Shown piece by piece: positions 1 to 64,000 of a stretch of DNA of 64,000 nt. The stretch comes from Sulfobacillus thermosulfidooxidans DSM 9293. GTDB taxonomy: Bacteria; Bacillota; Sulfobacillia; Sulfobacillales; Sulfobacillaceae. The stretch is from contig NZ_FWWY01000001.1 in the NCBI RefSeq assembly GCF_900176145.1, positions 1,907,819 to 1,971,818 of the forward strand, written 5' to 3'. Position numbers and translations under genes: made by a program. The notes below the pieces were generated by a model. The model saw nothing but the letters and a program-made list of their open reading frames with translations, did not search any database and had not been told where the DNA came from. How positions within the stretch are numbered: position 1 is the first letter of the stretch; the number at the start of each line of letters is the position of its first letter.

Positions 1-443
1 AAACTGATATCAGGCCCAGCCTGATAAATGAGTTGCCAGGTTTTTCCACCGTTTACCGTTTTCATTAATTGATTGGCATCAGAACATCCGGTGTGAGAAC
101 ACGTAGTTAACCAACCTTCTTGGGAATTAAGCATATTCAGGTGGGTAATAACGGGGCGAGTATAGAGCCGTTTCCAGCTATATCCCCCGTTTGTGGTTTG
201 AAGCACCCCGTCGTACTGGCCAATGACCCCAGTGGCGTCGCCGTATCGGGCCGTAAAAAACTGCACCGAAGAGAGGGAAAGTGTCGCGGATGCCAGGACT
301 GGCCGTATACTTGCGGTCTCTTGATTGACACGAAATGGCTTGAGCGAGAGCGATAATGGTTGAGACATCGATGGCTTTGTGCCGCATGCGGCCAACATGA
401 TGAAACTGATACCAAAAAGAATCAGGGCCTGGCCATTTTTCAT
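1..443 (-). CDS. Lipoprotein with YCF48/BNR-like repeats (3' end outside window)
   Basis: The reading frame starts at an ATG ending at 443, preceded by GAGGAGGG, and runs off the left edge, giving 147 visible codons. Residues 1-20 are a lipoprotein signal with lipobox LAAC (Cys20), so the product should be anchored outside the cytoplasmic membrane. Two copies of a T-x-NGG-x-(S/T)W motif (TTNGGYSW near residue 88 and TVNGGKTW near 133) are typical of YCF48/BNR-type beta-propeller blades. Several more blades would be expected beyond the edge. The ligand is unknown; proteins of this kind are often annotated as photosystem assembly-like or sialidase-like without supporting function. The start and lipobox are clear, but the propeller assignment rests on two blades. 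Confidence 0.75.
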   Translation of the reverse strand, partial: MKNGQALILFGISFIMLAACGTKPSMSQPLSLSLKPFRVNQETASIRPVLASATLSLSSVQFFTARYGDATGVIGQYDGVLQTTNGGYSWKRLYTRPVITHLNMLNSQEGWLTTCSHTGCSDANQLMKTVNGGKTWQLIYQAGPDIS

Positions 444-605
444 CGTCTGACCCTCCTCAAATGGGATCGCCATCTCCACACTACTCTATTTAACGGTTTC
501 CGTTGGGAAAAGGTCACGTCCCCCAAAAATAAATGAGGGTCACCTCGGGTAAGAGATGGTCCCTCTGACAAAGCAATCTGTCATTTTTTGCATTTTGAAA
601 TCGTC

Positions 606-1255
606 TTAGTGCAACGCGGCATTCAAAATCCCTTTAAGGTACTCATTTTCGGGAACGGCTCCCAAAATTTCTACATGACCATTGAAAATGGATTTGGGCA
701 CACTGGAGACGTCGTGGCGGGCTGCAAGCTCGTTGAAGGTGCCGGAATCGATGAGATCATCGGTAATGTGAGGTTGAATGAGGGACATATCATGGGCCAG
801 TCGGACTGCCCTGGGACACCACCGGCACGTTGGTGTGGTAAAGACCTGAATATGGACAGGTTGACCGAGTTGTTTAAGCGTTTCTTGAGTTTTTTCGCTA
901 AGCGTTTCGTGATGGGTAGAAAGAGCCTTGATGTCTTCTAAAAACGTGCCAAATTCTAGGCCACTCGGAATCCCAACATAGCGAATACCCGTTTCTTGAT
1001 GCTGTTTATCCGCCAATATGCCAATGGGACCCGTGATACTCTGCCCTGTCTCATGTCCGGGTTCCAGTTCCGGAGCCTTATCCACTGTAGCCACGGAGAA
1101 AAGCGGGGTCAGTTGGGCGACTTCTTGCGAAATATCCCAAAACACCTGAAAATACTCGCTTTGGGGCCAGGATAAATGAGGAGTTGTACGGGGTCTTTAA
1201 GGTCTTGAAGAAATTGTGACACTTGTTGTTGAAGTTTTTCATCTAAATATGCCAT
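606..1255 (-). pseudogene. Protein disulfide oxidoreductase (glutaredoxin-like), one apparent frameshift
   Basis: The C-terminal reading frame carries a thioredoxin-fold domain with redox motif CRWC (TTPTCRWCPRA) and the cis-proline segment SSVPKS. The N-terminal part, MAYLDEKLQ..., starts at the ATG ending at 1255 in another frame. The frames join if one base is added at the AAA/TTT run at 1160-1162, which reads ...PGPK-SEYFQVFWDISQEV. The repaired product of about 216 residues has the length and two-domain layout of archaeal/bacterial PDO proteins. Its N-terminal domain lacks a CxxC, so only the C-terminal site would be active. The indel may be a real mutation or a homopolymer sequencing error. 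Thiol-disulfide exchange in the cytoplasm is the known family role. Confidence 0.7.
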
Positions 1256-1510
1256 ATTGGTCACCTGCGTAGAAGATTTCGGTAAAGCGCATGTTAACCC
1301 GATGCTGTTACCCTATCACGTGGGCTCAAAGAATCAATCCATCAATGGACCTAACCTGGCACATCCTCCATTGTTCATTGTTGGATTTCTGACAGTCAGA
1401 AAGGATGATTAAAGCTAGCGATGCTGTGGTCAACGGCCCCTTGAATAAAGTCGTAAAATAGGTCTATTGCAAAATGTACAATCTCAAATCCTTCTGCTAT
1501 ATAAAAAGAC

Positions 1511-1547
1511 AGACCGTTCCCAGTCGGTATCGATTGAGGAACGGTCT
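1511..1547 (-). terminator. Rho-independent terminator after pdxA2
   Basis: AGACCGTTCC (1511-1520) and GGAACGGTCT (1538-1547) form a perfect 10-bp stem. Read on the minus strand, the hairpin is followed by CTTTTTATATAG, a U-rich tail. It lies 22 bp after the pdxA2 stop codon and closes the minus-strand operon. The rest of the 1256-1568 gap holds no other feature that I can support. Confidence 0.8.
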
Positions 1548-1568
1548 CATAACGGCTATTTCAAATTA

Positions 1569-2585
1569 TTAATTGCGGGATTGCTTTAATAGGGTTAATT
1601 CTTTGGCGACCCGAAGCGCTTCTGATTGTCCATGAGCATCGGCAATGCCCTGTCCCGCAATGTCGAAGGCCGTACCGTGGTCAACTGACGTCCGTATCAC
1701 AGGCAAGCCTAATGTGACACTAACCGTGCCGTTGAAATCTAAGGTTTTGGTAGCAATATGGCCTTGGTCATGGTAAAGGGATAACACTCCGTGGTAACGA
1801 CCCATGCGGGCCTGATAGAAGACGGCATCGGCCGGAATGGGTCCTTCAACGCTAAGACCATCTTGTTGTGCTTTTTTAATGGCGGGGATTAAGATCTCTT
1901 GTTCTTCCGTTCCAATTAACCCGTTTTCTCCCGCGTGAGGATTTAACGCGGCGACGGCTAATACGGGTTGTTCAAATCCCAATTCCACCAGGTATTTGAT
2001 TCCTTGTTGAATACCGTCGTAGACCTGTTCAATGGTTAAAAGCCGTATCGCATCTTTAAGAGGATGATGCCGGGTTAAAAAGAACACGCGAAGATTACCC
2101 ACCACAAACATGGTCACCACATGGTGGGCAGAAAACAGTTCGGCCAGCATCTCCGTGTGCCCAGGATAGTGGTAGCCGGCTTTACGCACGGCCTCCTTGT
2201 TAATCGGCGCCGTATTGATCGCGTCGATCTCCCCGTGTAATGCTGATTGAATGGCGGCGGTAATGGCTTTAACCGCCATATCTCCGGCTTTGGGGTGAAC
2301 CTCTCCTAACTTAGGTGTTGACTCCACATTAGACGTTGGCACAATCTCTAAGGTCCCGTAATGGCCTTTGGCGGAAACAGCATCTTCGATGACGCGTAAT
2401 TGCAAGGGACTTTTTACCCGTGCTAAGGTTTCATTAAACACTAAGGGATCACCATAAATTATAGGAATCATCCCATCATAATGCGAATGATCGGTTAAGG
2501 CTTTAATAATAATTTCGGGCCCGATCCCTGCGGGATCGCCCATCGTGATGCCGACCCGTATGGGACGCATTGTCAACTGGTCCAT
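1569..2585 (-). CDS. pdxA2: PdxA2-type 4-phospho-threonate/erythronate dehydrogenase
   Basis: This 338-residue protein belongs to the PdxA family of NAD-dependent, metal-dependent 4-phosphohydroxyacid dehydrogenases. Visible landmarks are the N-terminal GDPAGIGPEI, and the three metal-binding histidines in YPGHTEML, LNPHAGENG and YHDQGH. The ATG ending at 2585 is preferred over the TTG six bases upstream because AGGAG lies eight bases before it. The start is two bases after the DUF1537 kinase stop, so the two are translated together. The neighbours (DUF1537 kinase, DeoR regulator, sugar-acid MFS) point to PdxA2, which oxidises and decarboxylates D-threonate- or D-erythronate-4-phosphate to dihydroxyacetone phosphate, rather than to vitamin B6 synthesis. 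The exact substrate is inferred from context. Confidence 0.88.
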   Translation of the reverse strand: MDQLTMRPIRVGITMGDPAGIGPEIIIKALTDHSHYDGMIPIIYGDPLVFNETLARVKSPLQLRVIEDAVSAKGHYGTLEIVPTSNVESTPKLGEVHPKAGDMAVKAITAAIQSALHGEIDAINTAPINKEAVRKAGYHYPGHTEMLAELFSAHHVVTMFVVGNLRVFFLTRHHPLKDAIRLLTIEQVYDGIQQGIKYLVELGFEQPVLAVAALNPHAGENGLIGTEEQEILIPAIKKAQQDGLSVEGPIPADAVFYQARMGRYHGVLSLYHDQGHIATKTLDFNGTVSVTLGLPVIRTSVDHGTAFDIAGQGIADAHGQSEALRVAKELTLLKQSRN

Positions 2586-2587
2586 GT

Positions 2588-3766
2588 TCAAACGCTCCTT
2601 TTGCTGATTTTCCTTGTCAAATATCTTTGTGTCGTTAATGTGGGACTGATGGATAACAGGTATAACAGACTATCTTCTCCCACGAGCCCGCCTTTGGTGA
2701 TGAGTTCAACGCGGTCGAAGATCCCGCCCTCAATAATGCCTTGGGAAACCAAGGGGGCGAGGAGCCTATGATTATGCACGACCAGGGCTTGGGCTTTGAT
2801 CAAAAACGTTTGTGCCATTTCCCCGCCAGTAACAATGAAGCGTTCAGGAATCCATCCGCTTTCTTGTAACGCGGTGAGGTGGTTCAGCGCACGCTCCGCT
2901 AAATATTGACTGATCGGTTGGCGCTCGGTGTCCTTGAGCGGTTCAAGACCCGAGTGTAAGACAATAATGGGACATTGGGGTTGGTGAGAATAAGGGGAAC
3001 TTTCTAGAGAAATCTCCTGAACAGGAATATGGTTTTGGATGTAGTGGACTTGACGGATATTGGTGGGCGTGGGACTGCCCATGATGATAGCGGTGGTTGT
3101 TGGAGGACTCGTCATATAATAGGGAAAAATGCTTCCGCTGCTAACAGTTACCAGAGGGGCCGAAAGATAACCACGCATCTGCTTGAGAAGAGACGCAATG
3201 TGGTACAGGTCATCTTCAGACTCCGCATCAAAAATGACCGTGGAATAGGATGTGATAAGCTCCTTAACCCATGTTGTACTTGCTAGCTCTCGTTCTTGTC
3301 GACTGACAATATGCACTCTATGGTCTCCCTCAAAAAGATAGTCCACTAAAACGTCGGTTGTTAGTTCAGGTAGCGATTCCCGTAAAGGACGCCCATAAAG
3401 ATATTGACGACCTTGCTTTGTTGTGCGTCCTGCCCTTGGATATGCTGCAATAACCGCAACAAAGGGGTGTACCGGCAGTGCCTTTATGAGGAGTTGTAAT
3501 TCTAAAGGACATGGTCCTCGTAAAGTGGTATCAATGCGTTTATCAAAATGACGATAGCCGTGTTCCCACAGTTCCCGGGCCCATTTTGTTACCAGCCCAC
3601 TTTGTGAAGGAGTTTCGCGGCTTTGGGTATTTAACACGAAAGGACCGTGGGGATGGGCTGGCAAATCATGATAGACTCGAATAGGTCTGCCGAGCCCCTC
3701 AGCAAGTGCACCCGCCGAGGCATTAGCCCCTGTTAAGTCATCGGCAAAGACCACGATTTCTGGCAT
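2588..3766 (-). CDS. dtnK: DUF1537 four-carbon acid sugar kinase
   Basis: The 392-residue protein begins MPEIVVFADDLTGAN, the N-terminal substrate-domain signature of DUF1537 kinases, and ends with VTGGEMA and the ITKGGLVG loop of the nucleotide-binding domain. The reading frame stays open to 3937, but the ATG ending at 3766, with GAAGGA before it, matches where family members start. These kinases phosphorylate D-threonate, L-threonate or D-erythronate at C4, and those partnered with PdxA2 act on D-threonate or D-erythronate. Here the kinase gene stops two bases before pdxA2 begins. Together they would convert an imported C4 sugar acid to dihydroxyacetone phosphate. Family assignment is firm; the choice of C4 acid is open. 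Confidence 0.87.
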   Translation of the reverse strand: MPEIVVFADDLTGANASAGALAEGLGRPIRVYHDLPAHPHGPFVLNTQSRETPSQSGLVTKWARELWEHGYRHFDKRIDTTLRGPCPLELQLLIKALPVHPFVAVIAAYPRAGRTTKQGRQYLYGRPLRESLPELTTDVLVDYLFEGDHRVHIVSRQERELASTTWVKELITSYSTVIFDAESEDDLYHIASLLKQMRGYLSAPLVTVSSGSIFPYYMTSPPTTTAIIMGSPTPTNIRQVHYIQNHIPVQEISLESSPYSHQPQCPIIVLHSGLEPLKDTERQPISQYLAERALNHLTALQESGWIPERFIVTGGEMAQTFLIKAQALVVHNHRLLAPLVSQGIIEGGIFDRVELITKGGLVGEDSLLYLLSISPTLTTQRYLTRKISKRSV

Positions 3767-3869
3767 GATTTGATTCCTTCTTTCATTTCGCCATTCCGCC
3801 TTTTGTCCTGGGGGTTTGGGCGGTTGTAAGCCTGTGGGCACGAGCCACAAAGATATGCTATTCACCGGG

Positions 3870-4661
3870 TTACGCAGAACCTTCGTGATTCGCATCGACG
3901 AACTCAGCGGCTGAAACAATGTTCCAGTGCCTATCATGAAATTTTTTGGCGGTAGTGCTATCGACGGCTTTTTCCGTTATCACGGTTACGCCATGGGGTA
4001 AAGGGGTCACATGCGGAAAGCTGACCGAAAATTTGCTGCTATCGGCGAGGATATACACTTTGTTGGCTGCTTCCGCCATTTTTCGTTTTAAATACGCTTG
4101 GGGTGCTGTGGGTGAGGTGAGACCGACCCCGGGATCAAGTCCAAAAGCCCCCAAAAAGCAGGTATCGACATGATAGGTTTGTAACTGCATAATGGCGCTA
4201 TCACCAATAAACGCTTGATTGAGATGGCGCAAACTTCCTCCTAATGCAATCAAATCGATTTGGTCTTGATAAGCCAAATCCATGAGGATATTGAGTCCAT
4301 TAGTAATCACCGTCAAAGACACATCGTTCGGAATTAAGCGCGCTAAACATCCTGTGGTTGTTCCTGCATCTAATATGACACTTTGCGACGTTAGCAATAG
4401 CGGTAGGGATGCTTGGGCAATGCGGTTTTTGGCCTCGAGATGAGTTAAAGCTCGTTTCTGCAAACTCAACTCCGTGGATGAAGGCACTGATACGGCTCCT
4501 CCAAATGTGCGCAGAATCTGCCCTTGCTTTTCGAGATATGTCAAATCGCGGCGAATAGTGGCTAACGAAGCGTGTAATTCGTGCGCCAGTTCCTCAACTT
4601 TGACTGCCGAATTCTTCATGATTATGTCCACAATGCGTGCCCGTCTCAGGTCTTGATTCAT
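3870..4661 (-). CDS. DeoR-family transcriptional regulator
   Basis: A DeoR-type winged helix occupies residues 3-58 (VEELAHELHAS then LATIRRDLTYLEKQG), followed by the sugar-phosphate sensing domain with ILDAGTTTGC, VITNGLNI and FLGAFGLD. At 263 residues it has the normal family length. The ATG ending at 4661 has GAGGAAAG upstream; an in-frame GTG four codons earlier is less likely because that GTG overlaps the ribosome binding site. It lies between the MFS transporter and the kinase and is probably the local repressor of this C4-acid set, released by a phosphorylated intermediate. A candidate operator lies at 6197-6228, over the transporter promoter. Confidence 0.88.
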   Translation of the reverse strand: MNQDLRRARIVDIIMKNSAVKVEELAHELHASLATIRRDLTYLEKQGQILRTFGGAVSVPSSTELSLQKRALTHLEAKNRIAQASLPLLLTSQSVILDAGTTTGCLARLIPNDVSLTVITNGLNILMDLAYQDQIDLIALGGSLRHLNQAFIGDSAIMQLQTYHVDTCFLGAFGLDPGVGLTSPTAPQAYLKRKMAEAANKVYILADSSKFSVSFPHVTPLPHGVTVITEKAVDSTTAKKFHDRHWNIVSAAEFVDANHEGSA

Positions 4662-4765
4662 CGCTTTCCTCACCCGTTCTCGATTTACTACTTCTTGGCT
4701 GTATATGTCCTGGGGATAGATGGGGCGTGATTCGATAAAAATTTCACAAGCCTGATCTCAAACTC

Positions 4766-4796
4766 GGTGATTGCCCAAAGATGTCAGGCAATCACC
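4766..4796 (-). terminator. Hairpin between MFS transporter and deoR
   Basis: GGTGATTGCC (4766-4775) and GGCAATCACC (4787-4796) form a perfect 10-bp stem with an 11-base loop, eight bases after the transporter stop. There is no clear U-tract on the minus strand, so it may lower read-through into the regulator and enzyme genes, or stabilise the transporter mRNA, rather than stop transcription fully. Confidence 0.5.
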
Positions 4797-4803
4797 TAAT
4801 ATC

Positions 4804-6099
4804 TTAATGGAGAACAGGTTTAGTTGTGACTTTGCCTACATGCGGTGTATGAACGGGTAATGAAAAGACCAAAAGTCCCGCCACAATTAACACCCCAGTT
4901 AACGTGACCAGTCCTGCAAATGTGGAGTGGGTGGCCGTAATTAATGCACCTACGATAAAGGGACCAAAAAACCCTCCTAGATTGCCAATGCCATTAATCA
5001 GTCCCATTGTAGGTCCCAGTCCTTCAGCTGTGACTAACAGGGGAGGGAGGGTCCAAAACACACCGATATACGGCAACATAAATGCTTCGGTCAGAATGAG
5101 GAAGATTAATGAGACGAGAATGTTTTGGGTGGTTAACGTCGATCCTAATAATGCTAACCCGCCAAAAATGAGTGGTAAGGCAACGTGTGCTTTGCGCTCG
5201 CCTGTTTTATCCGAATGATTGGCATTAATCCACATTACAATCAACGCGGCTAAATAAGGCAGGGCTGTGACCAGGCCTGTTTCGGTAAATCCTGTCTTGG
5301 TTAAATTCTTGATCACTGTGGGTAGCCATAAAGCAAATCCATAAAAGCCGACTTGAACCAAGAAATAAATTCCCACCAATAACCAGACTTTAGGATTGGT
5401 AAAGGCTTTTTTCCAACTGGGTGAAACATCTTGGGCTGCTGCCCGGTCTTCTTGAAATTTCTTTTGGAGGTAAGCGCGTTCTTCCGGACTGATAAAAGAT
5501 GCAGTGTCGGGAGAGTCATCAATAAAGATCCACCACACGATAGCCCAGATAAAAGGGGGAATGCCTTCTAAAACAAAAAGATAACGCCACGATAGATGTT
5601 GCACAATGAGACCGGATAAAGGGGCCATAATAATCGCGGCAGCGGGTAAACAAAACATCCAGTACATATTTGCTCGAGCTCTTTCGTCTTGAGGAAACCA
5701 ATGCGAAAGAAGAACAAGGGTCGCGGGCCACACTCCACCTTCTGCTACCCCTAATAAAAAGCGCACCACAAGCAGTTCGGTTTTGTTTTGCACGAGACCC
5801 GTGAGGACAGCGAAGACACCCCAAACTAACAGAGAAGCAAACACGAACTTTTTGGCACTAAATTTTGACGCAATATAGCCACCGGGAATCTGCAAAAACA
5901 GATAACCAAAAAAGAAAATACCTCCGGCAAGTCCTGCGGTGGATGCGGAGATATGAAGACCTTTTTCCATCCCGTCAAAACCAAATCCGACATTGATGCG
6001 GTCCATGTAGGCGATGGTATACATTAAAAACGCAACAGGAATAATTCGGCGCCATCGAGTGCGTCCCGGTGACGAGGTTACGTTAACCGTGTTGGTCAT
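4804..6099 (-). CDS. MFS sugar-acid transporter (anion:cation symporter family)
   Basis: This 431-residue protein has about twelve hydrophobic segments. Its start region RWRRIIPVAFLMYTIAYMDR and the following G-GFDGMEKGL are typical of the ACS family (hexuronate, galactonate and related acid symporters). The ATG ending at 6099 has AGGAGGG seven bases upstream; the open frame continues to 6216 without start support. It is first in the operon containing the DeoR regulator, DUF1537 kinase and PdxA2, so it probably brings in D-threonate, D-erythronate or a similar acid by proton symport. The substrate is inferred from neighbours only. Confidence 0.85.
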   Translation of the reverse strand: MTNTVNVTSSPGRTRWRRIIPVAFLMYTIAYMDRINVGFGFDGMEKGLHISASTAGLAGGIFFFGYLFLQIPGGYIASKFSAKKFVFASLLVWGVFAVLTGLVQNKTELLVVRFLLGVAEGGVWPATLVLLSHWFPQDERARANMYWMFCLPAAAIIMAPLSGLIVQHLSWRYLFVLEGIPPFIWAIVWWIFIDDSPDTASFISPEERAYLQKKFQEDRAAAQDVSPSWKKAFTNPKVWLLVGIYFLVQVGFYGFALWLPTVIKNLTKTGFTETGLVTALPYLAALIVMWINANHSDKTGERKAHVALPLIFGGLALLGSTLTTQNILVSLIFLILTEAFMLPYIGVFWTLPPLLVTAEGLGPTMGLINGIGNLGGFFGPFIVGALITATHSTFAGLVTLTGVLIVAGLLVFSLPVHTPHVGKVTTKPVLH

Positions 6100-6196
6100 G
6101 ATATCCCTCCTTGCAAAATACCCTCTATCTCCGATGGAAGAATGCATAAACAATGACGAATGGATCCTCATGCGCAGTGCCAAGAAAAATATGGTG

Positions 6197-6241
6197 ATTG
6201 TTTCAATCATTATCATAATTGAAACAATTAATATGAGTCAA
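6197..6241 (-). promoter_or_regulatory. Promoter with overlapping inverted repeat upstream of the MFS gene
   Basis: On the minus strand TTGACT (6236-6241), an 18-base spacer and TATGAT (6212-6217) make a good sigma-A promoter. The spacer and the -10 region lie within the inverted repeat ATTGTTTCAAT (6197-6207) and ATTGAAACAAT (6218-6228). A further ATTGAAA half-site lies at about 6254. TTTC/GAAA repeats are usual in DeoR-family operators, so this is the likely binding site of the local DeoR protein. The promoter is seen directly; the operator role is inferred. Confidence 0.65.
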
Positions 6242-6422
6242 TAAAGTATATTATATTGAAATGAAAATAGTCCGAAAAATAGGCAGAATTATGTGCAAAG
6301 AGATTATAAATTAGCATCTGATCCTGGATAAGGAAATCTGGTAAGCGACCTGCATTATCAGTCAGTGAGACGGTAGAGAACGAGCTATCATTTGTGGCAA
6401 CTCAATTATCCGATCAACCAAT

Positions 6423-7256
6423 CTATGAATCTTTTTGTATCCAAAAATATCCGCTAGTTTGTGACAATGTGAGACATCCGTCATTTTCGAAATGAACTCG
6501 CACTAATTCGGCCATAATCTCAAGCAACTGGCTACGAATTTCGGGTCGGTGATACTGGACGGGAACACCACTCCAACAAAATCCTGAACCATAGTATGCT
6601 AAATAAGCGGCAAGAGTGGGAAAACGAAGGCCCCCTACCATTTCGACTTTTTGGGGCGGCCGCGGGAAAAAGTCGGCACCATTTCGCAACGAAAACCGGT
6701 CACCACGGATATCAGGGGTATAGGGTAGCGATAATGTCTTGACCGCGGTTTCATGATATCGAATCATTTCTGGGTAACTCTTGGCTCCATTAGTTGCGGT
6801 TAAGAGTAGACCGCCAGGGCGTAAGAGCTGCCATGCTGTTTTCAGGGCACCCGCAATATTGGGAACATGATACAACATAAAATGCATTCCGACCCAGTCA
6901 AAAGATTCGGGGGCATAAGAAAGAGTGGCTACACCTGCGGTGGACACTTTACTGAATGGGTCGCTTTTCAATTTCGTTTCAAGATAGGTCACCATAGCTG
7001 GTGCTTGATCGACGGCTTCATATTGACAGAAAGTCCCGGCATAATTCCTAATCCATGGGTACCATGCTCCGGTTCCGGCGCCAATATCTAGTATGCTTTG
7101 CGGACAAACAAGTGTCATGGCATGTTCAGTCATTAAGTCAAAAATATTGCGAGGCTGGAGATTATATCGCTTTTGCGCCTCAATCCGAATCGCAAGGCCT
7201 TCTTCGGTACCATAGGCTTCCCGAAGAAATGCGGGATCCGAAAATTGATGGGACAT
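6423..7256 (-). CDS. Class I SAM-dependent methyltransferase
   Basis: The 277-residue protein carries motif I, ILDIGAGTGAW, near residue 57, an acidic strand-2 end (YEAVDQAP) and the later LLRPGGLLL segment, as in the Methyltransf_11/25 group. It is a single gene between the C4-acid importer and the beta-glucoside island, and neither neighbour suggests a substrate. The start ATG ends at 7256, with a GGGGG stretch about a dozen bases upstream. Small-molecule O- or N-methylation is possible, but no function can be given beyond the SAM-binding fold. Confidence 0.82.
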   Translation of the reverse strand: MSHQFSDPAFLREAYGTEEGLAIRIEAQKRYNLQPRNIFDLMTEHAMTLVCPQSILDIGAGTGAWYPWIRNYAGTFCQYEAVDQAPAMVTYLETKLKSDPFSKVSTAGVATLSYAPESFDWVGMHFMLYHVPNIAGALKTAWQLLRPGGLLLTATNGAKSYPEMIRYHETAVKTLSLPYTPDIRGDRFSLRNGADFFPRPPQKVEMVGGLRFPTLAAYLAYYGSGFCWSGVPVQYHRPEIRSQLLEIMAELVRVHFENDGCLTLSQTSGYFWIQKDS

Positions 7257-7410
7257 AATTAAAAACCCCCTAACAGTTTCATCTTACCAAAAATAGGGTA
7301 GACACAAAGCTAGTAAAACATTTTGGGTGAACAATATTTCTTTGACTTGTATGGGAAGTACTAGAGTTCAAGGGATTTAAAACAGCAACTACTATTTTGT
7401 TAATGACCAA

Positions 7411-7425
7411 CCAAAATCGTTTTCG
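7411..7425 (+). promoter_or_regulatory. Candidate LacI-type operator, copy 1
   Basis: CCAAAATCGTTTTCG is nearly self-complementary about a central CG, as LacI/GalR-family operators are. It differs at one base from a second copy at 7559-7573. A LacI-family regulator is encoded in the same island, and no other such site was noticed nearby. Confidence 0.5.
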
Positions 7426-7558
7426 ATATAAGAAAAATAAATTTGTTATTTTTCACAAAAGCTTATTGCCAAATTTACGATAATGAGCCAATAATGGTGT
7501 GTGCGGTAATAGTCATATAAGACAGAATTATCGCATAATAATACGTTTTTGTCTTTCC

Positions 7559-7573
7559 CCAAAAACGTTTTCG
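7559..7573 (+). promoter_or_regulatory. Candidate LacI-type operator, copy 2
   Basis: CCAAAAACGTTTTCG matches copy 1 in 14 of 15 bases and contains the perfect palindrome AAAACGTTTT. It directly abuts the GGAGGGG ribosome binding site of the solute-binding protein, so a bound repressor could act as a roadblock. With copy 1 about 148 bp upstream, DNA looping is possible. Confidence 0.55.
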
Positions 7574-7584
7574 GAGGGGTATTG

Positions 7585-9231
7585 ATGATTAGCAAACAGA
7601 AAATGGCGGCTCTTAGTGCTGCTGTTCTCTTGCCTTCACTACTTGCTGGATGTGGTGCTGCAGCCGAAAATAGTGGAGTTTCAGCCGCAACTAATCAACC
7701 GCTCGTTATCGTACAATCTCCAGAAGGAACATATTCAGAAAATTTTAACCCATTTTCTTCTGGTGCGTTGAATGGGACTTTAGGACCTATATATCAGACA
7801 TTGTTTTATTTTAATTTAATAGGAACAAATTCCGTTCCGTTGTTAGCTACGAGTTATGCGTGGTCGAATAATGCAACAACTTTGACCGTAAATTTGCGTC
7901 ATGGAGTCCAATGGTCAAACGGACAGCCGTTTACATCTTCCGATGTTGTTTATACATTTAATCTTCTTCATCAGGATCCAGCTCTAGATGCTAACGGCAT
8001 TTGGAAGAGTCTAGTTGCTGTTCAAGCGAATGGTAAATATCAAGTTGTTTTCCGATTTTCTAAGCCGTCTATTGGATCGCAATGGTGGATTTTAGGCCAA
8101 ACTTATATTCTTCCCAAAAAGATTTGGAGCCAAATAAAAAACCCAGCTACTTATACTAATGCCAATCCTGTCGGAACAGGACCATACCTGTTGCATTCGT
8201 TTAGTCCGCAAGAATATACGTTTACGGCTAATCCCCATTACTGGGGTGGGGAACCTAAAGTGCATACTCTTGAATTTCCAGCCTATACCAGTAATGATAG
8301 TGCCGATCTTGCGCTAGCGTCCGGAAACATTGATTGGGCTGGAATTTTTATTCCCAATGCCAAGCAAGTCTATGAAAGTCGTAATCCCGCCAATAATCAT
8401 TTTTGGTTTCCGCCCGTTAACATCGTGATGTTATACACCAATTTGAAGAATCCATTACTTGCTCAGTTGCCTGTGAGAGAAGCTATCAGTTATGCCATAA
8501 ATCGTGAGAAACTTTATAAAGTGGGAGAATATGGATATGAGCCACCTGCGAGCCCAACGGGTTTGGTTTTGCCCAACAATCAGGCCTGGCTCGCCCCCAA
8601 TTTACCACAAAAGGATTTGGCATTTCAGTATGATCCGCAAAAGAGTATTCAGATTCTCCAACAAGCCGGATTCAAGAAAAATTCACAAGGAATATTCGTT
8701 TCTCCAGCTGGCCAACCCTTATCGTTCACGTTGAATGTTGTTGCGGGGTGGACGGATTGGGATACTGATTGTTCACTTATCGCTCAAGAGTTGGGTAAAG
8801 TCGGTATTCAAATTCATGTCAATCAAGAACAATTCGGTGCTTATTATTCCGCCTTTACCAATGGAACTTATCAGTTAGGGATCTCCTGGACTGATCCCGG
8901 CCCTACTCCCTATTACCTGTATTCGGCGTTGCTTTCCTCCAATTCTTCCGCCAATTGGGAAGGTTGGAATAATACGCAAACTAACAATGCGTTACAAGCT
9001 TATCAAAGTGCCGAAACAATCAATCAGCAAAAGCAGGATATTTATCCGCTAGAAAAAATCATGGCTACGGATTTGCCTTCTATTCCTCTGGTCGAGGGGG
9101 CAACGTGGTATGAATACAACACCAAGAATTTTACGGGATGGCCGACACCACAAAACCCCTATGTGGAACCTGCTCCTTATTACTATCCTTCAATGGGCAT
9201 TATATTGACGCATCTTCGACCAAAAGGTTAG
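7585..9231 (+). CDS. ABC transporter solute-binding lipoprotein, family 5 (probable beta-glucoside)
   Basis: This 548-residue protein starts at the ATG after GGAGGGG (7573-7579) and has a lipoprotein signal with lipobox LAGC (Cys23). The body is the SBP family 5 fold (Opp/Dpp/Nik type), with the recognisable LRHGVQWSNGQPFTSSDVVYT near residue 110, split here as LRHGVQWSNGQ and PFTSSDVVYT, and NPVGTGPYLL near 195. It is the first gene of a run encoding two permeases, two ATPases, a LacI regulator and two beta-glucosidases. Although the family is usually called peptide-binding, several members bind cello-oligosaccharides or glucosides, and the context favours that here. Confidence 0.88.
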   Translation: MISKQKMAALSAAVLLPSLLAGCGAAAENSGVSAATNQPLVIVQSPEGTYSENFNPFSSGALNGTLGPIYQTLFYFNLIGTNSVPLLATSYAWSNNATTLTVNLRHGVQWSNGQPFTSSDVVYTFNLLHQDPALDANGIWKSLVAVQANGKYQVVFRFSKPSIGSQWWILGQTYILPKKIWSQIKNPATYTNANPVGTGPYLLHSFSPQEYTFTANPHYWGGEPKVHTLEFPAYTSNDSADLALASGNIDWAGIFIPNAKQVYESRNPANNHFWFPPVNIVMLYTNLKNPLLAQLPVREAISYAINREKLYKVGEYGYEPPASPTGLVLPNNQAWLAPNLPQKDLAFQYDPQKSIQILQQAGFKKNSQGIFVSPAGQPLSFTLNVVAGWTDWDTDCSLIAQELGKVGIQIHVNQEQFGAYYSAFTNGTYQLGISWTDPGPTPYYLYSALLSSNSSANWEGWNNTQTNNALQAYQSAETINQQKQDIYPLEKIMATDLPSIPLVEGATWYEYNTKNFTGWPTPQNPYVEPAPYYYPSMGIILTHLRPKG

Positions 9232-9277
9232 GCACAACAAAGAAAACCTTAAGGAGGCTGAATTTAGGAGGGATAGT

Positions 9278-10267
9278 ATGCGGCACCTTATACAGCGGGT
9301 AGGCTTTCTATTGGTATCGATATGGGCTGCGGTAACGATTAATTTTGTGTTACCGCGGCTGATGCCGGGCAATCCTGCGGAAGTCTTGCTTGCCCGTTAT
9401 CAAGGACGGCTTCAGCCACAAGCCCTGCATGCTTTGGAATTGCAATTTGGGCTAAGTCATAAACCTTTGTTAACTCAATATGTCGGTTATTTAGCTAATC
9501 TAGTACATGGACAAATGGGCCTTTCGATTTCTTATTACCCGACTCCTGTAACAAAAGTCATTGAAACGAGTCTTCCTTGGACGCTTGGATTGGCCGGAAC
9601 ATCGACCATCATTAGTGTCGTTGTCGGGACCTTGCTAGGCATTTATTCCTCATGGAAACGAGGATCATGGCTAGCCAGTGCTCTTCCTACAGCGACAACG
9701 TTTTTAGCAGCAATACCATACTTTTGGGTTGCATTGTTATTGTTATATGTTTTTGGGTTCGTTCTTGGATGGTTTCCGTTGGCACATTCCTATTCTCTTT
9801 CACTAACACCATCGTGGAACTGGGAATTTGTTTCTAATGTTATTTATCATTCGATATTGCCAGCAGTGACCATTGTTCTAACGTCGTTAGGAGGATGGTT
9901 GGTAGGCATGCGAAACAACATGATCAATACTCTTGGAGAGGATTATGTGGTGTTTGGGGAAGCTAAAGGACTTTCCAAGAGGCGTTTAATGTTAGTATAT
10001 GCCGCACGCAATGCCATTTTACCCAATGTCACAGGATTTGCAATGGCACTAGGATTTGTTGTTAGTGGTGCCCTTTTGACGGAAATTGTATTTTCCTATC
10101 CCGGTGTGGGATTTCAATTGTTAACCGCAGTAGAGAACGAAGATTATCCATTAATGCAGGGAATTTTTCTCATTATCGCGATCGCCGTGTTATTAGCCAA
10201 CTTCGCGGTGGAACTTCTTTATGCCCGTTTGGATCCAAGAGCACGACGAGAGGGGGTGTCGTCATGA
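9278..10267 (+). CDS. ABC transporter permease, DppB/OppB type
   Basis: The 329-residue permease has an N-terminal membrane helix followed by LPRLMPGNPAEVL, the conserved DppB/OppB entry motif, then about five more helices. The ATPase-contact (EAA) loop is FGEAKGLSKRRLMLVYAARNAILP near 230-253, quoted here in two parts: FGEAKGLSK and ARNAILPN. It starts with GGAGGG upstream and overlaps the next permease by the ATGA of the stop/start junction. It forms the membrane channel with its partner permease and probably carries beta-glucosides, judging from the downstream glucosidases. Confidence 0.9.
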   Translation: MRHLIQRVGFLLVSIWAAVTINFVLPRLMPGNPAEVLLARYQGRLQPQALHALELQFGLSHKPLLTQYVGYLANLVHGQMGLSISYYPTPVTKVIETSLPWTLGLAGTSTIISVVVGTLLGIYSSWKRGSWLASALPTATTFLAAIPYFWVALLLLYVFGFVLGWFPLAHSYSLSLTPSWNWEFVSNVIYHSILPAVTIVLTSLGGWLVGMRNNMINTLGEDYVVFGEAKGLSKRRLMLVYAARNAILPNVTGFAMALGFVVSGALLTEIVFSYPGVGFQLLTAVENEDYPLMQGIFLIIAIAVLLANFAVELLYARLDPRARREGVSS

Positions 10268-11166
10268 TTGCAACGACATCCCCAGACGGTCCAAGCATTC
10301 GCAGAGGTTCCAAAATCAGTACGATTACGCACAGTCTCGGCCGATTTTTTTCAGACCCTAAAGCACGTGTTGGAGGTGTAATATTTGCCGTCTTTATTTT
10401 GATGGCCATTTTTGCACCATGGTTGATTCGATATAATCCGCAAAGCACTCAATTCGCTCCATGGCAATCCCCCAATGCTAATCACTGGCTAGGAACCACT
10501 GGAACAGGCCAAGATGTTTATTCTCAAATTGTATGGGGTTCGCGAGCGACTTTGGCTATTGGTATCGGTGCGGGTTTTGTTTCGACGTTTATTGCAATTG
10601 TGATAGGAATGTTCGGCGGATTTTTAGGAGGATGGATCGATAACATTCTCGCGACATTTACCAATATTGTGCTTGTTATTCCGGGATTACCGTTATTGAT
10701 TGTGATCACGGCTTATGCGAAGAATGCCGGATCCTTCACTATTGCCCTCATTATAGGTTTGACTGGATGGGCATGGGGAGCCAGGGTTCTTCGGTCTCAA
10801 GTCATGAGCATCGGTGGACGCGATTTCGTGACGGCAGCGCGGTTATCGGGGGCGTCAAGTTGGCGAATCGTGATGGTTGAAATTTTGCCAAATATGATGG
10901 CATTAGTTGCTGCCAATCTCATTTATGGCTCATTATATGCCATTTTGGCCGAAACAGGTCTCGAGTTTTTAGGACTCGGCAATGTATCGCAAATTACGTG
11001 GGGAACCATGCTTTATTGGGCTGATGCGGGGCAAGCGTTGTTAAATGGTGCGTGGTGGTGGTTTGTTCCTCCGGGACTGGCCATTGCGTTAGTCGGTGGC
11101 AGCTTTGGCCTTTTGAATTTTGCCGTAGACCAATATACAAATCCCCGTCTTCGTGGGAAGCACTAG
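10264..11166 (+). CDS. ABC transporter permease, DppC/OppC type
   Basis: The 300-residue protein has the DppC layout: a short cytoplasmic N-terminus, a first helix, the periplasmic-side motif HWLGTTGTGQDV near residue 78, and the EAA loop AARLSGASSWRIV followed by ILPN near 195. It is coupled to the preceding permease by a four-base overlap and completes the heterodimeric channel. Substrate is inferred from the operon, not from the sequence of the permease. Confidence 0.9.
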   Translation: MIATTSPDGPSIRRGSKISTITHSLGRFFSDPKARVGGVIFAVFILMAIFAPWLIRYNPQSTQFAPWQSPNANHWLGTTGTGQDVYSQIVWGSRATLAIGIGAGFVSTFIAIVIGMFGGFLGGWIDNILATFTNIVLVIPGLPLLIVITAYAKNAGSFTIALIIGLTGWAWGARVLRSQVMSIGGRDFVTAARLSGASSWRIVMVEILPNMMALVAANLIYGSLYAILAETGLEFLGLGNVSQITWGTMLYWADAGQALLNGAWWWFVPPGLAIALVGGSFGLLNFAVDQYTNPRLRGKH

Positions 11167-11185
11167 ATTGGAGGAGAGGCTACTT

Positions 11186-12175
11186 ATGATTAACAGCCAG
11201 TCAGTGCTCGAAATTGACAATTTATCGGTTGCCTATCCGAGTTCACAGGGAGATGTCCTGGCGGTTCAAGATATATCCTTACGTTTGAATAAAGGGGAAA
11301 TGGTTGGATTAGTTGGCGAATCCGGATCGGGAAAATCAACTTTGGCATTTGCCATTATGCGGCTGCTTAAAAATGGAGCTCATGTTGCTGGTGGTCAAGT
11401 TAGGGTAAACGGAATGGATATCTATCAGATGGACGATGAACAGCTGAGAAGATTCCGATGGAAAACCATTGCCATGGTATTTCAAAGCGCTATGAACGCG
11501 TTGAATCCGGTCTTAACAATCGGGGAACAAATTGTAGACACGATTACCAGTCATGAATCAGTGTCACATAAAGAGGCGTTCGATCGTGGTCAAGAATTGC
11601 TCAAAATGGTGCGGATTGATCCCTTACGCATGCGCAGTTATCCGCACGAATTATCAGGGGGAATGCGTCAGCGTGTCGTCATCGCTATTGCTTTGGCATT
11701 AAATCCCCAGGTGCTCATAATGGATGAACCGACAACGGCACTTGATGTTGTTGTACAAAAGACTATCTTGGATCAAATCATGGAACTAAAAGAACGCTTA
11801 GGATTTTCTGTCTTGTTTATTAGCCATGATTTTAGTCTCGTTATGGAAATGGTTTCAAGAATTTGTGTGATGTACGCTGGGCGATTGGTGGAGATTGCGG
11901 ACAAAAATACGTTAATCACTAGAGATCACCATCATCCCTATACTCAGGGATTGATGCGAGCGGTTCCTCGATTAACCGCAGAGGATATTGAAATCTTAGG
12001 TATTCCTGGCAATCCTCACGATTTGCGTAATTTACCAGCTGGATGTGCTTATCATCCGCGTTGTGAATTTGCCAAACCTATTTGTCGTGTGGAACGTCCA
12101 CGTACGATTGTGACGCCTCACCATGTTGTAGAGTGTCATCTGTTTGATGAGAATTCGGAGGTAGAGCATGGCTAA
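11186..12175 (+). CDS. ABC transporter ATP-binding protein, DppD/OppD type
   Basis: The ATG at 11186 follows GGAGGAGAGG; the open frame extends upstream to 11153, but that overlaps the permease gene and lacks a binding site. The 329-residue protein has Walker A GESGSGKST, signature LSGGMRQRV, Walker B VLIMDEPTTAL and the switch histidine in ISHDF. The C-terminal oligopeptide-type extension carries Cys in GCAYHPRCEFA and CRVE, the cluster-like Cys set typical of DppD. It powers import together with the next ATPase, with which it overlaps by eight bases. Confidence 0.92.
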   Translation: MINSQSVLEIDNLSVAYPSSQGDVLAVQDISLRLNKGEMVGLVGESGSGKSTLAFAIMRLLKNGAHVAGGQVRVNGMDIYQMDDEQLRRFRWKTIAMVFQSAMNALNPVLTIGEQIVDTITSHESVSHKEAFDRGQELLKMVRIDPLRMRSYPHELSGGMRQRVVIAIALALNPQVLIMDEPTTALDVVVQKTILDQIMELKERLGFSVLFISHDFSLVMEMVSRICVMYAGRLVEIADKNTLITRDHHHPYTQGLMRAVPRLTAEDIEILGIPGNPHDLRNLPAGCAYHPRCEFAKPICRVERPRTIVTPHHVVECHLFDENSEVEHG

Positions 12176-13139
12176 TACGCAGTTTATTTCAGCCACAAAC
12201 ATCGTAGTGCGTTTTCCGGTGAATAAGCAGTGGACAAGAACATGGATCCGACCCGTGAATGGAGTATCTTTTTCTCTTGAGCGTGGTAAAGTGTTGAGTC
12301 TCGTTGGGGAATCAGGAAGCGGCAAGACCACTATCGGCAAGACACTGGTGAGAATTCTTACGCCCTATTCGGGGGATATTCGTTTTCAAGGCGAAAATGT
12401 CACGAACATTAGGGGCACGCGTCTGATACGTTATCGGGATCATGTACAAATGATTTTTCAAGATCCATTTGCTTCACTCAATCCCATGAGAACTGTTGAA
12501 CAACATTTATTGTTTCCGGTCCGGCGCAAAACTGGTCAACGTGGCTCTCTCTTAATGGACCATATCAACCATCTGTTAGAAACTGTTGGGCTTATTCCAG
12601 CTGTCGATATCCGTAAGAAATATCCGTATGAACTTTCTGGAGGGCAACGTCAGCGAGTAGCTATTGCAAGAGCGTTAGCTACTCAACCTGAATTTTTAGT
12701 AGCTGATGAACCCGTGTCAATGCTTGATGTCTCCATTCGCGCAGGTATTTTGGAGCTACTGAAAAAACTTCGGGATCAACAACAATTGGCGTTTTTATAC
12801 ATCACGCATGATTTGGCATCTGCTCGATATATTGGGGACCAAATCATGGTAATGTATGGGGGAAAGGTGGTTGAGAAGGCGTCGGCGAAGGAACTCGTCT
12901 TTCACCCTGTTCATCCTTATACGCATTTGCTGCTTGAAGCAACACCCGGATCTGCTTTTAAAGGACCATTACCAGAAACTCAGATGGCCGCGCCGGATTT
13001 GTCTGAACAACGCCGGGGTTGTGTTTTCGCACCTCGCTGCCCTTATGTGATGGGGACGTGTCGAGAAGAAGAACCTAACCTACAAGAGGTTTCGCCTCAG
13101 CATTGGGCTGCCTGCCACTTGGTGAACACTGGAGCATAA
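12168..13139 (+). CDS. ABC transporter ATP-binding protein, DppF/OppF type
   Basis: The 323-residue ATPase has Walker A GESGSGKTTIG, signature LSGGQRQRV, Walker B FLVADEPVSML and ITHDLA. The C-terminal segment GCVFAPRCPYVMGTCREEEP carries the same Cys pattern as its partner. Its start, after GGAGG, overlaps the DppD-type gene. The two nucleotide-binding proteins form the heterodimeric motor of the importer. Confidence 0.92.
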   Translation: MANTQFISATNIVVRFPVNKQWTRTWIRPVNGVSFSLERGKVLSLVGESGSGKTTIGKTLVRILTPYSGDIRFQGENVTNIRGTRLIRYRDHVQMIFQDPFASLNPMRTVEQHLLFPVRRKTGQRGSLLMDHINHLLETVGLIPAVDIRKKYPYELSGGQRQRVAIARALATQPEFLVADEPVSMLDVSIRAGILELLKKLRDQQQLAFLYITHDLASARYIGDQIMVMYGGKVVEKASAKELVFHPVHPYTHLLLEATPGSAFKGPLPETQMAAPDLSEQRRGCVFAPRCPYVMGTCREEEPNLQEVSPQHWAACHLVNTGA

Positions 13140-13188
13140 CGACAAGTATAAGCGAACTCATAATTGAAGGAACGGAGCTGTCCTGACG

Positions 13189-14220
13189 ATGGCGACGATA
13201 AAAGATATTGCGCTCAAAGCTGGAGTATCAGTCTCATGTGTATCACGGGCAATTAACGGTTATTCCGATATTAGCGAAGAGACACGCAAAAAGGTTCTGC
13301 GGATTGTTGAGGAAATGCATTATTATCCTAAGGCATCTGCAAGACATTTGGTCACAAACCACACGCATACGATTGGTCTCGTTTTCGAGACGCACGATCA
13401 ATCAGGATTTGGTCATCCATTCATTAGCAAAGTGCTCACGGCTTTTTCTCAAGAGATTGGTAAGCAGGGTTATGATTTATTGATGTTCACGAATAATCAG
13501 GTTCCCTTTGATACGTGGGGATTTGTTGAACGCGTTAAACATCGAGATGTCGATGGAGTGTTTTTGATTGGTCGACCGCCGGATCTGGATGCTCTTTTGG
13601 CGACGGAAGTGCCAGTGACGGGACTCGATTTTATGTTGACCGGAAAGACTGTTTCCTCAGTGATGTCTGATAACCGACGTGGTGTGCAAGAAATGGTTAG
13701 AACACTATATGACATGGGTTATCGGCGATTTGGATTTGCCTATGGTCCTTTAGATCTTCATCCTGCCATGGAGAGATTGCAAGGGTTTCATAGCGGATTG
13801 TGGGAAGTGGGAATTAATCCAAATCCGGATTGGATTGTCTATGGCAATTTTACATATGATGGAGGCAAACAAGCGGCGAGAGAGATTTTGAGATTGACAG
13901 AAAGACCTGACGTGATTCTATTTTCATCCGATCTCTCCGCCATTGGGGCGATGCAAATTTTTCAGGAATATGGAATGAAGATACCAGAAGACATCGGAGT
14001 GACGGGTTTTGATGATGTCGATGCTGCGACATTTGCCTATCCTTCTCTTACGACAGTCAGGCAAAATATGGATGAACTAGGGCGTGCCGCAGCGAAATTG
14101 CTCTTAAATCTCATGTCTGGCCATGCACCTTTGTCCCAACATTTAACAATTCCGACGGAAATTGTTTTGCGAAACAGCACGATTCCTAAACAAATATTGG
14201 ATACAGGGAAGGACGGTTGA
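13189..14220 (+). CDS. LacI-family transcriptional regulator of the beta-glucoside island
   Basis: Residues 1-55 form a LacI helix-turn-helix (ATIKDIALKAGVSVSCVSRAI then the hinge helix), and the remainder is the periplasmic-binding-like sensor with GLDFML, VMSDNRRG and FSSDLSAIGA. At 343 residues it is full length. It lies between the importer genes and the first beta-glucosidase, whose ATG begins six bases after its stop, so it is in the same transcript. The two 15-bp sites upstream of the solute-binding gene are its likely operators; the inducer is probably a beta-glucoside or glucose disaccharide. Confidence 0.9.
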   Translation: MATIKDIALKAGVSVSCVSRAINGYSDISEETRKKVLRIVEEMHYYPKASARHLVTNHTHTIGLVFETHDQSGFGHPFISKVLTAFSQEIGKQGYDLLMFTNNQVPFDTWGFVERVKHRDVDGVFLIGRPPDLDALLATEVPVTGLDFMLTGKTVSSVMSDNRRGVQEMVRTLYDMGYRRFGFAYGPLDLHPAMERLQGFHSGLWEVGINPNPDWIVYGNFTYDGGKQAAREILRLTERPDVILFSSDLSAIGAMQIFQEYGMKIPEDIGVTGFDDVDAATFAYPSLTTVRQNMDELGRAAAKLLLNLMSGHAPLSQHLTIPTEIVLRNSTIPKQILDTGKDG

Positions 14221-14226
14221 TATTTT

Positions 14227-15591
14227 ATGGCACTAACCAATAAACTGAGATATTTCCCCACAACATTTGCATGGGGCGTAGCAACAGCTGCTTACCAAAT
14301 AGAAGGAGCTGCAACAATTGACGGGCGAGGATCTTCTATTTGGGATGAGTTTAGTCATACCCCAGGAAAAGTCTTAAGCGGAGATACTGGAGATATCGCT
14401 TGTGATCACTATCATAGGTATCCTGAAGATATTGCGTTAATGAACCATATTGGCGTAACGCACTACCGTTTTTCTGTATCTTGGCCACGTATTTTACCTG
14501 ACGGCGATTCACATCACATCAACGCTAAAGGTCTAGCGTTTTATGATCGGCTTGTTGATACTTTATTAGATAATCAAATCATTCCCGCCATAACGTTATA
14601 TCATTGGGACTTGCCGTCGGAATTGCAAATACAAGGCGGTTGGCTGAATAGTCGGACCTCAGATGTCTTTGCGGAATATGCCCAAATTATGGTGGCGGTC
14701 TTAGGTGACCGTGTCAAACAATGGATTACTCATAACGAACCTTGGTGTACTGCTGTACTGGGGCATTTAACTGGCGAACATGCGCCCGGAGTCACCAGTA
14801 AAGACGCGGCACTCACTGCGGCTCACCATGTTCTTTTATCGCATGGTAAAGCAATGATGGCGATGCGTTCTACGCGTAATGATTTGCAAATTGGAATAAC
14901 CTTGAATTTAAGCCAAGTGTATCCTGATCAACCGTCGGTGGAAAGTATTCGAGCAGCATCTTTACAAGACGTGTTTAACAATCGTTGGTATCTAGATCCG
15001 TTATTCTTAGGTCATTATCCCGAAGAGCTAATCGATATCTTTGGAAAACAACCACAGTTTTTATCCCATGATATGGATCTTATAAAACAACCATTGGATT
15101 TTCTTGGTGTTAATTATTATTCAGCGCAAGTGGTAGCGCCTTCAGGGGATAACGAGTCGCCATGGCCAGTGCGTCATGTCACCCCAAAAGACCGTATCAC
15201 AGCAATGGGATGGCCCGTCATACCCAAGGGGTTAACCGATTTGTTAATGCGTCTCCAACGTGACTATGGACCGATACCCTTGTTCATAACGGAAAATGGA
15301 GCGGCTTATCCTGATGAGATAGTCGATGGCAGAATTCACGATGTCGACCGAATTGAATATTTGTCCGATCATATTGAAGCCATTGCTGATGCGCTGGCAC
15401 ACGGCGTTGATGTAAGAGGATATTTTTTGTGGTCATTATTAGACAATTTCGAATGGGCTTTTGGATATTCCAAGCGATTTGGAATCGTCTATGTTGATTA
15501 CACGACACTTGAACGAACGCTCAAAGACAGTGCCCAATGGTATGGAAGACTAATCCATGATGCGTTGTCTCTGCCCTTAAATCCTGTTTGA
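14227..15591 (+). CDS. GH1 beta-glucosidase (first of two)
   Basis: This 454-residue enzyme is a glycoside hydrolase family 1 TIM barrel. The start is typical (FAWGVATAAYQIEGA), the acid/base Glu is in WITHNEPW near residue 168 and the nucleophile Glu in FITENGAA near 357. The end contains the aglycone-site segment DNFEWAFGYSKRFG. There is no export signal, so it hydrolyses imported beta-glucosides or cello-oligosaccharides in the cytoplasm. It follows the LacI gene by six bases and has only a weak ribosome binding site, suggesting coupling. It is clearly paralogous to the next gene, with long shared segments around both catalytic residues. Confidence 0.93.
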   Translation: MALTNKLRYFPTTFAWGVATAAYQIEGAATIDGRGSSIWDEFSHTPGKVLSGDTGDIACDHYHRYPEDIALMNHIGVTHYRFSVSWPRILPDGDSHHINAKGLAFYDRLVDTLLDNQIIPAITLYHWDLPSELQIQGGWLNSRTSDVFAEYAQIMVAVLGDRVKQWITHNEPWCTAVLGHLTGEHAPGVTSKDAALTAAHHVLLSHGKAMMAMRSTRNDLQIGITLNLSQVYPDQPSVESIRAASLQDVFNNRWYLDPLFLGHYPEELIDIFGKQPQFLSHDMDLIKQPLDFLGVNYYSAQVVAPSGDNESPWPVRHVTPKDRITAMGWPVIPKGLTDLLMRLQRDYGPIPLFITENGAAYPDEIVDGRIHDVDRIEYLSDHIEAIADALAHGVDVRGYFLWSLLDNFEWAFGYSKRFGIVYVDYTTLERTLKDSAQWYGRLIHDALSLPLNPV

Positions 15592-15644
15592 GTGGTGTTA
15601 TTGATGCATTAACTCTTTCAATATTATAGAAAGGATCAAGAACT

Positions 15645-16991
15645 ATGACATCATTAGTTAAGCGCTTTCCGCGACACTTTGCTTGGGGTGTTGCCACAGC
15701 TTCTTATCAAATTGAAGGGGCCGTGAATGAGGACGGACGAGGAGCCTCAATCTGGGATGTATTTTCCCACACCCCTGGCAAAATTCTTCATGGAGACACC
15801 GGAGATATTGCTTGTGATCACTATCACCGGATGCGTGAGGATGTCAATTTGATGAGCCAATTAGGCATTTCGAATTACCGGTTTTCCATCAGTTGGCCTA
15901 GGATTTTTCCGATGGGATACGGGCAGAAAAATAGTCGGGGCTTGGACTTTTATGACCAATTGACCGACCAGTTATTGCAGGAAAATATTGAGCCGTTAGT
16001 GACGTTATATCACTGGGATTTACCGCAAGCGCTTCAAGAAAAAGGTGGGTGGATAAACCGGGATACCGCTTTTTATTTTAGAGATTATGCGGTGACGGTG
16101 TTTGATAAATTAGGTGACCGCGTGCACAATTGGATTACCCATAATGAACCGTGGGTGACAACTGTAGCTGGTCATATTCAAGGACGGCATGCCCCGGGCC
16201 TCAAGCAACCGAATGTGGCTCGAAAAGTTGCCCATCACCTGCTGCTCTCTCATGGACTGGCTGTCGAATCGTACCGGGATATGGGTAAAGGGCGCATCGG
16301 TATTACTCTTAATCTTCATCCGGTTTACCCGGCGTCCTCTCGAGAGGAGGATCTTACCGCTCAACAACTGCATGATGCATTTCATAATACCTGGTTTTTG
16401 GATCCGGTTTTTACAGGAACCTATCCTGAGGAGCTCGATGAGATCTTGCCTTTTGACAACGATTTTATTGCGGAGGGCGATTTAAACCTGATTCAGCAGC
16501 CTCTAGACTTTTTAGGCGTGAATTACTACGCTCCGCACCGGGTTCGCTGGAATCCCGATGAAATATCTCATGCCTCTTTAGTGATATTGCCCGAAGAACC
16601 GATTACAAGCATGGGTTGGCCCGTTGACGCGAAAGGTTTAACGGACCTTCTGATACGAATCCATTACGATTATGGCCCTATTCCCATTATCATCACCGAA
16701 AATGGAGCAGCTTACGAAGATGTGGTTGAAGATGGACAGATTCATGACGCCTTGCGGCAACACTATTTAGAGATGCACTGGGATGCTCTAGCCAATAGCA
16801 TTGAGCAAGGTGTGCCGGTGCACGGCTATTACGTGTGGTCTTTTTTGGATAATTTTGAATGGGCACTGGGATATTCGAAACGCTTCGGTATTGTGTATGT
16901 TGATTATCTTACGCAACAACGCATCGTCAAGGATAGCGGGTTAGCATATAGCCGATTTCTTCGTGAGTTTTACGAATATCATCACGTTTAA
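15645..16991 (+). CDS. GH1 beta-glucosidase (second of two)
   Basis: The 448-residue protein has the same family 1 architecture as its neighbour: FAWGVATASYQIEGA near the start, acid/base Glu in WITHNEPW, nucleophile Glu in IITENGAA and DNFEWALGYSKRFG near the end. It has its own ribosome binding site (GAAAGGATC) and ends the island just before a strong hairpin. Two paralogous intracellular enzymes may divide work by chain length or aglycone type. The pair probably arose by tandem duplication and has since diverged. Confidence 0.93.
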   Translation: MTSLVKRFPRHFAWGVATASYQIEGAVNEDGRGASIWDVFSHTPGKILHGDTGDIACDHYHRMREDVNLMSQLGISNYRFSISWPRIFPMGYGQKNSRGLDFYDQLTDQLLQENIEPLVTLYHWDLPQALQEKGGWINRDTAFYFRDYAVTVFDKLGDRVHNWITHNEPWVTTVAGHIQGRHAPGLKQPNVARKVAHHLLLSHGLAVESYRDMGKGRIGITLNLHPVYPASSREEDLTAQQLHDAFHNTWFLDPVFTGTYPEELDEILPFDNDFIAEGDLNLIQQPLDFLGVNYYAPHRVRWNPDEISHASLVILPEEPITSMGWPVDAKGLTDLLIRIHYDYGPIPIIITENGAAYEDVVEDGQIHDALRQHYLEMHWDALANSIEQGVPVHGYYVWSFLDNFEWALGYSKRFGIVYVDYLTQQRIVKDSGLAYSRFLREFYEYHHV

Positions 16992-17002
16992 GAGTGAAGC
17001 CC

Positions 17003-17051
17003 AAATCCGGCTTCATCACAACCCTTGTGGCCTTGGAATGAAGCCGGATTT
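17003..17051 (+). terminator. Long hairpin ending the beta-glucoside island
   Basis: AAATCCGGCTTCAT (17003-17016) pairs perfectly with ATGAAGCCGGATTT (17038-17051), giving a 14-bp stem with a 21-base loop eleven bases after the last stop codon. A T-containing tail (GCGTTTTCC) follows at a distance. It is likely the operon terminator and may also serve the convergent rhodanese gene. Confidence 0.7.
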
Positions 17052-17167
17052 AGGCCGGTTCTAGCGTTTTCCTCCCGCATCATGATTTGTTCCCCAACGG
17101 TGCAGACTGTTCAACTCATTCTTTTTTCAGGAAATTAGGTAGCAAGACGTGAGAATATGTGCGCGGG

Positions 17168-17512
17168 TTAGTGGGTCATAGGTTTGCCTTCGCGTTTCCA
17201 ACGGTCCATACCACCTTGAAGATGAGAAATGTTTGTATAACCCAGTTTAAAGGCCGTCGCCGCAGCCGCTTGACTTCTGTGGCCTGTCTTACAGATGAAA
17301 ATCAAGGGCGTGTTTTGAGGCCACCGAGTGGCGATTATGCTTTCACGTCCTAGAGGAATAGGAATGGCACCTTGAATGTGGCCTGATTGAAATTCGTGCG
17401 GTGTGCGCACGTCAATAATGATTGTGTCAGGATCCGCTAAACGTGCTTCCAGATCATCGGGTGTTAAATCTACCAGGTTCTTGGGATGCCGAAATAGGTT
17501 CAATAGATTCAC
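17168..17512 (-). CDS. Single-domain rhodanese-like sulfurtransferase
   Basis: The 114-residue protein is one rhodanese domain: IIIDVRTPHEFQSGHI near residue 32 and the active-site loop CKTGHRS with catalytic Cys near 74. It starts at a GTG with AAAGGG upstream. Such stand-alone domains pass sulfane sulfur or bind thiols in the cytoplasm; in a sulfur-metabolising bacterium it could take part in sulfur trafficking, but nothing adjacent fixes a partner. It is a single gene convergent with the glucosidase island. Confidence 0.88.
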   Translation of the reverse strand: MNLLNLFRHPKNLVDLTPDDLEARLADPDTIIIDVRTPHEFQSGHIQGAIPIPLGRESIIATRWPQNTPLIFICKTGHRSQAAAATAFKLGYTNISHLQGGMDRWKREGKPMTH

Positions 17513-17731
17513 GGTTTCAATGCCCTTTCAGTTTGTTCTCACCTAATACGATAGGTACAGGGTTAATTAAGATTTTAAGCTTTATATCTGCACAATTGAC
17601 GATAGGTTGCTGCGCAGTGGAATATTTTCAGAAAAATTCACCTCATTGTCTCTCGCCTTTTCTATGATCATGATCAACAATAGTACCAATAATATGCACT
17701 GCAACTTGAAGATTTATGAGAGGGGCGGTCG

Positions 17732-18112
17732 ATGGTGCCCGACTGGAAAGCTCTGAAAGATAAAGCATTATCCGCTGTTAACAATGCGGCTCAAGAAATC
17801 GATTATCAACTGACGTTGACCAAGTTGCGAGCACAAGTAAAATCCGATCAAAATAGGTTGGCGGAAGCCTATCAAGACTTAGGTATAGCATGTTATGAAC
17901 TTTTGATGCAAACGGGAAGTGTGAATAGACAAACCGATAAAGTTGCATCAATGTTCACCACCATTGCGCAGTGTGAAGAAACCCTCAAACAATCTCAAAA
18001 ATCATTAGAAGACGCATTGTCAATCGAGAACAAAAACACATGTTCAGCCTGCGGTGCGGTAGTAAGTCAAACGGCTCGTTTTTGCGCGAATTGCGGCAAT
18101 CCTCTTGCCTAA
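17732..18112 (+). CDS. Coiled-coil protein with C-terminal zinc ribbon
   Basis: The 126-residue protein has a helical, probably coiled-coil N-terminal 95 residues and a C-terminal zinc ribbon CSACG...CANCGNPLA (CxxC-x12-CxxC spacing). The ATG at 17732 follows GAGAGGGGCGG. Proteins of this plan (zinc_ribbon_2) are common in Bacillota and have no agreed function. There is no membrane segment. It is a single gene, with the formate dehydrogenase operon starting about 200 bp downstream. Confidence 0.75.
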   Translation: MVPDWKALKDKALSAVNNAAQEIDYQLTLTKLRAQVKSDQNRLAEAYQDLGIACYELLMQTGSVNRQTDKVASMFTTIAQCEETLKQSQKSLEDALSIENKNTCSACGAVVSQTARFCANCGNPLA

Positions 18113-18240
18113 GTGCTGCAATTCATGTGGCGTTAAAAAATGGATCCGGTTCGCAATAAAAATATTGAAAATACTGAGTGTTATGTGAATGGTATGTTGT
18201 TAATAGCGATTTCGTATGACATTACATTATTAAAAGCAAG

Positions 18241-18250
18241 TGTCATGACA
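18241..18250 (+). promoter_or_regulatory. TGTCATGACA palindrome upstream of the formate dehydrogenase operon
   Basis: A perfect 10-bp palindrome lies 57 bp before the fdhF start. The identical 10-mer forms the core of the NiaR-like operator before nadC (54874-54883). The flanks here match the longer operator only partly, so a shared regulator is possible but not shown. Confidence 0.3.
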
Positions 18251-18306
18251 ACTCATTCATAATGGGTTATTAGACTGTTATTTGGATACTGAGGAAGGTG
18301 ATAAAC

Positions 18307-20259
18307 ATGGCCAGTGTTCCACGGCAATCATTAACGAGATTGACCACGCCTTTGATTCGTGTAAACGGACGTCTCGAACCTACCACCTGGGAAGAGGCTT
18401 TGAAGGTCGCCGCTAAGGGGTTTCAGCAAGTTAAATCGCAATATGGATCCAAAGGTCTTGGTGTGTTTAGCTGTTCGAAATCTACGAATGAGTTGAACTA
18501 TCTCGCATCGAAATTTGCTCGCGTTGTATTCGGAACGAACAATGTGGATTCGTGTAACCGTACGTGACATGCTCCCTCCGTCGCGGGTCTCGCGACAGTA
18601 TTTGGCAGTGGGGCGGGAACCAATTCCTATGATGAATTTCATCATACCGACTTTATTTTGTTGGTGGGCTCCAATGCCGCCGAAGCCCATCCAATTATTT
18701 TTCACCATGTGATGAAAGGCGTGCACAATGGTGCCACATTGGTAGTCGTGGATCCCAGACGTACATTGACGGCACAAAAGGCCCATACCCACTTGGCGAT
18801 TGCTATTGGATCCGACATTGCCTTACTTAATGCCATGGCTCATGTCATTATTCGAGATGGTTTATGGGATCAGAATTTTGTCAAACGGGCGACCACAGGC
18901 TTTGAGGAGTTTGCTGCCAGTGTTGCCGCATGGACGCCAGAACGGGCATCGCTCATTACAGGCATAGCATCCGAAGAGATTGAACGCGTTGCCAGAGCCT
19001 ATGCGAAGGCGGATCGCGCGATAATCGGTTGGACATTAGGGATTACCGAGCATCACAATGCGGTAGACAATGTGTTTGCGTTAATCAATCTCGCCTTACT
19101 CACAGGCCATGTGGGGCGGGAAGGATGCGGCTTGAATCCCCTACGCGGACAAAACAACGTCCAGGGGGGTGGAGACATGGGCGCCTTACCTGATAGGTTG
19201 CCGGGATTTCAAGACATTCGCGTGGATAGCATTCGTGCACGGTTTGAAAGCGCCTGGGGAGTCACGATTTCTGGAACTCCGGGATTTAATCAAACGCAGA
19301 TGTTTGAAGCGATGGACCGCGGAGAACTCAAAGGTCTTTATGTCATTGGCGAAAATCCCGTAGATTCTGATGCCAATGGCAATCACGTGCGCCAGTTACT
19401 TCAGCAACTAGACATGTTGGTGGTTCAGGACATCTTTTTAACCGCGACAGCACAAATGGCCGATGTGGTGTTGCCAGCCAAGGCCTCGTTTGCGGAAAGT
19501 GACGGCACGTATACCAATAGCGAACGACGAGTACAGCGTGTCCGCAGTGCCCGTAAGGCGCCTGGAGATGCTCAAGATGATTTGTGGATTGTGACCCATT
19601 TAGCGAATGCCATGGGATATTCCTGGCCAGAGATGAGTGCCGAGCAAGTGTTCGATGAGATGCGTCAACTGGCCCCGAATTTTCACGGTATGACCTATGA
19701 CCGCCTCACCCGGGAAAAAGGCATTCAGTGGCCATGTCCCGACGAGAATCATCCGGGAACCCGAACGCTTCACACGCGTTTGTGGGAAGAGAACATTGGA
19801 ACTCCGGCTCCATTTACTCCCGTAGACTGGCAACCTCCTGTAGAAATGCCTACCGAGGATTTCCCCTTTTTGTTAACCACAGGCCGGCGTTTAGGATTCT
19901 TCAATACTGGAGTGCAATCGGAGATCTATCATCACCCTCACCCCGGAGAATGGATGGAAATTCATCCGGATGATGCGAAAGGGCTCGGGTTAACGGATCA
20001 AGACACCGTGCGTGTGACCTCCAGGCGGGGACAAGTCCTCGTACCCATTCGTATTAGTGAGACGGTACAACCTGGAACAGTCTTTATGACGTTTCACTTT
20101 CCCGATCTCGTCGACACCAATCAATTAACAATTGATGCGACCGATCCGCGTTCTGGTACCGCGGAATTTAAAGCCTGTGCGGTGCGTGTAGAACGGATCG
20201 ATGCCAATGTCCCCAGACAAGAACCCAGAACCATGGTGAATGCAGAAATTCAGGATTGA
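18307..20259 (+). CDS. fdhF: Formate dehydrogenase catalytic subunit, selenocysteine-containing, lacking its N-terminal Fe-S domain
   Basis: A single frame runs from the ATG at 18307 (AGGAAGG eight bases upstream) to 20259, interrupted only by TGA at 18565-18567, giving 650 residues. The TGA falls at residue 87 in CNRT-U-HAPSVAGL, exactly where E. coli FdhH has its catalytic Sec (ARV-U-HGPSVAGL), and the essential His follows it. A bacterial SECIS hairpin sits at the correct distance. Downstream homology is strong (NPLRGQNNVQGGGDMGALPD; ATDPRSGTAEFKACAVRVER near the end). The protein begins at the position matching LTPRLKTP of FdhH: the preceding [4Fe-4S] domain is missing and is encoded at 21979-22812. 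It binds the molybdopterin (Mo or W) cofactor and oxidises formate to CO2. Gene callers would cut it in two at the TGA. Confidence 0.93.
18565..18596 (+). promoter_or_regulatory. UGA selenocysteine codon and bSECIS hairpin in fdhF
   Basis: After TGA (18565-18567) come 18 bases, then the loop GGTCT (18586-18590), closed by a perfect GTCGCG/CGCGAC stem (18580-18585 and 18591-18596). In the E. coli fdhF SECIS as I recall it, the GGUCU apical loop recognised by SelB also begins 18 bases after the UGA. Spacing, loop and stem therefore all match. Confidence 0.92.
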
Positions 20260-20279
20260 TGAAATCGAGGTGGCAGGTT

Positions 20280-20729
20280 ATGAATGACCAAGAATTACCT
20301 GTGGCAATAAAGGTTGAACAACTCTTGGAGTCCATTCCCAAAACACGTGACCAGCTATTGCCGGCTTTATGGCGTGTTTATGATCATTTTCACTATTTAA
20401 ATCCTGACATCATAGGGGAACTCTCACGCCAGATGGCAATTCCTTATGCGGAAGTCTATGGGGTCGCATCATTTTATGCACTGTTTTCCTGGGAACAGCC
20501 TGCTCGCGTTCCGGTACAAATTTGTCACGATGTGATTTGCCAATTGTATGGAGCGGAGGCCTTAAGTCAAAAGGTGGCGGCTGGGGTCGATCCACAAACG
20601 GTAAGGGTCACATCAACGTTGTGTTTAGGGCAGTGTGATCATGCGCCTGCAGCCTTGGTCGGCGATCACGTGATGCGAAAAGCTACTGTTGACAAAATTC
20701 AGTCTCAACTGGAAGGAGGGCAAGCATGA
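20280..20729 (+). CDS. NuoE-like [2Fe-2S] subunit of formate dehydrogenase
   Basis: This 149-residue protein has a helical N-terminal part and a thioredoxin-like [2Fe-2S] domain with ligands in CHDVIC and CLGQC, as in NuoE/HoxE. The ATG at 20280 has GAGGTGG upstream and is preferred over ATG 20259, which overlaps the fdhF stop. It would pass electrons between the FMN subunit and the rest of the complex. It is overlapped by the next gene (ATGA), so the subunits are co-translated. Confidence 0.9.
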   Translation: MNDQELPVAIKVEQLLESIPKTRDQLLPALWRVYDHFHYLNPDIIGELSRQMAIPYAEVYGVASFYALFSWEQPARVPVQICHDVICQLYGAEALSQKVAAGVDPQTVRVTSTLCLGQCDHAPAALVGDHVMRKATVDKIQSQLEGGQA

Positions 20730-21949
20730 TCTCGGTACGTAGGTTACTGCCGGATAATCCCAAAACGCCTCCTGTCAGTATAGAGCGCCTGAGAGAACGT
20801 GGATTTGATAATGCTTATGACCGCATATTGAAAGCCGATGTTGACCAGGTTATTGCGGAATTAGAGGCCAGTGGAATTACCGGGAGAGGGGGAGCCGCTT
20901 TCCCTACAGGCCGCAAATGGCGCAGCGTCAAAGAGGCCCCTGGTTCGATGAAGTATGCCATTATGAATGCTGATGAAAGTGAACTCGGGACTTTTAAAGA
21001 TCGGATGCTGATTGAACAAGATCCTCTAGGCCCCTTAGTAGGACTGGTTTTGGCGGCTAAAACACTCGGAGCCACTCACGCTTATTGTTATATTCGGGGT
21101 GAGTACCGCGCAGAGGAAAAACAGTTAGCTGATGCTATCGAATTGCTGAAAAAATACGGGTGGATCGGCCCAGGAAGTGGCGTGGATATCGAAATTCGAC
21201 GGGGGGCTGGGGCTTATGTGGCTGGAGAAGAAACGGCCCTCTTCAACAGCATTGAAGGAAAACGGCCGGAACCCCGGGTCAAGCCTCCATTTCCTACCGT
21301 TCATGGCGTCTTTGGCGCTCCCACTCTGATTCAAAATGTTGAAACATTGGCGAATGTGGCGCTTTTGTTCGCTCATGATGTGAACTGGTTTCGTGAAGTG
21401 GGAACTAAGCAAAATCCCGGAACCAAGTTGGTGGCTTTGAGTGGGCATATCAAAAATCCTGGCGTTTATGAAGTGCCATTTGGTACAGCTTTGTCTGACA
21501 TTTTATTATCGTCCGAACTCGGTGGCGGGATAGGTGGAAGCGGGAAGCTGGGAGCTGTACTCATTGGGGGAGCTGCGGGAACCTTTTTGACCCCAGATGA
21601 AATTACGGAAACGACCTTGGATTATCCCTCATTAGCGCGTCATGGGGCGAGTATTGGCTCTGGTGCGATTATGGTTTTTGATGACACCGTCGATCTTCTT
21701 GGTGTTGTCGAGCGATTGGCGCACTTTTTTGCTGAAGAATCCTGCGGACAATGTGTGCCATGCCGGATCGGGACACACCGCATCAAGGAGTTTATCCGTC
21801 ATCCACAACTTTTGGAAGAGGTAGAGAACATCCGCTCTTTAGGCATGGCCATGCGTGATGCGTCCATTTGTGGTTTAGGGCAGACGGCTCCCATGGCATT
21901 ACTATCACTATTAGACCGGCCCCAACTTATTCATGCCCAAACCCTGTAA
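20726..21949 (+). CDS. NuoF-like FMN/NAD-binding subunit of formate dehydrogenase
   Basis: The 407-residue protein has the NuoF signature regions: GRGGAAFPTGRKW (NADH/FMN site), GAGAYVAGEETAL and the [4Fe-4S] ligands in ESCGQCVPCRIGT. It starts at the ATG after GGAAGGAGGG, overlapping the NuoE-like stop. It would bind FMN and NAD+, making the whole complex an NAD-reducing formate dehydrogenase. The N-terminal thioredoxin-like extension found in some HydB/HoxF proteins is absent. Confidence 0.92.
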   Translation: MISVRRLLPDNPKTPPVSIERLRERGFDNAYDRILKADVDQVIAELEASGITGRGGAAFPTGRKWRSVKEAPGSMKYAIMNADESELGTFKDRMLIEQDPLGPLVGLVLAAKTLGATHAYCYIRGEYRAEEKQLADAIELLKKYGWIGPGSGVDIEIRRGAGAYVAGEETALFNSIEGKRPEPRVKPPFPTVHGVFGAPTLIQNVETLANVALLFAHDVNWFREVGTKQNPGTKLVALSGHIKNPGVYEVPFGTALSDILLSSELGGGIGGSGKLGAVLIGGAAGTFLTPDEITETTLDYPSLARHGASIGSGAIMVFDDTVDLLGVVERLAHFFAEESCGQCVPCRIGTHRIKEFIRHPQLLEEVENIRSLGMAMRDASICGLGQTAPMALLSLLDRPQLIHAQTL

Positions 21950-21978
21950 TCCAGGTGGGGAAGGAGGAATCAACGTTT

Positions 21979-22812
21979 ATGGCAGACACCGTTTCTATCG
22001 TGATTGATGGACAACCTGTAGAGGTTTTACCTGGCACGACCATACGTGCGGCCTGTGAACAGATTGGCAAACCCATTCCGACCTTGTGCTGGCATCCTAA
22101 TCTGACACCCGCCAATGCTTGCCGCGCCTGTGTGGTGGAAGTCGAAGGTTCAAGGGCACTTGTAGCCTCCTGTTCACGACCCGTAGAGGATCAGATGAAG
22201 ATTCACACGGATACCGAACGGGTCAGAAATGCACGCAAAACTGTGGCAGAATTACTCGCATCGGCAGTGGATATTGGGTTAGCCGCGGATGTACAAAACT
22301 TGATTGTGGAAACACAAGCGGATATCCACCGGTTTAACAATCCGGAGCAAGCGCATGTGGGGATCAAAGATGACAATGATTTGTATATCCGAGATCTCGA
22401 TAAATGTATTTTATGTTACCGCTGCGTTAACACCTGTGGAACTGATGCCCAAAATACATTCGCCATTGCTGTCGCGGGACGAGGACTCCATGCTCATATC
22501 GACCCGGGCACGGATCGATGGCTTACCGATTCCGATTGTGTCTTTTGTGGAAATTGCGTTGCCGTTTGTCCTACGGGTGCCCTGATGGGCAAAAAGGAAT
22601 GGCAACTTCGCCAAGAAGGACGATGGGATGAATCCCAAATTCACGTGACGGAGACGATTTGTACCTACTGTGGGGTCGGCTGTGATTTGGAATTACACGT
22701 GTTGGACAATGATATCGTCAAGGTCACATCGCCATTTGACCACCCAGTGACTCATGGGATGTTGTGTGTTAAAGGACGCTACGGTTATGATTTTGTCCAA
22801 CAGGAAGAATGA
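21979..22812 (+). CDS. Ferredoxin-type subunit carrying the detached Fe4S4 domain of formate dehydrogenase
   Basis: The 277-residue protein starts at the ATG after AAGGAGG (the open frame extends upstream to 21868). Domains in order are a plant-type [2Fe-2S] region (TLCWHPNL, ACRAC, SC), two ferredoxin clusters (CILCYRCVNTC and CVFCGNCVAVC), and a final molybdopterin-oxidoreductase Fe4S4 domain (CTYCGVGC ... CVKGRYGYDF). That last domain normally begins the catalytic chain; its CVKG lysine equals E. coli FdhH Lys44, which lies between the cluster and the cofactor. The protein ends just where the catalytic subunit at 18307 begins. The His-ligated [4Fe-4S] motif of NuoG is missing. The two chains must assemble to make one active site. 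Confidence 0.9.
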   Translation: MADTVSIVIDGQPVEVLPGTTIRAACEQIGKPIPTLCWHPNLTPANACRACVVEVEGSRALVASCSRPVEDQMKIHTDTERVRNARKTVAELLASAVDIGLAADVQNLIVETQADIHRFNNPEQAHVGIKDDNDLYIRDLDKCILCYRCVNTCGTDAQNTFAIAVAGRGLHAHIDPGTDRWLTDSDCVFCGNCVAVCPTGALMGKKEWQLRQEGRWDESQIHVTETICTYCGVGCDLELHVLDNDIVKVTSPFDHPVTHGMLCVKGRYGYDFVQQEE

Positions 22813-22848
22813 GTCTCCTAGCGTGATACAACAATAGTCTTGAATAGG

Positions 22849-22880
22849 CTTGGTGCTGCGATACCGTAGCATCAAGTTTT
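22849..22880 (+). terminator. Rho-independent terminator of the formate dehydrogenase operon
   Basis: CTTGGTGCT (22849-22857) pairs with AGCATCAAG (22868-22876) with one G-U pair, and TTTTGTTATTG follows. It lies 37 bp after the last stop codon. The remaining gap up to 23121 has no open frame with a ribosome binding site and shows no other feature I can support. Confidence 0.75.
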
Positions 22881-23121
22881 GTTATTGTGGGGGAAGCTCG
22901 TAGACTTTGATGTAAAGGTTAAAGCAGTGTTGCAGTCAAGACCCGGGGATCCCCTTAATGTCATTCTGTTCCCGTCGTCACTAATTGCCAATGGTGTCTA
23001 TTCATCTGCGTTGACACTTCTATGGATAAACAGGAATTTTGGGTGGATGGACCAACAGTTTTCTAGGGTAGTGGTCTATGATGGTCATAAAATGCTCATA
23101 AAAGACAAGGAGACTAGAGCG

Positions 23122-24418
23122 ATGCCCGTGTTATACCGGGTTCATTTGATCGATAATCCCTCAGAATTGGTGAATATTCGGTGGAATGAAGAAGGCCAGA
23201 TTACCCAGATTGAGCCGTATCAGCAAATGCCCGGGAACGTACCGTCATTGTGGGATAAAGATAGGGACCAAGGGATGTGGGACGGAGAAGGGGGTCTGGT
23301 ACGTACAAGGCGAAACTGGCGGGTGTTCCCGTCGCGTTGGTCGATCCGCGCAATACCTCCCGCACCTGCCCCCAATGTGGATTGATTGATCCCCATAATC
23401 GTCCAACCCAAGCCTCTTTTCGGTGTATCGCGTGTGGCTTCGCTGGGCCTGCCGACACCATCGCTGCGGGCAACATTGCTCGTAGGGCGGCTGTCAACCC
23501 GCCGCACGCGGGGTCTCTACAAGAGATACCTGCAAGCTTCGCCCTTTAGGGCGGGGTCGTTGACATTATCCTGATTTGGTTCGGTTCAGTGGCATATTCA
23601 GTGCGATGATGGCCGCAAAAGAGTCCATGAAAGATAAAATTGACGTACAGTTGGTCTTAATGTGTCCCACTGAAATCGATCCGGCCTGGTCAAAATTCTT
23701 GTGTGAAATCCGCGATAACCTATCGGCCTTAGGGGGAGTGCCGTGGCTGGCTGCTCATCCGGTGAAAAATATCCAGTGGATTTTGGACCAAGCGACTCGA
23801 TTAGGGTTAGGAGTAGACCTGCATATTGATGAAACGTTAGATTCCAAAGCCAAGACGCTACAGTGGTTAACGGATGAAGTGTTGCAGCGATCGTTTCCGA
23901 ACCCGGTGGTTGCGAGCCATGTTGTTGCCATAGGAAACTACGATAATGCGATCCAACAGCGGGTGGCTCGTGCTGTTCAGGACGCAGGCATTCACATTGT
24001 CAGTTTGCCGCAAACCAATTGCTATCTCCAAGGGCGCGAGTCCCCATATCTCAAATGACGAGGCATAACGCCCATGAAATTGTGGAAGGACCTGGGGGTC
24101 AACGTGGCCTTGGCTTCTGATAATATTGACGATCCCTTTCATCCTTGGGGAAATGGGGATCTCTTGCAGGTGGCGTCCTTGGCTCTTTATGCTGCACAAT
24201 TACAGCCGGATGATGAAATCGATGTATTACGGGCTATTTCTTATACTCCGCGTCGTTGGTTAAGTGCGGATAGGGATCCTCTTGCGCCCTTTCACCCAGC
24301 GGACTTGCTGGTTTTGCCTTTAGCCCAAGTCCATGCCGTGTTTACGCAAATGCCACAGGCCCGTGCCGTATTTAAACAAGGACGCCTGATTAGGCGTCGA
24401 GTGATCATTGTCGATTAG
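23122..24418 (+). pseudogene. Cytosine deaminase (CodA-like amidohydrolase) relic
   Basis: Two parts of one amidohydrolase flank a transposon remnant. The N-terminal piece starts at the ATG at 23122 (AGGAG upstream) and reads to DGEGGLV, the strand before the missing metal site. After the insert the frame resumes near 23585 with SAMMAAKESM, DLHIDET, VASHVVAIGN and, past a stop, NVALASDNIDDPFHPWG, all typical CodA landmarks. About 100 central residues, including the HxH metal ligands, are gone. A TGA at 24056-24058 replaces the first Arg codon expected in the YPKRRGIT-type segment. Insertion, deletion and nonsense codon make this a true pseudogene; it would once have deaminated cytosine or a related base. 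Confidence 0.85.
23301..23564 (+). mobile_element. tnpB: IS200/IS605-type remnant: TnpB C-terminus and right end
   Basis: The frame from about 23301 to the TAG at 23547-23549 encodes the last ~80 residues of a TnpB protein: VDPRNTSRTCPQCG and FRCIACGF form the zinc ribbon, and ADTIAAGNI holds the last RuvC Asp. Immediately after, CGCCC-TTTA-GGGCG (23540-23553) is a right-end hairpin overlapping the stop codon, followed by GGGGTCGTTGAC. No TnpA, no left end and no TnpB N-terminus are present, so the element is dead. Its left part was lost with the middle of the cytosine deaminase gene. Confidence 0.8.
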
Positions 24419-24488
24419 ACACTACTATTGTGAGAACGGATACGAAATATGCCACCAAGAATGGAGCCCACATTCCCGCGATTAGAGA

Positions 24489-24523
24489 GGCATTGGGATC
24501 CCCAACATGGGGATCCCAATGCC
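24489..24523. terminator. Long inverted repeat between codA relic and livF
   Basis: GGCATTGGGATCCCC (24489-24503) and GGGGATCCCAATGCC (24509-24523) form a perfect 15-bp stem with a five-base loop between convergent genes. Neither side has a good U-tract. It is probably a shared transcription stop. Confidence 0.6.
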
Positions 24524-24558
24524 AGCCAGTTACTATCTTCAGAGTGATCAGGATGATG

Positions 24559-25263
24559 TCAATTCAATCCAAAATAGGCGGCTTTAACATGGGCATCGGC
24601 ATCTAGATCATTTGGGGTGCCGTGAAAACGTATTTGCCCATTATCTAAAACATAGACATCATCGGTTCCCTCTAAAAATTTAATGTTCTGTTCGGCAATG
24701 AGAAATGCTGGACCCGAAGAACGGTAAGTTTTGAGCATGCTAATCATTTCGTTCACCATGACCGGGGCAAGTCCGGAAGAGGGTTCATCCATCAATATCA
24801 GTTGCGGCTTGCCCATTAAGACCTTGGCAAATCCGAGAATTTTCCGTTGGCCACCACTGAGACTTCCCGCCGGATCTTTACGTTTTTCGTATAACAACGG
24901 CAGTTGTTCAAACAGTCTTTGCAGTTGCTGGCGGCGTTCCTGGCGACTTAAATAGTAGCCGCCGATGTTTAAGTTGTCTTCCACACTTAAACTGGCAATG
25001 ACGCCGACTTCGGAGAGATAGGCAAGTCCTCCCTTGACGCGTTCACTCGGGGGCCACTCGGTGATGTCTTGGCCGGCGAACATGATGTGCCCGGATGAGG
25101 TGGGAATCAGGCCAATGAGACATTTTAACAGGGTCGTTTTGCCTGCACCATTGGCTCCTAAAAGAACCACTTGTTGTCCAGGTTCTACATCTAGATGAAT
25201 GTCGTGTAACACATTCAAAGAGTGATAACCACAAGAAAGCGATGAGACCTGTAAAAGGGCCAT
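24559..25263 (-). CDS. livF: ABC transporter ATP-binding protein, LivF type
   Basis: The 234-residue ATPase has Walker A LLGANGAGKTTLL, signature LSGGQRKIL, Walker B LILMDEPSSGL and the LivF-type C-terminus. It is the last gene of a five-gene set: binding protein, two permeases, two ATPases. It starts 45 bp after livG. This HAAT (hydrophobic amino acid) family imports branched-chain amino acids but also amides, urea and nucleobase-like compounds; the cytosine deaminase relic downstream hints at, but does not prove, a nitrogen-compound substrate. Confidence 0.9.
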   Translation of the reverse strand: MALLQVSSLSCGYHSLNVLHDIHLDVEPGQQVVLLGANGAGKTTLLKCLIGLIPTSSGHIMFAGQDITEWPPSERVKGGLAYLSEVGVIASLSVEDNLNIGGYYLSRQERRQQLQRLFEQLPLLYEKRKDPAGSLSGGQRKILGFAKVLMGKPQLILMDEPSSGLAPVMVNEMISMLKTYRSSGPAFLIAEQNIKFLEGTDDVYVLDNGQIRFHGTPNDLDADAHVKAAYFGLN

Positions 25264-25308
25264 TTTGCATCGACGCCTTTCTTTAGAAATGACAGGAACA
25301 GAACATCT

Positions 25309-26022
25309 TTACGTTCCCGTTCCCAAATAGACGGCGGCCACCGTGGGATCTTGAGCTGCTTGACTCAATGACCCTTGAAAAATTTCCTTGCCGGCATTCA
25401 TGACAATGACGCGCTCCGTTAATTGATTAACAAATCCAAGGTGATGTTCAACAACAATTAAGGCGATGTTCTGTTGCGATAAATTCTTTAAATGATTGGC
25501 GACGGTTTCAAGTTCTTGATGATTGAGTCCGGCTGCCAGTTCATCGATTAAAAGCAATTTCGGTCCGGTCGCCAGTGCCCGCGCGAGATCTAATAATTTC
25601 TGCTGGCTGCTATTCAACTCAGACGCCAAGTGATCCCGGTACTGACTGAGATTGACGAATTCGAGTGCCTCGTCCGGAGCCATGACGGAATTTTTACCGT
25701 AATGATAGGCCAAATTCACATTCTCTTGCACCGTCAGAGACTTAAAAGGTTTGGGTATCTGAAAGGTTCGGTTAATCCCTAAACCCGATCGTTTATGCAT
25801 GGGCAAGCGAGCGATATCAACCCCTTGAAAATGAATGGAGCCGTGATCGGGATAGTAAAGTCCCGAAATGACATTGATCAGCGTGGTTTTGCCCGAACCA
25901 TTGGGTCCAACCAGTCCCAGAATTTCCCCGGGTTCCACAACTAGGCTAATGCCATCCAGAGCACGAAAACCCCCAAACTTCTTAGCAATATTGGTCACGG
26001 TCATTAAGGGTTTACGGGACAT
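25309..26022 (-). CDS. livG: ABC transporter ATP-binding protein, LivG type
   Basis: The 237-residue ATPase has Walker A LVGPNGSGKTTLI and a LivG-type body. Two motifs are altered: the signature reads LNSSQQKLLDLARALA rather than LSxGQQ, and Walker B reads LLLIDELAAGL, with Leu for the usual Pro, though the catalytic Glu is kept. The altered signature may mean an asymmetric ATPase pair, with LivF holding the canonical sequence. It overlaps livM by 11 bases. Confidence 0.88.
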   Translation of the reverse strand: MSRKPLMTVTNIAKKFGGFRALDGISLVVEPGEILGLVGPNGSGKTTLINVISGLYYPDHGSIHFQGVDIARLPMHKRSGLGINRTFQIPKPFKSLTVQENVNLAYHYGKNSVMAPDEALEFVNLSQYRDHLASELNSSQQKLLDLARALATGPKLLLIDELAAGLNHQELETVANHLKNLSQQNIALIVVEHHLGFVNQLTERVIVMNAGKEIFQGSLSQAAQDPTVAAVYLGTGT

Positions 26023-26968
26023 ATTTTCCCCTCCGCTGAATTAACGATACGACGCCATCTGGTAAGAATAAGACTAAGGCTATAATGAGTAGTCCATAGA
26101 TCAATTGAAAATATTGCGGTTCAGAAATTCCGATCGCGTTATATAACCCATAGAGGACGATAGAACCCAAAACAGGACCACTCACGGTGCCAGCACCTCC
26201 AAATAAGGTAAAGACAATCGCTAAAATACTAATATTCAAATCAAACACGGTGCTGGGGTAAAAGACAGACAAATGCCAACCGAATATGGCTCCCGTGAGT
26301 CCAGCGATTAAGGCGGAAAGTAACCAGACAACAGACCGTGACCTCACTACAGCGATCCCCGCCATCGCGGCACTAACCGGATCCTCGCGAATGGCCATGA
26401 GAGCACGGCCAAAGGGCGCATTGCGAATGACGATTAAGAGCACAGTGGTTAACACGAGAACCACGACCATGGCGATATACGAGGTGAGCGGATGATAACT
26501 TTGCGTAAGCGATTCCCCATAAGGACCACCAGTGAGGTGCATCAACTGTGAATTCGATACGACATTGCTGAGCACTTCTGATGCCGCTAAAGAACTTATC
26601 GCGAAATATGCGCCCGATAGACGCAAAAGCGGTGAAAAGATAACGGCGATGACGACGGATAAAAGGCCGCCCATCACCACGGCCAAGAGTCCCGGTAAAT
26701 GCAGTAACTGGATACTCATGGCCATGCCATAAGCGCCAATACCAAAGAATCCGACATATCCAAATGGCAGATAACCGGTAAAGCCGTAGAGCAAGTTTAC
26801 ACCTTGCGCTAACGTCATGAAGGCCATCATTTGAAACAAAATGGCATGGTTGGCGTACACCAACGGCGAGAGAGAAAAACCGGCCAAGACTAATAACGGG
26901 ATAAGGCTGTTTGCCCAAAGCCTCTTGGAGGTATGGGGTTTTAAATGGGCACGTGGCGCATTAAGCAT
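26012..26968 (-). CDS. livM: Branched-chain amino acid-type ABC permease, LivM
   Basis: This 318-residue protein has about nine hydrophobic segments, with the LivM pattern GYLPFGYVGFFGIGAYG near residue 65 and the ATPase-contact segment GRALMAIREDPVSAAMAGI near 190. It overlaps livH by eight bases and livG by eleven, so the three are tightly coupled. It forms the channel with LivH. Confidence 0.9.
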   Translation of the reverse strand: MLNAPRAHLKPHTSKRLWANSLIPLLVLAGFSLSPLVYANHAILFQMMAFMTLAQGVNLLYGFTGYLPFGYVGFFGIGAYGMAMSIQLLHLPGLLAVVMGGLLSVVIAVIFSPLLRLSGAYFAISSLAASEVLSNVVSNSQLMHLTGGPYGESLTQSYHPLTSYIAMVVVLVLTTVLLIVIRNAPFGRALMAIREDPVSAAMAGIAVVRSRSVVWLLSALIAGLTGAIFGWHLSVFYPSTVFDLNISILAIVFTLFGGAGTVSGPVLGSIVLYGLYNAIGISEPQYFQLIYGLLIIALVLFLPDGVVSLIQRRGKYVP

Positions 26969-27836
26969 GGCGTACCCCCTTACCTAATAAGCCTGAAGGC
27001 TTCACCAACACAATGATGAGTAATAGGAGATAAGGAACGAGGACCGACCATGATGATAAATAGGTTTGCATCAACATCAATGAAATTCCGTAAACAAGTC
27101 CACCTAGAACCGATCCCAAGGGGTTTCCTAAGGATCCGATAACGACAATGGCAAAGGCAATCGTCGTGAGCCCAAGTCCAGAGGTGGGGTCGAGACTTCC
27201 GATCATAAAGGGACTGAGGACTCCGGACATGGCAGCAAGGGCTATGCCTAAAGAGAAAATAATGGCCGATGTCCGCTTTACGGGCAATCCACTGGCCATC
27301 GCTTCGTCACGGTTGCCCATGACGGCGCGTACGGCTTGACCGGTACGCGTGTAGTACAAAAAGAGATAAGTGAGAGCAATCATCAAGAGACTAACGCCCG
27401 CGGTAATAACCCAAACAATTTGGTAGCTTTGTCCCAGAAAATGCCACGGTGCATTACCAAAGACCGATAAGGGCAACGAACGCGGATTATCGCCGAAACC
27501 AATGACCATCAACGCTTCGAGCACTTGGGACAAGCCGAAAAATAAAATTAATGACAGCATTTCGGGATCCCGGGAACTCGTCAGCCTGGGAATAATCGGG
27601 AAAAACAAGGTAAGACCGAAAACAAAAAACAGCAGCAGCGCAACCACCAAGCTCACAACCGGATTAAGATGCAATGACGAATAAAGAACCACGGCCAGAT
27701 AGCCTCCCAATACTACGAAATCCCCATGGGCTAAATTGACCATTTGCATGACGCCGAAAATCAGATTAAGTCCTAAAGCCATAAATCCAAAAAATAGGCC
27801 AAATAGGATTCCGGAAATGAGACTATAAGTGAACAT
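26961..27836 (-). CDS. livH: Branched-chain amino acid-type ABC permease, LivH
   Basis: The 291-residue permease has the LivH start (LFGLFFGFMALGLNLIFGVM then NLAHGDFVVLGGY, here split) and the contact segment AVRAVMGNRDEAMASGL near 170. An ATG with GGAGGA upstream begins it, 83 bp after the binding-protein gene. A large hairpin lies in that gap. Confidence 0.9.
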   Translation of the reverse strand: MFTYSLISGILFGLFFGFMALGLNLIFGVMQMVNLAHGDFVVLGGYLAVVLYSSLHLNPVVSLVVALLLFFVFGLTLFFPIIPRLTSSRDPEMLSLILFFGLSQVLEALMVIGFGDNPRSLPLSVFGNAPWHFLGQSYQIVWVITAGVSLLMIALTYLFLYYTRTGQAVRAVMGNRDEAMASGLPVKRTSAIIFSLGIALAAMSGVLSPFMIGSLDPTSGLGLTTIAFAIVVIGSLGNPLGSVLGGLVYGISLMLMQTYLSSWSVLVPYLLLLIIVLVKPSGLLGKGVRHA

Positions 27837-27850
27837 AAAATCCTCCTACT

Positions 27851-27915
27851 AAGGGTTCCTGCAATCTTGAATAAACGGCATATGGCAGGTTGATGGGTTG
27901 ATTGCAGGAACCCTT
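27851..27915 (-). terminator. 16-bp perfect hairpin between binding-protein gene and livH
   Basis: AAGGGTTCCTGCAATC (27851-27866) pairs exactly with GATTGCAGGAACCCTT (27900-27915). It begins four bases after the binding-protein stop. Such intercistronic stems commonly protect the upstream mRNA or partly terminate, so that binding protein outnumbers permease. There is no long U-tract on the minus strand, so partial termination or mRNA stabilisation is more likely than a full stop. Confidence 0.65.
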
Positions 27916-27919
27916 TCCA

Positions 27920-29155
27920 TTAAGAATTGGGGGATGTCACAAACTTAACCGATACCTGTCCTTGGGACGTGGTGGTGATTTTGCCGACGGGCAAAGTTTC
28001 TCCAACCTGAGCCCCTTCGGAATTAATCTTAAAAGTGCCGTCCAATGTGGTCAGCGAACCCGAAAAGTGGCTGACCGCATGTCGTAGCGACAATTGGTTG
28101 AGGCTGTTGGCTGTTTCTAGTGTTTTTTGAATGATAAGCCCCGTGTTATAGCCAGCAATGCTTAAAAAGTTTGCGCTTTGACCCGTTTGCTGTTTATAAG
28201 CCGATTCGAATTGGGCGGTATTGAGTCCATAATTGACATGCGAAAAAGATAGAAGCGGAGGCGCCGGATACGTATAGACGTTGTTGATTGAGCTCGGGCC
28301 ATTGCTCGTCAGGAACAGTTGCGGTAACTGACCCGGGAATATGGTGAACACCATCTTAAAATGATCGCCGCTGGCCTTGAGTGCCTGAAGGAAGGCGATA
28401 TCGTTGTTGGGATAGCCTAGCTCAATGACCGCTTGAGGGTGGGTGTTAGCCATATTATTTAACAGGACCGAATAACTGGATGTGCTGGTTGGAACCCCAT
28501 TGTTATACACGGGAGTAATATTGGCAGCTTTCAATTTGCTTACCAATGTTTGATCTTGCGATTGGTCAAAATCGTTCGTCGCATAGACAATAGCGATGCG
28601 CGAATAGCCTTTCTTGATTAAATATTGCGCCAATGAATCAGGCCATAAACCTGAGGTCGGCAAGGAGGTTAAGACAATATAGGGATTAGACGGGGTGAAA
28701 AAGGAAGCGCCCGTGCCTGTTTGATCAAAAAGCAACATTTTATTTTCTTCGGCAATCGGGACAGCCACTGAGGTGAGCACGGAACCAAAGTCCGCGACGA
28801 GAACGTTGACGTGATTGACAGAGATTAATTGGGAATAAAGAGTTGTTGCGGTCGTCGGAGAGCTTTGATCATTATACGCGACGATTTTCACAGGAACCTT
28901 TTTGTTCAGCGCTTTAACGAAGACCCCGCCACTTTTGTCAACCTGTGAAGCCCAAAATTTTAACCCATTATATTCGGGCATGGACGAGGTAGCAAATGGT
29001 CCAGATTCCGCATACAGCGTGCCGATAGTAATATCTTTAATGTTTTGAGAACTCGGTGCAGATGTGGGTGAACTGCTGCTGCCACATCCGGCCAATGAGG
29101 CGGAGAGCAAAGCGGCCGAGATACCCAAGACGGCAGTGCTTTTTCGGCTAATCAT
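27920..29155 (-). CDS. ABC transporter substrate-binding lipoprotein (Leu/Ile/Val-binding family)
   Basis: This 411-residue protein has a lipoprotein signal with lipobox LAGC (Cys24) and a Ser-rich linker, then a Peripla_BP_6 fold: ITIGTLYAESGPFATS near residue 45 and the alternating sheets of type I binding proteins. It leads the liv-type operon and is the receptor on the outer face of the membrane. The usual amino-acid carboxylate-binding residues cannot be assigned with confidence from sequence alone, so the ligand is open. Confidence 0.9.
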   Translation of the reverse strand: MISRKSTAVLGISAALLSASLAGCGSSSSPTSAPSSQNIKDITIGTLYAESGPFATSSMPEYNGLKFWASQVDKSGGVFVKALNKKVPVKIVAYNDQSSPTTATTLYSQLISVNHVNVLVADFGSVLTSVAVPIAEENKMLLFDQTGTGASFFTPSNPYIVLTSLPTSGLWPDSLAQYLIKKGYSRIAIVYATNDFDQSQDQTLVSKLKAANITPVYNNGVPTSTSSYSVLLNNMANTHPQAVIELGYPNNDIAFLQALKASGDHFKMVFTIFPGQLPQLFLTSNGPSSINNVYTYPAPPLLSFSHVNYGLNTAQFESAYKQQTGQSANFLSIAGYNTGLIIQKTLETANSLNQLSLRHAVSHFSGSLTTLDGTFKINSEGAQVGETLPVGKITTTSQGQVSVKFVTSPNS

Positions 29156-29316
29156 CGTGTGTGCCTCCTATTTTATGAATCGACAGACAAGATGATAATA
29201 CTGCAAAATGAGTGACTTGATTCGATAAGACAATATTGAAAAATTATTCAGTACTTTATGTGAATAGTTATATCGATAGTACATGAAGTATGAAGAAACG
29301 ACAATTTATGACAATT

Positions 29317-29345
29317 AAATCTCGGTCCCGTGATGACCGAGATTT
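29317..29345 (-). terminator. Terminator-like hairpin after the Cys/Met PLP enzyme gene
   Basis: AAATCTCGGTC (29317-29327) and GACCGAGATTT (29335-29345) form an 11-bp stem. It lies about 90 bp beyond the stop of the PLP gene at 29436, and the minus-strand continuation is AATTGTCATAAATTG. The rest of this gap (29156-29435) should hold the promoter of the liv operon but shows no site I can name. Confidence 0.6.
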
Positions 29346-29435
29346 AACAGTTATGATTCGTCTTCTTTAAAATTGATCATTCGGTGAACCCATAATGCAT
29401 GATACGCCCACTGAGAGAAATTGAGACGAACGCCT

Positions 29436-30572
29436 TTAACCTTCCAAAGCTTGCTGAAAATCAGCGAGGAGATCATTAAGACTTTCGATACCCATGGACA
29501 CTCTCAACAGATCGTCCGTAATACCTTGTTGACGGCGTTCTTCTTCTGTGAGACTGGCATGGGACATCGTGGCCGGATGGCTAACGATGGTTTCTACACC
29601 GCCCAAACTCACAGCATATAAGGCATAATGAAGACGGTTAACAAAGGCCTTCCAATAATTGGGATCTTGAAAACGTAGGGAAAATACACAGCCCGGTCCC
29701 AGCGCCTGGGAATGGTGAAGAGCAGTGCCGTCATGACCGGGCAATCCGGGGTAATACACGTGCGCGATTTGGGGTTGGCTTTTTAGCCATCGGGTAAGAT
29801 ATTGAGCATTTTGTTGAGCACGATCCATGCGTACCCCTAATGTTTTAATCCCGCGGATAACGAGCCAACTGTCCTCGGGCCCTAATATCCCTCCCCAATC
29901 TTTTTGGATTTGGGCAAGCCTGTCGCCAAGTTGATTGTCCTTGACGACTACGAGTCCAGCTACCACATCACTATGGCCACCCAAGAATTTGGTAGCGGAG
30001 TGAATAACAATGTCGCATCCGAGTGTTAAGGGTCTTTGCAAGTACGGAGACATAAAGGTATTATCGGCAATCGTTAAAAGCCTGTGATGTTGCGCGATAT
30101 GAACAATGCCGCGAATATCAGTAATTTTCATGAGAGGATTGGACGGGGTTTCAATATACAATGCCCGGGTGCGGGGTGTTAGGGCGTTTTCAACGGCGGT
30201 TAAGTTTGTCATGTCGACAAAACTCGCTGAAAGACCGAATCGTTCCACCATCGTTGTCATCAGATGATAAGTGCCGCCATAAAGATCGTAGGGCAAAATG
30301 ATATGATCGCCTTGACCCAGTAACGTGAATACGGCGGCAATGGCTGCCATTCCTGAAGCAAAGGCGAAACCGCGGACGCCTTCTTCTAATTCCGCAATCG
30401 TATCTTCCAAGGCTTGACGCGTGGGGTTGCCGATGCGGCTATATGTCCAGCGTACAGGCGTATCCGCCAAATCCTGATGATATGTTGAACTGTGATAGAC
30501 AGGGATGCTGCTGGCCCCGGTGTATTTGTCCATCAGCGCGGGATTGTGAATAAGTTTCGTTAGCATGTCCAC
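29436..30572 (-). CDS. Cys/Met metabolism PLP enzyme (cystathionine gamma-synthase/lyase family)
   Basis: The 378-residue protein is a fold-type I PLP enzyme of the trans-sulfuration group: YSRIGNPTRQALE near residue 45, FASGMAAIAA near 78, TPSNPLMKITD near 150 and the PLP lysine in SATKFLGGHSDV near 200. The start is taken as the GTG at 30572, eight bases after AGGAGG; the upstream TTG is too close and the ATG at 30566 rather far. It may act as cystathionine gamma-synthase, gamma-lyase or methionine gamma-lyase, which cannot be separated here. A MocR regulator lies just upstream on the same strand. Confidence 0.87.
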   Translation of the reverse strand: MDMLTKLIHNPALMDKYTGASSIPVYHSSTYHQDLADTPVRWTYSRIGNPTRQALEDTIAELEEGVRGFAFASGMAAIAAVFTLLGQGDHIILPYDLYGGTYHLMTTMVERFGLSASFVDMTNLTAVENALTPRTRALYIETPSNPLMKITDIRGIVHIAQHHRLLTIADNTFMSPYLQRPLTLGCDIVIHSATKFLGGHSDVVAGLVVVKDNQLGDRLAQIQKDWGGILGPEDSWLVIRGIKTLGVRMDRAQQNAQYLTRWLKSQPQIAHVYYPGLPGHDGTALHHSQALGPGCVFSLRFQDPNYWKAFVNRLHYALYAVSLGGVETIVSHPATMSHASLTEEERRQQGITDDLLRVSMGIESLNDLLADFQQALEG

Positions 30573-30659
30573 GGACAATTCCTCCTTTAACTCTTAGGGT
30601 GCACTTTACGAGTTAAAGGCAATCACAACAAGAACCATGTTGTGACAAATGGTCTGTTC

Positions 30660-32093
30660 TCAAAGACCAAAGGAACCAGGAGTGTCTGTATAGGCCTTGA
30701 CGAGTCGAGAGAGCCGAGCCAGGCCAGTGTGAATGGCCATAGGATTTGCCGTGCTGACACAAAGCCTTATCCAATGACGAAATTGATCATCCGTGCCAAA
30801 GGCCAGTCCCGGGGCGAAGAGGACATCGCGTTTGGCCGCGTATTGATGAAAGGCGAGGGCACTGAGGGAGCGAGGGAGTTCGGCAAAGACATAAAAACCA
30901 TTATGAGGATTGCCCCAAATCGGGAAGCCTAGCTGCGGTAAAAGCTGTTTGGCAGTCTGGATGCGTTCTGCATAAACCTTGCGCACGGCTTGGATATATT
31001 GATCAATATTGCCGCTTCTCAACCAGCCTTCCACGAGTAATTGACTCACCGTCCCAGTATGTAAATCCCCTAGTTGTTTAATTTGGGTCAGTTGGTAAAT
31101 GAGATCTGGAGGCCCGGCAATTAATCCAACGCGTAGACCGGGAGCTAAAATTTTGGAGAAGGTGTTGATATAAATCACATGTTCTTCCGCGCCCTTGTAG
31201 GCTCTCAGAGGCAATGAATGCCCCGGAGCTAAAAAACCATAGGCATCATCTTCAATGATGGGTACATGATAGGAGATAGCGAGATCTAATAGAGCTTGTC
31301 GGGTCGCTTCACTCATGCTCACACTCGTCGGATTTTGATAATAGGGTTGCAAGTAAATCAGGCGGGTATCATGACGTGATAGGGCGTCTTTCATTTGTGC
31401 CGGATTCACGCCTTCGGTTCCCACGTCAATACCAATGATTTGCGCGCCGTGAGCCCGAAATATTTGCAGTGCCCCAGCAAAAGTGGGGGACTCGGTTATG
31501 ACGATATCGCCGGGTCGTATCCACAAACTACTTAATAAATCCAGTGCTTGTAGCGATCCGGATGTGATGAGAAGATGGTCTGGCGAAAGATGAAGATTGC
31601 GTCGTCCTAAAAATTCTTCGGCAATGGCTTCTCTTACGCGGTCGATACCCGCGGTCGGTGAATACGAAAAAACTTCACGGGTTCGCTGTGTAAAGAGTTC
31701 GCGAATGACGCTTTCGAGTTCAAAGATCGGTAACAGTGAGGCATCGGGCATGCCGATTTCAAAATTAAAGCGGGCTTGACTGGTCGCTGCCGACATTAAA
31801 TCGCTTAAGAAACTGGATACTGGCTTCGTTTGGGCTTGATTCCATTGGGTCAACGAGGAGCGTGCAATAGCGGTAGGCCACTGCGGAACATTGATGACTT
31901 GAGGAGGTGAAAAGGCATCCCATTTAATATAACCCATTGTTTCGAGCTCTTCCCACGCACGTCGAATTGTTGATCGACTAACCTGATACTGCTGAGCCAT
32001 TTGCCTTTCGGACGATAGGGTGTCTCCAATGCGCCAAACACCGTTTTCAATGTCTAAGCGAATTTTTTCGGCAACTTTTTGAAATGCTCGCAT
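30660..32093 (-). CDS. MocR-family regulator (GntR domain fused to aminotransferase)
   Basis: The 477-residue protein joins a GntR winged helix (residues 1-72, LSSERQMAQQYQVSRSTIRR) to a class I aminotransferase-like domain with the PLP lysine in NTFSKILAPGLRVG near residue 305. GGAGGGGGG precedes the ATG. MocR proteins sense PLP or an amino-acid adduct and control nearby PLP or amino-acid genes. Its neighbours are a Cys/Met PLP enzyme downstream and, divergent, a stand-alone aminotransferase that resembles its own C-terminal domain; either could be the target. Confidence 0.9.
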   Translation of the reverse strand: MRAFQKVAEKIRLDIENGVWRIGDTLSSERQMAQQYQVSRSTIRRAWEELETMGYIKWDAFSPPQVINVPQWPTAIARSSLTQWNQAQTKPVSSFLSDLMSAATSQARFNFEIGMPDASLLPIFELESVIRELFTQRTREVFSYSPTAGIDRVREAIAEEFLGRRNLHLSPDHLLITSGSLQALDLLSSLWIRPGDIVITESPTFAGALQIFRAHGAQIIGIDVGTEGVNPAQMKDALSRHDTRLIYLQPYYQNPTSVSMSEATRQALLDLAISYHVPIIEDDAYGFLAPGHSLPLRAYKGAEEHVIYINTFSKILAPGLRVGLIAGPPDLIYQLTQIKQLGDLHTGTVSQLLVEGWLRSGNIDQYIQAVRKVYAERIQTAKQLLPQLGFPIWGNPHNGFYVFAELPRSLSALAFHQYAAKRDVLFAPGLAFGTDDQFRHWIRLCVSTANPMAIHTGLARLSRLVKAYTDTPGSFGL

Positions 32094-32732
32094 GCACTTC
32101 CCCCCTCCTTCAAAAAATGAACGGATCGCGGATTAAGATGATGGGCTGGGATCAGATCGGGCTGTCATTTTGAGGAGATAGTTCGCGTTTTTTAGACAAA
32201 AATCCTGCTGTACCGATGCACGCATCTCGAAATGATGACTTACAAATAACACCATTGTACACCGTTGGATAAAATGGAACATTTTCTCGTTGTTCCCGTA
32301 TTGTAAGATTCTTTTAATCTGGTGCTTGGGCTTAATGTGTACAGCCGCGGTAGTTTATCCCAGCGAATGTCGGAACCCAGTCAAGCAAAATCGGTGATTT
32401 CTGCCGTAACCAGTAGAAAAGTCCCAGTCAAAGACCAACATTGTTGACTGTATTGTTGGCTGTATTGTTGCCTGAATGATGAAATCTGCTTACTAAAACA
32501 TATGAAGAAGTCTAAAAGGCTTGGCTCTATCCAGGCACGAAATACTGTCAGGAATGATAGACTAAAAGAAAACAGAAAAGTGATGGAGCACGTACGGTAT
32601 GATGGAGCAATACATGTAAGAAATCATTGACTGACGTGTCGGCATACTGTCAAAACAGTGGGCAACAGGATGATCTTTTAGGCCATGGGATGAACTCAAA
32701 GACAGCATGGATTAGAAAGGCGTGAGCAGAAA
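32094..32732. other. 639-bp intergenic region between divergent MocR and aminotransferase genes
   Basis: No open frame with a ribosome binding site was found. It holds three tandem 12-bp units at 32441-32476 and a 10-bp direct repeat TGATGGAGCA at 32581 and 32600. The size and repeats suggest a regulatory region serving both genes. No riboswitch or tRNA-like structure was recognised. Confidence 0.5.
32441..32476 (+). repeat. Three tandem 12-bp repeats
   Basis: The units TTGTTGACTGTA, TTGTTGGCTGTA and TTGTTGCCTGAA follow one another without gaps, differing at one or two positions. Regularly spaced direct repeats one helical turn apart are a usual form of MocR binding site, and a MocR gene faces this region. 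Confidence 0.6.
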
Positions 32733-34004
32733 ATGTCTGTATCAGAAATGAAATCCTCCTCTTCGCACAATTCCTTATTGTCCGGATCCACATTGGACTT
32801 TCAGCTTTCGAATCTTTTTGCCAGTGGTCTTGATTTTGCCAGGGGTATTGCAGCAAGCGACTTTACCTCCCTACCTGTCAATAAAGACGCGCAAATGATT
32901 GCTCTCGGTTTTGGGCTACCTGATCCGGAACTGTTTTCGATTGATGATCTGCGCGATGCCGCGGATAAGGCGCTACGAACCGATGGACTCAGGGCGTTAC
33001 AATATGGAGGAGGATCCGGCATGGCACAATTGCCGGAATGGATTCGAACCATTCAGGCGGCAAGACGCCAAATTCCATGTCAGCCCGGCGAATTAGTATT
33101 GACTCATGGCTCGTCACAAGCCATGGACCTGATTGCCCGGGTCTTTTTGAATCCCGGAGATGAAGTCTGGTTTGAACGGCCGACATATTTCGGTGCGATT
33201 AAAATTTTTGGTTTACGGGGTGCTGTAGAACGCGATTTTCCCATGGATGAGGACGGCCTGATTGTCGATGCTGTCCAGGAAGAATTGGCCCGTCGTCGCC
33301 GAAACGGTGAACCGTTACCCAAATTGTTTTATACCATCCCGAATTATCAAAATCCTAGCGGTCGGTCGATGACCTTAGCCCGGCGCCAGCAACTTATTCA
33401 TTTAGCACAACAATATCATTTCCTTATTGTCGAGGATGATGCCTATGGTGATTTGGGCTTTGATGGGGAAATGCTGCCAACTCTTCGCCAACTTTGTCCC
33501 AGTCACGTGCTGTATTTGAATACTTTCTCTAAAACCATCGCCCCGGGTTTTCGTGTTGGGTGGATTATGGCGCCAGCTGAGGCAGTGGCCAAGATCCGGG
33601 AAGTTAAGGCTGAAGGGGCAAATGGGGGATTTGTGCAAGAAGTTCTGAGCAGATTTTTAGAGTCCATTGACTATGAGGCTCACATTGCCCATCTAAAAAC
33701 CCATTACCAAAGTCGACGGGATGCTATGTTGGAGGCTTTGGAACGCGATTTCCGGGCCCTTTGTGAATGGACGAAACCGAGTGGAGGATTTTTTGTCTGG
33801 CTGACATTACCGAGTACTACGAGACTTTCTCAAATGATGGCATTCAGTGAAAAGATGGGGGTCAGTTTTGTGCCCGGAACAGCATTTTATGTGGGCGATG
33901 GGGGTCAAAATCATATTCGGCTTAGTTTTTCTCTGTATCCTCCAGAAGCCATTACCGAAGGAATGAAGCGACTTAAGCAGTTGATCGAATCTGTACAGCC
34001 ATAA
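32733..34004 (+). CDS. PLP-dependent aminotransferase, class I/II (MocR/2-aminoadipate type)
   Basis: The 423-residue enzyme has the class I fold: LTHGSSQAMDLIARVFL near residue 125, NYQNPSGRSM near 210, the pyridoxal Asp/Tyr in EDDAYGDLGF and the PLP lysine in NTFSKTIAPGFRVGW near 263. It resembles the aminotransferase half of MocR proteins and LysN-type enzymes of broad amino-acid/2-oxo-acid range. A good terminator follows. Substrate is unknown; it faces the MocR regulator across a long intergenic region. Confidence 0.88.
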   Translation: MSVSEMKSSSSHNSLLSGSTLDFQLSNLFASGLDFARGIAASDFTSLPVNKDAQMIALGFGLPDPELFSIDDLRDAADKALRTDGLRALQYGGGSGMAQLPEWIRTIQAARRQIPCQPGELVLTHGSSQAMDLIARVFLNPGDEVWFERPTYFGAIKIFGLRGAVERDFPMDEDGLIVDAVQEELARRRRNGEPLPKLFYTIPNYQNPSGRSMTLARRQQLIHLAQQYHFLIVEDDAYGDLGFDGEMLPTLRQLCPSHVLYLNTFSKTIAPGFRVGWIMAPAEAVAKIREVKAEGANGGFVQEVLSRFLESIDYEAHIAHLKTHYQSRRDAMLEALERDFRALCEWTKPSGGFFVWLTLPSTTRLSQMMAFSEKMGVSFVPGTAFYVGDGGQNHIRLSFSLYPPEAITEGMKRLKQLIESVQP

Positions 34005-34037
34005 TTTTTTCTAAATGGGCCCATGAATTCTGATGAG

Positions 34038-34075
34038 CAAGCGGAGCATTCGTGTCTCCGCTTGTAATTTTTTTT
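34038..34075 (+). terminator. Rho-independent terminator after the aminotransferase gene
   Basis: CAAGCGGAG (34038-34046) and CTCCGCTTG (34056-34064) form a 9-bp stem followed by TAATTTTTTTTG, a classic U-tract. Confidence 0.88.
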
Positions 34076-34264
34076 GAAGGGCGACTTCCGCCATCCTATT
34101 ATTGATAGGCAATATATTGACCATCTTTTTATTTAAAGAATTTTGTGGAAAATGATGAAATTATACGATGCCTTGCTCAGTCCGTGGCAAGATAAGCAAG
34201 AAAGATCAGACCAGATTTTCAATGCATTGATCTGATGATTTGTTAATAAGACGGTGTGATGTGA

Positions 34265-35656
34265 ATGGATCGACAAGGCATGACGTTAAATCGTCCCTGG
34301 CATATTGAATTATCAGGAATTGAGCCCATTCCCGATTCGGAGCGGCATGGTCAAATTCAGGATTTATTTTGGATTTGGTTTGCTGGCAATTTGGGATTAC
34401 TGGGTGTGGTGTATGGGGCGATGCTATCGAGTTTTGGACTCAATTTTTGGCAGGGACTTCTGGCTATTATTGTCGGGTCTTTATCGTTTTTGTTGGTGGG
34501 TTCATTTTCTGTAGCGGGACGGGATGGGGGTGTGCCCATGATGACGTTGTCCCGCTCAATTTTTGGTGTCTATGGGAATATCTTGCCGAATGTGGTCAGC
34601 TGGATTTCTTTGGTGGGATGGGAAACGATTACCGTTATTATCGGTACGCTTGGGTTAATGGCCTTATTTGGGGACGAGGGTCATGTATCTTACGGTACTT
34701 CCGCTGGCATTTCACTGAGCCTTATGGTCGGTGTAAGTATTATGGCCGGATTGTTAGGACAGGCCACGCTGGTGATTATCCAAAAGTGGGCGAGTTATCT
34801 GTTTGGCATCTTAACCTTGGTGGTGATTGGGTTTCTTCTGTCCCATACGGATTGGGCGCACTTGTTTCACCGTCCGGCGGGATCCTGGATCACGGGATTT
34901 GTGCCCGCGGTATCGATTATTATTGCGGGTACCGGATTAAGCTGGACCAATACTGCGGCCGATTACAGCCGATACCTTCCTCGAAGTGCCCGCGCCAAGA
35001 CGATTGTGGTGGCTTCGAGTGTGGGAGGTTTTATTCCGCTTGTCTTGTTGATGGGAGTGGGCATGTTGGCGGCCACGACGGAGCCGCGATTGGCGACGGC
35101 TTTAAATCCCCTGACGGTGCTAGGTCGGGAGATGCCATCATGGATGACGATTCCCTATTTTCTCACCGCGGCCGGGGGATTGGTTGTGGAGGCCGATCTC
35201 AGTTTATATTCTTCGGGATTAAATTTGTTAAATTTATTTATCCCTTTTGCCCGTTACCAAACGGTGGTGCTTGATGCTCTCATCATGGTCACCGGCACGA
35301 TTTACGTGCTATTCATTGCGAAGAACTTTCTTGGCCCCTTTGAAGCATTTGTAATCCTTTTGGGTGTGGGATTAGCGGCATGGGCTGGTATGTTTTTAGC
35401 CTTTCAACTGGTTGCCTATTTCCGCCGATTGCCCTTATATGTGGATGACGCCCATGTGCGCCGCATTCAGTGGCCAGCAACTTTCATTTGGATCGTCTCT
35501 GTTGGGATAGGTCTTCTCTATACTTCCTCTCCTTGGTTTTCTGGTCCTTTTGCGCAAGGAATCTTTGCGCATTCGAGCTTAGAGATTCTTATGACCTTTG
35601 CCATTAGCATGCTCGTGTATGGACTTTGGTTATGGAGTCATTCTCCTGCGAGGTAG
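34265..35656 (+). CDS. NCS1-family purine/pyrimidine permease
   Basis: The 463-residue membrane protein has about twelve helices and NCS1 features: the N-terminal IEPIPDSERHG, FWIWFAGNLGLLGV, MMTLSRSIFGVYGN near residue 95 and SWTNTAADYSRYLP near 225. It resembles cytosine/purine permeases (CodB type). It stops four bases before a PfkB kinase gene, so the pair is one transcription unit. The import of a nucleobase or nucleoside followed by phosphorylation is a reasonable reading; the NCS1 family also includes hydantoin and thiamine-related transporters. Confidence 0.88.
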   Translation: MDRQGMTLNRPWHIELSGIEPIPDSERHGQIQDLFWIWFAGNLGLLGVVYGAMLSSFGLNFWQGLLAIIVGSLSFLLVGSFSVAGRDGGVPMMTLSRSIFGVYGNILPNVVSWISLVGWETITVIIGTLGLMALFGDEGHVSYGTSAGISLSLMVGVSIMAGLLGQATLVIIQKWASYLFGILTLVVIGFLLSHTDWAHLFHRPAGSWITGFVPAVSIIIAGTGLSWTNTAADYSRYLPRSARAKTIVVASSVGGFIPLVLLMGVGMLAATTEPRLATALNPLTVLGREMPSWMTIPYFLTAAGGLVVEADLSLYSSGLNLLNLFIPFARYQTVVLDALIMVTGTIYVLFIAKNFLGPFEAFVILLGVGLAAWAGMFLAFQLVAYFRRLPLYVDDAHVRRIQWPATFIWIVSVGIGLLYTSSPWFSGPFAQGIFAHSSLEILMTFAISMLVYGLWLWSHSPAR

Positions 35657-35660
35657 ACTG

Positions 35661-36590
35661 ATGGATAAAAATGGACGGTTTGTGCTTATCGGGAGCATTA
35701 TTATGGATATCCAACTTTTTGTGACCCACATCCCCCCTTCCGGAGGGGATGTGATGGCCTCAACTGCTATGTATTACCCAGGTGGCGGCTTTAATGTCTT
35801 ATCGGCGGTGACACGGCAAGGAATACCGGCTTTATATGCTGGGCGCATTGGTCAGGGACCCATGGGTAAACGCATAAGAGAGGTACTGCAGCAAGAAGGC
35901 ATTACTGCTCTTCATACCTATAGGGAAGGCAGCGATGATACCGGATTCGTTATCACCCTGGTTGAGCCCTCTGGGGAGCGTACGTTTGTCACGAGTCCTG
36001 GTATCGAAAGTCATATCCGGCCCGATGATTTGGTGGCGCTTAATTTAAGCCGCCATGATGTGGTCTATGTATCCGGCTATGATCTGCTTTATCCGGTATC
36101 GGGTGCGACAATTGCCGAGTATTTGACCATGATGAATGAGGAAATTCGCTTGGTTTTTGATCCCGGTCCTTTGATTGGTGACATTGCACCAGAACGCCTT
36201 GAATTCATGCGTCGCCGGGCTTGGCTTATCAGTGCTAACCGCGCAGAAATTTGCCAGTGGATGAATCAGCATGAAATTACCGAAGCAGCTGCCCTTTTAG
36301 CGTCACAACGTCCACCCCATTCGTTGGTCGTAGCCCGAGATGGTGAGAAGGGGGCATGGTTTGTCGACAATCAGGGACTTGTTCACGTCCCCCCGCGTCC
36401 AGCTCAAGTTGTGGATTTGACGGGAGCTGGAGATACCCATACAGGTGTTCTCGTCGCTTTTTTGATGGCGGGATGGTCTGTTTACGATGCGATTTGGGCT
36501 GCCAATATTGCAGCGTCCATATCGGTTGAAAAAAAAGGACCGGCCACGTCTCCTCGGCGAAAAGACATTGAAAGAATCATGAAGCGCTAG
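35661..36590 (+). CDS. PfkB-family sugar/nucleoside kinase
   Basis: This 309-residue protein starts at the ATG at 35661, with GCGAGGTAG before it; the open frame extends to 35598 inside the permease gene. It has the ribokinase fold: YPGGGFNVLSAVTRQG near residue 37 and the catalytic signature DLTGAGDTHTGVLVAFL near 250, in which the Asp of GAGD is the base. Position just after an NCS1 permease suggests a nucleoside kinase (inosine, guanosine or cytidine) rather than a sugar-phosphate kinase. Confidence 0.87.
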   Translation: MDKNGRFVLIGSIIMDIQLFVTHIPPSGGDVMASTAMYYPGGGFNVLSAVTRQGIPALYAGRIGQGPMGKRIREVLQQEGITALHTYREGSDDTGFVITLVEPSGERTFVTSPGIESHIRPDDLVALNLSRHDVVYVSGYDLLYPVSGATIAEYLTMMNEEIRLVFDPGPLIGDIAPERLEFMRRRAWLISANRAEICQWMNQHEITEAAALLASQRPPHSLVVARDGEKGAWFVDNQGLVHVPPRPAQVVDLTGAGDTHTGVLVAFLMAGWSVYDAIWAANIAASISVEKKGPATSPRRKDIERIMKR

Positions 36591-36622
36591 ATTTTAGTAT
36601 TTATATTGAGGATAGGGATAAT

Positions 36623-36660
36623 GAGGGCGAGAAACTCCGTGTTTCTTGCTCTCTTTATTT
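36623..36660 (+). terminator. Rho-independent terminator after the PfkB gene
   Basis: GAGGGCGAGAAAC (36623-36635) pairs with GTTTCTTGCTCTC (36641-36653) with two G-U pairs, followed by TTTATTTTG. Confidence 0.82.
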
Positions 36661-36734
36661 TGAATAAAAAACCTTTCTCATTGTAATGATATTTCGGCAA
36701 AATAGGTTAATTATGAATTTTACTTCAAACAGGG

Positions 36735-36803
36735 TTGAGACTTAACTTGAATACATGCTATAAGTATAACTAGAATCATAACTAGTTACAAAGAACTAGT
36801 TAT
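36735..36803 (+). promoter_or_regulatory. Promoter and ATAACTAG repeats upstream of the DASS transporter
   Basis: TTGAGA (36735-36740), 18 bases and TATAAG (36759-36764) form a plausible promoter. Just downstream ATAACTAGTT (36778-36787) and AACTAGTTAT (36794-36803) are a perfect 10-bp inverted repeat, and a further ATAACTAG lies at 36766-36773, touching the -10. This layout suits a repressor binding over the transcription start. No local regulator gene is adjacent, so the protein is unknown. Confidence 0.55.
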
Positions 36804-36905
36804 TAAGATTAGCAACTTGTGAGACAGCAGCAGAACCAATCTATCGATAAACCATACAATACCGATAATATATGGATCATATGGGTTGTCCGGGGAGGGG
36901 TGTAA

Positions 36906-38399
36906 ATGGAAGGACTGTCGCCAGATTTAGAAGTAGTCCAGCAAGATTCGGGAACAGTGGAAATGCTTCCCGTCCGACATGTGGACGTTGCGTGGACGAT
37001 GTGGGTGGGATTGGCGGCAGCGTTCGCCATTTTCTTTGCCGTATTGGAATGGCTTCCTCTCGGTTCTCAACTTGATATGCACCAACGGGCGACGTTGGCT
37101 GTCACTTTATGGGCTTGTACTATATGGATTACGGGTGCGCTACCTAAGGCCATATCGGGTCTGAGTATCCCGGTATTGCTTTATGTGAGTGGCGCAACAT
37201 CGAAATCTGTAGCTTTTGCCGGATTTACGAGTAATACCTCGCTGCTTGTGATTGGTTCATTTTTGATTGCTTCTGCCCTAAATGCCCGTCACTTAGACCG
37301 ACGCATCGCCTTAACCATTATGTCGTGGGCTAAACCCAAGATATCGAGTTTCCTGAAAACCTATATCCTCGCTCAAACCGCAACGGCGGTCATCATTCCG
37401 GCGATTGTTGCCCGTGCTGCGATCTTTCTGCCCATTGTGCAAGGTACCAATGCGTTATTGGAACCCGGGGAAAAAGGTCAACGGGCACGGCAGGCGATGA
37501 CGATGAGCGCGGTGGGATTTGCGGCGGTATTTGCTGGACCGTTGTTTTTGACGGGGTCGATGCCTAATGTCATTGTCGCGCATCAATTAAATCATCAGGC
37601 TGGTGCCCACATTTATTGGTTTCAGTGGTTTTGGTTGAATCTCCCTCTTGCCGGGTTAATTCCCATTATGTATTTTTGGACCCTGCGCCATTTCAAAATC
37701 CAAGATGTGGGATTGCGTCATGGTCCCGAGACTATTACTACCGAACGGGCGAAGCTAGGCCCACTGAATCTGACGGATAAGCTGTCATTAGGTGTGGTGG
37801 CTCTCGCCGTTGTGCTCTGGGCAACTGGTCACTGGACGCATCTTTCAACGGGTTTGGTCGCGGTGGGTGCTGCCTGTCTTTTATTCTTGCCCGGTCTGTT
37901 ATCAGGATATTGGCAGCGGATTGAACGGCATATGATGTGGGGAGTCTGGTTGTTGTTGGGAGGAGCGGTGTGTATGAGTAACGCCTTTACCGTAACCAAA
38001 ACCAACGTATGGCTTTCCCACCAGCTTCAGCACTTTTTTCCCACGGCTGATTGGCTCGTGTTATTCATTTTGGCCATTGTGACCATGCAAATCTTACGCA
38101 TTGGCATTGTTAGCAATGTGGGATCGATTGCCTTATTTACCCCCATTATCGTGACGTTAGCGATGACCTTACATTTAAATCCGGTGTCTTTTAGTATGGG
38201 CGTGCTGAACGTGGATTCTTATGCCTTGTTAATTCCGTTAGAAATTGAGGCGTGCCTCGTCGCCTATGCCTCGGGAGAATTTACCTTTGGCGAATTCTTC
38301 CGTGCTGGAGCGCCTTTAACCGCTATCGCCATCCTTTACATGGTCGTTGTCATGATCCCGTGGTGGGCTCTCATTGGTTATCCCATTTGGCAACCGTGA
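36906..38399 (+). CDS. DASS/SLC13-type anion transporter
   Basis: The 497-residue membrane protein has eleven or twelve helices and the DASS pattern: WITGALPKAISGLSIPVLL near residue 78, GFTSNTSLLVIGSFLIASAL near 108 and repeated hairpin-loop regions around SMPNVIVA and SNVGSIALFTP. The family takes up sulfate or di- and tricarboxylates with Na+ or H+. It is followed 41 bp later by a DUF3604 hydrolase, probably in the same transcript. Substrate is unknown. Confidence 0.83.
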   Translation: MEGLSPDLEVVQQDSGTVEMLPVRHVDVAWTMWVGLAAAFAIFFAVLEWLPLGSQLDMHQRATLAVTLWACTIWITGALPKAISGLSIPVLLYVSGATSKSVAFAGFTSNTSLLVIGSFLIASALNARHLDRRIALTIMSWAKPKISSFLKTYILAQTATAVIIPAIVARAAIFLPIVQGTNALLEPGEKGQRARQAMTMSAVGFAAVFAGPLFLTGSMPNVIVAHQLNHQAGAHIYWFQWFWLNLPLAGLIPIMYFWTLRHFKIQDVGLRHGPETITTERAKLGPLNLTDKLSLGVVALAVVLWATGHWTHLSTGLVAVGAACLLFLPGLLSGYWQRIERHMMWGVWLLLGGAVCMSNAFTVTKTNVWLSHQLQHFFPTADWLVLFILAIVTMQILRIGIVSNVGSIALFTPIIVTLAMTLHLNPVSFSMGVLNVDSYALLIPLEIEACLVAYASGEFTFGEFFRAGAPLTAIAILYMVVVMIPWWALIGYPIWQP

Positions 38400-38440
38400 T
38401 TTTTATCACCATTCTTCAATAAATTTAGGAGGGAACAAAG

Positions 38441-40763
38441 ATGTCTTCACTGAAAAAAACGATGGAACTCACAACGTCCACGGGGGTTTCTGAATCTTTG
38501 CCAGGATTAGTAGGACCGAAAGGTACAGACCGGGGATTGCCCTTTTTAGGGCGTCTTGATTCCCGTGTGGAATCTCTTATCGCCGGAAGTTATCAGGAAA
38601 TCGTCGTGGATTATGAAGTAGGGGCCTCTGGTATTGCCGATAGTGGGTGGTTGAAACTGACCTTTAAGTTTTATTCGGATTGGGCCCCGTTCCAAACTCA
38701 TGATCCGAGTGGCGCCAATTATTTAAGCGCGGAATACGTGCTGTGTGATCCCTTGCCGGGACAAAGTCAAAGTACCGTCAGAGATTTGAAAGTCGAGTAC
38801 TTGGTTAAAGGCCATGAGCGTCCCTATCAAAAAGCGGTGGTTGTACACGTCGTCGATGGATATCTTAAACCCGGCGATCATATTATCATTCGCTTGGGTG
38901 ATCGCCGCTTTGGCGGCCCCGGCACGCGCATTCAAACTTTTGTTGAAAAAGACTTTAGAATGCGTGCCTACGTAGATGTTCTCGGCACCTCGCGGTTTGC
39001 AGAAATTGGTGATGTGGTTTTTGACATTGTCTCCGGCCCCCCTGAAAAGGTGGTGTTAACGGGTCCGCGTTGGAGTCGCCCGGATGCGTCGATTCCGGTT
39101 CTTGCCCGTCTTGAAGATCATTGGGGCAATACCTGTACGGATGAAAGTGGACCCCTCTCGATTTTTGTCCATCATGACCATGAAACCCAAGAGATGCCAG
39201 TAAAATTATCGGAAAAGGGATGGAGCACAACACGTGTAATGCTTCCGGTAAAGGCGGTGGGTGAATACCAAATCTCAGCCCGCTATGAAATGGAGAACCA
39301 AAGTCTTGAGGCCACTCCCATCTATCTTCTTGTCGATCCCACCTGTCCCGTGCCGCGCGCATATTTTGCTGACCTGCACGTTCACAGTAATCACACGGTA
39401 GGAACTAATTCCACCGAATATAACTTTAGTTATGGTCGGGATGTTGCAGGATTAGATATTTTAGGCTATACCGCCAATGATTTTCAAATTACTGATGCCG
39501 ACTGGGCCCAAGATGTGCAGCTAGCCAATGCTTTTAGCCAAGATCATCAATTCATTTGCTTCCCGGGTATCGAATGGTGTGGTAATTCAGCTGCCGGGGG
39601 AGATCATAATGTTGTCTATTTGGGTGACAAAGCGGATATGGTGCGAGGGGTGGAATGGCATGAACATTTACGGGAGAGTATTCCCATGCCAGAAGCATGG
39701 CCTATTGACAAATTATATGAGGCTTATGCTAGTGATCCCGATAACTATTTACTGATGCCCCATGTGGGAGGAAGACGGTGCAATCTCGACTGGTATTATG
39801 AGCCTTTAGATCGATTGGTTGAAGTCCATTCGGCGTGGGGTTCCTTTCCCTGGTTGTTGGAAGATGCCATGCGCCGGGGCTATAAATTGGGGGTGGCAGC
39901 TAACGGTGATGAACATCGCGGACGTTGTGGAGGCGGTGTGCCGGGCACGGCAGTTTTTGGCACCAAAGGGGGATTAACAGGCGTACTAGCACCGGAACTG
40001 ACCAAAAAGGCGGTCGCCAAAGCCTTGAGAGATCGGCACACATGGGCCACGACGGGAGAACATGTGGTTGCGCTAATGCGGTGTGGAACATACGTCCAAG
40101 GCGATGAGTGGGAGACCCGTGATGATGCGGTGGACGTGGAATATCAACTCTTGGGTAATCAGGGATGGGAATACATTGAGATCTTTAACGGAGTGACGCG
40201 GCTTCTAGAGCGTGATCTTCACCATGACCTGGGACTCAGTTCCAAGCGTATTCATCCGTTGGGAAGGAGCGAGAATCTTTGATCGCTACCGCTGGGCAAC
40301 GTGGCGTGGAACCATTGACATTAAACGAGGGCATGTCGAGCGTTATGCTCCTTGGGGACTCGATCATCCAGCCAAAATTGTGGCATCGGAGGGACCGCGT
40401 CGTATGCGCTTTGATACGGATACCTTTGGTGATGCCGATGGCATTGAATTTTGGGTGAATGATGTCAAACGCATGGATTTTGCCATTCACGTTGAGATTC
40501 CTAATTTTAATGGGGGTACGACCATTGACTTGCATGTTAATGGGGAAATGCTCGAAACTCATAAGGGATCGGTATCGTTTGAGGTGGGGGGAATAGGACT
40601 CAAACTGGTTGTGGAGCAACTCACCGAGCAAGAACTGCCACGAGATATCAGGGGACATCTTCAGGTGGCCCTGCACCCGGGCCTAAATGGAATTTATCTG
40701 CGTGCTCGTCAACAAGATGATCACAGAGTCTTTACCAGTCCCTTGTTTATTACCAGGCAATAG
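38441..40763 (+). pseudogene. DUF3604 metal-dependent hydrolase, one apparent frameshift
   Basis: The first frame (38441-40282, after AGGAGGG) contains an N-terminal beta-rich region of about 300 residues and a PHP-like phosphoesterase domain with FADLHVHSNHTVG, GIEWCGN and the late NGDEHRGRCGGG. The C-terminal part continues in another frame, with RWEGARIFDRYRWATWRG through 40763. The frames join near 40250 by skipping one base. The repaired protein is about 774 residues, a normal DUF3604 length. The shift may be a mutation or a read error. The family is predicted to cleave phosphoesters; the adjacent anion transporter may supply the substrate or export the product. Confidence 0.75.
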
Positions 40764-40842
40764 GTCTAATGGTGCAAAAACCCGTGTGCGAGCGGGATGG
40801 TGATGTTGCTGGCTAAAAAGTGCCGGATAGAACAAAAATCGC

Positions 40843-40876
40843 AAATGGCCCTGGTGTTGTTTTACCAGGGCCATTT
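40843..40876. terminator. Bidirectional hairpin between DUF3604 and DJ-1 genes
   Basis: AAATGGCCCTGGT (40843-40855) and ACCAGGGCCATTT (40864-40876) form a perfect 13-bp stem with an eight-base loop between the convergent genes. The A- and T-ended stem can act as a terminator in both directions. Confidence 0.75.
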
Positions 40877-40935
40877 GACATATCTGGTCCAATTCCAGGG
40901 CATAGCATCCTAGCCATTTCGAAATATCATGGGCG

Positions 40936-41552
40936 TCATAATGACGTCAAAGAAGGCGTTTTCCCAGCCAATTGAGCCGAGAACTGCAGGTAAGTCGCAA
41001 GACGGCATGGCAAAGGGATTACGGGAGCTTTCTCTTTGAGCATGTTCATAAAAGCCCGCATCCACTGGGGGTGATCAGGCCAAGCCCGCGCTGAGACCAT
41101 ACGGCCATCAATGACGGCGGCTCCGTCAACAAACCGAGCGCCAGTGGCCTCTACATCAGATTTCAAGGCCGGGTAAGTGGCCGATGTTCTGCCGGTCATA
41201 ACATGGGCCGCGGCTAAAGCGATCGGTGCATGACAAATTTGAGCGACGGGTTTTTCGGTCTGAAAAAAATGACAAAATCCGGGTCATTGCGAATATACTC
41301 GGGGGCACGTTCACCTGGGATAACGACGGCAACATATTCCTCGGGACGCACATCTTTGAAGGCGATGGGGGCTTCAATACGGTACCCAGGTGTTGTCAAA
41401 CCCCGGTTCAAATCATGTAGGACGGTTTCGAGAACCTTTTTACTGGAAGCCGCAATGTCGACATCATAACCTTCTTCTTGAAATCGTTGAAATGGATACA
41501 TGACCTCAAGGGATTCGGTGCCGTCGCCTGTAAGAATGAGAACGCGTGGCAT
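40936..41552 (-). pseudogene. DJ-1/PfpI-family protein, frameshift at a homopolymer
   Basis: The N-terminal frame MPRVLILTGDGTESLEV and GERAPEYIRND matches the DJ-1/PfpI fold. The nucleophile elbow AQICHAPIALAAA appears only in the second frame, which continues with MTGRTSATYPALKSDVEATG. The frames meet at the seven-A run at 41263-41269 (poly-T on the coding strand), reading DFVIFFQTEKPVAQICHAP when corrected, quoted here in parts. The product would be about 205 residues, with a C-terminal tail some 20 residues longer than usual. Without correction the nucleophilic Cys is lost. Family members act as glyoxalases, deglycases or chaperones; the role here is unknown. Confidence 0.75.
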
Positions 41553-41704
41553 CAAAGATGAAAGGCGCTCCAAGAGCGTCTGCCGCGTGCATGGCCATAT
41601 GAATTAACACACCGGTTCGTAAAGGACCCGCTGACAATGGATGAAGCAGAAAATCTCGGTATCAGAGGTATAATACAAGACATATTGCACGAGGAGGACA
41701 TAGT

Positions 41705-42415
41705 GTGCCAAAGAAAACGATTTACATTCGTGACACCGATATGCCCTTATGGGAACAGGCTGAGTCCCTTGCGACGGGGGAAAGTGTTTCGGCGATTTTA
41801 ACAGAAGCGTTACAGCAATATCTCGAAGGCTTCCGGCCTGTCTATGCCACCATTAAGCTTCGTGGCGCATCTTTGGCATTTCGTGCCCGGGTTCATCCAG
41901 CCAGTGGAGGATGGCTCGTGGCAATCTCCGAGAAGTCAGACATGGTGAGGGCAATGAGTGAAGCGCAAATTGTCTTGCCTCAGAACATGCCCACAAAAGA
42001 TGACGCCTGGCTATGGTTGGCACCGCATCAGATCGATTATATGTTCGTAGAATTGCCCTCGTCGTTAGGAAGTATGGACTTTCGAGAATATGCAAGAAGG
42101 GCGTGGCCGATTTTGGTGAAACGTCTGTTTGCCCAACAAACCCTCACCTATGGAGAACTAGGAGAACTTTTGGGAGGACTTCATCCCTACCGCCAAGTGC
42201 CTCAGGTGCTAGACATCATTGAAAAATGGTGTCTGGAACATGGTTATGGGGATTTGACGGCCATGGTCGTCAGTAAGACGACGGGTCTACCCGGCACGGA
42301 TTATTGGCAGCAAAATGGCTGGGCGGGAATTCCCGTAGCCGAACAAGTGGAGCGCTGGAAAAAGGCGCAACAGCAGATGATTCAACAGCAGTGGCCCGAG
42401 GAAGCTCCCTTTTAA
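41705..42415 (+). CDS. EXLDI-like N-terminal domain fused to an unknown C-terminal domain
   Basis: The 236-residue protein starts at GTG 41705, eight bases after GAGGAGGA. Residues 1-60 (KTIYIRDTDMPLWEQAE then VSAILTEALQQYL) look like a ribbon-helix-helix type EXLDI protein. The C-terminal half, with LTYGELGELLGGLHPYRQVP and TAMVVSKTTGLPG then YWQQNGW, matches a small conserved domain seen in hypothetical proteins of many bacteria that may be winged-helix-like. There is no membrane segment. A role in DNA binding is possible. TATAAT at 41669-41674 lies at a good -10 distance, but no clear -35 accompanies it. Confidence 0.65.
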   Translation: MPKKTIYIRDTDMPLWEQAESLATGESVSAILTEALQQYLEGFRPVYATIKLRGASLAFRARVHPASGGWLVAISEKSDMVRAMSEAQIVLPQNMPTKDDAWLWLAPHQIDYMFVELPSSLGSMDFREYARRAWPILVKRLFAQQTLTYGELGELLGGLHPYRQVPQVLDIIEKWCLEHGYGDLTAMVVSKTTGLPGTDYWQQNGWAGIPVAEQVERWKKAQQQMIQQQWPEEAPF

Positions 42416-42442
42416 CGTACACTAAATCACCCAGGTTGATTC

Positions 42443-43216
42443 ATGTCTTATCCGAGAACCTCGGGGGAGGGGATTTCGATAAACGACGATATGTTTTCTC
42501 AAAGCGCCTATCCGATTCGCTTTGAGTGGGGACCAGAAGGTGTTGACCGTTTAGCACCTCTCTCAGGCGTGGTGGTTATTGTGGATGTGTTATCTTTTTG
42601 CACCTCCGTGGATATCGCCGTGTCAAAAGATGCCATGGTTTTTCCGTATCGGTACCACGACCAATCAGCTTCGGCATTTGCTCAATCTATTCATGCCTTG
42701 TTAGCCGACAAGCGTGGCCAGGGATTCTCGTTGTCTCCGAGTTCATTATTGTCGCTGCCTTCCCAATCGCGGATTGTTTTGCCATCGCCAAATGGCTCAA
42801 CGTGTACAGTGCTCGCACAAGAAAACGGGGCTTTAGTCATAGCCGGCTGTCTACGCAACGCTAGCCAGGTCGCGGCTTTCATCAAGCGTCATTATGCCCA
42901 TGAGACGATTAGTGTGATCGCATGCGGGGAACAATGGCCTAACGGCCGTTTACGGCCGGCGCTTGAAGATTTTCTGGGAGCGGGGGCCATTTTGAGTCAA
43001 TTAGATCCCTGGGCACTGTCTGTGGAAGCTCAGGTTGCGGCCTGGGCTTTTCAAAACGCCCAAGCGAATTTGTCAAACATCATCATGCAGTCGTCATCCG
43101 GTCGAGAACTCACGGTCAAAGGTTTTACCGCTGACGTCTTGATCGCTAGTGAATGCAATGTGAGCACCGTGATTCCTGTGTTGAAAGATGGAGCCTATGT
43201 TGGGGCATCGTTATGA
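42443..43216 (+). CDS. comB: ComB-family 2-phosphosulfolactate phosphatase-like protein
   Basis: The protein of up to 257 residues has the ComB pattern: VVVIVDVLSFCTSVDIA near residue 35, LPSPNGSTCTVLAQ near 115, VIAGCLRNASQVA near 135, VIACGEQWPNGRLRPALEDFLGAGAI near 175 (quoted in part: ACGEQWPNGRLRPALEDF). In methanogens ComB removes phosphate from 2-phosphosulfolactate in coenzyme M synthesis; in other bacteria the family is widespread without a known role. The start may be ATG 42443 or ATG 42491, since GGGGGAGGGG lies between them at an unusual distance. It is a stand-alone gene in front of a strong terminator. Confidence 0.8.
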   Translation: MSYPRTSGEGISINDDMFSQSAYPIRFEWGPEGVDRLAPLSGVVVIVDVLSFCTSVDIAVSKDAMVFPYRYHDQSASAFAQSIHALLADKRGQGFSLSPSSLLSLPSQSRIVLPSPNGSTCTVLAQENGALVIAGCLRNASQVAAFIKRHYAHETISVIACGEQWPNGRLRPALEDFLGAGAILSQLDPWALSVEAQVAAWAFQNAQANLSNIIMQSSSGRELTVKGFTADVLIASECNVSTVIPVLKDGAYVGASL

Positions 43217-43295
43217 TGTCGACTATGTATAGATGTCTTCCTGGGACAGATGTTGCACAGATGTCTAGCACGTATAGAAGATATGATTTGTAAGC

Positions 43296-43335
43296 AAATC
43301 CCCGTCCCTTGAGGTTTTTTGGTGGACGGGGATTT
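43296..43335. terminator. Bidirectional terminator between comB and the thioredoxin-like gene
   Basis: AAATCCCCGTCC (43296-43307) pairs exactly with GGACGGGGATTT (43324-43335), with a 16-base loop containing TTTTTT. The A- and T-flanked 12-bp stem serves both converging genes. Confidence 0.8.
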
Positions 43336-43411
43336 AAACTTATATCACCAGGCGGGGAGAAGCATACCATTCAGAACAAGATCTTTTTTGGAAACTGCCC
43401 CTTTTCCTCCG

Positions 43412-44605
43412 TTATGATGCGGACTTTGTCGCTGGCAAATGGGCACGAATATCTTGAATCAATGCATTCCAAGAAATCAGGCCCTCATGATACCACAGAA
43501 TTCGACCCGATGAAGAAACTAACACTTGCGTTGGGATCCCAGAGACGCCGTACAAGTCGGAGATTTTGCCATGATTGTCGAGGGCGACGGGAAAGGGCAG
43601 ATGAAGGCGGTTCGCATAGGCCACCACATGGGCTGTCGAGGATTCCGATAAACGTAAATCAATTGCCACAACCTGCGGATACTGGGGATGGCTTTTATCC
43701 CAGCGTTCAAGATGAGCGAGGGTGGGCATTTCTTCTTGGCAATCAGGACACCAGGTAGCAAAGAAATCGAGAAGGCGAATAGGGCTACCAGAACCTACAC
43801 TCACTGAGCCACTCTTTCCCCCTGGCATGATGGCGGGAAGGGTAAATGAACGGTTGACGCTCTCGGAGGGACCAATGGTGGTGGGATAATAAGCGAGTTC
43901 ACGGGCTGGGGGAATCGTCAAAGCCGGATGGCCCGGAAGTAAAGGGACCACGTGCTCAAGAATATTATGGACCTGCGCTCCAATGGCTTTGGTGGAGGTG
44001 CTCGGCGAATTCAAATAGACCCAATGTTCATGTCCATGAGGGCCAATGACAAAAACCCCTGGGGTATGACTGATTAAGGAACCGTGAATAATTTGGGTCT
44101 GCATAAAATAGTGATGCCATACCGACGTCAGTTCGCTTGGCGTACCCGTGAGAAATTGCCAGTTATGAAGCATATGATTGGCCTTTGAAAATTGGTAAAC
44201 ATCTTGTGTTGAGGTCGTTACCGGATTGGCATTAATAGCGACAAAGGCCACTTGATTTTTATGGGAACCCAGGTCATATTGGACGTTACGCATAATGACG
44301 GCCATCAAGGGACTGACGGTGTTGCCCGCACTATTGACAAAGCCCATAACTACAACTTTTCCACGAAATGATTGCATGGAGAACGGCTGGCCAAATTGAT
44401 TAGTCAACAGAAAATTGGGGGCAGGAATATCCTTGATGGGAGCACCTGGATCGACGGACGCTGGTTGACTGGGTGGTGTCGATACCGAATTTGGGTTGGC
44501 TGCAGCAATATGAACGGACGACACGGCTTTGTACACGGCAAAGCCGACCGCCATTAAGACAGCGAGAATTCCCAAAGAAATTGACCATAAAGTTGTTTTA
44601 CGCAT
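43412..44605 (-). CDS. Membrane-anchored protein with degenerate SCO-like and intact TlpA-like thioredoxin domains
   Basis: This 397-residue protein starts at the ATG ending at 44605 after GGAGG. Residues 5-27 are a membrane anchor. A first thioredoxin-fold domain (about 60-210) resembles SCO1/SenC (FLLTNQFGQPFSMQSFRGK and VVVMGFVNSAG) but lacks the CxxxC copper site, which reads NSAGNTVSP. The second (about 260-390) is TlpA/ResA-like, with the redox motif DFFATWCPDCQEEMP and GVSGIPTQVLV. It follows ccdA by 26 bases, so it likely receives electrons from CcdA to reduce extracytoplasmic disulfides, for example in cytochrome c or cytochrome oxidase maturation. Confidence 0.85.
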   Translation of the reverse strand: MRKTTLWSISLGILAVLMAVGFAVYKAVSSVHIAAANPNSVSTPPSQPASVDPGAPIKDIPAPNFLLTNQFGQPFSMQSFRGKVVVMGFVNSAGNTVSPLMAVIMRNVQYDLGSHKNQVAFVAINANPVTTSTQDVYQFSKANHMLHNWQFLTGTPSELTSVWHHYFMQTQIIHGSLISHTPGVFVIGPHGHEHWVYLNSPSTSTKAIGAQVHNILEHVVPLLPGHPALTIPPARELAYYPTTIGPSESVNRSFTLPAIMPGGKSGSVSVGSGSPIRLLDFFATWCPDCQEEMPTLAHLERWDKSHPQYPQVVAIDLRLSESSTAHVVAYANRLHLPFPVALDNHGKISDLYGVSGIPTQVLVSSSGRILWYHEGLISWNALIQDIRAHLPATKSAS

Positions 44606-44631
44606 AACGGAAAACCTCCACTTTACTTGCT

Positions 44632-45333
44632 TTAAGAAAAGACCGTTGACAGGCCGGGACCAAGAAGCCAGTACCAACCCAGATAGAAGGCGGCAGCAAC
44701 CATAATCACCGCACTGAGCTTTTGCACCATCGGTGTAATTTGATTGATCACCCGTTCGACCACGCTGCGGGTGATGGCGGTCACGGTCGATAATCCGGTA
44801 ATGACAGTGGCTACGCCCAGGGCAAATGCTCCATACACGGTCACTGCCGATGTGCCAGGATGGTTGAGGCTTTCACTCACCACTACCATAAAAACAGGAA
44901 GGCTACAGGTTAGGGAAACCATGCCATAACTCAGTCCGTAAGCGATAAAGGCGGGAGCACTACCCCGTTCAAAAGTGCGTTGTAATCCACTTAACGCTTT
45001 TGTACCGGGAATGGTGCCAAACGTTAGGGATCCCCGCCAGGTAAAAATGGCGAGAATGATTAGAAATAAGGCCATCAACAATGAAAAAATCGGGACGATT
45101 TGAAACAAGATATGACCAATCAATGAGAGCACAAGACTGGCCACTCCAAAAATCACCACGACACCGAATGACGTTAACAGCCCGGCTTTGATTCCCCCTG
45201 TCCATTTCCAGTGACCAGGATTTACACGTCCTGAAAGCAGATACAATAAATAGGATGGCAACAATGCGACCCCACAGGGATTAAAGGCGGTGACTAAACC
45301 CGCTGAATACGCTAATAACTCAGGAATCGACAA
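44632..45333 (-). CDS. ccdA: CcdA/DsbD-type thiol-disulfide transmembrane electron carrier
   Basis: The 233-residue protein has six helices with the two conserved cysteines in TAFNPCGVALLPSYL near residue 19 and SLTCSLPVFM near 140. It begins with a TTG codon ten bases after GGAGGG; the nearby ATG is out of frame. CcdA carries electrons from cytoplasmic thioredoxin to outward-facing thioredoxin-like proteins, and the next gene encodes such a partner. Confidence 0.9.
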   Translation of the reverse strand: MSIPELLAYSAGLVTAFNPCGVALLPSYLLYLLSGRVNPGHWKWTGGIKAGLLTSFGVVVIFGVASLVLSLIGHILFQIVPIFSLLMALFLIILAIFTWRGSLTFGTIPGTKALSGLQRTFERGSAPAFIAYGLSYGMVSLTCSLPVFMVVVSESLNHPGTSAVTVYGAFALGVATVITGLSTVTAITRSVVERVINQITPMVQKLSAVIMVAAAFYLGWYWLLGPGLSTVFS

Positions 45334-45541
45334 GAATCATAAACCCTCCTTGACACGGCAAATGTTTTCCGAAAAATTTGTGTCCCGCAAAATACCATCC
45401 GAGAGCTCAAAGGTTCTATCGCAAAAACTTTTTTGTGGGCTCCGAACACATTACACTATGTCGATTATGGCTCAAAGAGATGAAGTCGGCAACGGACAAA
45501 ACTGGATCCGTTGCGATTCAGTTTAAGAGGGTGACCCGCGA

Positions 45542-46825
45542 TTAATGGGACTGTGGTACAAGATGGGTGATGAGATAAAGAGCACGGGTGACACTGGGAG
45601 CATACACGGCATAAGCTTCTTTGCCAATCATTCGCTCGGCAACAGCATGGATGTGGGGAGCACCCGCAAGGGTAATCGCGGAGACAGAAATCCCGGGCGA
45701 TGAAGTCACTGGAGCCACATCTCCGGCTTTGAAAATAATTTGAGGAGAGAGTGTGGCGGGGACAGCCACGTTCTCAGGCAGGGGTTTGAGGGTTTTATAC
45801 CACGAAATTTCATAGCCGCCTGGATTGACCCAACTATCCACGCTCATATAATAAGTTCCGGTGCGTGGGTGAACCGGTGGCAGGTAGATGGGAATATGGC
45901 ATTGACTAATAATTAATTGCTCGTTCGAGGGCAATTTGCGTGGTAATGGGGAAATATGGGACTGGACCTTGGTGGCATAAGTGAGCTGCTGGTGATCTTT
46001 AACAGGCACTTCAACCACTTTAATATCTTTCACGCTTAAGGAATGAGCGGTTTTCATGACAATGTTTTCCTGAAGGGTAAACGGTTCGGCTTGGCTTAAG
46101 CGATTTTGAGACATGGAATGTGCCATCCATAGTAATTCTTGATTGCTCACGCTCATTTGAGAGACCAAAATCGTATAAATTTTGTGGTTATGCGGCCAAG
46201 CGACGGCTTTATCATGCCCTAAATCCGGCCAAAGCCAGAAGGTTTGTCCAAATTGGTGCACAATATGGGGATGCGGCCATAACGGATATTGGCTGGCCGT
46301 CACCATAAGCCACGGGCTTTGTTTCGCAAAGTAAGAGAAATTGGCGGAGGTAACCTTGGAAGCGACCTCGGGCCGCGCGGCTTTTTCACTCACTCCGATC
46401 CAATAATTCACTCGGGTATGCGTATCTTTGGGCATGGAATCTAACACGGGCAGGTGGCTCACTCCCGCTCGCACGACGGGAATCATGCCCGTCGCACTCA
46501 ACGTCTCGTTAAAAGGCAAGAAGGAGGGCACGGGGATAACCGGCTGACGGTGGCCCTTAAGAAAGGGTATGGCAAAATTGAGAATTTTGGCGGCGCCTTG
46601 TAACTGCGTCGAGGGTGGGGATGCATGATGTGACCACGGAGCCCATACACTAAGAACAAAAGCCCCGGCCACAGCCACACTGCCCACGGTCAAAGACCAT
46701 GACGCCCAAAACGGACGGGATTTGGGGGCTTTGACCGCATGAAATTCCGGAATTGGCATGGCATCCAGATGTTGATGGAGGGCCATGCGAATTTTTTCTT
46801 CCCACTCGTCAGATTTTCTCGTCAT
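45542..46825 (-). CDS. Probable anti-sigma factor with one membrane helix and large outer domain
   Basis: The protein has 427 residues from the ATG ending at 46825 (GAGGTGG six bases upstream), overlapping the sigma-factor gene by 17 bases. A short cytoplasmic part (about 40 residues, EWEEKIRMALHQHLDAMP) is followed by a helix near 43-65 (SLTVGSVAVAGAFVLSVW) and about 360 residues outside the cell, with no domain I recognise. It lacks the HxxxCxxC zinc motif of ZAS anti-sigma factors. Gene overlap with an ECF sigma factor and the membrane layout make an anti-sigma role likely but unproven. Confidence 0.7.
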   Translation of the reverse strand: MTRKSDEWEEKIRMALHQHLDAMPIPEFHAVKAPKSRPFWASWSLTVGSVAVAGAFVLSVWAPWSHHASPPSTQLQGAAKILNFAIPFLKGHRQPVIPVPSFLPFNETLSATGMIPVVRAGVSHLPVLDSMPKDTHTRVNYWIGVSEKAARPEVASKVTSANFSYFAKQSPWLMVTASQYPLWPHPHIVHQFGQTFWLWPDLGHDKAVAWPHNHKIYTILVSQMSVSNQELLWMAHSMSQNRLSQAEPFTLQENIVMKTAHSLSVKDIKVVEVPVKDHQQLTYATKVQSHISPLPRKLPSNEQLIISQCHIPIYLPPVHPRTGTYYMSVDSWVNPGGYEISWYKTLKPLPENVAVPATLSPQIIFKAGDVAPVTSSPGISVSAITLAGAPHIHAVAERMIGKEAYAVYAPSVTRALYLITHLVPQSH

Positions 46826-47351
46826 GTTCTGCCACCTCATTTCGTAGCCGTTTGCGTAACCGTGCCAATTTTGTTTTTAAAAAGGTTGGAGTCGTTCCTA
46901 AAATGGCGGCGGCTTCTTTTAACGGTAAGTCATGATAATACACTAAAACAATGGCCATCCGGTCTTTGGGTTTCAATTGGGCGATGGCATCCCACAAAAC
47001 CGATAATTCCTGATTATCGTCGGAAATTTCGGCATGACCGGATTTCGAGAGGCTGAGCTGGTCAAATAATTGCACCTCTTGCCGCTTTTGACGAAATACA
47101 TCCATGCATAAATGGGCTACCACCGTAAAGAACCAACGCAAAGGCGGCGATTTCCCATGGTGTTTGTCCCGGTATACCACATAACGGGCTAAACACTCCT
47201 GAACGATGTCTTCGGCCAAGGAGTAATCGCGAATCGTCGCCCAGGCAAAACGGAAAAGTTTAGGTGCAATCTGCTCAACAAATTCCACCAGTTCTTCTTC
47301 GCTGGCGGGATGCGCAACGGATAACTTGTTTACAGCTTTCGCGAAAATCAC
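46809..47351 (-). CDS. ECF-type RNA polymerase sigma factor
   Basis: This 180-residue protein has region 2 (RFAWATIRDYSLAEDIVQEC near residue 33) and region 4 (LKPKDRMAIVLVYYHDLPLKE near 125, quoted to PLKE only in part, then AAILGTTPTFLKTKLARLRK). The GTG start ending at 47351 is seven bases from the acyltransferase stop, with AAGGCGAG close by. It overlaps the putative anti-sigma gene. It is unusual in being fourth in an operon of transport and acyl-activation genes; it may control that operon or respond to its product. Confidence 0.88.
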   Translation of the reverse strand: MIFAKAVNKLSVAHPASEEELVEFVEQIAPKLFRFAWATIRDYSLAEDIVQECLARYVVYRDKHHGKSPPLRWFFTVVAHLCMDVFRQKRQEVQLFDQLSLSKSGHAEISDDNQELSVLWDAIAQLKPKDRMAIVLVYYHDLPLKEAAAILGTTPTFLKTKLARLRKRLRNEVAEHDEKI

Positions 47352-47358
47352 CTCGCCT

Positions 47359-48450
47359 TTATGGCAAGGCTGGAACCGGTGCCCGTTTTGGAGATGGCGC
47401 CGTAGAACGACCGGTGAGCCATAACCCCAGCCTTGTTCGCGATATCATTCTAATAATGCCTAAAGAGACGCTGGCTGTCACGATGACGCTGAAAATGTCG
47501 GCGATTGGCCACGGCATTTGGGTCGATGCCCATGAGGCTAAAGGCTCTAAAATCATGGGATGAATTAAGTAAATGCCGAGGGAGAACGTAGAAAACTGCC
47601 TTAATAGCCGTGACACCCAGCCCCATTTGACGGCTTCGGTAATCATTTGTCCAGCGACAAGCAAAAGGATAAAGGTCATAATCGAATAAGGTACCATGGC
47701 GGGCTGCAACACGCTTTGTGCCGTCATCAAATTTTTATGCTGGGCTGTCCATAAAAAGACGCCCGTGAGCATCATCCAACTTAATCCCCACCCGCTCGCA
47801 ATAATCAAACGGTGCTGCCGTAAATATTGGGACACGTTTTCCCATGATGTGGCCAATAATCCGCCGGAGACAAAATAGAGGCTATAAGTCCAGACTTCAA
47901 GACCCGTGTAGTGATTGATGCCTTGAGGGTGAGGTCCCAAACCATAGGCATCATAAGCCATTAGAAGCAGTTCGAAGATAAACACTGTCGTCCAAAGGCG
48001 CCAGGGTCTCTCCCGGTAGCGGCGAATCATCCAAAAAAACACCGGGAAGATCGTATAAAATTGGATAGTAATCAACAAATAATAGAGATCAAATGCAGCA
48101 TTACCCGTGGGCAAATCCGAAAGAGTCGTGGTGATAACAAGCCCAGGATGTTGCCATCCTAAAGTCCTGACGACATAAATAAGACTCCATAAAATATAGG
48201 GTATGCCGATAATGGGATAACGCTTGCGGAAAAATTTTTGCCAGGAGGTGGGCCGGTTCAACATGGCTTGCGTTAAGACCAGCCCCGTAATAGCCATAAA
48301 GACTTCTCGAGTAAAATGTAAAAGGGTGAGCACATAGGCACTGGGAAGTGTGCGCCCTTCGCTGGTAAACCAGGTTGCATGGACCATAATGACCCCTAAT
48401 ATCGTTAAACCCCGAACCATATCAACCGCCATTAACCGTTGAGATTTCAT
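47359..48450 (-). CDS. Membrane acyltransferase, family 3 (OafA/YrhL-like)
   Basis: The 363-residue protein has about ten helices and opens with the family signature RLMAVDMVRGLTILGVIMVHA (the first 20 residues suffice: LMAVDMVRGLTILGVIMVHA). FTREVFMAITGLVL near residue 48 and the RKRYPIIGIPYILWSLIY segment are typical. Family members transfer acyl groups to sugars, lipids or peptides at the membrane. Its start overlaps the ligase stop (ATGA), suggesting the ligase makes the acyl donor it uses. Confidence 0.85.
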   Translation of the reverse strand: MKSQRLMAVDMVRGLTILGVIMVHATWFTSEGRTLPSAYVLTLLHFTREVFMAITGLVLTQAMLNRPTSWQKFFRKRYPIIGIPYILWSLIYVVRTLGWQHPGLVITTTLSDLPTGNAAFDLYYLLITIQFYTIFPVFFWMIRRYRERPWRLWTTVFIFELLLMAYDAYGLGPHPQGINHYTGLEVWTYSLYFVSGGLLATSWENVSQYLRQHRLIIASGWGLSWMMLTGVFLWTAQHKNLMTAQSVLQPAMVPYSIMTFILLLVAGQMITEAVKWGWVSRLLRQFSTFSLGIYLIHPMILEPLASWASTQMPWPIADIFSVIVTASVSLGIIRMISRTRLGLWLTGRSTAPSPKRAPVPALP

Positions 48451-49862
48451 GCGTGCTGCCCTTCTTTCACCAGCATCCGGCGCTGAATTTTCCCTGTTGC
48501 ATTTTTGGGTAAGGTCTCCACAAAGTGATAGGCGACAGGACGCTTGTAAGGGCTTAAATGTTGGGCCGATAACGCCCTAAGAGCCTCTTCAATTCCCGGA
48601 TCCGATGACACAATATAGGCCACGGGTTCTTCCCCCAAAACGGGATGGGGACGGCCTACCACCACACATTCTTGTACGTGTTTGTCCTTGTAAAGAATTT
48701 CTTCCACTTCACGGGGAAAAATGCTCTCGCCTCCCCGTTTAATAACGTCTTTGACACGCCCGTCGAGATATAAATACCCGTCCTCATCAAAATGCCCGAG
48801 ATCGCCCGTGTGATACCATCCCCCTGTCATTTCGGATAGAGCCCAGGCGTTCATGGGAAGGTGAGGTCGGATGACGGGACCACCCTTAATCCATACTTCA
48901 GAATTAATCAAGCGCACCATAATATTTTTGGGGCGACCCACGGAACCAGCAGGCCCTCTTTGTGGCCACGGGCCTGAGTTAACGGTGATAGGACCGCAAG
49001 CTTCTGTCATTCCATAACTTTCGATGACGGGAACGCCAAATTGCTCTTCGATGCGTTCTAAAAGAACATGACCTAAAGGCGCGGAAGCCGAGCGAATAAA
49101 GCGAAGGGACGCGTGGTGAGAGGAATGGTTGATGGGCAGCTGATGGGCTTGGTGCGATAATATGGTTAAAATTGTGGGAACGGCATTGATCCAGTTCACG
49201 TCCTGTTTTTGCACTGTATGCCAAAAGGTCTGCCGGTTAAACGGATCTAAAATTAGGGTACCCCCAGCTAACAAGGTGGAAAACAGCGCGATGACGGGTG
49301 CATTCACATGAAAAAGAGGGAGAGGTGAATACCCGCGGGAATCTTCCGTTAAGTGATGGGTTATTTTCACGGTGAGCGCTTGTTCCCATAGTTGGTCTTG
49401 TGCCAACCCTACGGTTTTGGGGTGTCCCGTTGAACCAGAAGTAAAAAGAATCATCCCACTAAAATTGTCTTGCCAGGGTTCTTCAGCGTCTTTGATCTCG
49501 GATTCTAATGTCCAACGGGAGTTAACGACCTGGTCTTTGTCATCATGAAGCCACACTCCGCAGTGAGCCTCTTTCAATTGACGCTGCCATTCTTCCCGAG
49601 GAGCTTTGGGATTTAACGGAACTACCACAAGATCCCAGGCTAACAAGGCTAAAAGCGCCACAGCAAAATGGCAGGGCGAGGAACTACTGAGCCCGATGGC
49701 TTGGTACGATTTGATGTGGTGCTGTTTCAAGAGACGATGAATTCGTTCGATTTCAAGCCCCACCTGTTCATAGGTTCTTATGGTGTCATCACAAACTAAA
49801 AACGGCTGGGTTAAATCGGGTAACGTCTTCCACCTGTTTACCGCCCAGTTATTTAGCGTCAT
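48447..49862 (-). CDS. AMP-forming acyl-CoA synthetase/ligase
   Basis: This 471-residue ANL-superfamily enzyme has the P-loop ILFTSGSTGHPKTVG near residue 152, ESYGMTEACGPI near 285, WYHTGDLGHFDEDGYLY near 365 and the C-terminal lysine in PKNATGKIQRR near 457. It adenylates a carboxylic acid and passes it to CoA. At 471 residues it is short for long-chain enzymes, closer to MenE or medium-chain types. It lies between an MFS carrier and an acyltransferase, so the acid may be imported, activated and transferred by consecutive genes. Confidence 0.88.
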   Translation of the reverse strand: MTLNNWAVNRWKTLPDLTQPFLVCDDTIRTYEQVGLEIERIHRLLKQHHIKSYQAIGLSSSSPCHFAVALLALLAWDLVVVPLNPKAPREEWQRQLKEAHCGVWLHDDKDQVVNSRWTLESEIKDAEEPWQDNFSGMILFTSGSTGHPKTVGLAQDQLWEQALTVKITHHLTEDSRGYSPLPLFHVNAPVIALFSTLLAGGTLILDPFNRQTFWHTVQKQDVNWINAVPTILTILSHQAHQLPINHSSHHASLRFIRSASAPLGHVLLERIEEQFGVPVIESYGMTEACGPITVNSGPWPQRGPAGSVGRPKNIMVRLINSEVWIKGGPVIRPHLPMNAWALSEMTGGWYHTGDLGHFDEDGYLYLDGRVKDVIKRGGESIFPREVEEILYKDKHVQECVVVGRPHPVLGEEPVAYIVSSDPGIEEALRALSAQHLSPYKRPVAYHFVETLPKNATGKIQRRMLVKEGQHA

Positions 49863-49940
49863 GTGCTTGCTCCCTCTCAGTTTTTTGATGGGTTAAGGTC
49901 TTTTGGTTCCATATTTTTGGCACGTGGGATTCCGGGTTCG

Positions 49941-51170
49941 TTACCCGAGAGCAACGAACCGGGTTTCTTTAGCCCACAGACTTAAAGCCAATGTGCCTAA
50001 CCAGGTGACGACCGCAGTAAAAATCAAGGTGCCTTGAATACCGGAAGAACTTAAGGCCTGCTCTAAGATAAATGGAGCTAAGGCCCCGCCCAGGAGTCTG
50101 GCAACCGCCTCAGCGGCTCCCACGCCTTTGGCTCGAATGGCTGTCGGATATTGTTCCGCGGTGAAAATTTTCATCGCGGGATCGACAGCAATGCCAAAGA
50201 ATGAAAGAGCCATACCCGCCATGATAATTTCGGAAAACTGGTGAAGATGGCTGAAGAGCAAGGCAAACAATCCAGCGAAAAGAGTAAAGCTAATCAACAG
50301 CGGTTTCCGTCCAATCCGTTCGACGAGCCATGATTCGATGAGTTTGCCAGGAATGGATGCGGCCATGATGAGGCTGGCGAACAAGAGGGCTTGGTGGGCG
50401 CTAAATCCTTCTTTTAGAAGCAGCGACGGCATAAAGTTCATAATCACATAAAACAGCAGCAGCACAGCAGGGAAGGCAATCCAAAGCATGGCGGTTTGCC
50501 GTCTGAAACTTGGAGACCAGAGTTTTTTGGAGGATGGGATCACAGTAGACCTGGCTTGTGAGAGCCAAATGGGCGATTCAGGGACAAACCGCATAATCGC
50601 AATTAAAACCAGATAGCCAAATGCGCCCAGATAAAACATTTGGCGCCAACCTCCAGGCCCTCCATAGGGAATGATCCACGATGCTAGAAAGGGACTAGTG
50701 AAATAGCCAATGGATAAAAAGGCATCCAGAATGCCGGCGGATCGCCCTCGCGCATGTGACGGTGCCAATTCGGCAAAAAGCGTATAGGGGATAGGAAAGG
50801 TCGCTCCTAATCCCAGACCCGCTAAAAAGCGCAGGATGACAAACATTGTCCAATTGTCCGACAAACCAGTGAGGACGGTGAGTGTCGTATAATAGAGCAA
50901 TGCAACTTGCAAAATGGTCTTGCGTCCCAATTTATCCGCTAAAACCCCTGCGGGGAATACGCCTAAGGCTACGCCCAGTGTCGGAGCAGAAACGACCGCA
51001 CTGCTTTGCCAGGCACTCAAGTGCCACTGGGCCTTCAACGATGGCAAAACTGTTCCGGTTAACCCAATGTCATAGGCTTCAATGAGCCAGACCATCGCGA
51101 CTAACAATAATAAACCCCATAAGCGCCACGACAGTGGATGTGGACGGTTGTTCTTCATTTCAGCAATCAC
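49941..51170 (-). CDS. MFS transporter (aromatic/organic acid type)
   Basis: The 409-residue protein has twelve helices with MFS loop motifs GVLADKLGRKT near residue 78 and RFLAGLGLGATFPI near 118, plus VERIGRKPLLI in the second half. The pattern (IEAYDIGLTGTVLPSL) is like organic-acid carriers. The GTG start ending at 51170 follows AGGAG. It is first in the operon with the AMP ligase and acyltransferase, so a carboxylic acid is the likely substrate. Confidence 0.85.
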   Translation of the reverse strand: MIAEMKNNRPHPLSWRLWGLLLLVAMVWLIEAYDIGLTGTVLPSLKAQWHLSAWQSSAVVSAPTLGVALGVFPAGVLADKLGRKTILQVALLYYTTLTVLTGLSDNWTMFVILRFLAGLGLGATFPIPYTLFAELAPSHARGRSAGILDAFLSIGYFTSPFLASWIIPYGGPGGWRQMFYLGAFGYLVLIAIMRFVPESPIWLSQARSTVIPSSKKLWSPSFRRQTAMLWIAFPAVLLLFYVIMNFMPSLLLKEGFSAHQALLFASLIMAASIPGKLIESWLVERIGRKPLLISFTLFAGLFALLFSHLHQFSEIIMAGMALSFFGIAVDPAMKIFTAEQYPTAIRAKGVGAAEAVARLLGGALAPFILEQALSSSGIQGTLIFTAVVTWLGTLALSLWAKETRFVALG

Positions 51171-51463
51171 CAGACACGGCTCCTTTTCGGTTTTATCCTA
51201 AAGACGAAAAAAATGGAGTTTGGTAATCACGGTCCAAAAAATTTTTTTGTGGAAAATCATGCAGAAAAAACCAAGGAGATAAAAGCACACGACGAGGCAT
51301 GTTTTTTGACAACGGGGCGCAACTGCACTTTAAAATCGGGCTGGTGACATGGTTAAAATTACAGCTTTTCATTCGGAGGCGACTTGCTACAATGAAAGGC
51401 ATGGATAAGAAAGGCATGGATATTTGATAAGGGTCTCGGGGAATTTGTGAGGAGGAATACGAG

Positions 51464-52237
51464 TTGAGTCAGCATAGTGGTTCGGATCAGCCCTTATGCC
51501 CAAAATGCCATCAGTTGGTACGTAGTGAGGATCGTTTTTGCCGGTACTGCGGTTATAAACTGACAAAACCGACCGCCACCTCTTTACGGAGCGGGCGCCC
51601 CACGAAACGTCTTCCCCGGTGGCCATTTGTATTGGTAGGACTGGCATTGGGGGTGGTGGCAGCGTTCGTTATCGGCAACCAGTCTCAAAAGGTCGCAACC
51701 ACAGGCTCTTTCAAGAAGTCCTCTCTGTCACAGTCACATCAGCATTCTTCGCCACCGGTATCTCAATCTTCTCCGTCACCCTCTCCCTCTTCGTCTCCGA
51801 GTCCAAGTCCCTCACCGAGTCCAAGTCCCTCGCCCAGTCCGAGTCCATCCCAGAACCCCAGTCCGAGTCCATCGGCACAACCATCGTCGCAAGCTCAGAA
51901 CTTTGTCAGCGTTCAGAATGTCTATCATGGCACCACATTAGGGTTGAGCCTTCCTACGGTGCTCGATACGGTCGAGTTATCCAGTCCGGGGGCTTGGCAA
52001 TGGGGAAATAAAAAAGGGCAGGTCAGTATGGATGTGGTGGCGCACAAACCGTCGAGCATTTCTGACGCTTTAGGCCCTAGCACTTTTGGTACACCCATTA
52101 TTCCTGAGGGGAAGAGAGTCTCTCAAACCATTTATGTCAAATGGCCGGGACAGGGATGGGTAGAAGTGTCCATGCAGGTTCCCCAAAAACATGAAGCGTG
52201 GCTGTCGACGATCGCGCAAAGTATCCATATCGGTTAA
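51464..52237 (+). CDS. Zinc-ribbon membrane protein with Ser-Pro spacer
   Basis: The protein starts at a TTG, eight bases after GAGGAGG, and has 257 residues. In order: a zinc ribbon (CPKCHQL ... CRYCGYKL, residues 12-33), a basic linker, a membrane helix near 55-70 (FVLVGLALGVVAAFVIG), a Ser-Pro dipeptide tract near 100-140, and a C-terminal domain of about 90 residues that I do not recognise. The ribbon faces the cytoplasm and the Ser-Pro tract would span the cell wall, holding the last domain away from the membrane. Zinc-ribbon plus helix plus outer domain recalls DUF-type stress sensors of Bacillota, but the function is unknown. Confidence 0.8.
   Translation: MSQHSGSDQPLCPKCHQLVRSEDRFCRYCGYKLTKPTATSLRSGRPTKRLPRWPFVLVGLALGVVAAFVIGNQSQKVATTGSFKKSSLSQSHQHSSPPVSQSSPSPSPSSSPSPSPSPSPSPSPSPSPSQNPSPSPSAQPSSQAQNFVSVQNVYHGTTLGLSLPTVLDTVELSSPGAWQWGNKKGQVSMDVVAHKPSSISDALGPSTFGTPIIPEGKRVSQTIYVKWPGQGWVEVSMQVPQKHEAWLSTIAQSIHIG
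51766..51885 (+). repeat. Ser-Pro-coding direct repeat tract
   Basis: Units such as GAGTCCAAGTCCCTC and CCGAGTCC recur through this stretch, coding about twenty Ser-Pro dipeptides in the zinc-ribbon membrane protein. Such tracts change length readily by slippage. The spacing is too short and regular for a CRISPR array. Confidence 0.8.
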
Positions 52238-52270
52238 TTGCGGGGTAGGGTGAAGAATGGTGTTCAGTGA

Positions 52271-52307
52271 GAAAATAAGAGCTCCGAAATCGGAACTCCT
52301 ATTTTCT
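52271..52307. terminator. Bidirectional hairpin between the zinc-ribbon gene and the HAD gene
   Basis: GAAAATAAGAGCTCCGA (52271-52287) pairs with TCGGAACTCCTATTTTC (52290-52306) with two mismatches. It lies between convergent genes and has A/T-rich arms suited to termination both ways. Confidence 0.65.
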
Positions 52308-52976
52308 CTATAAAGTGGGCAGTGTTGCAGGCAATTCACTTAATGATGACGTTATGGCCTTGGGCCGTATGCCTAATTCTTCCGCCGGTAAGTACAAGCG
52401 GTTAATCCAAATCGTATGAAATCCAAAATGGCTGGCTCCGGCGATGTCCCAGCCATTAGATGAAACAAAAACCACTTGCGAGGGCGCTTGGTTAAATTGG
52501 GTCACAACCAGGTTATAAGCTTCAGGATGAGGCTTATAGTGTTGGGTGAGGTCCACACTTAACACCTCATCAAGGACAGCTTGCATTTGCGTGGCCTTTA
52601 CGCCTTCTTGCAACATTAAGGGTGTTCCATTGGACAAAATGATAGGCTGATGTGATAAAGCCTTCAATGCGTTCAAAGTCGGAAGGGCATCATTAAAGGC
52701 AACGGGATTCCACCAGGCATGTTCCAAATCATTTTGTTCCGCCCGAGATAAGGACAGGTGAAAATACTGCAAGCTATACACTAATGCATCGTGAGTAATT
52801 TGGTCAAAGGGGACATATTGGTGCATTATGGTCCGTAAAAATGCGTATTCCAACTGCTTTTGGCGCCATAAGCTCAAAAGCCTTTGGGCGTTCTCCGGGT
52901 CTGTGAATCGTTCGCATTCCCTTTGAATTTGAGTGACATCCCATAATGTGCCGTAGGCATCAAAGACGACGATCAT
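52308..52976 (-). CDS. HAD-superfamily hydrolase, haloacid dehalogenase type II-like
   Basis: The 222-residue protein has HAD motif I VVFDAYGTLWD with nucleophile Asp, motif II ILSNGTP near residue 108, a motif III lysine (HYKPHPEAY) and FVSSNGWDIAGASHFGF near 165. The DAYGTL and SSNxWD patterns are those of (S)-2-haloacid dehalogenases rather than phosphatases. It hydrolyses C-halogen bonds of short 2-haloacids in the known members; whether that is its natural role here is unclear. It is a single gene. Confidence 0.87.
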   Translation of the reverse strand: MIVVFDAYGTLWDVTQIQRECERFTDPENAQRLLSLWRQKQLEYAFLRTIMHQYVPFDQITHDALVYSLQYFHLSLSRAEQNDLEHAWWNPVAFNDALPTLNALKALSHQPIILSNGTPLMLQEGVKATQMQAVLDEVLSVDLTQHYKPHPEAYNLVVTQFNQAPSQVVFVSSNGWDIAGASHFGFHTIWINRLYLPAEELGIRPKAITSSLSELPATLPTL

Positions 52977-53168
52977 GATAAATCTCCTTTGTACGGTAGT
53001 CCGGTAGCACGGTGGCTTAACCGCTTTTTAGGCCAACATGCTGTATTGTCTAACCATTAAGGTTCGACCATACCCGATCTAAGCATTTTTCGTCATCACA
53101 GGATAATAATGACAACATGACTATAGTCTCTTCTTATGCCAACAACATCCTAATCCAATGCATCTTCA

Positions 53169-54704
53169 TTAGGCATCTTGCTGTAAGGCGGATGAGGAAC
53201 TTATCTGAGATTGTTTAGCATCTTTAGATTGTCTTGGCAAAAGCCAGGTGCTCAAAAAAGTTAAGAGCGCAAATCCCAACGCCATTTCAAACGCGTGATG
53301 TAATCCTAAGGCGGTTAAATGCCGGGCTAGAGCTTTTACGGATGGGGATAACGTGTGGCGCTTGGCCGGATTTAATAGGAGTTGGGTGGCTTGATTGGCG
53401 GTCAAATGCTGACTCTTTGGCAGATTGATTAACGTGCCCATTAAGGCTACGCCAATAGATCCACCAATCGTACGGAAAAACTGTGTGCTCCCGGTTACCA
53501 CTCCGCGCAAATCCCAGGGAACTTGACTTTGTAAACCAATAAGTAAGCTCGTCAACGATAGACCGAGGCCGGTTCCGATAACCAATGTACTGGCGAGAAC
53601 CACGAAATTTTGGGGAATGGCAGTGATGGCCATGAACACCGAACCACCGACCAATAAGAGCCCGCCAATGACAGCCACCGGGCGGTATCCTGAACGCACA
53701 ATCAGTCTGCTAGACGCCATAGCGGCGATGGGCCATCCCACTAACATGGGTGTAATGGCCCGTCCCGCCGCCGAAGCTGTTCCGAATTCGACGCTTTGCA
53801 CAAACAGCGGCACAAACGAAATCAATCCAAATAGCAACATGCCGGCAAATAAATTGACCCCGGTGCTGAAAAACACAAATGGCTGGCGGAACAAAGGTAA
53901 GGGTAAAATCGGTTCTTGCGCGGAACGTTCCACACGCAAAAAACTCCATGTGATCAGGACCCCAAGCCCCATAAAGACCAAGCGAAGAGGCAAGTGCCAC
54001 GACGTTTGCATTAATCCGATTAAGAACCCGGTGACACCGATGGTGAGCAGAATTGTTCCCAGAGTGTCGAGTTTATGCACTTTCTTTTCCACGGTTTCAT
54101 GAAATGTGGTAATTAAGATAATCATGGCCACAATGCCCACAGGTAGATTGATTTCAAAAACCCAGCGCCAACTGGCATTTTCGACAATCCAAGCGCCAAT
54201 TAACGGACCAATAATGGCCGACAAACCCCAGACGGCGGAGAATAACCCTTGGACCTTGGCACGTTGTTCTAATGTAAAAAGATCTCCGACAATCGTTAAA
54301 GCCACGGGAAGGACGCCGGCGGCTCCGAGCCCTTGTAGGGCACGGAAAAGGATGAGTTCGGGCATACTTTGCGACAAGCCGGACAGCACAGAACCCAAGG
54401 TGAAAATGAACGTCCCCGCTAAGAAGACGGTTTTGCGTCCATACATATCGGCCAGTTTGCTGTAAATGGGCACCGGTGTGGTAGAGGTCAAAAGATATGC
54501 CGAAAAGACCCATCCATAAATCGCGACCCCATGGAGATCATTAATAATGCTAGGCATCGCGGTGCCAACAATCGTCATGTCCAGAGCCGACAGAAACATC
54601 GCTAATAAGATCGCGATGACAATCCAAACCTTGCTGCGTGAAGCGGTAATTGGCAAGCCGGATCCCTCTTTTCTTAATTTAACGTTGACGTAAAATGCAG
54701 ACAT
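53169..54704 (-). CDS. DHA2-family (14-helix) MFS drug efflux protein
   Basis: This 511-residue protein has fourteen helices with motif D1 (LDMTIVGTAMPSI near residue 41), motif A (KLADMYGRKTVFL near 80), and motif C (RALQGLGAAGVLPVAL near 122), the EmrB/QacA pattern. It likely exports drugs or toxic organics by proton antiport. The putative start ending at 54704 has no strong ribosome binding site, so the true start may be the hydrophobic segment's upstream Val/Met; residues 1-25 are uncertain. It is a single gene divergent from the nad operon. Confidence 0.87.
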   Translation of the reverse strand: MSAFYVNVKLRKEGSGLPITASRSKVWIVIAILLAMFLSALDMTIVGTAMPSIINDLHGVAIYGWVFSAYLLTSTTPVPIYSKLADMYGRKTVFLAGTFIFTLGSVLSGLSQSMPELILFRALQGLGAAGVLPVALTIVGDLFTLEQRAKVQGLFSAVWGLSAIIGPLIGAWIVENASWRWVFEINLPVGIVAMIILITTFHETVEKKVHKLDTLGTILLTIGVTGFLIGLMQTSWHLPLRLVFMGLGVLITWSFLRVERSAQEPILPLPLFRQPFVFFSTGVNLFAGMLLFGLISFVPLFVQSVEFGTASAAGRAITPMLVGWPIAAMASSRLIVRSGYRPVAVIGGLLLVGGSVFMAITAIPQNFVVLASTLVIGTGLGLSLTSLLIGLQSQVPWDLRGVVTGSTQFFRTIGGSIGVALMGTLINLPKSQHLTANQATQLLLNPAKRHTLSPSVKALARHLTALGLHHAFEMALGFALLTFLSTWLLPRQSKDAKQSQISSSSALQQDA

Positions 54705-54868
54705 TTTCCGTTCAATAAAAAAATCACTCCTTCACTATATCATACTTTTTTGCTGTTGCATGTCTTTTGATTGCCATCAATACGGCAACACCTAAGCGGT
54801 GAACAAATCGACAAAGACTCCGCTCGTCAAATTATGTCTTGTCACCAAGACGTTTCTTCGTTTAAACT

Positions 54869-54888
54869 ACAGGTGTCATGACAGGTGT
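54869..54888 (+). promoter_or_regulatory. NiaR-like operator upstream of nadC
   Basis: ACAGGTGTCATGACAGGTGT fits an ACA-NN-TGTCATGACA-NN-TGT palindrome, resembling NiaR (YrxA) sites of Bacillota that repress NAD synthesis when nicotinate is plentiful. It sits between a weak promoter (TTGTCA at 54839, TAAACT at 54863) and the nadC start at 54927. No NiaR gene is in the window. Confidence 0.5.
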
Positions 54889-54926
54889 TATATATAGATA
54901 AATGATTTCACGCGCGGAGGGAATAC

Positions 54927-55766
54927 ATGTTGATACAGGCCTGGCACAAATTGGCGCAACAAGGCTTAGAAGAAGATGTTGGGCATGGCGACATCACGAC
55001 CGAGCTCACTATACCAAAAGATTTGCAAGGGACAATGAACTTTACCGCGCGTCAAGAACTGGTGATTTGCGGATTACCCATTATCCAAGCCGTTTATGAT
55101 CAGTTAAATCCCGCTGTCAGCATTTGCTTGTACCGCCAGGAGGGAGAGAAGTGTCAGCCACAGGATGTTGTGGCATCCGTTAAGGGACCTGTGCAATCCC
55201 TATTAATGGGTGAGCGGGTGGTCCTCAATGTGTTGACGTGGCTAAGCGGCATAGCCACCATCACCCGGGATATGGTGGACAAAATCTCAGATTTACCCGT
55301 CAAAATTCTAGACACCCGCAAGACCCGTCCCGGGCAAAGGATTTATGAGAAATATGCTGTCAAAGTAGGCGGAGGTCACAATCACCGGTTTGGTCTATAT
55401 GATGCCATTTTGGTCAAAGACAACCATGTGGCGGCAAAAGGTGGAATGGCCAATGCGTTGCATGACATTCGCCGGCACGCCCCACACGGCATGTTTATTG
55501 AAGTGGAAGTTGACAGGCTTGATCAAATACCCGAGGTTTTAGCAGCGCAGGTGGATGGCATTTTATTAGACAACATGTCGGTGGAAGAGGTACGTCAAGC
55601 CGTTTTATACATTAATCACCGAGTGTTTGTGGAAGCATCGGGAGGCATTAACCCAGCCAATTTACGCGAAATGGCCGAGACGGGGGTTGATGCGATTTCG
55701 CTGGGTTATATCACGCATTCAGCGCCCTACGTGGATATTGGAGCAGACTGGGAGGTGAGAGGATGA
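54927..55766 (+). CDS. nadC: Nicotinate-nucleotide pyrophosphorylase (carboxylating)
   Basis: The 279-residue enzyme has the QPRTase motifs EDVGHGDITTELTI near residue 14, ILDTRKTRPGQRIYEKYAVK near 128 (20 residues) and GGGHNHRFGLYDAILVKDNH near 149, then VEVEVD-type strands and EASGGI. It converts quinolinate and PRPP to nicotinate mononucleotide, the last step unique to de novo NAD synthesis. GGAGGG precedes the ATG. It overlaps nadB by four bases, heading the nadC-nadB-nadA operon. Confidence 0.95.
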   Translation: MLIQAWHKLAQQGLEEDVGHGDITTELTIPKDLQGTMNFTARQELVICGLPIIQAVYDQLNPAVSICLYRQEGEKCQPQDVVASVKGPVQSLLMGERVVLNVLTWLSGIATITRDMVDKISDLPVKILDTRKTRPGQRIYEKYAVKVGGGHNHRFGLYDAILVKDNHVAAKGGMANALHDIRRHAPHGMFIEVEVDRLDQIPEVLAAQVDGILLDNMSVEEVRQAVLYINHRVFVEASGGINPANLREMAETGVDAISLGYITHSAPYVDIGADWEVRG

Positions 55767-57277
55767 ACGTTGATGCCCTGGTGATTGGGGCAGGCATTGG
55801 CGGTTTGGCCACGGCACTAGAAATGGCGCAATTTCACGATGTGCTTCTCTGTGCGCCCTCTCAGGGCTGGAAACACGGGAGTACATACCGGGCGCAAGGA
55901 GGCGTGGCCGTAGCACTGGGTCCTGATGATCATTGGCGGTATCATCTAGAAGACACGCTAACGGTGACAAGGGGTCTGGCCGATCCGGGGGCTGTGCGCA
56001 TTCTTGTCCAAGAGGGGCCTGATGTGGTGCGCCCTTTAATTGAGGCCGGCATTTTTCAGATGTCACCCGGTTCTCTTCAGCCTGAATTAGGCCGGGAAGC
56101 AGGGCACCGCCAGTCCCGCATTCTTCATGCGCCCGGTAGTCTAACGGGCCGAGCCATTGGCCAATATCTGTATGAACAAGCCTCTCACCATCCCCGCATT
56201 CAATGGTTAGAGGGACGGGCCGAACAACTCATCGTGGATTCAAATGGATATTGCCTGGGGAGTTGGATTCGGACAAGTGCCTCAGATTATCTTCCGGTGC
56301 TCGCTCCGGTAACCGTTTTAGCCACCGGTGGCTACGGCGCCTTATGGCGGTACACGACGAATTCGAAGGAGTCCATTGGCCAGGGATTGTGGTTAGCCTA
56401 TGAAGCCGGGGCAGAACTTGTGGATTTAGAATTTTTGCAGTTTCATCCCACTGTCTTATCGGAACCTGGGATAGACCGGGGTGATGCGTTGTTGCTAACC
56501 GAGGCCTTACGCGGGTTTGGCGCGCATTTAATCAATGAACACGGAGAGCGTTTCATGAAGGATCATCCGGGTCAAGAATTAGCGGGTCGTGACGAGGTCG
56601 CCCGGGCTGTATACAAACAGACGCAAGCATTTCTGACACTGCAACATCTCAATGCTACCGAGGTCTATAATCATTTTGGAAAATTAGCGGAGCTTGTCGC
56701 ACAACGCGGATTTGATTTAGCGCATGATCATTTGCCGGTGGCGGCGGGTGCCCATTTTTCCATGGGGGGCATCCGGACCGATCATGTTGGCCAAAGCAGT
56801 ATTCCTGGCCTTTATGCGGTCGGCGAAGTGGCGTGTACTGGCGTGCATGGGGCTAATCGCCTAGCATCCAACTCGCTATTAGAAGCCCTTGTGTTTGCAA
56901 GGCGTATTGCCCAATACACGAAAAACGTCACCTCGGTGTCGATAAGACTCCCTCATCTTGTGCCCCCTGCTGCATCACGCATTTCCGATTCCGAAATCCT
57001 CGAACAATTAGGGGACCTCATGGATGAATATTTTGGGGTTATCCGCTGCCCGGAAAAAATGGCTTTAGGTCTTAAACGGTTGCAGGAAATGCATGAATCT
57101 CGCCCTCATTGGATCTTGGCATTGTCTCTTCTGATTGCTAAGTCCGCCTACTCGCGCAAAGAAAGTCGTGGAGCCCACTACCGTTCAGATGTACCGCGCA
57201 GTGATCCCAAATGGGTCGGGCACCTGGTTCATCAAAAACAGCAAGGTACCCATTTTCGGCAGTTGGCAGTGGGTTAA
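55763..57277 (+). CDS. nadB: L-aspartate oxidase
   Basis: This 504-residue flavoprotein has the FAD-binding start ALVIGAGIGGLATALEM, the substrate-loop YRAQGGVAVALGPDDHW near residue 43, the ATGGYGALW strand near 192, RGDALLLTEALRGFGAHLI near 245 and AVGEVACTGVHGANRLASNS near 350 (20 residues). It oxidises aspartate to iminoaspartate using oxygen or fumarate as acceptor. It overlaps nadC by four bases and is followed 66 bp later by nadA. Confidence 0.94.
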   Translation: MNVDALVIGAGIGGLATALEMAQFHDVLLCAPSQGWKHGSTYRAQGGVAVALGPDDHWRYHLEDTLTVTRGLADPGAVRILVQEGPDVVRPLIEAGIFQMSPGSLQPELGREAGHRQSRILHAPGSLTGRAIGQYLYEQASHHPRIQWLEGRAEQLIVDSNGYCLGSWIRTSASDYLPVLAPVTVLATGGYGALWRYTTNSKESIGQGLWLAYEAGAELVDLEFLQFHPTVLSEPGIDRGDALLLTEALRGFGAHLINEHGERFMKDHPGQELAGRDEVARAVYKQTQAFLTLQHLNATEVYNHFGKLAELVAQRGFDLAHDHLPVAAGAHFSMGGIRTDHVGQSSIPGLYAVGEVACTGVHGANRLASNSLLEALVFARRIAQYTKNVTSVSIRLPHLVPPAASRISDSEILEQLGDLMDEYFGVIRCPEKMALGLKRLQEMHESRPHWILALSLLIAKSAYSRKESRGAHYRSDVPRSDPKWVGHLVHQKQQGTHFRQLAVG

Positions 57278-57346
57278 TTGGCTTGCCGATCAGTGGTGAA
57301 AAGCGTCACACGGGACTCAAGGTCTAGGGATAAATAGGAGGTTATG

Positions 57347-58291
57347 ATGGCACAAACACGGACAGAGACTTTGATTGAAGAAATCCAGAATTTGAAAGCT
57401 CAGCACAACGCGGTGATATTAGCCCATAATTATGAACCCGGTCCAATTCAAGACATTGCCGACTTTCTAGGAGATTCGTTAGCTTTGGCTCGCTGGGCAC
57501 AAAAGAGTTCTGCGGATGTGCTGATTATGGCCGGTGTCTATTTCATGGCGGAAACGGCATCGATTTTGTGCCCGGATAAAACGGTGCTTATTCCGGACAA
57601 GGAGGCGGGATGTTCCCTAGCCGACACGATTACTGAGGAACAGCTGCTGAAATGGAAACAAGAATATCCAGATGCTGTGGTCGTCTCCTATGTCAATACC
57701 TCTGCCAGCATCAAAGCATTGTCCGATTATTGTTGTACCTCGGCCAATGCCGTAAAAGTTGTGGAAGCGATTGACCCAAACCGTGACATTTTGTTTTTAC
57801 CGGATTTCTTTCTTGGTTCTCACGTTATTCGCATGACAGGACGGAAGAATATTCATTTGTGGCACGGGGAATGTCATGTTCATGCAGCCATTGAAAATGA
57901 GACGATGTTGAAAAAAGTGCATCAAAATCCCGGTGCTGAACTTTTAATTCATCCCGAGTGTGGATGTACCACCAGGGCCTTGGCGATACCGCCAAAAGAG
58001 GCTCATGGCTTGGTATTGTCGACGGATGGGATGCTTTCTTATGCTCGCAATTCCGAAGCCCGTACGTTTATTGTGGCGACAGAAGTGGGACTCTTACATC
58101 GCCTTCGCAAAGAAAATCCTGACAAAGAATTTATTGCTGCCCACGATGAAGCGGCCTGCCCGTATATGAATATGATTTCGCTCGAAAAGATTCGCGATGC
58201 CCTGCGCTATGGCCGTTATGAGGTCAAAGTGCCAAGCGCAACGCGAGAAAAAGCTCTGATTCCTCTTGAGCGGATGGTCGCTGTCGTTTAA
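57347..58291 (+). CDS. nadA: Quinolinate synthase A
   Basis: The 314-residue enzyme condenses iminoaspartate with dihydroxyacetone phosphate, using a [4Fe-4S] cluster. Visible are LAHNYEPGPIQDIADFLGDS near residue 28 (20 residues) and the three cluster cysteines in SILCPDK, SDYCCTSANA and HPECGCTTRA. The second of two adjacent ATG codons (57347) is preferred, being five bases after AGGAGG rather than two. It is the last gene of the NAD operon. Confidence 0.94.
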   Translation: MAQTRTETLIEEIQNLKAQHNAVILAHNYEPGPIQDIADFLGDSLALARWAQKSSADVLIMAGVYFMAETASILCPDKTVLIPDKEAGCSLADTITEEQLLKWKQEYPDAVVVSYVNTSASIKALSDYCCTSANAVKVVEAIDPNRDILFLPDFFLGSHVIRMTGRKNIHLWHGECHVHAAIENETMLKKVHQNPGAELLIHPECGCTTRALAIPPKEAHGLVLSTDGMLSYARNSEARTFIVATEVGLLHRLRKENPDKEFIAAHDEAACPYMNMISLEKIRDALRYGRYEVKVPSATREKALIPLERMVAVV

Positions 58292-58435
58292 AGTGGGCGT
58301 GATGCCTTTCCACGGACCTAGGGTGGATCACGTCTTGTGCCACTGAACAAGGAAAAAATAACTCGTGAGAGACCAAAAAGCCTCACCGTGCCGGGACAAA
58401 AGGGCGTCGACAACATAAAATGGCGGTGAAAGCTG

Positions 58436-60205
58436 ATGCGGGTACGGCTCGATTTTCCCAGTGATATGGATAAACCCTTGATGTTTACCCATCCACTTCA
58501 CGTGATTTTTGTCCATCAATATCAAGACGTGATGCCCGCCTTGGAAGAGCTTGTGTCATGGACTCACAAGGGATATTGGATTGCAGGATTTTTAAGTTAC
58601 GAAGCGGCTTATGGGCTCATTGATGACGGGACCTATGCATCTTATTTTTCTTCCGTGGCGCCTGAAGTTGCTTTGCCGTTATTGGGCTTTGGGATTTTTG
58701 AGGGTCCCACTGGACTTTGGGATATCGAGGACAACCATGCGAATTATCAGGTGGGCGAGTGGGTCATAGATCACCCGGGAGATATCTCCTCTTATCGCCA
58801 GAAGATTGCCCAGGTTAAAGAGGCTATTAAACAAGGTTTGACTTATCAAATCAATTACACCGTGCGTCTTCATACATCCTTTGTGGGTCATCCTTGGCCT
58901 TACTACCTGGCATTGAAGGACGCGCAAAAAGCGCCTTATAGCGGATATATTGAATGGGACGATCATGCCATTTTATCGGCTTCGCCCGAGTTATTTTTCG
59001 CGTTAAAAGATGATGATGTCATCACCCGACCGATGAAGGGAACCGCACCGAGGGGCCGCTATTACGCGGAAGATCAGCAGATGAAAATGGCCTTAGAGCA
59101 GTCCAGGAAAAATCGTGCGGAAAATATTATGATAACGGATTTGTTCCGAAATGATTTGGGGCGTATTGCGGAGCTGGGAAGTGTCCAGGTGCGCTCGTTG
59201 TGCCAGGCTGAAGCCTATCCCACAGTCTGGCAACTGACATCGGAAATTAGGGCAAAGATGTCTTCACCTGTGTCATGGCTTAAAGTGCTAAAAGCGCTGT
59301 TCCCGTCGGGTTCTATCACAGGGGCACCGAAGTTGAGTAGCATGCAAATCATCCAACAACTCGAAACATCCCCTCGTGAGATTTACTGCGGGTCTCTAGG
59401 TTACGTGAGCCCGTCGGGGGAAGCCACCTTTAATGTGGCGATTCGCACCGTTTGGATTGATAGGCACAAAAACCGCGCGATGTTTGGGACAGGTGGCGGT
59501 ATTACGTGGGACTCGCGTCCCGACGACGAATATGAGGAACTCCTGACTAAGGCCCGGTTTTTGACGGTAAGACAGCCTCAATTTTCGCTGTTGGAAACGA
59601 TAAGACTTGATTATGGGCAATTTTGGCTGTTGTCCTATCATGTAGAGCGGCTTAAGGCGGCCGCGGCCTTTTATCACATGGTTTTTGATCCCAAGGAACT
59701 TCAGCGCGTCTTAGAGAAGATTCGGACCACCTATCAAAAAGGTCTATGGCGGGTCCGCCTCATGATGGATGGCAAAGGACATATCATTGATGAAGTCCTA
59801 CCGTGGACCGCAGTGCCTGCCGGGGTGCAAAAAGTGACATGGGCAACAGAGCCTATCTTGTCGAGCAATCCCCTGTTTTTCCACAAGACGACGCAAAGAG
59901 ACTTTTATAACCATGTCCATCCCATCGATTCTCCCTTTTTCGATCACGTATTGTGGAACGAAGCGGGGGAAGTGACGGAATTTACGCGGGGAAATATCGT
60001 GGTACGATATCAGGGTCAACTCCTGACTCCGGCCCAGGACTCAGGACTATTGGCGGGCACCTACCGCGCCTTGTTGCTCGATCATCATATCATCCAAGAA
60101 GCGCATATTTTAAAAGAACAGCTTGCGCAGTGTGATCAGATCTGGTTTATTAATAGTCTTCACGGCTTTGTCCCTGTGCAGTTAATCCATCAGGGAGCGC
60201 AATGA
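58436..60205 (+). CDS. pabB: Aminodeoxychorismate synthase component I fused to aminodeoxychorismate lyase
   Basis: The 589-residue protein is a two-part fusion. Residues 1-385 are a chorismate-binding domain of TrpE/PabB type, with TYQINYTVRLH, SGYIEWDD, TRPMKGTAPRGRY, ENIMITDLFRNDLGRI, FPSGSITGAPK and GTGGGITWDS. Residues 395-589 are a class IV PLP lyase (PabC-like), with LLETIRLDYGQFWLL, LWNEAGEVTEFTRGNI and LAGTYRALLL. Together they make 4-aminobenzoate for folate, if a PabA glutaminase is supplied elsewhere. It is separate from the nad operon by 144 bp and ends before a shared hairpin. Confidence 0.92.
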   Translation: MRVRLDFPSDMDKPLMFTHPLHVIFVHQYQDVMPALEELVSWTHKGYWIAGFLSYEAAYGLIDDGTYASYFSSVAPEVALPLLGFGIFEGPTGLWDIEDNHANYQVGEWVIDHPGDISSYRQKIAQVKEAIKQGLTYQINYTVRLHTSFVGHPWPYYLALKDAQKAPYSGYIEWDDHAILSASPELFFALKDDDVITRPMKGTAPRGRYYAEDQQMKMALEQSRKNRAENIMITDLFRNDLGRIAELGSVQVRSLCQAEAYPTVWQLTSEIRAKMSSPVSWLKVLKALFPSGSITGAPKLSSMQIIQQLETSPREIYCGSLGYVSPSGEATFNVAIRTVWIDRHKNRAMFGTGGGITWDSRPDDEYEELLTKARFLTVRQPQFSLLETIRLDYGQFWLLSYHVERLKAAAAFYHMVFDPKELQRVLEKIRTTYQKGLWRVRLMMDGKGHIIDEVLPWTAVPAGVQKVTWATEPILSSNPLFFHKTTQRDFYNHVHPIDSPFFDHVLWNEAGEVTEFTRGNIVVRYQGQLLTPAQDSGLLAGTYRALLLDHHIIQEAHILKEQLAQCDQIWFINSLHGFVPVQLIHQGAQ

Positions 60206-60210
60206 TGAAA

Positions 60211-60228
60211 GGGAGCCTTTGGGCTCCC
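60211..60228. terminator. Shared hairpin between pabB and the 87-residue gene
   Basis: GGGAGCC (60211-60217), loop TTTG and GGCTCCC (60222-60228) form a 7-bp GC-rich stem between convergent genes, six bases after the pabB stop. There is no long U-run on either side. Confidence 0.6.
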
Positions 60229-60240
60229 GTATCCATTCGA

Positions 60241-60504
60241 TTAAATTTCTTTTTTCCAGTCTTTAAGGGTCTTGGCGACCTCGTCGGCCGTGACTTGCCC
60301 ACGGATTTCGATGTGTTGCCCGTCCTCGAGCAGGGTAAAGGAATCAATTTTGGCGAGAAATTCTTCGTCACCACATGAACAGGAACCGCCTGAGCATTCG
60401 TTGACGAGATCTTGTACCGCCTCTTTATTGACACCAGGCAATTCTACGATAACCTTGTCGGAAGTTTTATCCGCCTTAATTTTTGCCACGTCCCGAATAT
60501 CCAT
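60241..60504 (-). CDS. Small Cys-rich protein of unknown function
   Basis: The 87-residue protein starts at the ATG ending at 60504, six bases after AGGAGG, with one codon (GTG) of open frame before it. It has an N-terminal KIKADKTSDKVIVELPGVN, a central CSGGSCSCGDEEF with three closely spaced Cys (C-x4-C-x-C), and a C-terminal beta-strand/helix region ending DWKKEI. The Cys motif could bind a metal ion or a thiol-reactive metalloid. Its promoter region has an ArsR-like palindrome (60522-60539). I do not recognise the family. Confidence 0.7.
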   Translation of the reverse strand: MDIRDVAKIKADKTSDKVIVELPGVNKEAVQDLVNECSGGSCSCGDEEFLAKIDSFTLLEDGQHIEIRGQVTADEVAKTLKDWKKEI

Positions 60505-60521
60505 CACAAACCTCCTCTATA

Positions 60522-60539
60522 TATCAACATATATTGATA
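60522..60539 (-). promoter_or_regulatory. ArsR/SmtB-like inverted repeat upstream of the small Cys-rich gene
   Basis: TATCAA (60522-60527), six bases and TTGATA (60534-60539) form an A/T-rich inverted repeat directly upstream of the ribosome binding site. ArsR/SmtB operators carry TCAA...TTGA half-sites of this kind. A TTGACA sits further upstream on the minus strand (60568-60573), but no consensus -10 follows at the right distance. Confidence 0.4.
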
Positions 60540-60594
60540 CATAGAGATAGAGGTTTTCAGCTGGTGTGTCAATGACCTGGGGGCGCCCGAGCGG

Positions 60595-61017
60595 CTATGG
60601 GTGTCTATGGGAATGTTCAGGATTTGGGTGGTGGGCCCAGGATTTTAGATGATTTTCGAGAAGGCTATTCATATCTTGTTGCCAGCTGTCCCATAAGGCG
60701 TTCAGTTTTTGCCTCAATAGAGTTTGCATGAGGTGGATATCGTCTTCACTGATGGCAGCTGGTGAAGGTGTGCCGAGTATTTGGCGGATGTGTTCAAACT
60801 GTTGATATTTTTGAAGCTGGTTGATGTGATCCGGTTCCAATTTTTCTAGCAGTTGAAGTCCGGCGGACAGGGCTAATGAAATAACGTGAGGCCACATGGA
60901 CGGGGGAAACCGACTGAGATATTCGGGGATGGTCGAATCAACAGGCAGCGAGTCGACGCTAAGGGTATGGTGGATCATATCAAGCCGGGTGATTTTAATC
61001 GGATTCTTGCTCTCCAT
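60595..61017 (-). CDS. Unknown helical protein, translated with HipA_2-like gene
   Basis: This 140-residue protein overlaps the 3' end of the HipA_2-like gene by 23 bases. It is mostly helical, with IPEYLSRFPPSMWPHVISLA near residue 30, QLQKYQQFEHIRQIL near 68, and a His-rich C-terminus (HHPNPEHSHRHP). I recognise no family. Overlap with the upstream gene suggests a partner protein in one complex. The His-rich tail echoes the His-rich small proteins further right. Confidence 0.6.
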   Translation of the reverse strand: MESKNPIKITRLDMIHHTLSVDSLPVDSTIPEYLSRFPPSMWPHVISLALSAGLQLLEKLEPDHINQLQKYQQFEHIRQILGTPSPAAISEDDIHLMQTLLRQKLNALWDSWQQDMNSLLENHLKSWAHHPNPEHSHRHP

Positions 61018-62071
61018 GGTCAGTGGATACCCCCTTGACGGGTGTGCTGGCGATGATTTCTTCGTCTGTGTCTTCGTGATTATAGGTATTCATATCACTA
61101 AGCGGCAAAGCCTTCTCGTTTTGCTGAGTCAGCGCATAAGATCCATCATTTTGACTGGGATTGATGTTTAAGTCTGAATCCGTGTCTTCTTGGGGTGGGT
61201 GACTATCAAAGTCATCTTGTGCTAAAAGTGAAGGGGATTCCAAAGGCGCGTCCTTAATGGGAACAACCTCTTTAAGACTTTTGTTGTGATTGTACAGCCA
61301 TTCTAAATGCTGGGCCACTTTTTCCAATTTCTTTTGCCGGTAAGTCAGAAACTCCACAATAGCTTCTTTGCGTTCAGCGGACAGACCCCACTGTTTAGGC
61401 ACGGTATTGACAATCTCCCTAAGATCCCATGACGTTAGAGATTGCATTTTGTTTAAAGCGGAATCAAATGTCAAGCGGCAGGGAATGTCCTCAGCAATGG
61501 CGGTTAGGGGAGAGGGTAAAGGAAATTGGCGGCGGTAGCGTCGCAAACTTTCAATTGACCATAATGGACCGCCAGGAAAGATGAAGCCATGGTCAATGAT
61601 GATGAATTGAGACGATGGGCCTTGAGGAATCCGTAAAATATGAGAAAATTTGACGTCGCGATTATAGAGCCACGATTCAAAGAGCGCGCATAACGGGAGT
61701 TGGGACCAATTTGATAAATCATCAATCCTATCGGTTCTTTTGAGAGAACGGGCTTCGGCAATATAGAGTGTGCCAAACTGTAAGCCTGGCTGCCAGCGAT
61801 ATTTGGTCAGATACGGCATTTCCCTCAATTGATCCCAGGATACATCGACTAAGACCACCTCAGGGACGGGAACACCAAGGGCATGGCCTAACAGGGTGCC
61901 AATCAAGTCGCTAGATAAGCTGCGTGTAGTTTGCGGGTTATGTTGGAATTTAACATGCACAATACGCCCATCTTCTAATCGCAATAATAAGGGTTTAGAG
62001 CCGCCAGCACCTTGGGGGCGAATAAATTCGGCGGCTTTGACAATTTCCAGTGGATAACGAGAATCGCTCAT
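60995..62071 (-). CDS. HipA_2-like protein (HipA-family kinase fold)
   Basis: The 358-residue protein starts at the ATG ending at 62071 (AAAGGGG upstream; the open frame extends to 62149). The core resembles the HipA_2 group: AAEFIRPQGAGGSKPLLLRL near residue 15 (20 residues), VKFQHNPQTTRSLSSDLIG near 45, LGVPVPEVVLVDV near 70, LFESWLYNRDVKF near 140 (matching the DxWxxNxDR catalytic loop with WLYNRDVK) and IIIDHGFIF near 168. The last 90 residues are polar and disordered. HipA_2 proteins are probable kinases of unknown target, often found beside short genes; no toxin-antitoxin partner (HipB) is nearby. Confidence 0.72.
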   Translation of the reverse strand: MSDSRYPLEIVKAAEFIRPQGAGGSKPLLLRLEDGRIVHVKFQHNPQTTRSLSSDLIGTLLGHALGVPVPEVVLVDVSWDQLREMPYLTKYRWQPGLQFGTLYIAEARSLKRTDRIDDLSNWSQLPLCALFESWLYNRDVKFSHILRIPQGPSSQFIIIDHGFIFPGGPLWSIESLRRYRRQFPLPSPLTAIAEDIPCRLTFDSALNKMQSLTSWDLREIVNTVPKQWGLSAERKEAIVEFLTYRQKKLEKVAQHLEWLYNHNKSLKEVVPIKDAPLESPSLLAQDDFDSHPPQEDTDSDLNINPSQNDGSYALTQQNEKALPLSDMNTYNHEDTDEEIIASTPVKGVSTDHGEQESD

Positions 62072-62150
62072 GACAATACCCCTTTGGCTCAGAGTCATAT
62101 AAAGGCATGGGCTAACATAATCAAGGAAGTATGAAAGGACTGATGGCATA

Positions 62151-62627
62151 ATGGATAAAGGTCGTGAGGAATCGGTAAAAGGTTCCGGGGCTCATAGTGC
62201 TGATCATGCCCAAATGGAAAAACGCAGCCCCTTACAAGCCCGGTGGACGTCGTCATTGGACATGGGTCAGGTTGACAAACATAGTGAGCGGCCGGTGGAT
62301 GCCAATGACCTTACCGCCTCAACCTCCGCCAGCAAGGACACAGCCTCGGTGAACCCGCCGCCAGCTAGTCATTCCGCGGACAGAAGTGCCAAGACGCCAG
62401 ATCCGGACAAAAATACGCCTTTGCACCCGTCTCAGTTAATTCATCAGTTACGAGACGTGGCGGCCTCATTGGTACAGCTGGCTCAAAGCTTAGAACAGTT
62501 AGAAAATGTTTTGCACGCTCATTCTGATCCTTTACCACCTAAAGAGCCTTCAGCCTCCAATTTGTCGCAGCTTGTGAAAGATCGCCCTGATTTACAAGCT
62601 CTTCTGCGCCAATACCTATTTAAGTGA
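62151..62627 (+). CDS. Unknown, largely disordered protein
   Basis: The 158-residue protein is divergent from the HipA_2-like gene. Residues 1-95 are polar and rich in Ser, Asp, Pro and Lys and appear disordered. Residues 98-120 form an amphipathic helix (LIHQLRDVAASLVQLAQSLE) and the last 22 residues (LSQLVKDRPDLQALLRQYLF) another. No ribosome binding site is strong (the ATG follows GGCATA), so expression is uncertain, but coding character is good through the frame. No family recognised; spore-coat-like by context only. Confidence 0.55.
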   Translation: MDKGREESVKGSGAHSADHAQMEKRSPLQARWTSSLDMGQVDKHSERPVDANDLTASTSASKDTASVNPPPASHSADRSAKTPDPDKNTPLHPSQLIHQLRDVAASLVQLAQSLEQLENVLHAHSDPLPPKEPSASNLSQLVKDRPDLQALLRQYLFK

Positions 62628-62718
62628 AGAGGGATTCTGTGTGAAATGATCCCTGGGGGGAAAGCTAGCCCTTATGGAGGAATTCCTAGGTTCCTAGCCA
62701 GCTCCCCAGAGAACGGCA

Positions 62719-63120
62719 TTACGATTGCGAAGAGAAACGTCCAATCAAGGGTAGGATGCGATCGAAGAAGGGCAGACGGTCAATGCCCACCAGGTTGGAA
62801 ATCGGTATGATCACTTGATCGCGGAATCCAAGACTTACACTGCCCGCAATCACGTCGCGCATGACAATAAAGTCACTTGCTACCTGGTATAGATTGCCTA
62901 CCAAAGTCGAAGCATTATCGACGGCTGAAGAAAGACTCACGCGAACATAGTCCCCGACCAGCGAGGATAAGTAGGCGTCAAAACTCGACGGAATGCTAGA
63001 TTCTTCCGATTCACTCGATCCAAAGGAATTTTGTTCGCCCAACAAAAATAACAAAGGCAATAAATCACGCCGTTGACCTAATAGTAAAAGCGGCAATAAC
63101 TCTTCCCAGGATGTATTCAC
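62719..63120 (-). CDS. DUF2642/YuzF-like small protein with Leu-rich start
   Basis: The 133-residue protein starts with AGGAGGA before the ATG ending at 63120. Residues 1-30 are Leu-rich (LLPLLLLGQRRDLLPLLFLL). Residues 50-115 look like the small beta-barrel DUF2642 domain (YLSSLVGDYVRVSL, TLVGNLYQVASDFIVMRDV, VIIPISNLVGI), found in spore-associated small proteins of Bacillota. The arrangement near short Leu-rich paralogs suggests a spore-surface or coat cluster. The domain match is by eye, so it needs a profile search. Confidence 0.6.
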   Translation of the reverse strand: MNTSWEELLPLLLLGQRRDLLPLLFLLGEQNSFGSSESEESSIPSSFDAYLSSLVGDYVRVSLSSAVDNASTLVGNLYQVASDFIVMRDVIAGSVSLGFRDQVIIPISNLVGIDRLPFFDRILPLIGRFSSQS

Positions 63121-63183
63121 CTACAATTCCTCCTCAATTTCGTATATGCGACATTGTCGGTATGTGACTCCAACGCAACTCGG

Positions 63184-63234
63184 TCCGGACCTCAGGACCC
63201 TAGGACTTTACCGGGTACTGTCCTAAGGTCCGGA
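63184..63234 (-). terminator. Large hairpin between the small protein genes
   Basis: TCCGGACCTCAGGAC (63184-63198) and GTCCTAAGGTCCGGA (63220-63234) pair over 15 bp with one mismatch, with a 21-base loop. It lies 43 bp after the stop of the 44-residue gene. There is no U-tract, so processing or mRNA stabilisation is as likely as termination. Confidence 0.55.
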
Positions 63235-63276
63235 AATGATGTGACAGGTTCTCTCGCAGGATATGGAGTCGGTGTC

Positions 63277-63411
63277 TTAATAGGAGCAAGAACGCGAACT
63301 GCGGCTGCGAGGAAATTCTCCGACCAATAAGAGTAATAAGACTAAGTCAATCGGGAAATGACGGCGATGATGGTGATGATGATGCGATGAACAACTTTGA
63401 GATGGATTCAT
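63277..63411 (-). CDS. 44-residue His/Arg-rich then Leu-rich small protein
   Basis: An ATG ending at 63411 follows AAGGAGGCGCC and opens a frame of 44 codons with stop TAA at 63277. The product has MNPSQSCSSHHHHHHRRHFP, a hydrophobic core IDLVLLLLLVGE, and a basic, Ser/Arg-rich tail. It matches the next gene in the core HFPI-x-L and Leu-rich run. Too short for most gene callers, but it has a strong ribosome binding site, a paralog next door and a long hydrophobic stretch. Possible roles: coat, membrane-lytic or spore-associated peptide. Function unknown. Confidence 0.6.
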   Translation of the reverse strand: MNPSQSCSSHHHHHHRRHFPIDLVLLLLLVGEFPRSRSSRSCSY

Positions 63412-63438
63412 GATTGGCGCCTCCTTATGGTATGCCAG

Positions 63439-63564
63439 CTAAACCGTCATACGTGAGCGAGAATACGTGTATGACGAATGACGATGTTCTTCCAATAACA
63501 CCAGCAATAAAAGCAAGCCGATCGGAAAATGCCGGCGACGCCTACAGTGATGCGTGTGGCTCAC
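63439..63564 (-). CDS. 41-residue Arg-rich then Leu-rich small protein, paralog of its neighbour
   Basis: A GTG ending at 63564, about eleven bases after AGGAGG, opens 41 codons to the TAG at 63439. The product has HTHHCRRRRHFPI, then GLLLLLVLLEEHRHSSY, matching the downstream 44-residue protein at RRxHFPI and the Leu run. The two genes lie 27 bp apart on one strand with separate strong binding sites. A conserved motif in two adjacent short frames argues for real coding rather than chance. Confidence 0.6.
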   Translation of the reverse strand: MSHTHHCRRRRHFPIGLLLLLVLLEEHRHSSYTYSRSRMTV

Positions 63565-63769
63565 CTATGCTACACCTCCTGTCGTAGATCGACTTCACAG
63601 GCATCCTATTCAACAATTTCCTTATGTGACACAAAGTGGAAAAGATTTATGGAATGGCTTTTTGGTGCGATCATCTTCATTGAGACCCTATTGACGAATT
63701 GTCTATTGAAACCCGCATGGGAGGCATGATAATGTAGCAAAAACTCAAAAATCTGAAAGGAGGCCGCCC

Positions 63770-64000
63770 ATGGAATGTTATTTAATTCGGCATGCGGAAA
63801 CTGTACTGAATCGTAAAAAAGTGCTGCAAGGATGGGCTGATGCCCCCTTATCAGATAACGGGATAATCCAGGCTATGAAATTGTCTGGCGTCTTGCCACC
63901 ATGGCCCATTTTTAGCAGTGATTTAAAACGGGCATTACATACCGCAGAACTCTTTGCGGCTCCTGGACAACGCATTCAGCCCGATGCCCGGTTGCGTGAA
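63770..64000 (+). CDS. Histidine phosphatase superfamily protein (3' end outside window)
   Basis: The frame begins at the ATG at 63770, seven bases after AAAGGAGG, and runs off the right edge with 77 codons visible. MECYLIRHAETVLNR has the phosphohistidine motif RHAET; later GWADAPLSDNGIIQAM and FSSDLKRALHTAEL are typical of phosphoglycerate-mutase-like phosphatases. Substrate cannot be told from the N-terminus; cofactor-dependent mutases, CobC-like and broad phosphatases share these motifs. Confidence 0.88.
   Translation, partial: MECYLIRHAETVLNRKKVLQGWADAPLSDNGIIQAMKLSGVLPPWPIFSSDLKRALHTAELFAAPGQRIQPDARLRE

Follow-up and report, generated by a model that had tools for sequence, protein, structure and literature searches.

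An operon in Sulfobacillus thermosulfidooxidans that links a putative ECF sigma/anti-sigma pair to predicted genes for acid import, activation and acyl transfer

We analyzed a stretch of 64 kb (the window) from the 3.86-Mb genome of the acid-loving bacterium Sulfobacillus thermosulfidooxidans DSM 9293 (genome G000). Five genes on its minus strand were found at the places and in the order given by the original prediction, and four of the five products gave Pfam matches to the expected families. These are an MFS transporter (49941-51170, 409 aa; MFS_1, 5.5e-51), an AMP-forming acyl-CoA ligase (48447-49862, 471 aa; AMP-binding, 1.9e-46), an Acyl_transf_3 (AT3) membrane acyltransferase without an SGNH domain (47359-48450, 363 aa; 1.9e-35), and an ECF sigma factor with regions 2 and 4 (46809-47351, 180 aa; Sigma70_r4_2, 9.8e-12; Sigma70_r2, 2.3e-07). 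The last gene (45542-46825; longest ORF 45542-46840) encodes a single-pass membrane protein of 427 aa, a likely anti-sigma factor. The MFS and ligase genes are separated by 78 nt. The compact linkage claimed for the last four genes is borne out: the ligase and acyltransferase genes overlap by 4 nt, 7 nt lie between the acyltransferase and sigma factor genes, and the sigma factor gene overlaps that of the membrane protein by 17 nt, given the ATG start at 46825. A hairpin on the minus strand 3' of the last gene (45480-45520; fold of 45470-45545, -20.4 kcal/mol, z -2.3), which has no T run, is a possible transcript end of the operon.

The gene divergent from the operon promoter (51464-52237, plus strand) encodes a zinc-ribbon protein with one membrane span and a Ser-Pro repeat tract. 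Downstream of the operon, on the minus strand at 43412-45333, lies a gene for a 233-aa membrane protein with a CcdA-like start, as judged by eye, overlapped by a gene for an SCO1-like/thioredoxin-like fusion. According to the gene maps, this pair is shared with genome G003 and was not seen at the other sigma-linked loci. Rfam and tRNA scans of the 64-kb window gave no matches. A general sigma-70 scan of the operon returned 16 sites against 7.6 expected, none of which was used.

The MFS protein is nearest to the aromatic acid/H+ symport group, scoring 221.4 bits with TIGR00895 and thus below the cut-off of 418.55; none of the 25 NCBIfam models among the matches listed has a cut-off that it reaches. 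We propose that it is an acid importer. The ligase combines the AMP-binding domain with a C-terminal domain carrying the GK lysine, as in AMP-forming acyl-CoA ligases, and its catalytic motifs TSG, YG..EA and TGD as well as K458 are invariant in 27 relatives. Its family profile aligns best to 5ie0, and its nearest solved relatives are oxalate-CoA ligases. Two of three residues that we take to be oxalate ligands in the plant enzyme align with identical residues in the ligase, and one does not. This likeness does not fix the substrate of the ligase.

The acyltransferase matches PF01757 with 123 bits against 31 and carries an R13-x10-H24 motif, the helix 1 signature of AT3 proteins; among 25 relatives H24 is invariant and R13 nearly so. 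According to PMC9833829, conservation of R-x10-H in AT3 domains is absolute. R77 is likewise invariant in our alignment, which does not include OafB, and the window protein has no exact RXXR, the motif of AT3 helix 3, at this place. A structure model (pLDDT 82) aligned over 300 residues with HGSNAT (8vlv_B; Z 19.0, rmsd 4.7) and, with Z 13.1, with GWT1, while the next, unrelated hit had Z 5.4; Foldseek alone gave a best E of 0.024 for the same model. The modeled protein thus shares with HGSNAT the fold that marks the TmAT superfamily, and these two matches make it very probable that the acyltransferase is a transmembrane acyl-CoA transferase. Its acceptor would be a part of the envelope.

The sigma factor exceeds the cut-offs for Sigma70_r2 (30.9 bits vs. 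24), Sigma70_r4_2 (44.8 vs. 25.7) and TIGR02937 (71 vs. 42.9). It appears to consist of regions 2 and 4 only, within about 180 aa, which places it in the ECF class. The best match, at 91.3 bits, was to the SigE family model TIGR02983; this is below the cut-off of 141.55, and the protein was not filed there. Orthologs of the sigma factor were found in seven genomes.

The membrane protein likely starts at the ATG at 46825, which lies behind GAGGTGG, and not at 46840. Its features are a conserved LH..LD motif at the N-terminus, a single hydrophobic segment (in windows beginning at residues 42-45) and about 360 aa outside the cell. Class I zinc anti-sigma factors carry an N-terminal HxxxCxxC zinc motif. 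As had been noted from the sequence, the membrane protein is not of this kind: its sole cysteine is residue 309. It does show the features of membrane anti-sigma factors in the wide sense, as it adjoins the sigma factor gene and has a single span and a cytoplasmic N-terminus, the orientation being deduced from the charge near the span. Neither this protein nor the seven family members matched any Pfam family, the latter even at E 10. A suspected likeness of the outer part to DUF4367 was not supported: no family member matched it at E 10, and the domain was found in only one of 41 related genomes, a genome of another family. AlphaFold2 with the seven-member alignment gave a poor model (pLDDT 41). 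Among 61 related genomes the protein is present in G000, G003, G009, G017, G018, G024 and G026, with two further short and weak matches. A profile search of 154 genomes of the class found the same seven genomes plus two weak partial matches, and among 398 genomes drawn from the phylum it gave G000 and G009 only.

We subsequently compared gene maps of 40 fetched regions and the window. The complete order MFS-ligase-acyltransferase-sigma factor-membrane protein occurs in the window and in G003, G017, G024 and G026. Since all five genes are found together in five genomes and four of them in a sixth and probably a seventh, this arrangement is not due to chance. In G018, the MFS, ligase, sigma factor and membrane protein genes lie on one contig without an acyltransferase gene. 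In G009, the contig ends after the sigma factor gene, again with no acyltransferase gene in the operon, and the membrane protein gene is located at the end of another contig together with a sigma factor fragment; this is probably the same four-gene operon split over two contigs. The acyltransferase is thus missing from two of seven sigma-linked operons, which indicates that the sigma factor follows the importer and ligase more closely. The genus is represented by eight genomes (G000-G007), and the sigma factor ortholog, the acyltransferase and the membrane protein are present in just two of them, G000 and G003.

The three enzyme and transporter genes are more widespread. At the thresholds used, relatives of the acyltransferase, ligase and MFS protein were found in 34, 37 and 31 of the 61 genomes, respectively, and the triad occurs without the sigma factor in many other genomes; G017, G024 and G026 each have a second, sigma-less triad. 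In the ligase tree, the sigma-linked ligases (six rows) form one clade with support 100/96, requiring one change. Therefore, a single joining of the sigma pair to this ligase branch is enough to explain the pattern. The G026 ligase was left out of the alignment and tree. At this locus (L091, 5291-8090), the sigma-linked ligase is split into frames of 195 and 302 aa, by a frameshift or an assembly error.

The motif (G/C)TGATTACC-N15/16-CGT(C/T) is common to the upstream regions of the seven sigma-linked operons. In the window, where TGATTACC-N15/16-CGT(C/T) falls at 51229-51203, it corresponds to a predicted ECF promoter on the minus strand upstream of the MFS gene (51203-51230), with GTGATTACC as -35 element, a 15-nt spacer and CGTC as -10 element, and this is the only match in the 64 kb, against 0.03 expected by shuffling. 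The motif precedes the first module gene in 7/7 sigma-linked operons, compared to 0/26 sigma-less module loci. Of 41 regions, among them the window, this count covers the 33 in which two or all three of the module genes share a strand, and one of the 26 loci, L095, has a ligase that is only a distant relative. The surroundings of the motif (60 bases before it, the spacer and 40 bases after it) show an ungapped identity near chance between the four lineages. A search of whole genomes recovered the operon site in all seven sigma-bearing genomes. In addition, an eighth genome, G030 (63% complete), which played no part in defining the motif, has it before an MFS gene at the end of a contig.

As background, this search gave between 0 and 5 sites in each genome. 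G018 has no strict site besides that of the operon, and G000 has two, of which the second lies antisense inside an ORF on contig 2. Seven of the eight other strict sites in the sigma-bearing genomes (loci L248-L255) are located inside an ORF; the G009 C220 site is inside an ORF and also just upstream of another gene, and the extra strict site in G003 is intergenic with a gene downstream. Upstream of the stand-alone acyltransferase genes of G018 and G009, matches to the motif were no better than in random sequence. The motif therefore resembles an ECF promoter that serves autoregulation and has few further targets, if any, and its perfect co-occurrence with the sigma factor gene suggests that the sigma factor itself reads it. 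The promoter common to the sigma-linked operons also gives good support to the claim that this sigma factor is tied to an acyl-transfer route. The control link itself is strong; the further claim, that the sigma factor controls envelope acylation, is conjectural, and the chief result against it is the lack of an acyltransferase in two of the seven sigma-linked operons.

In a wider survey, 80 acyltransferase loci from named records, spanning several families, were inspected, and a ligase gene was present within two genes of the acyltransferase gene in 45 of them; 13 of the 80, in which ORF calling found no acyltransferase, were counted as misses. In the Sulfobacillaceae maps, the ligase gene mostly overlaps or abuts that of the acyltransferase. 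A related MFS gene is present in 26 of the 45 ligase-linked loci, a gene for an SsuA-type binding protein in five, neither in 14, and both in none. The loci with an SsuA-family protein also encode a permease and an ATPase and belong to Lactobacillaceae, a Streptococcaceae bacterium and Neobacillus. This exchange of one importer type for another beside an unchanged ligase-acyltransferase pair is the strongest indication that the ligase receives its acid from the transporter. Together with the neighboring genes and the structure model of the acyltransferase, it supports the proposed sequence of acid import, activation and transfer. By comparison of gene neighborhoods, it is well supported that importer, ligase and acyltransferase are a wider Bacillota module for import, activation and outward transfer.

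Acyltransferase-ligase pairs adjoining SsuABC-type ABC importer genes were seen in lactic acid bacteria and Neobacillus (L206, L207, L200, L214 and L183), which suggests the same pathway in non-acidophiles. With a Lacticaseibacillus ligase as query, four plasmid records were retrieved, all below 60% identity. L111, L113 (cluster c66), L150 and L153 encode membrane proteins of about 710 aa that resemble each other and begin with FAVRHYWLVIILW or alike. Their genes lie just upstream of SGNH-MFS-ligase-acyltransferase genes or of the acyltransferase gene alone, and the proteins are possibly a transporter linked to the module.

Two further functions recur in the ligase-linked loci: a signal-anchored SGNH/GDSL protein (16/45) and an OmpR-type response regulator with a histidine kinase (10/45), a two-component system in place of the sigma pair. 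SGNH proteins from Sulfobacillaceae and from Alicyclobacillaceae-like genomes can be aligned, with Ser43 and His212 invariant in 10/10 sequences; in a Pfam search with three Sulfobacillaceae members, one exceeded the family cut-off, another fell short of it, and the third had no match. The family is present in 11 of 42 related genomes. It is absent from the sigma-bearing genomes searched, namely G000, G003, G009, G017, G018 and G024 (G026 was outside the draw). We therefore assume that the final transfer step proceeds here without such a second enzyme.

From these data we moderately favor a single autoregulated operon for sigma-controlled acid import, activation and acyl transfer across the membrane. 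As the sequence evidence suggests, the ECF sigma factor would read GTGATTACC-N15-CGTC before the MFS gene and so control the importer, ligase and acyltransferase as well as itself and its membrane partner. The latter would hold the sigma factor via its conserved first 25-40 residues until the outer domain meets a signal. The MFS protein would bring in a carboxylic acid, the ligase would convert it to the CoA ester, and the AT3 protein would pass the acyl group across the membrane, most likely to a surface glycan or lipid; these three steps find their support at the level of the module. In the sigma-bearing clade, the AT3 protein would act without an SGNH partner, which its relatives carry as a separate protein. 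Several results weigh against this reading: two of the seven sigma-linked operons lack the acyltransferase, with chance-level motif matches before the stand-alone acyltransferase genes of these genomes; the MFS protein scores below all listed cut-offs; the likeness to oxalate-CoA ligases does not settle the acid; the membrane protein has a poor model; and the SGNH family is absent. More tentatively, and with somewhat less than even confidence, we suggest that the envelope sensor which switches the module differs between lineages. In Sulfobacillaceae it would be an ECF sigma/anti-sigma pair that has its own promoter code, and in Alicyclobacillaceae-like lineages a two-component system.

The genes could also be read as a catabolic or detoxifying system. 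The MFS protein would then import a weak acid and the ligase would activate it, so that it can be broken down or disposed of; the sigma factor would respond to this acid or to stress resulting from it, and the acyltransferase would be a passenger with only a loose link to the system. The two sigma-linked operons without an acyltransferase and the nearness of the MFS protein to aromatic acid symporters would fit this reading, but we regard it as unlikely in view of the close association of ligase and acyltransferase genes in 45 of 80 loci from several families; moreover, no degradation genes recurring with the triad were seen in the gene maps. Less probable still is a cassette for tailoring and export of a small molecule, with the acyltransferase acylating a secreted metabolite that is then exported by the MFS protein. 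MFS proteins can be exporters, and AT3 proteins such as Asm19 are described as acylating secreted products as well (PMC9558356), but a replacement of the MFS protein by importers with a binding protein in five loci, never in co-occurrence, points to uptake.

The membrane protein, in turn, could be a cotranscribed surface protein or accessory enzyme and the sigma factor be controlled otherwise. A protein that combines the lack of a zinc anti-sigma motif and of any known domain with a poor model leaves room for this view. However, its gene lies directly downstream of the sigma factor gene, with an overlap of 4 or 17 nt in six genomes (starts chosen by alignment), full-length copies occur, in the genomes searched, only where the sigma factor gene is present, and the protein has a single-pass topology with a conserved cytoplasmic end. 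We thus consider this view about as improbable as the export cassette, and the membrane protein is likely an anti-sigma factor, as assumed in the favored autoregulated operon.

The closest precedent for such an operon is sigV-rsiV-oatA-yrhK of Bacillus subtilis, which is transcribed by its own sigma factor. It, too, combines an AT3 protein with an ECF sigma factor and with a membrane anti-sigma factor whose outer part acts as a sensor (PMC8287880). Control of an AT3 enzyme by such a pair is therefore not new in kind. Unlike the operon studied here, the sigV operon as described there includes no importer or ligase (PMC8287880), and its OatA is an AT3-SGNH fusion using acetyl-CoA (PMC9558356), whereas our AT3 protein lacks the SGNH domain. 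No sensing domain is visibly shared with the sigV system, since our membrane protein has no Pfam match. OafB, OacA and OatA share with the AT3 protein the Acyl_transf_3 domain, R-x10-H and the transmembrane acyltransferase fold; the latter differs in adjoining its own CoA ligase and importer, and in its relatives the SGNH part is a separate gene.

In DltABCD-dependent D-alanylation of teichoic acids, an adenylating ligase feeds an envelope-modifying membrane acyltransferase, as proposed here, but this system uses a carrier protein, an MBOAT enzyme and D-alanine from inside the cell. The MBOAT-SGNH pairs PatA/PatB and AlgI/AlgX combine a membrane acyl carrier with a separate SGNH transferase (PMC9558356), as do the SGNH-bearing relatives of our module. 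The membrane enzyme of these pairs belongs to a different family than the AT3 protein, and they are not known to have a dedicated acid importer and ligase.

What is new here is thus an importer and a ligase dedicated to the route, together with the promoter code, the unrecognized membrane partner and the wider module. A literature search on ECF sigma factors in Sulfobacillus found no paper, and a search for the AT3, AMP-binding and MFS module with Alicyclobacillus found none either; related searches, judged by titles and the beginnings of abstracts, turned up no report of a module like this one. In the available text of a review on AT3 proteins, the word "ligase" is absent, and the question is raised whether AT3-only proteins need an SGNH partner (PMC9558356). 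The separate SGNH gene beside a stand-alone AT3 gene bears on this question, since a direct comparison is possible between families that have it and families that lack it. If our reading is true, bacteria would be able to modify their surface with acyl groups acquired from outside the cell and not from internally made acetyl-CoA. The promoter code, in turn, would define a clean sigma circuit in which there are very few candidate targets to test.

The source genome also encodes a second ECF sigma factor (L002, G000:C1:3276099-3279569), followed, with a 4-nt overlap, by a gene for a protein of at least 488 aa. This protein has one likely span and a long outer part, and by eye the two resemble another sigma/membrane protein pair.

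What the first reader, a model, noticed from the sequence alone, without database searches (positions are those of the whole stretch)
63277..63564. Pair of uncalled micro-proteins with a shared HFPI-Leu core
Two adjacent frames of 44 and 41 codons, each with a strong ribosome binding site, encode His/Arg-rich starts, the motif HFPI-x-L and a Leu-rich run. The similarity between them supports coding. Six consecutive His in one and a basic cluster in the other are unusual. A neighbouring protein also has Leu-rich blocks split by QRRD. This may be a small-protein system, perhaps on the spore surface.
Basis: seen in the sequence. Interest (0 to 1): 0.62.

Follow-up and report, generated by a model that had tools for sequence, protein, structure and literature searches.

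The report
Tandem microprotein genes beside Sm-fold gene
Two tiny neighbouring genes in an acid-loving, spore-forming bacterium are real, conserved and under selection, and sit in a fixed gene neighbourhood with an Sm-fold protein and a kinase-like protein; what they do, possibly in the spore coat, is not shown.

Summary
Homologues lie directly upstream of the same 133-aa neighbour in 10 Sulfobacillaceae genomes, each with start, RBS, P-[IL]-x-L-type core, Leu run and Arg/Ser/His tail. Codon changes show purifying selection: the 44-aa protein is identical in the closest species despite 4 synonymous changes; other pairs have dN well below dS. The two are probably ancient tandem duplicates. A conserved promoter-like element precedes the pair and stays in place where the upstream copy has decayed; a stem-loop follows it in seven genomes. 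The neighbour with 'Leu blocks split by QRRD' is a bacterial Sm/LSm-fold protein with a Leu-rich helical N-terminus, followed in 17 of 17 genomes by a HipA-like kinase. No part of the microproteins matches a named family. The Leu run is about 10 residues, too short to span a membrane. The best functional reading, inferred only, is a surface-assembly module that works like Bacillus CotB/CotG/CotH: basic Ser/His-rich small proteins, a partner with Leu blocks, and a kinase. Nothing here ties it to the spore: the promoter element is not assignable and the scanned neighbourhood holds no spore genes. A solid new lineage-specific small-protein family of moderate interest.

The parts
63439..63564 (-). 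Microprotein A, 41 aa, GTG start
   Evidence: Homologous frames in G003, G022, G024, G026 and a diverged one in G005; syn 7 / nonsyn 7 against G003, fewer nonsynonymous than random (p 0.001)
63277..63411 (-). Microprotein B, 44 aa, ATG start, (His)6
   Evidence: Homologues in 9 other Sulfobacillaceae genomes; syn 4 / nonsyn 0 against G003; dN below dS in all pairs with a computable dS
63575..63580 (-). Ribosome binding site AGGAGG of A, 10 nt from GTG
   Evidence: sequence; conserved in G003 and in G024/G026
63420..63425 (-). Ribosome binding site AGGAGG of B, 8 nt from ATG
   Evidence: sequence; an RBS of 5 or 6 matching bases before B in all 10 genomes
63602..63631 (-). Promoter-like element TGTCACA-N12-TGAATAGGATG, 37 nt before the start of A
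   Evidence: Found by regular expression in 8 loci and in variant form in G003 and G025; the pattern occurs once in this genome
63184..63234 (-). Stem-loop between B and the 133-aa gene (possible terminator or mRNA 3' end; no T run)
   Evidence: -33.6 kcal/mol in a 76-nt fold, z -3.55; same stem in G002, G003, G005, G006, different hairpin in G024/G026; single copy in genome
62719..63120 (-). 133-aa protein: two Leu-rich helices (LLPLLLLGQRRDLLPLLFLL) then an Sm/LSm-fold domain (about residues 45-117)
   Evidence: Conserved in 17 of 61 genomes; AlphaFold model matches Sm proteins, VIA Z 10-11 over 61-71 residues
60995..62149 (-). HipA-like kinase (Pfam HipA_2), downstream on the same strand; true start probably ATG 62071
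   Evidence: PF20613 E 8.5e-12; adjacent in 17 of 17 genomes with the Sm-fold gene; Lys, NxDxK and DHG residues kept
60595..61017 (-). 140-aa protein of no known family, overlapping the 3' end of the kinase gene
62151..62627 (+). 158-aa Ser/Ala-rich protein, convergent with the 133-aa gene
   Evidence: found beside the cluster in 12 of 17 loci; no confident family

Best explanation
Shown by comparison: A and B are protein-coding genes under purifying selection, always just upstream of the Sm-fold gene. Probable: they arose by tandem duplication, and one promoter element upstream of A drives a short A-B message that ends at, or is protected by, the stem-loop; some species have lost A. Inferred: the proteins are structural. 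The 10-residue Leu helix packs against the paired Leu helices of the Sm-fold protein, while the His/Arg head and the Arg/Ser/His tail stay exposed, charged and possibly metal-binding. The linked HipA-like kinase phosphorylates Ser in those tails (or in the SESEESS linker of the Sm-fold protein) to set assembly. In outline this works like the Bacillus CotB/CotG/CotH coat module, made of different protein families. A spore surface is the likeliest site, but this last step is the weakest.
For: Frame, start, RBS and order conserved in 10 genomes; fewer nonsynonymous changes than random in all pairs listed. All 10 genomes with strong hits have the Sm-fold gene within about 800 nt downstream, and among the 61 genomes searched for both, none without it has an adjacent pair. 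Promoter-like element in the same place in all 10. Sm fold and N-terminal helices. Kinase linkage 17/17 with Lys, NxDxK and DHG kept. B modelled as one helix, residues 21-30. The CotB/CotG/CotH parallel of a kinase with clustered Ser/Lys/Arg-rich substrates is from PMC7821199.
Against: No expression, interaction or phosphorylation data. Seven genomes keep the Sm-fold gene and the kinase without a detectable adjacent microprotein, so the microproteins are not essential to the module. The promoter-like element can be read as sigma-A or as mother-cell sigma and does not match the spoIVA upstream region closely. No spore genes among the window proteins scanned. CotH itself is absent from this genome. 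The kinase has His where many HipA-type kinases have the metal-binding Asn (comparison from memory). The helix models have modest confidence (block pLDDT 56-58 for the Sm protein N-terminus, mean 67.9 for B).
Confidence: 0.3

Rival explanations
1. Metal-binding small proteins: the His runs (4 to 9 His) bind Cu, Zn or Ni in an acidophile living at high metal load, and the Leu helix anchors them to a partner or membrane face.
For: His-rich heads are kept while the exact His number varies; named members come from records such as the MAG Sulfobacillus benefaciens AMDSBA4.
Against: A has more Arg than His in this species; no metal-resistance genes seen adjacent; does not explain the fixed link to the Sm-fold protein and the kinase.
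Confidence: 0.2
2. Vegetative regulatory peptides: small basic proteins that bind RNA or the Sm-like ring, acting as cofactors of a bacterial Sm-type RNA-binding protein.
For: The neighbour has a predicted Sm-type fold, closest to archaeal and eukaryotic Sm ring proteins; A and B are strongly basic (pI 11.3 and 9.7) and end in RS-rich tails; the promoter-like element could be a sigma-A promoter.
Against: The fold match shows no function; RNA-binding residues were not tested; Leu blocks look like assembly elements and not RNA-binding ones.
Confidence: 0.2
3. Type I toxin-like or signal-peptide-like peptides (membrane-active toxin, or secreted pheromone precursor) beside a HipA-type kinase.
For: Small, basic, one hydrophobic block, tandem copies, and a HipA-like kinase nearby.
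Against: Hydrophobic run is about 10 residues; the best 19-residue Kyte-Doolittle mean is 0.87 (A) and 1.17 (B), below the usual 1.6 for a membrane span. No Ala-x-Ala site after the run. Conserved at one fixed place and not mobile. Kinase also present where microproteins are absent.
Confidence: 0.08
4. Not genes: low-complexity open frames that look alike by chance or by repeat slippage.
For: His and Leu runs are low in complexity and the A-B BLASTP match alone is insignificant.
Against: Conserved frames, RBS and placement in 10 genomes; synonymous excess.
Confidence: 0.02

Closest known systems
CotB / CotG / CotH spore-coat phosphorylation cluster of Bacillus subtilis (PMC7821199)
   Same: A kinase encoded in a cluster with basic Ser-rich low-complexity proteins and a partner protein with a globular part; the microprotein tails are Ser/Arg-rich like the SKR regions.
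   Different: Kinase here is HipA_2 and not CotH; the Ser-rich proteins are only 38-53 aa and have a His head and a Leu helix in place of long repeats; spore location not shown; relation of the Sm-fold protein to the CotB N-terminal domain not tested.
Sm/LSm superfamily (SmAP, Hfq-like)
   Same: The 133-aa neighbour is predicted to have the Sm fold, residues about 45-117.
   Different: It carries a Leu-rich helical N-terminus and an acidic Ser-rich linker; ring formation and RNA binding unknown. This concerns the neighbour, not A and B.
Very small sporulation proteins such as SpoVM and the YjcZ-type proteins (from memory)
   Same: Under 60 aa, one hydrophobic or amphipathic helix.
   Different: No sequence match in Pfam or NCBIfam; His/Arg/Ser-rich and not Gly-rich or amphipathic.

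Membership tests
CotB/CotG/CotH coat module | CotH-family kinase (PF08757) in the genome | tested here: not met
   No match in own genome; control rings in B. subtilis
CotB/CotG/CotH coat module | A kinase gene clustered with basic Ser-rich proteins | tested here: met
   HipA_2 kinase in the same cluster in all 10 genomes that have the microproteins; RS-rich tails
CotB/CotG/CotH coat module | Mother-cell expression and presence in the spore coat | tested here: inconclusive
   Conserved element upstream fits several sigma factors; spoIVA comparison did not decide; protein location not testable here
CotB/CotG/CotH coat module | Phosphorylation of the Ser-rich regions by the kinase | not testable with these tools
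   needs biochemistry
Sm/LSm superfamily (133-aa neighbour) | Helix followed by five strongly bent strands | tested here: met
   AlphaFold model, block pLDDT up to 90 in the domain; VIA Z 10-11, rmsd 1.4-3.5
Sm/LSm superfamily (133-aa neighbour) | Significant sequence-profile match | tested here: inconclusive
   Only weak hits: RimP SH3 best E 0.03 in 5 members, an Sm-domain chain at E 0.64
DUF2642 (PF10842) | Match to the Pfam model | tested here: not met
   No match in own genome at E 0.1
HipA-like kinases (PF20613; downstream neighbour) | Profile match over cut-off and catalytic residues | tested here: met
   45.3 bits against cut-off 27; Lys, NxDxK and DHG kept in 17 sequences; activity unknown
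Type I toxins / single-span membrane peptides | Hydrophobic stretch long enough to span a membrane | tested here: not met
   19-residue hydropathy maximum 0.87 and 1.17; helix of 10 residues
Any named small-protein family in Pfam or NCBIfam | Profile match of A or B | tested here: not met
   No family at E 1

The most novel reading that the evidence does not exclude
A spore- or cell-surface assembly system in an acidophilic Bacillota lineage in which a HipA-type kinase, instead of CotH, phosphorylates 40-residue His/Arg/Ser proteins that dock by short Leu helices onto a bacterial Sm-fold ring protein.
Probability: 0.15. Interest if true: 0.75.

Novelty: new variant of a known kind. Interest (0 to 1): 0.45.

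Why it matters
Proteins of about 40 residues are easily missed by annotation, and this pair shows the comparative signature of real genes within one bacterial family. The fixed linkage of a microprotein pair, an Sm-fold protein and a HipA-like kinase gives a concrete, testable module. If it acts at the spore surface it would suggest that coat phosphorylation was invented a second time with a different kinase; if it acts with RNA it would add small cofactors to a bacterial Sm-type protein.

Tried and rejected
Chance or low-complexity artefact: rejected by codon pattern and placement. Membrane-span or type I toxin reading: hydrophobic run too short. Mobile or phage origin: no near-identity match to phage records and no plasmid match of the Sm-fold protein. 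DUF2642 and CotH in the genome: not found. YabG as a sigma-K marker: absent from the five genomes searched. The spoIVA upstream region was aligned to get a local sigma-E promoter; it did not settle the nature of the element upstream of A. Rfam gave nothing in the last 4 kb. Weak microprotein hits elsewhere (G000:C2, G015:C34, G077) are not beside the Sm-fold gene and were taken as chance. A scan of viral contigs with the microprotein alignment could not be run. Literature searches found no paper that describes these genes, or an LSm-domain spore-coat protein. The CotB N-terminal domain could not be fetched for comparison; a search of plasmids with a distant Sm-fold relative found nothing.

Full report
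1. The observation. Both frames exist exactly as described on the minus strand. B (63411..63277) has ATG, 44 aa, six consecutive His, RRHFPIDL and a Leu/Val run, and an RSRSSRS tail. A (63564..63439) has GTG, 41 aa, RRRRHFPIGL, a Leu run and a mixed His/Ser/Arg tail. AGGAGG lies 8 nt and 10 nt before the starts. The neighbour at 63120..62719 does carry LLPLLLLGQRRDLLPLLFLL. Neither microprotein nor the neighbour matches a named family in Pfam or NCBIfam.

2. Conservation. The window lies in a 3.86 Mb genome. Related loci in the named collection are Sulfobacillus and unnamed Bacillota MAGs. Searched in 61 relatives and in 154 genomes of the class with a profile, clear homologues appear in 10 genomes of the same family. 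Every one of the 10 has its copy directly upstream of the homologue of the 133-aa gene. That gene is found in 17 of 61 relatives, and 10 of those 17 have the microproteins against none of the other 44; the crude probability of such overlap is about 2e-7, without correction for relatedness. Two copies (A and B) are present in G000, G003, G022, G024 and G026. G005 has a diverged A, while G002, G006, G014 and G025 show B only by the criteria.

3. Coding. Against G003, B has 4 synonymous and no nonsynonymous differences, A 7 and 7, and the 133-aa gene 34 and 5. Over all pairs listed, the number of nonsynonymous codons is below the random expectation with p <= 0.005, and NG86 dN is below dS in every pair where dS could be computed. 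For many distant pairs dS is saturated and not usable. Conserved across species: a His-rich head, Arg, Pro, a Leu-rich run of about 8 to 9 and a Ser/Arg/His tail. A and B of the same genome align beyond shuffles that keep the Leu run fixed in G000 and G003 (0 of 2000) and G026 (p 0.014), but not clearly in G024 (0.055) or G022 (0.12), so tandem duplication is probable and not proven.

4. Regulation. The sequence TGTCA[CT]-N11..16-TGAATA-N-GATG occurs in 8 of the loci by regular expression and in variant form in G003 and G025. It ends 32 to 45 nt before A where A is intact (37 nt in this genome). In G005, G006, G002 and G014 it ends 180 to 189 nt before B, where A, its remnant or its former place lies. 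The pattern is found once in this genome. Its place fits a promoter of an A-B message. Its type is undecided: GTCACA...TAnGAT can be read as sigma-A, and TCAC...GAATAnGAT as a mother-cell sigma factor; the spoIVA region of the genus did not decide it. A strong stem-loop follows B (-33.6 kcal/mol, z -3.55) and is single copy. The same stem with changed loops is seen in G002, G003, G005 and G006, and another hairpin in G024 and G026. It has no T run in this genome, so it may be a non-canonical terminator or a 3' end protector.

5. The neighbours. An AlphaFold model of the 133-aa protein has two N-terminal Leu-rich helices (low confidence, pLDDT 56-58), a disordered acidic Ser-rich linker and a confident helix-plus-five-strand domain. 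That domain matches Sm and Sm-like proteins, with VIA Z 10-11 over 61 to 71 residues. Sequence methods only hint at this. More distant Sm-fold relatives exist in two other Bacillota genomes among 398 searched. A HipA_2 kinase follows on the same strand in 17 of 17 genomes with the Sm-fold gene, and a convergent 158-aa protein in 12 of 17. The kinase sequences keep the VK[FL]Q lysine, NxDxK and DHG, so activity is plausible.

6. Mechanism. Shown by comparison: two conserved small genes in a fixed neighbourhood. Inferred: B is mostly disordered with one helix of ten residues (modest confidence), its 19-residue hydropathy is below a membrane span, and the partner has Leu helices of similar kind; so the natural reading is docking through Leu helices with exposed charged ends. 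The kinase and Ser-rich tails suggest phosphorylation. This resembles the B. subtilis CotB/CotG/CotH cluster, where CotH phosphorylates Ser/Lys/Arg-rich regions of CotB and CotG (PMC7821199). CotH is missing here, so it is not that system; at most it works like it. Spore location is a guess: the genus has spoIVA, but no spore gene was seen among the 27 window proteins scanned.

7. Verdict. The gene claim is close to certain (about 0.97). The module claim, that microproteins, Sm-fold protein and kinase act together, is likely (about 0.6) on linkage alone, with the reservation that seven genomes do without detectable microproteins. The CotB/G/H-like surface-assembly reading is about 0.3, and the spore-specific form with HipA phosphorylation about 0.15.

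Noticed in passing
window 60995-62149 (-): HipA-like kinase linked to the Sm-fold gene in 17 of 17 genomes, including seven without microproteins: a conserved kinase / Sm-fold pair in its own right. The listed start is probably too early: conservation begins near ATG 62071.
   Followed up: partly
window 63184-63234 (-): Long near-perfect stem-loop between microprotein B and the Sm-fold gene, kept with sequence changes in four congeners and replaced by another hairpin in G024/G026.
   Followed up: partly
window 62151-62627 (+) and 60595-61017 (-): Two proteins of unknown function (158 and 140 aa) that travel with the cluster in most relatives.
   Followed up: no
L094 about 1137-1750 (+): In a distant Bacillota genome (G521) the Sm-fold relative has a long Asn-rich N-terminus with a basic start, and a second, small Sm-fold frame lies on the opposite strand of the same locus.
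   Followed up: no
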